From assembly GCA_900540425.1 (NCBI GenBank), contig UQFU01000055.1, positions 1 to 11,844 on the forward strand: 11,844 nt of DNA, written 5' to 3'. Position numbers and translations under genes: made by a program. Under the pieces are notes generated by a model, which was given only the letters and a program-made list of their open reading frames with translations, did not search any database and was not told where the DNA came from. Of the stretch, positions 1 to 11,844 are shown piece by piece (within the stretch, counting starts at the first letter, position 1; every line of letters begins with the position of its first letter). This DNA comes from an uncultured Alphaproteobacteria bacterium. GTDB lineage: Bacteria > Pseudomonadota > Alphaproteobacteria > RF32 > CAG-239.

Positions 1-621
1 GAGCGGCAGGTCAGCGTCGGCGGCAAGCGCTATGTGCTGCCCGAGCTGTTTATGGTTATGGCGACGCAGAACCCGATTGAGCATGAAGGGACCTATAATC
101 TGCCGGAAGCACAGCTTGACCGCTTTTTGATGTATATCAGAATTGATCAGCCGGAAGCTGAGGCGGAGAGAAAAATTTTGCGTCTGGTACGCAACGAAAA
201 CCGCGAAGCCTGCGGCGCCGATATCGAATGTTGGGCCGATAAGGGGCAGAATGAGCCAAAACTCAGCATTAAAGACGTGCAGGCAGCCCGGCAGGAAGTT
301 TATAACGTTCATTTGAGCGAATCGATAGAAGAATATTTGGTGCAGCTGATTATGGCGACGCGGCATCCCGAAAAATATGCTCCGGAACTCAAAGGGCAGA
401 TTTTGTACGGCGCCAGCCCGCGCGCGACTATTGCGCTTGATCGCTGCGCCCGAATCAACGCCTGGCTGGACGGGCGCGATTTTGTAACGCCGGAGGACAT
501 TCAGGCTGTGGTTTATGATGTTTTGCGGCACAGGATTATCCTGAGCTTTGAAGCTCAGGCGGAAGGTTTGACGACAGATGAGGTGATTGGGGGGATTGTG
601 CGTGCCGTTCCTCTGCCGTAA
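1..621 (+). CDS. MoxR-family AAA+ ATPase, C-terminal part (5' truncated by window edge)
   Basis: The reading frame is open from base 1, so the gene starts upstream of the window; only about 206 C-terminal codons are present. Visible AAA+ landmarks are the sensor-1 segment MATQNPIEHEGTY and the following LPEAQLDRF, which are highly typical of MoxR ATPases. The Walker A and B parts must lie upstream. The second half (GASPRATIALDRCARINAWL, then DFVTPEDIQAVVYDVLRHRI) is the helical lid domain of the family. MoxR proteins are thought to act as chaperone-like ATPases that help mature or insert metal cofactors, usually together with DUF58 and VWA-domain partners. The next gene is a DUF58 protein, which fits. 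The TAA stop at 619-621 overlaps the outer end of the palindrome at 620-744. The family call is secure; the substrate is unknown. Confidence 0.93.
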   Translation, partial: ERQVSVGGKRYVLPELFMVMATQNPIEHEGTYNLPEAQLDRFLMYIRIDQPEAEAERKILRLVRNENREACGADIECWADKGQNEPKLSIKDVQAARQEVYNVHLSESIEEYLVQLIMATRHPEKYAPELKGQILYGASPRATIALDRCARINAWLDGRDFVTPEDIQAVVYDVLRHRIILSFEAQAEGLTTDEVIGGIVRAVPLP

Positions 622-744
622 AAATTTGTATTTTGGGTTATTAGAGCAGTTTTCGCGGGGCTCGAAAAACTCACATAGGTTTGTCTATGCTCAAGTTTTT
701 CTCGCCCTAAAAACTACTCTACTAACCTCAAACTCCAAATTTTT
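620..744. repeat. Long imperfect inverted repeat (palindromic element) between moxR-like and DUF58 genes
   Basis: The left arm 620-678 and right arm 685-744 are complementary over almost their whole length, with a 6-nt loop (GTTTGT, 679-684). The outermost 9 bp (AAAAATTTG / CAAATTTTT) are perfect, and an inner block ending CATAG / CTATG closes the loop. Mismatches and one or two single-base bulges are spread along the arms. No T-tract sits directly after a GC-rich stem, so it is not a classic terminator. It could be a dispersed palindromic repeat or MITE-like element, or an RNA structure that tunes expression of the downstream gene. Whether copies exist elsewhere cannot be seen here. Confidence 0.8.
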
Positions 745-774
745 ACAAAAGGTTGGACAGTGGGTTATTAAACA

Positions 775-1734
775 ATGAAAAAAGTTAAGCAGATTGCAGC
801 CAAATTATTTCACAAGCCGGAGATTAAGGTTTCCGGCGGGGGGCTTTATGCGACTCCGGAAGAATTGATGGAACAGCGCCAGTTTGTCCGCTATTTGCGA
901 AATGTTCATAAAGTTCCGGCAACTTCAATACAGGCCGGAGACGTTAAGTCCGTTTTCAAGGGACGGGGAATGGAATTTGAAGAAATCAGGCCCTATGCCT
1001 TTGGCGACGATGTCCGCGATATTGACTGGCGGGTTACGGCGCGCAAGCTTTCTCCCTATACCAAGCTGTTTGCCGAAGAGCGTGACCGCGAGGTATATGT
1101 GTTGTTGGATTTGTCGCCCAAGATGTTGTTTGGCACCAAAAAGGAGCTTAAAACGGTAACGGCGGCCAAGATTGCCGCTTTGCTCGGCTGGATGTCGCTG
1201 GAAAACAAAGACCGTTTCGGCTGTGTCGTTTTTGACGGCGAACACAGTTCTCTTTTCAAACCGCAAAACCATCGTGCCGGGCTTTTGGCACTTTTGAACA
1301 AGATTTCCGAGGTCAGCCGCCGGGTTATGGAAATGAAAAGCTCACCCGCCGCTTCATCGTCTTTGGACAAGCCTTTGCAACTATTGCAGAATACTCTCAA
1401 AAGCCGGGCGATTGTTTTTGTGGTCAGCGATTTTGACGATATCAGCGAAAAACAGCAGAAAAATCTGGCAATGCTGGCGCGGCGTTCGAGTCTGGCCTGT
1501 ATTAACGTTTTGGATATTTTGGAAGAAAATCCGCCGGCTGCCGGGGAATATATGGCGGAATATGCCGGACGGCATCTGGTTTTTGACAGTGCGCCGCAGG
1601 AATATCGCCGGGGATACCGGGCTTATTTTGCCGAAAAGAGGAAGGCTTTTAAGAATTTTTGCCGCAAATTTTCCTGCCGCTATTTGGAAGTGCGGACGGA
1701 TTTGCCGCTTTATCGGCAGTTGAAAGACGTATGA
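775..1734 (+). CDS. DUF58 domain protein (MoxR partner, vWA-like fold)
   Basis: This 319-aa protein carries the DUF58 hallmark: FKGRGMEFEEIRPY at residues 61-74, followed by GDDVRDIDWRVTAR at 77-90. A vWA-like core follows, with VLLDLSPKM (about 109-117) at the position of the MIDAS metal site and VSDFDD at 217-222. The usual D-x-S-x-S pattern is only partly kept: K116 replaces the second serine, so metal binding may be weakened. There is no signal peptide or membrane segment, so it is probably cytoplasmic. Family members are encoded beside MoxR ATPases and are presumed to work with them in protein-complex assembly. The spacer to the upstream gene is taken up by the palindrome. The ATG at 775 has no strong Shine-Dalgarno sequence, but the conserved region begins well downstream of it. 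The VWA (BatA/BatB-like) genes often found next in such operons do not follow. Confidence 0.9.
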   Translation: MKKVKQIAAKLFHKPEIKVSGGGLYATPEELMEQRQFVRYLRNVHKVPATSIQAGDVKSVFKGRGMEFEEIRPYAFGDDVRDIDWRVTARKLSPYTKLFAEERDREVYVLLDLSPKMLFGTKKELKTVTAAKIAALLGWMSLENKDRFGCVVFDGEHSSLFKPQNHRAGLLALLNKISEVSRRVMEMKSSPAASSSLDKPLQLLQNTLKSRAIVFVVSDFDDISEKQQKNLAMLARRSSLACINVLDILEENPPAAGEYMAEYAGRHLVFDSAPQEYRRGYRAYFAEKRKAFKNFCRKFSCRYLEVRTDLPLYRQLKDV

Positions 1735-1761
1735 TTGCGGGGCGTTGCTATAACTCTAGGC

Positions 1762-1789
1762 TTGACAAAATCATAAAATATGCTAAGTT
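1762..1789 (+). promoter_or_regulatory. Predicted sigma-70-type promoter for the TPR gene
   Basis: A perfect -35 box TTGACA (1762-1767) is followed by a 16-bp spacer and a weak -10 TAAGTT (1784-1789). The -10 is preceded by TGC, an extended -10 motif, at 1781-1783. It lies about 45 bp upstream of the TPR start codon. This suggests the TPR gene is transcribed separately from the MoxR/DUF58 pair. Confidence 0.55.
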
Positions 1790-1835
1790 CTAATGAGAAT
1801 TATTTTGTAACTATAATTTGAGAAGAGATGAGAAA

Positions 1836-2804
1836 ATGGTTAAATCGAACGAAAATGGAGCATATAAAAGAGGGCAGGAGCTGCTCGATCAGGGAATGTA
1901 CAGAGAGGCAATCGAACAATTTGACGTGGTGATTGCCGAACAGCCGCAATCGTGGAAGGCGCTGAACAGCAAGGGGTTTGCTTTTCAGAAAATGAGCCGT
2001 TATACGGAAGCGGTGGAGTGTTTTGACAAAGCTTTGGCCTTAAATCCGAAGTCTGTCGAGGTGCTTAATAACAAGGGCGTTACCCTGAGCATGCGCGGCC
2101 TGTATAAAGACGCTATTGACTGTTTTAACGAAGCGGTGATGATTGACAAGACCTCTTTGGAAGCTCTTAACGGCAAGGCGATTGCGTTGCAGCATATGTT
2201 TTCTTACAAGGAAGCGTTGGATGTGCTGGAACAAGCCATGAAAATTGACAACAAACATACTCAGACTTTGCTCAGTATTGCAGTTACGCTTCAAAAACTC
2301 AAGCAATATGACCGCGCAATTTCTTTCTTTAAGAAAGTATTGTCCGGCGATAAGTCCAACATTAAGGCCTGGAACGGCGTTGGCGTCACTTATCAGCTGA
2401 TGGGCGACAATAATTCGGCGATTAAGTGTTTTACCAAGATTTTGAATATTGACAGTCATGAGATTCAGGCGTGGATCAGTATTGGCTTTGTGTATCAGAA
2501 GATGATGAAGTTCAACGATGCGCTCAAGTGCTATAAGAAAGCGCAGATGTTGATTAACAATCGTTATCATCACAAATTGTATGACGGGTTGGCAAGTTGT
2601 TTGACCAAGTTGTCGGAGTTTGATCAGGCGATTGAAATCTACAAGCAGATATTCCAGCGCGAAGAGGGCAAAAAGAAGTGGGATGCGCAGCGTTCCATTA
2701 AGTTTGTCAATAAGCTCAAGCGCAAAAAGGCAATCGGCGAACTGCCGGATATTATTCCGGCGGACAGCGCCACAGCATCAACACCAGATGCGCCTGCGGA
2801 ATAA
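1836..2804 (+). CDS. Tetratricopeptide repeat (TPR) protein, 8 repeats
   Basis: The 322-aa product is almost entirely TPR units of 34 residues, about eight in tandem from residue 9 to about 280. Each has the typical small/aromatic pattern, for example ALNSKGFAFQKMSRYTEAVE and VLNNKGVTLSMRGLYKDAID. A short basic stretch and an Ala/Pro/Thr-rich tail follow. There is no signal peptide or membrane segment, so it is probably a cytoplasmic protein-protein interaction scaffold; the partner is unknown. I chose the ATG at 1836, with a purine-rich ribosome site (AGAAGAGATGAG) just upstream. The alternative TTG at 1818 would add six residues. It has its own promoter (1762) and a strong terminator (2825), so it appears monocistronic. 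Confidence 0.88.
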   Translation: MVKSNENGAYKRGQELLDQGMYREAIEQFDVVIAEQPQSWKALNSKGFAFQKMSRYTEAVECFDKALALNPKSVEVLNNKGVTLSMRGLYKDAIDCFNEAVMIDKTSLEALNGKAIALQHMFSYKEALDVLEQAMKIDNKHTQTLLSIAVTLQKLKQYDRAISFFKKVLSGDKSNIKAWNGVGVTYQLMGDNNSAIKCFTKILNIDSHEIQAWISIGFVYQKMMKFNDALKCYKKAQMLINNRYHHKLYDGLASCLTKLSEFDQAIEIYKQIFQREEGKKKWDAQRSIKFVNKLKRKKAIGELPDIIPADSATASTPDAPAE

Positions 2805-2824
2805 TCGACAGGACGAAATTAAGG

Positions 2825-2850
2825 GCGGTTCCGGGAGGGGCCGCTTTTTT
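2825..2850 (+). terminator. Rho-independent terminator after the TPR gene
   Basis: An 8-bp stem (GCGGTTCC with GGGGCCGC, two G-T wobbles) and a GGGA tetraloop (2833-2836) are followed by six T residues at 2845-2850. It lies 20 bp after the TPR stop codon. Confidence 0.88.
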
Positions 2851-2926
2851 GTGTCCGGTTTTCCCTTGAAATCCGGCAGTTGATAATTATGTCTTGAGGT
2901 GAGGTGTTTATCAAGCAAAGGAGAGT

Positions 2927-3289
2927 ATGATGGGTACGTTTTTGAAATATGTATTCTATGTTATTGTGATTGTGGTTGTTTATTTGATCGGCCGAGGCAT
3001 ATATGAAGGCAGCATTACCGAAAAAACTACTGTCGGGCAAGTTGTCAGCGATGTCGGAACCGGAAGCAAAGAGCTGGTTAAAGACGGTATTGACGCGACG
3101 AAGAAGAGTATTGACAATTTGGATACCAGAACTTCTGCCGAAAAGGCCCGTGATGCCGGACAAAGTGCGGCGGATAATGCCAAGGAAGCATCTGCCGATG
3201 CCTGGAAAGCAACCAAAAACGGTGCGCAGAGTGCGAAAGAGAGCGTTGCGGAAGGCATGGGTAATATGAATGCCCAAATGAATAATTAG
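2927..3289 (+). CDS. Small single-span membrane protein with Ala/Lys-rich helical tail (YtxH/LEA-like)
   Basis: This 120-aa protein starts at tandem ATG codons (2927 and 2930) behind a clear AAGGAG ribosome site at about 2918-2924. Residues 5-24 form a strongly hydrophobic segment (KYVFYVIVIVVVYLIG), with no signal-peptidase site after it, so it is probably an N-terminal membrane anchor. The rest is hydrophilic and rich in Ala, Lys, Asp and Ser, with no cysteine. It has loose 11-residue periodicity (EKARDAGQSAADNAKEASAD), as in LEA-like or YtxH-like stress proteins. Such composition suggests an extended amphipathic helix along the membrane or in the periplasm. I do not recognise a specific family. 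Terminators before (2825) and after (3311) mark it as a separate transcription unit. Confidence 0.8.
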   Translation: MMGTFLKYVFYVIVIVVVYLIGRGIYEGSITEKTTVGQVVSDVGTGSKELVKDGIDATKKSIDNLDTRTSAEKARDAGQSAADNAKEASADAWKATKNGAQSAKESVAEGMGNMNAQMNN

Positions 3290-3310
3290 TCGGTCTTTGG
3301 CTTGTTTAAA

Positions 3311-3340
3311 ATGCCCTGTTTAGTCGGGGCATTTTTTTTT
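3311..3340 (+). terminator. Rho-independent terminator after the small membrane protein gene
   Basis: An 8-bp stem (ATGCCCTG with CGGGGCAT, one wobble), a 6-nt loop (TTTAGT) and a run of nine T residues (3332-3340), starting 21 bp after the stop codon. Confidence 0.92.
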
Positions 3341-3389
3341 GTTCTTTAAAAATATTAGACAAATTTTCTTAGGGTGCGCTATTAAATTA

Positions 3390-3421
3390 TTGCAAAAAAC
3401 AAAAAAATATATTATTATAAT
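3390..3421 (+). promoter_or_regulatory. Possible promoter in AT-rich leader of the Cys-rich operon (weak)
   Basis: The 3341-3511 spacer is very AT-rich. It holds a perfect TATAAT at 3416-3421. The best upstream -35 candidate is TTGCAA at 3390-3395, but the 20-bp spacing is too long to be convincing. A promoter is expected here because a terminator lies immediately upstream and a two-gene operon follows. The exact boxes are uncertain. Confidence 0.3.
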
Positions 3422-3511
3422 TCTTATGTATAGAATCGTTTATGGGAGAAATGCTGGTTTTGTAGATATTTTTACTTTTGTCTAGTTTTTTTATCGGAGA
3501 AGGATTTTGTT

Positions 3512-4429
3512 ATGTGGCGTTTGGAAAAATTCCGCCGGCGTGAGCGCGGTTGGAAAAAGGTAGGCTTATGTCTGGTTGCGGCAGCCGGTTGGGCTGTGCC
3601 GTCTGATGTTTGGGCAGCGGTTTGCTTTTTACCCGATTGTGTGGATAAGAAACTGGAGTTTGTTCCGAGCGGCGTTGAAAGTTGTTTGGCTGCCGGTTAT
3701 GAGAGCAGTTCTTCGCGGATTTGTCCCGAGTATTCCAATATTGAGCATTGTCCTGAAAATTCTTCTTATATTAAATGTAATTTGCGCCAATGGTGTCTTG
3801 ATCATGCTTACGTGGAAACGGAGTGTGATGTCCCTTATTATCTTGATGAAAAATGTCCGAACGGCGAGGAGCTTTATAAGAATTGTTCGGTTGATTATGA
3901 GCGTTCCTGTCAGGATTTGAGCGAGGATTATGTCGCCGTTTGTCCCGACGGTTTCGGTCGTGATGAAACGGAGGTCTGCCCGTATTCTAATTTGTATGCA
4001 AAATGTTGCAATTTATGCGAAGGGTTTGATTATGAGGCAGATGAGATACCGGAGGGGTATGTTGCCGGGAACAGTTGTTTTGCCTGTGGTGACGTTATGA
4101 AGTACGAAAAGGAGGTTAATCCCTGTATCGGTTATCAACGTTGTCCTGACGGACATAAAAGCGGTACGGACGAGTGCCGTCACGGTGATGAAATATGGTA
4201 TGAAGAATGCTGCGCTTATGAGTGTGATTTGCCTTTTTGTCCGGAGGGGACAGAGTGCCGTTTTGAGGCCTGTTCGGAAAAATATTGCGGATTGGGGTGT
4301 TTGGCCGATTACGAAAACTATTGCACGGTTCCGATTACGGACTGCAATTTGTTGGGTTATACGCGGGAAGATTGCGCCGGCGACAGGTTGATTTGTCCGT
4401 ATGATGAGCAAAAGTATTATTGTATTTAG
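3512..4429 (+). CDS. Secreted cysteine-rich protein, unknown function
   Basis: The 305-aa product begins with a long basic n-region (RRRERGWKK), a hydrophobic core (VGLCLVAAAGWAVP) and a likely signal-peptidase I site after VWA (residue 35). The ATG is preceded by a good GGAGAAGG ribosome site. The mature part of about 270 residues contains 34 cysteines, spaced as degenerate repeats of the kind C..GY...CP....YxKC. Disulfide-bonded modules outside the cytoplasm are therefore likely. The last module (residues 271-304: C, DC, LGY, CPYD, C) is the same type as the N-terminal module of the next protein (residues 30-62). It ends abruptly with that module, so it may be a paralog or partner of the next gene product that lacks the lectin-like domains. 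The stop codon is 13 bp before the next start, so the two genes form an operon. No catalytic motif is visible. Confidence 0.85.
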   Translation: MWRLEKFRRRERGWKKVGLCLVAAAGWAVPSDVWAAVCFLPDCVDKKLEFVPSGVESCLAAGYESSSSRICPEYSNIEHCPENSSYIKCNLRQWCLDHAYVETECDVPYYLDEKCPNGEELYKNCSVDYERSCQDLSEDYVAVCPDGFGRDETEVCPYSNLYAKCCNLCEGFDYEADEIPEGYVAGNSCFACGDVMKYEKEVNPCIGYQRCPDGHKSGTDECRHGDEIWYEECCAYECDLPFCPEGTECRFEACSEKYCGLGCLADYENYCTVPITDCNLLGYTREDCAGDRLICPYDEQKYYCI

Positions 4430-4442
4430 AGGAGGGTGCGTT

Positions 4443-7025
4443 ATGAAAAAAATCGGCATAAGAAAAATATTGATGTTCGGCACGGCGGGATGCTATCTAA
4501 TTGGAGCGGCCGGTGCCAAAGCTCAGACTTGTACTCCAGCGCCGGACTGCGAAAGTCTGGGGTATGACCAAAGTGTTTGTCCGGGTGGTTTTTTGCGCTG
4601 CCCGTTTGATGCTGACAAGCTGTTTTGCACTCCGGAATGCAATTTGACAATTACGGCAGAACAATGTGCGGCGGAGTGCAAAAATCCGGGAAAACTTTCT
4701 TGTATCCGGGAGGGTGTGACCTATTATTCGGAATGTGGAGATAGTTTGTGTCGGGGAACCGAACAATGCGAGCAGGGACAAAAGGACGCTGATGATAATT
4801 GGAGCGCAGGCGTTTGTACTGCCGGCGGTTTGGGCGGAATCTTATACAGCGATATGACGGTCAGCAGAGAAATTGTTTCCGGCAAAACGGCTATTGGCGT
4901 CATTGCCACCGGAGATGCCGACAGCCGCCACCGTTTGGTTGTGGCGTTAAAAGATTCCGGCGATTTGAAATGGAGTACGGCAGTTTCCGATTTGTCGTTG
5001 ACGAATTATGCTTTGAAGGAAGATGCGTTGAAAGATCGGAGCGGCAAAGAGAGCACATCGGTTTTGGTCGCCGCTTCGGGGGACAACAGTCAGCATGCCG
5101 GCGGGTATTGTTATAATTATACGACTGCCGGTACCAAAAAAGGGCAGTGGTATTTGCCGGGAGCCGGTGAGTTGCATGAGGCTTTTTATACCAACGGCAG
5201 CCGATTGGCGGAAACGCTTTCCAGAATTTCGGGTGCTGCCGCTCCCGTTACGGACGGTTTATATTGGACGGCCACCGAAAGAGACGAGACTACGGCCTGG
5301 GGAGTTAAGTTTGGCGAAGATGTCGTTCATTACGGCAGTAAAACGGCGCCGGATACGGTTAAGAAGGCCCGCTGTTTCTTTGAGGTGACGTATAATGACG
5401 ACGGAACGGTCGCGCCGGTTTGCGAAACCGGGTATCATTGGGAGAATTCGGCTTGTACGCCTGATTGCGGCAATGGCGAGTACTGGGACGGTTCTGCTTG
5501 TAAGTGTCAAACTCAGTATACGCAGGATTGCACGGCTGACGGGAATGTCAGCGGCGGCGAAGGGATTGAGTGCGGCGGCAAGTATGCGTCTTGCAGCTGT
5601 GTGGCGGGCGCAAGCTGGAACGGTAGTGACTGTGTTTGCAACAGCAGTTATAAATACAGCTGTGACGGAGCGGGAGAACTGCCGGATACCAGTAACGGCT
5701 GCGGCGGAAAATATAAGGCCTGCGGTTGTGAGGCCGGCTATTACTGGTCGAATGGTGTGTGCAAGGTCAATTGTTCGACATTGTGCGACACCGGTAATAT
5801 TTATTACAGCGACGGAACGTGCAGTTCGTGTTATAATTCTGCCAAGACAGCAATCGGCGTGATTGCGCTGAATCAGGGGAGTGCGCGACTGGTAATAAGC
5901 CTAAACGAATCGGAGCTGCTTTGGGCGCCGATGAACGAGGATGTTTCCGGCATGGGAGAAGCTTCTTCGGGTAAGTCGGAAACTTCTACTTGGGTCGGTT
6001 ATTATGGTGCGGAGTTGTCGGATTATGCGCCGGGGTATTGTTATAACTATACGACGACAGGCACGTCTAAGGGACAATGGTTTTTGCCGTCGTTGGAAGA
6101 GTATGAAAAGATTATGAGCCGGGTGACCGCAGTTAACCGCGGGCTGGTTGAAACCGGCAGCCAGGCCTTATCCGGAGATTATTATACCTCAACACAGTTG
6201 GATAAGGATAATGCCGCTGTCAGTTCTGGCGGAAAGTCTGACAAACAAGAAAAGCAAAAAACACGGTGTTTGATGTATATGGAAGTTAATGACACAAATG
6301 ATAAGGGAACGCTGTGTAATGCCGCTTATAAGTATTCTTGTTCGGGAGCCGGATATCTTTGCGGATTGGGAGAAACTTGTGGCTGGCTATTTAAGAACTG
6401 TCAGTGTACGGAGGGGTATTATAATCAGGACAACCGTTGTTATTCTTGTGATGCCAGTTGCGATGAAATCGGCAGTATTTATTACAGCGACGGAACCTGC
6501 AGCCTTTGTTGGCTGACTTCCAAAACGCCGGTAGGGGTTGTGGCTTATAAGTCTGGTGACAAGCGTTTTATGATTAGTTTGGAAAATAAAAGTATGAAAT
6601 GGAGCGCCGATCAGGTCGATATTGCCGCTTTGCGCAATTTTTCTTCGGCGGAAGCTGCTAAGTTAGATATGGAGGGTAAGGAAAACACCCGGATTATTGT
6701 AGAGCATTATGGCGCAGATACAGATGTAAGCACTAATGCGGCGGTTTATTGTTATAATTATGCTCCAGAAGCTCTCTCGGAAACGAAAGGACAATGGTAT
6801 CTTCCGGCGGCCGGAGAGGCTTATTTGAGCTATTATGCCAATAATACCATGATTAATAAGGGGTTGAAAACGCTTGGATTGACAAATTTAGGTGATCGGC
6901 ATTGGTCTTCGTCCGAGTACACGTACGACGACGCGTGGTACGTGAACGCCTATAGCGGCGGTGTGCTCAACCTCAGCAGTAAGTCCAACGACGATGGTTA
7001 CGTCAGGTGTGTCCTCGCTTTTTAA
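4443..7025 (+). CDS. Secreted Cys-rich protein with three C-type-lectin-like (DUF1566/Lcl/FISUMP-type) domains; candidate DGR variable protein
   Basis: I start this 860-aa protein at the ATG at 4443, directly after AGGAGG (4430-4435) and opening a signal peptide that ends AKA|Q at residue 27. An upstream in-frame ATG (4401) lies inside the previous gene and is rejected. Order: Cys module 30-62; more Cys-rich sequence to about 125; lectin-like domain 1 at about 132-313; two Cys-rich modules at about 354-434; domain 2 at about 452-612; one Cys-rich module at about 625-660; domain 3 at about 678-860. Each lectin-like domain has a YSD start, a (T/P)xGV strand, a YCYNY element and GQW(Y/F)LP (234-239, 544-549, 783-788), and ends near an RC motif. 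The last 40 codons look like a DGR variable region. It is probably exported as an adhesin or receptor; the ligand is unknown. It is co-transcribed with the preceding Cys-rich gene. Confidence 0.85.
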   Translation: MKKIGIRKILMFGTAGCYLIGAAGAKAQTCTPAPDCESLGYDQSVCPGGFLRCPFDADKLFCTPECNLTITAEQCAAECKNPGKLSCIREGVTYYSECGDSLCRGTEQCEQGQKDADDNWSAGVCTAGGLGGILYSDMTVSREIVSGKTAIGVIATGDADSRHRLVVALKDSGDLKWSTAVSDLSLTNYALKEDALKDRSGKESTSVLVAASGDNSQHAGGYCYNYTTAGTKKGQWYLPGAGELHEAFYTNGSRLAETLSRISGAAAPVTDGLYWTATERDETTAWGVKFGEDVVHYGSKTAPDTVKKARCFFEVTYNDDGTVAPVCETGYHWENSACTPDCGNGEYWDGSACKCQTQYTQDCTADGNVSGGEGIECGGKYASCSCVAGASWNGSDCVCNSSYKYSCDGAGELPDTSNGCGGKYKACGCEAGYYWSNGVCKVNCSTLCDTGNIYYSDGTCSSCYNSAKTAIGVIALNQGSARLVISLNESELLWAPMNEDVSGMGEASSGKSETSTWVGYYGAELSDYAPGYCYNYTTTGTSKGQWFLPSLEEYEKIMSRVTAVNRGLVETGSQALSGDYYTSTQLDKDNAAVSSGGKSDKQEKQKTRCLMYMEVNDTNDKGTLCNAAYKYSCSGAGYLCGLGETCGWLFKNCQCTEGYYNQDNRCYSCDASCDEIGSIYYSDGTCSLCWLTSKTPVGVVAYKSGDKRFMISLENKSMKWSADQVDIAALRNFSSAEAAKLDMEGKENTRIIVEHYGADTDVSTNAAVYCYNYAPEALSETKGQWYLPAAGEAYLSYYANNTMINKGLKTLGLTNLGDRHWSSSEYTYDDAWYVNAYSGGVLNLSSKSNDDGYVRCVLAF
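5798..5824 (+). repeat. Internal repeat in the lectin-like gene (second copy 6476-6502)
   Basis: The first 21 nt, which open lectin-like domain 2, are identical to 6476-6496, which open domain 3. After one G/C difference the next five bases (TGCAG) also match. They encode the shared IYYSDGTCS start. A further near-identical stretch encodes GYCYNYTT in domains 1 and 2 (about 5102 and 6033). This shows that the domains arose by duplication or recombined recently enough to keep DNA-level identity. Confidence 0.8.
6903..7022 (+). other. Candidate DGR variable region (VR) at the 3' end of the lectin-like gene
   Basis: This segment encodes residues 821-860, the C-terminal part of lectin-like domain 3. 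The first five codons (6903-6917) hold one adenine, and the final 21 nt before the stop (7002-7022) hold one adenine, as expected for invariant flanks. Between them (6918-7001), 22 of 28 codons end in C or T, 17 of them in C: TAC, GAC, AAC, CTC, AGC, TCC, GCC, GGC. Such codons arise when AAC or AAT template codons are mutated at A. The six exceptions are ACG, GCG, TGG, GTG (twice) and AAG; all but ACG and AAG are adenine-free. In residues 678-819 tyrosine is TAT at 10 of 11 sites, but here it is TAC at 4 of 5. Known DGR target proteins place the VR at the C-terminal ligand face of a C-type-lectin fold, as here. The template repeat and reverse transcriptase are not in the window. Confidence 0.7.
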
Positions 7026-7051
7026 TTAACTATTTGTCTATTTTACTATTG

Positions 7052-7087
7052 CTAAATCGCAGCGAGCGACTGCGAGCTGCGATTTAG
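7052..7087. repeat. Perfect 12-bp inverted repeat downstream of the candidate VR
   Basis: CTAAATCGCAGC (7052-7063) and GCTGCGATTTAG (7076-7087) are exact reverse complements, separated by a 12-nt loop (GAGCGACTGCGA). An alternative inner pairing (CGCAG/CTGCG) is possible. It begins 26 bp after the stop codon. It is not followed by a T-run (AAAATTCTTC), so it is unlikely to be an intrinsic terminator. Hairpin or cruciform elements just downstream of the VR are known to promote target recognition in the Bordetella phage BPP-1 DGR, though those have short tetraloops. Function here is inferred from position. Confidence 0.75.
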
Positions 7088-7136
7088 AAAATTCTTCGGG
7101 TAACAAATATTATTATGTGTTTTCTTTCTCTACGGG

Positions 7137-7172
7137 TTCCGGAGGTGCTTCTTGGTGCCTCCGGAATTGTTT
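7137..7172 (+). terminator. Probable terminator of the Cys-rich/lectin-like operon
   Basis: A 12-bp stem (TTCCGGAGGTGC with GTGCCTCCGGAA, two wobbles) and a 6-nt loop are followed by the short T-rich stretch TTGTTT. The T-tract is weak but the stem is strong. It lies between the candidate VR hairpin and the clpP promoter, where an operon end is expected. Confidence 0.65.
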
Positions 7173-7216
7173 ATGAAGGAAACATTTTTTTCTGACACGC
7201 CGGTTTTGTTTACTAT

Positions 7217-7245
7217 TTGTTGATTATATTGTATTATCATATTAT
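7217..7245 (+). promoter_or_regulatory. Predicted promoter for clpP-clpX
   Basis: TTGTTG (-35, 7217-7222) and TATTAT (-10, 7240-7245) are spaced by 17 bp, leaving a leader of about 27 nt before the clpP ATG. The surroundings are very AT-rich, so alternative boxes are possible. Confidence 0.45.
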
Positions 7246-7278
7246 AAGTTTGATATCTGTAATTGTAAGGAAGTTTTG

Positions 7279-7908
7279 ATGTCTGAGAAAAATTCTTTTG
7301 AAGTATTTGACAATACGCTGGTGCCGATGGTCATTGAACAAACTGCAAAAGGGGAGCGGTCGTTTGATATTTATTCCCGCTTGTTGAAAGAACGGATTGT
7401 TTTTCTGACCGGTGAGGTTAATGATGAGGTGGCGTCTTTGGTTTGTGCCCAGCTGTTGTTTTTGGAATCTGAAAATCCGAAAAAAGACATCTATATGTAT
7501 ATTAATTCTCCGGGCGGCGTGGTAACTGCCGGGCTTTCGATGTATGACACGATGCAGTACATCAGCTGCGATGTCAATACCATGTGTATCGGGCAGGCCT
7601 GTTCAATGGGGTCTCTGCTGTTGGCCGGCGGGGCTGCCGGAAAGCGTTTTTCGCTGCCCAATTCGCGGATTATGATTCACCAGCCGAGCGGCGGAGCCAG
7701 GGGAATGGCTTCCGATATTGAGATTCAGGCGGCCGAAATCCTCAGAATGCGCAAGATGTTGAACGGTATCTACGTCAAGCATACCGGGCAGAAGCTGGCG
7801 GCGGTCGAGAAGGCGGTTGACCGTGATAATTTCATGAGCCCCGAAGAGGCCAAAAAGTTTGGGCTGATTGATGAAATTGTGGTTTCCCGCAGTGAAATAA
7901 TTAAGTAA
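7279..7908 (+). CDS. clpP: ATP-dependent Clp protease proteolytic subunit ClpP
   Basis: The 209-aa length is normal for ClpP, the serine peptidase that forms a double-heptamer chamber and degrades proteins fed by ClpX or ClpA. The catalytic triad is complete: S109 in [12 protein letters not shown]134 in [10 protein letters not shown] and D183 in [12 protein letters not shown]. The oxyanion-hole strand INSPGG lies at 75-80. I start at the ATG at 7279, with a purine-rich ribosome site (TAAGGAAG) upstream. A TTG codon at 7276 is in frame but less likely. clpX follows after 13 bp, so the two are one operon. The trigger-factor gene (tig), which commonly precedes clpP in Alphaproteobacteria, is absent here; the lectin-like operon sits in that place. 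Confidence 0.98.
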
Positions 7909-7921
7909 ACATGAGGTTGAT

Positions 7922-9193
7922 ATGACAGACAAGACCGATAACAATGATGAAATTCTGCATTGCTCGTTTTGCGGCAAGAGCCAGTCGGAAGTAAAAAAAC
8001 TGGTGGCCGGGCGCGGCGTATATATTTGCGACGAATGTATTGAAGTCTGCATTAATATTGTGGCCGATGAAATGAGCGAAATGGCAAAAGACAGCGGCGA
8101 GGGCGCCAATGTCGGGCAAAATTTGCCGACGCCGTCAAAGATTAAGGAATTTCTTGACCAATATGTGATTGAGCAGGATTATGCCAAAAAGGTTTTGGCG
8201 GTAGCCGTCTATAACCATTATAAGCGGTTGAACAGCAAAAAGACCCAAAAAGACGTGGATATTTCCAAGTCAAATGTTATTCTGATCGGTTCGACCGGAA
8301 GCGGAAAAACGCTGTTGGCTCAGACGCTGGCGAAGATTCTTGATGTGCCGTTTGCGATTTCCGATGCGACGACGCTGACGGAAGCCGGGTATGTCGGCGA
8401 AGATGTGGAGAACATTATTCTGAAGCTGGTACAGGCGGCTAATTATGATATTGAAAAAGCGCAGCGCGGCATTGTTTATATTGATGAAATTGACAAGATT
8501 ACCCGCAAAACCGACGGGCCGTCGATTACCCGCGACGTATCCGGCGAAGGGGTGCAGCAGGCTTTGCTGAAAATTGTCGAAGGAACGGTTGCCAATGTTC
8601 CGCCGCAGGGTGGGCGCAAACATCCGCAGCAGGAATTTTTGCACGTTGATACGACCAATATTTTGTTTATTTGCGGCGGTGCATTTGCCGGTTTGGAAAA
8701 AATCGTTGCCCGGCGCGGGAAGGAAACTTCCATTGGTTTTGGGGCCAAGGTCAGCGGTCCGGATGAGCGCGGTATCGGCGAAATCATTAAAGACGTACAA
8801 CCCGAGGATTTGTTGAAATACGGCCTTATTCCCGAGTTTGTCGGGCGAATGCCGGTTATTGCCACATTGTCGGATTTGAGCGAAGATGCGTTAGTTAAGG
8901 TTTTGACCGAGCCGAAGAATGCGCTGCTGAAACAATACGCCACTTTGTTTGAGATGGAGGACGTCAAACTGACGGTTACCGATGAGGCTTTGCGTGCAAT
9001 TGCCAAAAAGGCGATTGAGCGTAAGACAGGAGCGCGCGGTTTGCGGGCTATCCTGGAAGAAAATCTGATGAATCTGATGTATGAGATTCCGGATAAAAAA
9101 GATGTTGTGGAAATTATTATTGATGAAGCTGTCATTAATGACAGCAAAGAGCCTAAGTTTGTCTTAGGCGATAAGACACAGAAGACGGCATGA
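7922..9193 (+). CDS. clpX: ATP-dependent Clp protease ATP-binding subunit ClpX
   Basis: The 423-aa length is normal. ClpX is the AAA+ unfoldase that recognises tagged or native substrates and threads them into ClpP. An N-terminal zinc-binding domain (C14, C17, C36, C39) comes first. Then come Walker A GSTGSGKT (123-130), the pore loop GYVGE (156-160), Walker [10 protein letters not shown] (184-192), the RKH loop (232-234), the IGF loop that docks on ClpP (271-273) and the sensor-2 stretch GARGLR (370-375). The Walker A second residue is Ser rather than the usual Pro; it is outside the core GKT and should be tolerated. The ribosome site GAGG lies 5 nt upstream of the ATG. It is transcribed with clpP and ends at a strong terminator. 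The lon gene often found downstream in Alphaproteobacteria is not here. Confidence 0.98.
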
Positions 9194-9236
9194 GTTTTAG
9201 TCGTGCGCGACTGATTATGAGAGTTTTAGAGCCCTG

Positions 9237-9259
9237 GCCCCCGAGAGGGGGCTTTTTTT
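9237..9259 (+). terminator. Rho-independent terminator after clpX
   Basis: A perfect 6-bp GC stem (GCCCCC with GGGGGC), a GAGA tetraloop (9243-9246) and seven T residues (9253-9259), 43 bp after the clpX stop. The remaining 66 bp to the convergent gene (9260-9325) show nothing recognisable. Confidence 0.93.
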
Positions 9260-9325
9260 ATGCCTTTGAAAGCAACGTGTCAGGCGCGTGATTCAGAAGC
9301 GCTTGTTGTTTTCAGGGTGGAATTT

Positions 9326-9724
9326 CTAAGCAATATCTTGCAGGAAAGGAGGCTGATAGTTGGGGCCTTTTAAGAATTTGCCATCGGCGCGCTTCAGGGG
9401 TTTGCCGTTGACCAGTTTAGACATATTGCTCTTGTGAACGCGGGCAAAAGCCTCCTGCATGGGCAAGCCTAAGCTGACGACCATACCGCTCAAAACATAT
9501 TGCAGGTCGGCCAGCTCCTTGAGCATTTTGGCACGGCTTTCGCGGGTGGTGGTTCCGGAGGTTTTAAGTTCGCCCAGGAGGTTGTCAATTTCAATGTTGA
9601 GTTCTTCCATTTCTTCGTTGAGCAGGCGTTGGCGGAGTTCCAGCAGCGGAATGCTGCATTCTTCATTGATGGCCAGTTCCATGGCCCGGTGGCATTCTAA
9701 AACCTGAGCTTCATATTCTTCCAT
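9326..9724 (-). CDS. MazG-like / all-alpha nucleotide pyrophosphohydrolase
   Basis: The 132-aa product has the metal-binding signature of the all-alpha NTP-PPase (MazG-like/PRA-PH) superfamily. EExxE is at 37-41 (NEEMEE) and ExxD is at 70-73 (KELADLQYVL). A further conserved-looking stretch AFARVHKSNMSK is at 92-103, and a C-terminal tail with DGKFLKGPNYQPP is at 114-126. These enzymes hydrolyse (d)NTPs or related nucleotides to the monophosphate and pyrophosphate, often as house-cleaning enzymes; the exact substrate cannot be read from sequence. I start at 9724 (MEEYEAQ), where AAAGGA lies at ribosome-site distance and a promoter is correctly placed just upstream. The longer frame to 9799 would run through that promoter. 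It is convergent with clpX and divergent from the 10023 gene. Confidence 0.85.
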   Translation of the reverse strand: MEEYEAQVLECHRAMELAINEECSIPLLELRQRLLNEEMEELNIEIDNLLGELKTSGTTTRESRAKMLKELADLQYVLSGMVVSLGLPMQEAFARVHKSNMSKLVNGKPLKRADGKFLKGPNYQPPFLQDIA

Positions 9725-9745
9725 GGGTTTTTTCCTTTCGGAAAA

Positions 9746-9774
9746 ACTATAAGCAGAATTTTTTGACTTGTTAA
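9746..9774 (-). promoter_or_regulatory. Predicted promoter for the MazG-like gene
   Basis: On the - strand, TTAACA (-35, 9774-9769) and TATAGT (-10, 9751-9746) are separated by 17 bp. The expected transcript start is about 15 nt before the ATG at 9724. This supports the shorter start chosen for the gene. Confidence 0.6.
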
Positions 9775-9829
9775 GACCAAAAATCGGCCTGTTTATCAAT
9801 TAAATTTGACAAAAACGCCAAAAAAAGTC

Positions 9830-9858
9830 TTGTGAGGGGGTTAAAATTGTGATATTAT
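9830..9858 (+). promoter_or_regulatory. Possible promoter for the 474-aa unknown gene
   Basis: TTGTGA (9830-9835) and TATTAT (9853-9858) are 17 bp apart. An alternative -35 TTGACA at 9806-9811 lacks a good -10. If used, the leader is about 155 nt long (to 10022). That leader holds only small possible hairpins (TGCG/CGCA near 9973-9985; AGATT/AATCT near 9990-10007) and no recognisable riboswitch. Confidence 0.35.
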
Positions 9859-10022
9859 TAAAATGTTAAAATACTATTTTGGATATATTATCAGTCAGCC
9901 GATCAGATTCTTGGCAACGGGAAATCTTTTGCGGTTAATCATAATGTGTTTAGGGTAGGATTTTGGCTCTTGGTGCGAAACACGCATTAAGATTTTTTTA
10001 TTAATCTAAAAAATTTTTTTGT

Positions 10023-11447
10023 ATGAAAACGAAGAATGAAGGCCTTAAGGCAAAAGTGATTGAGAAAGCGGTAAAATTGTTTGCCGCAATCGTGAAACTT
10101 TTTCCGGAACTGTGGTTCCGTTTTACCAAGAAGTCAAACCGGTACGCCGCTTATTTTATTCCGAATTTGGAAAAAGAGCGGAAAATGCTGGTGAAGTTGC
10201 AAGATTCAGAGATTCCGGAACATCTTTGGAGCCAGGAGATTCGTCTGGAGTTTTTGGGTAATGTTTATGAGACCGAAGTATTTTGTGAGGATATTCAAAA
10301 TGCCGCGGAGTTTGATGCTCTTTTGAAGGTGGCTGTTCGGGAGGCAATCCGGAAAGCTTGTATGAATAAGGGGTATACGCTTAATCGGGCGCAGGTTATC
10401 AAAGTTTGCAACTGTTGGCCAAGAGACTGTATGGAGCCATTGATGAGAAATCAGCCAAGAGATTTTGATGTTAATGTTATAAAATCATTGGAACCTGATG
10501 CTTTACATGTTTTTATACTCTATGGATCAAAATATGCGGTTACGACTGAAGTGCTCGAGTATCTGACAACAAATATTGATCTTGAATCCGGGCAGAAGCA
10601 AGATTATTTCCTGCTGCTTCAGAATAATTTGGACAAGTATCCAAAAAACAGAAAGTCTTTGCAGTTTTTGCAAAACTTTTATGAGCTGTATCAGGCTTGG
10701 GTACGGGACAACGCGGCGAGAGACGTGTTTAAGCTTTGTTTTGAAGATTGGTATAAAGCCGAGGATTTTTCTCATTTTATCAATGTCTTGATAAATAAAG
10801 CGCTAAACGAAAAGAACTTTCGGATTCTTAGTTCTATCGCCTGGAAGTATCAAAATTCGGATGAAAACCGTTTTTATGATATTATCAGGAGAATGGTACG
10901 GGTCGGAATTCCTTGTCCCGTTTTGTTGTCCGCAGCCGGTTTTGCCGAAAAACAGCCAGAACTGTATGCCGATGCTGTTAAGGTTTCGCTGGTACAAAAC
11001 GTTGTTGATGAGATTTCTCCGAAAGTTGCAGCAACTTTTGAAAAGAGTCTTTGGACGCAATATGTCTTGGTGATGGCGAAAGCTGGGAAACTCAGCTACG
11101 AGCAGTATTCCAAGTTGGATAGAGAGCTTAAAAGTCTGGTTATTGGTATTCAGAAAGATCATGCAGATATTGCTTGGCTTGGTGAGCATCCTCATTTGTC
11201 CGTAGATGATTTGAAGAACAAAAAATTTTCTGCATATGTTCAAATGTGGATGAGCAGATACTTCTGGCGAGCTTTGGAGTTATATGTTATAGAGCATGAG
11301 CTTGAAGTTTGTGTTCTCAAGAATATTATGAATGATGCCGACAAACGAAGTTTTTTGGTTCAGTATTGCCAAGTTCATTCATTTTCTCCGGAGTTGCGAG
11401 AGTATCTGAGCTTTTCGCCAAACAAAGGCTTGCTGCCGGCGATCTGA
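10023..11447 (+). CDS. Hypothetical protein, 474 aa, unknown family
   Basis: I do not recognise this protein. It appears mostly alpha-helical and rich in charged and aromatic residues. The lysine-rich N-terminus contains a short amphipathic or hydrophobic stretch (AVKLFAAIVKLFPELWF, residues 17-33) but no clear signal peptide. Segments such as VTTEVLEYLTTNIDLESG and SSIAWKYQNSDENRFYDIIR suggest helical-hairpin (HEAT- or TPR-like) repeats, but no repeat unit can be defined by eye. No catalytic motif or zinc site is visible. Sequence AT-richness is even along the gene. There is no Shine-Dalgarno sequence before the ATG: the 20 nt upstream are nearly all A and T. Translation may be weak or the start may be elsewhere. 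The ORF is long and closes at a good terminator, so it is very likely a real gene. Confidence 0.75.
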   Translation: MKTKNEGLKAKVIEKAVKLFAAIVKLFPELWFRFTKKSNRYAAYFIPNLEKERKMLVKLQDSEIPEHLWSQEIRLEFLGNVYETEVFCEDIQNAAEFDALLKVAVREAIRKACMNKGYTLNRAQVIKVCNCWPRDCMEPLMRNQPRDFDVNVIKSLEPDALHVFILYGSKYAVTTEVLEYLTTNIDLESGQKQDYFLLLQNNLDKYPKNRKSLQFLQNFYELYQAWVRDNAARDVFKLCFEDWYKAEDFSHFINVLINKALNEKNFRILSSIAWKYQNSDENRFYDIIRRMVRVGIPCPVLLSAAGFAEKQPELYADAVKVSLVQNVVDEISPKVAATFEKSLWTQYVLVMAKAGKLSYEQYSKLDRELKSLVIGIQKDHADIAWLGEHPHLSVDDLKNKKFSAYVQMWMSRYFWRALELYVIEHELEVCVLKNIMNDADKRSFLVQYCQVHSFSPELREYLSFSPNKGLLPAI

Positions 11448-11460
11448 AAAAGCTGAATGG

Positions 11461-11489
11461 AAAAGGTGTCCGATAATGGGCACCTTTTT
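11461..11489 (+). terminator. Rho-independent terminator after the 474-aa gene
   Basis: An 11-bp stem (AAAAGGTGTCC with GGGCACCTTTT, one wobble), a 6-nt loop (GATAAT) and a T-run ending at 11489, starting 13 bp after the stop codon. The stem is near symmetric, so it could also act weakly on the other strand. Confidence 0.9.
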
Positions 11490-11612
11490 GGTTTGGGGGG
11501 GGGAGGAATATTTTTTTGCGGATGAGGATATTTGTTGAAAAAGGTAGGAGCTTGATTTTTTTTATAAATTCAAAAAAAATGAAATTATGTGCAAAAAATC
11601 TGAAAATTTCTC

Positions 11613-11642
11613 TTGACGAGAATAAAAAAAACTGTATATATA
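11613..11642 (+). promoter_or_regulatory. Predicted promoter for the tRNA-Cys/tRNA-Asn unit
   Basis: TTGACG (-35, 11613-11618) is followed by TATATA, read at 11635-11640 (16-bp spacer, TG just before it) or 11637-11642 (18-bp spacer). It lies about 35 bp upstream of tRNA-Cys. No gene for protein is seen in 11490-11676. Confidence 0.65.
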
Positions 11643-11676
11643 AAGGCACCGAATGAGTTGAAGGTAATTCGAAGTT

Positions 11677-11751
11677 GGCCGGTTGGCAGAATGGCTTATG
11701 CAGAGGACTGCAAATCCTTTTATATCGGTTCAATTCCGGTACCGGCCTCCA
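11677..11751 (+). tRNA. tRNA-Cys (anticodon GCA)
   Basis: A 7-bp acceptor stem (GGCCGGT with ACCGGCC), an anticodon loop CTGCAAA giving GCA, and a T arm with loop TTCAATT are visible. The discriminator base is T, as required in tRNA-Cys, and CCA is encoded (11749-11751). Only 4 bp separate it from the next tRNA, so both are probably processed from one transcript. Confidence 0.95.
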
Positions 11752-11755
11752 TCAT

Positions 11756-11830
11756 TCCGACTTAGCTCAGTGGTAGAGCAATCGGCTGTTAACCGATTGG
11801 TCGCAGGTTCGAGCCCTGCAGTCGGAGCCA
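11756..11830 (+). tRNA. tRNA-Asn (anticodon GTT)
   Basis: The acceptor stem TCCGACT pairs with AGTCGGA, the D arm reads AGCTCAGTGGTAGAGC, and the anticodon loop CTGTTAA gives GTT. The T arm has GGTTCGAGCC, the discriminator is G and the CCA end is encoded (11828-11830). The body closely resembles alphaproteobacterial tRNA-Asn. Confidence 0.96.
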
Positions 11831-11844
11831 ATAACAAAAAACAC

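Follow-up and report, generated by a model that had tools for sequence, protein, structure and literature searches.

The 3' end of a gene in the window, the 11,844-nucleotide stretch of DNA analyzed here, very probably serves as the variable repeat (VR) of an Lcl_C/C-type-lectin-like protein that is secreted or located at the surface and is diversified by a diversity-generating retroelement (DGR) whose avd, template (TR), and reverse transcriptase (RT) lie elsewhere in the genome (Table 1). As far as sequence allows us to judge, the decisive evidence for the VR is the comparison of alleles rather than codon style. We compared the window protein with P0001 and P0002, two protein sequences without DNA or strain data, and read variation at the protein level. 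Outside residues 827 to 852, the window protein was identical to P0001 at 833 of 834 residues, versus 14 differences among 25 aligned residues, plus one gap, inside these 26 residues (p = 5e-23). The excess variation between close alleles that the sequence-only reading had predicted for the VR was thus borne out at the protein level. Against P0002, 707 of 710 aligned residues were the same outside the VR core, and 17 changes and one gap fell inside it. Among these otherwise near-identical proteins, the window gene occurs with two VR lengths. Thirteen of the 14 codons changed relative to P0001 read NNC or NNT in the window (the remaining one is ACG), and the seven residues unchanged in P0001 as well as in P0002 are encoded there by GCG, GTG, GCC, GGC, GGT, GTG, and AAG. 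Two P0002 changes, W832C (TGG) and G852F (GGT), are unexplained by the adenines of a template sharing the window's other bases. Across the VR, the non-A bases expected in a matching template, which should be A-rich elsewhere, are TGGTCTTCGTCCGAG...GCGTGG...GTG...GCC...GGCGGTGTG...AAG...GTCAGGTGTGTCCTCGC.

The codon style from which the VR had first been proposed was reproduced on recounting: 22 of the 28 core codons end in C or T, each flank (6903-6917 and 7002-7022) contains a single A, and tyrosine shifts from TAT in 10 of the last 11 upstream codons to TAC in four of five inside the core (46 TAT and 7 TAC upstream over the whole gene). The C/T-ending signal is weak, being equaled by 26 of 833 28-codon windows of the gene (Fisher p = 0.02). 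A strong signal comes from C-ending codons, which make up 17 of 28 in the core (Fisher p = 2.4e-5 versus the rest of the gene); at least 17 were found in only five of the 833 windows, every one of them overlapping the core.

Table 1. Coordinates of the features described in the window
Feature	Position	Strand	Description and basis
DGR target gene	4443..7025	+	860-aa Cys-rich product; ORF, Pfam, internal repeats, alignment with P0001/P0002/P0005/P0007
C-terminal C-type-lectin-like (Lcl_C) domain, predicted	6483..7022	+	VR in its last strands
Variable repeat (VR), very probable	6903..7022	+	TGG TCT TCG TCC GAG to last codon; homologous to G003 TR/VR ends; hypervariable between alleles
Hypervariable VR core	6918..7001	+	Codon count; residues 827-852 carry 14 substitutions versus P0001, plus a one-codon gap
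IMH-like conserved 3' segment GTCAGGTGTGTCCTCGCTTTT	7002..7022	+	Ends G003 VRs and all three TRs with 1-2 differences
Candidate DGR target-site hairpin/cruciform	7052..7087	+	12-bp-stem inverted repeat, 29 nt after VR; fold -22.1 kcal/mol

According to the ORF listing, the length given for the target protein is correct provided that translation begins at the ATG at 4443; from 4401, the longest ORF encodes 874 aa. By eye, its N-terminal stretch reads as a Sec signal peptide. Three Lcl_C-like domains can be made out by eye and from internal repeats (at 5095, 6025, and 6736), and only the last of them ends in the VR. Pfam profile PF07603 (Lcl_C) matched the protein in two stretches (E 4.1e-13; 50.1 bits versus a curated cut-off of 34.9), the better of which, residues 216 to 306, is not the VR domain. 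For the VR-bearing domain, a high-confidence model predicts a lectin-like fold. NCBIfam profiles gave no match to the whole protein, and the C-terminal domain gave none in PHROGs and none at E <= 1 in a PDB sequence search. Family and fold are common to the C-terminal domain of Legionella Lcl (PF07603) and the window protein; only in the latter are the last strands a DGR variable region.

Within the window, which extends 6.9 kb upstream and 4.8 kb downstream of the VR, we detected no RT profile, no Avd, and no second VR-like copy, which supports a DGR located elsewhere; a search for leader RNA gave nothing convincing (best E 0.12). A trans-acting DGR had been proposed for this gene. The proposal is supported, and the related genome G003 has a DGR RT, Avd, and A-rich TRs with nearly the same 3' segment. 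Judged by a TPR protein, G003 is the closest to the window among relatives in which RT and template region are both sequenced. In it, avd and an RT of the DGR type enclose three templates, whose 3' ends are like those of its target genes. The RT contains the motifs GNLSSQ and YVDDF; among PDB sequences, it is matched best by 8ub7 ("Reverse transcriptase"; E 8.8e-32), which we take to be the BPP-1 RT. Its Avd scored 63.9 bits with PF22296 (cut-off 40), also matched phrog_3206, and reached 54.5 bits with NF033474 (E 1.2e-14), under the curated cut-off of 80. A look for other genes that end in the same 3' segment as the window VR had been proposed: the exact 7002-7022 string had no match in the genome_contigs or viral_contigs databases, and G003 VR/TR ends match it except for 1-2 bases. 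The VR, its C-terminal site, the lectin-like fold, the IMH-like 3' end, and the alphaproteobacterial host all agree with what is seen in the relatives. The nearest template found for the window VR was G003 TR3, which we rejected as its template because of 22/89 non-A mismatches; TR2 was rejected with 12/79 non-A mismatches and 15 gaps.

The BPP-1 DGR (brt, avd, TR, and a VR in mtd) shares with the relatives' loci the RT-Avd-TR architecture, A-directed mutagenesis, an IMH, and a 3'-end VR in a C-type-lectin-fold protein; the relatives differ in their tandem templates, all of which carry a structured 5' leader, and in their many, dispersed targets. A hairpin after the VR is needed in BPP-1, and in the text available on phage DGRs such hairpins lie 4-34 bp after the VR and have a GC-rich 7-10 bp stem and a GRNA loop (PMC3240598). 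The inverted repeat after the window VR is a candidate for such a hairpin. At 12 bp, its stem exceeds that of the phage hairpins, and the loop shows no clear GRNA fit; the window also departs from BPP-1 in its cellular, secreted-type Lcl_C target and in having no RT nearby. The central 24 nt of the hairpin recur after the VR of one G003 target, L122, and in none of the other loci compared, and the sequence downstream of the VR is different in other G003 targets.

In six relatives' genomes, all of the related DGR loci being draft assemblies, alignment of 87 VRs with their best templates showed that the VRs differ from templates mainly at template adenines. The mismatch rate was higher at A than at non-A positions in 87 of 87 VRs, 86 of which end at a stop codon. 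In near-perfect VRs, defined by <=3 non-A mismatches to the template (25 of 87), 419 of 978 template A's were changed versus 39 of 1,979 non-A positions; without this filter, mismatches numbered 1,591/3,356 (A) and 973/7,241 (non-A) over all 87. Both the aligner and the <=3 filter favor A mismatches in these counts.

We lean toward the view that the window gene is served by a multi-template DGR, in which several different leader-bearing cassettes line up ahead of a single RT and their cDNAs combine within one VR, in addition to A mutation, across dozens of lectin-like genes. RT was present in 25 of the 152 family genomes searched, and in seven of these 25, two to seven templates lie in tandem between avd and RT. 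Each tandem template carries a covarying RNA leader of ~105 nt, for which Rfam gave no match (tRNA only) on four DGR loci. Up to about 31 VR-like ends are present in a single genome, about 1.6 Mb in size. Several template units are used in three of the multi-template genomes. In G084, whose array has seven units, none of 11 VRs had <=3 non-A mismatches to any present unit; G019 was left out of the comparison, its four motif matches being its four array units. Repeats near the RT of G114 were rejected as templates, since by eye they look like ordinary interspersed repeats.

From sequence, three VRs look like two-template mosaics. In a mosaic test with a free breakpoint, the last 8 columns omitted, gaps counted as 0.5, and no shuffled control, the gain reached <=3 contradictions in 2 of 11 VRs in G063, 1 of 13 in G082, and 1 of 29 in G086. 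The fit of the remaining gaining VRs in these genomes was still poor, and the two-template model brought no gain in any of 20 G089 VRs.

It is quite possible, if less probable, that the same DGR works from just one ordinary template in the genome of the window, so that the relatives' arrays are irrelevant and the allele length difference reflects template turnover between strains. Many loci in the family have a lone TR flanked by avd and RT (G012, G016, G017, G050b, and G091), and 18 of the 25 RT genomes have no array of at least two templates, with the RT at a contig end in several of them. Against a single template, the three G003 templates come in two lengths, 111 and 120 nt, all with the YVRCVLAF end, and the window gene itself has two VR lengths in proteins that are otherwise near-identical. 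We give a small chance to the idea, a bolder extension of the multi-template view, that array units may store finished VR sequences as copies: across 112 nt, unit 1 of G003 is identical to the VR of a target gene that shares its contig, an identity that repeat assembly could produce. That the VR is a relic, diversified in the past by a DGR since lost from the lineage, is very unlikely; among the seven genomes of the G003 genus, the IMH pattern is present in only two and RT matches only in G001, G003, and G004, yet recent diversification is needed because numerous VR sites distinguish P0001, P0002, and the window protein, which are nearly identical elsewhere. Even less probable is gene conversion from silent cassettes, as in antigenic variation, without a mutagenic RT. 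Large paralogous families of target-related proteins in the relatives' genomes and the occurrence of the same VR body at two sites in G003 would fit it, whereas A-directed mismatches to templates and RT/Avd neighbors would be unexpected, and the allele changes (window versus P0001) stop at the IMH. An undiversified 3' segment that is foreign, has a codon bias, or owes its codon style to chance agrees with C/T-ending codons that are only marginally unusual for the gene and is refuted by the hypervariability between alleles.

Multiple or remote components have been described in other DGRs. The chromosomal DGR of Treponema denticola has both core and remote target genes; the text available describes a single TR type in each isolate and several TRs in each human individual, and tandem TRs at one RT are absent from it (PMC4891356). 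The closest precedent in print is the set of multi-TR DGRs in the MetaCSST study, going by the part of it available: Stenotrophomonas sp. SKA14 has two TRs and six VRs, five of them in DUF1566 proteins, and Pseudomonas costantinii has 6 unique TRs and is termed atypical, A-to-N changes being few (PMC6642488). More than one TR has thus been reported before; leader-sharing tandem cassettes, VR assignment by non-A bases, and mosaics, which we describe in the relatives, have no account in that part of the text (PMC6642488). In cyanobacteria, similarly to here, dispersed CLec genes with 3'-terminal VRs are tied to the genome's DGR, with 76 remote targets across the surveyed genomes in the text available (PMC7517822), compared with up to about 31 VR-like ends in a single genome here. 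The literature searched, which included few subscription papers and no bioRxiv preprints, gave no account of leader-bearing template cassettes in tandem.

In the mechanism that we propose, a template RNA, probably from one of several tandem cassettes with structured leaders as in G003, would be reverse transcribed by an RT-Avd complex with errors at adenines, turning AAC/AAT-type codons into NNC/NNT. The cDNA would then replace the VR, anchoring at the conserved 3' segment, and the new VR would alter the face with which the lectin-like domain binds its ligand. That the alleles differ in length by one codon fits retrohoming from templates of unequal length.

DGRs are usually pictured with one template and one or a few nearby targets. 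The default DiGReF search covers 5 kb on either side of the RT (PMC3521204). If the multi-template reading is true, diversity in these bacteria would be combinatorial as well as mutational. The conserved RNA leader serves as a marker of template cassettes. In small gut genomes, a template array together with dispersed lectin-like receptors that share templates and show signs of template mixing makes the combinatorial building of receptor repertoires by bacteria a testable idea.

We compared the 860-aa window protein with its homologs by searching with residues 680 to 860, which returned 28 proteins, including two alleles of the window gene: P0001, which has 859 aa and belongs to a 302-member sequence cluster, and P0002, which has 735 aa and is missing a stretch in the middle. 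Outside residues 827 to 852, the window protein is identical to P0001 at 833 of 834 residues and to P0002 at 707 of 710 aligned residues. Inside this segment, 14 residues are changed, 11 are the same, and 1 is deleted relative to P0001, and 17 are changed, 8 are kept, and 1 is a gap relative to P0002. The excess variation between close alleles predicted by the sequence-only reading is therefore present at the protein level. The residues common to both alleles and the window are A831 (codon GCG), V834 (GTG), A836 (GCC), G839 (GGC), G840 (GGT), V841 (GTG), and K847 (AAG). P0002 is also altered at W832 (TGG) and G852 (GGT), two changes that would require another template or other mutations if the template had the window's remaining bases and mutated at adenines alone. 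Most other homologs have the frame WSSSE...AW.V...G....K....YVRCVLAF in common, with varying letters and lengths. The abrupt codon-style switch described for the core of the variable repeat (VR) is real: 22 of 28 codons end in C or T, each flank holds one A, and Tyr is encoded by TAC at 4 of 5 sites, versus TAT at 10 of 11 sites directly upstream. The C/T-ending level is matched by 26 of 833 windows of the same gene and is weak evidence alone; the C-ending codons (17 of 28; p = 2.4e-5) are strong evidence.

The window contains no match to the profile of family reverse transcriptases (RTs), no match to the Avd of the related genome G003, and no second copy of 6903-7022, placing the machinery no closer to the VR than 6.9 kb on the upstream side or 4.8 kb on the downstream side, as expected from the proposal that template and RT lie elsewhere than near the target. 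The neighboring TPR protein (1836-2801) is 93-96% identical in the best 7 of 80 loci, the records being mostly named as metagenome-assembled genomes of Alphaproteobacteria, and the contig in relatives sometimes stops shortly after this gene (e.g., L003 and L004). The family searched takes in G019 (genome of locus L019), which is Azospirillum sp. CAG:239. The Cys-rich protein encoded directly upstream of the target gene had no Pfam match at E <= 1 and had tblastn matches in 5 of the 80 loci. According to PMC3240598, a hairpin after the VR is required in BPP-1, and the window has an inverted repeat at this position. Its core recurs after the VR of G003 target L122 only; the sequence at this position is unlike in the other G003 targets, leaving a general role of the repeat hypothetical.

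Coordinates of sequence features, and template repeat (TR) arrays and VRs by genome
Sequence	Coordinates	Feature	Tandem units	VR-like ends (motif matches)	VRs aligned
Window	3512-4429	Cys-rich 305-aa secreted-type protein			
Window	7052-7087	Inverted repeat after VR, 12-bp stem, -22.1 kcal/mol			
Window	11677-11830	tRNA-Cys and tRNA-Asn genes at window end			
G003 L102	13271-13382	Unit 1, noncoding			
G003:C17 (L118)	32928-32951	VR with like end inside ORF, not ORF end; contig breaks within VR			
G092:C26	29440-29814	Two leader matches, 264 nt apart, away from RT contig			
G082:C132	3563-4044	Pair of leader matches away from RT contig			
G003		Array	3		3 distinct
G019		Array	4		
G063		Array	3	18 (21)	11/18
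G082		Array	2	16 (18)	13/16
G084		Array	7	11 (18)	11/11
G086		Array	3	31 (34)	29/31
G089		Array	2	20	20/20
G094				14	none

A diversity-generating retroelement (DGR) is found on contig C22 of G003, where an Avd gene (PF22296, 63.9 bits; NF033474, E 1.2e-14, below its curated cutoff) is accompanied by an RT and three template-like repeats. The RT matches PF00078 and a PHROG reverse transcriptase (E 1.7e-94), and 8ub7 is its best match among PDB sequences (E 8.8e-32). All three repeats have TACGTCAGGTGTGTTCTAGCTTTT as their end, and the window VR ends in TACGTCAGGTGTGTCCTCGCTTTT. Target genes on C2, C20, C22, and C24 (two identical copies) close with a like end, as do three target genes in G002, and the end pattern is present in 2 of the 7 genomes of G003's genus. 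Unit 1 is identical to the VR of C22 target L122 over 112 nt, with differing flanks on both sides, which may reflect unmutated copying in either direction or an assembly artifact. Likewise, the VR body common to C2 and C17 (77 nt, up to the contig end) may be biology or assembly; the relatives' genomes are drafts, and assembly is error-prone at repeats.

Using an alignment of eight RTs, we found RT matches in 25 of 152 family genomes (E <= 1e-40) and sought templates in their RT loci. At least two tandem units lie between avd and the RT in 7 of the 25, spaced 246-296 nt apart. Units within one genome are mostly unlike in length or non-A bases, except that G086 units 2 and 3 have identical TRs. 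Five loci (G012, G016, G017, G050b, and G091) have one TR between avd and the RT, and several other RT loci are truncated by contig ends. In another locus group, avd follows the RT (G004, L109; G024, L111; G050a, L183; G067, L188); the TR-like stretches of these loci close differently at the 3' side, e.g., with YVRCFQLF in G004. Unit 2 of G084 (L177; TR start at about 1166, RT-forward orientation) resembles a VR in its body, where Asn codons are fewer and the insert is longer; it carries a full leader and is the best fit for none of the 11 G084 VRs.

VR-like ends were counted by motif with array units subtracted, and the reversed-pattern control gave none in the counted genomes except one in G094. 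For alignment, template units recovered as self-hits were removed, and the L122 VR (equal to unit 1), the C24 duplicate, and C17 were left out of the G003 set. Over 87 VRs, 1,591 of 3,356 template A positions were mismatched, versus 973 of 7,241 other bases; the rate was higher at A in all 87, and 86 had a stop codon at the end. Restricting the set to VRs with three or fewer non-A mismatches leaves 25, in which 419 of 978 A and 39 of 1,979 non-A positions differ, a comparison in which both the filter and the alignment scoring favor A changes. The A changes were to G (198), T (159), and C (62); in G089, the VR motif itself demands one of the A-to-T differences between TR and VR, close to the end. 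Both G089 units are used, with six near-perfect VRs fitting each: L296 has 19 A and 0 other mismatches against TR1 (9 others against TR2), and L305 has 15 A and 0 others against TR2 (8 others against TR1). Near-perfect VRs fit all three G063 units (1, 2, and 2) and each of two G082 units (one apiece), and the four in G086 are all on TR1. For the poorly fitting VRs (all of G084 and most of G086), the source templates may have changed in the meantime.

Some VRs appear to be mosaics. With 5' TR2 and 3' TR1, contradictions fell to 0 for L236 (G063; best single template, 5) and L253 (G082; best single template, 6.5); L248 (G063) dropped from 6 to 1 when TR3 was followed by TR2, and L256 (G086) from 4 to 1 with a two-template model, counts that stand without a shuffled control. 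The two-template model gave no mosaic among the 20 G089 VRs. Template switching and successive partial replacement would both produce such mosaics.

The stretches of about 105 nt that precede 28 TRs (11 loci) could be aligned, and RNAalifold yielded a leader structure of 23 pairs, 15 with two-sided changes. Over 26 distinct rows, 93.6% of cells were paired and the covariation score was 0.505, versus 0.245 +/- 0.016 in shuffles (none of the 500 attained it) and 0.05-0.15 when slid; 15 of 500 shuffles attained the further pair types. These controls lean favorable, as the structure derives from this very alignment, whose rows are related. Rfam matched only a tRNA in four DGR loci. The leader model matched 24 of 152 family genomes (E <= 0.01), including genomes outside the training set (e.g., G010, G020, G024, G088, and G091), and 21 of the 24 are among the 25 RT genomes (leader only: G015, G053, and G139; RT only: G001, G014, G087, and G094). 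In a class sample of 385 genomes, two matched at E <= 1e-4, G003 itself and G241. The leader pairs on G092:C26 and G082:C132 are possible orphan template arrays.

Remote DGR targets are in print (PMC4891356, PMC7517822, and PMC3521204). So are DGRs with several TRs: PMC6642488 gives one TR for 216 of 271 multi-VR DGRs, two for Stenotrophomonas SKA14, and six, labeled atypical, for Pseudomonas costantinii. The portions of the literature searched (passages of PMC8144416, PMC10907252, PMC10743442, and PMC10053308 among them) describe neither template cassettes in tandem that each carry a leader nor mosaic VRs, and they do not treat DGRs of this bacterial family. The window VR is an additional case of an already known DGR type, and the template arrays of its relatives would be a form of it that the searched literature does not describe.
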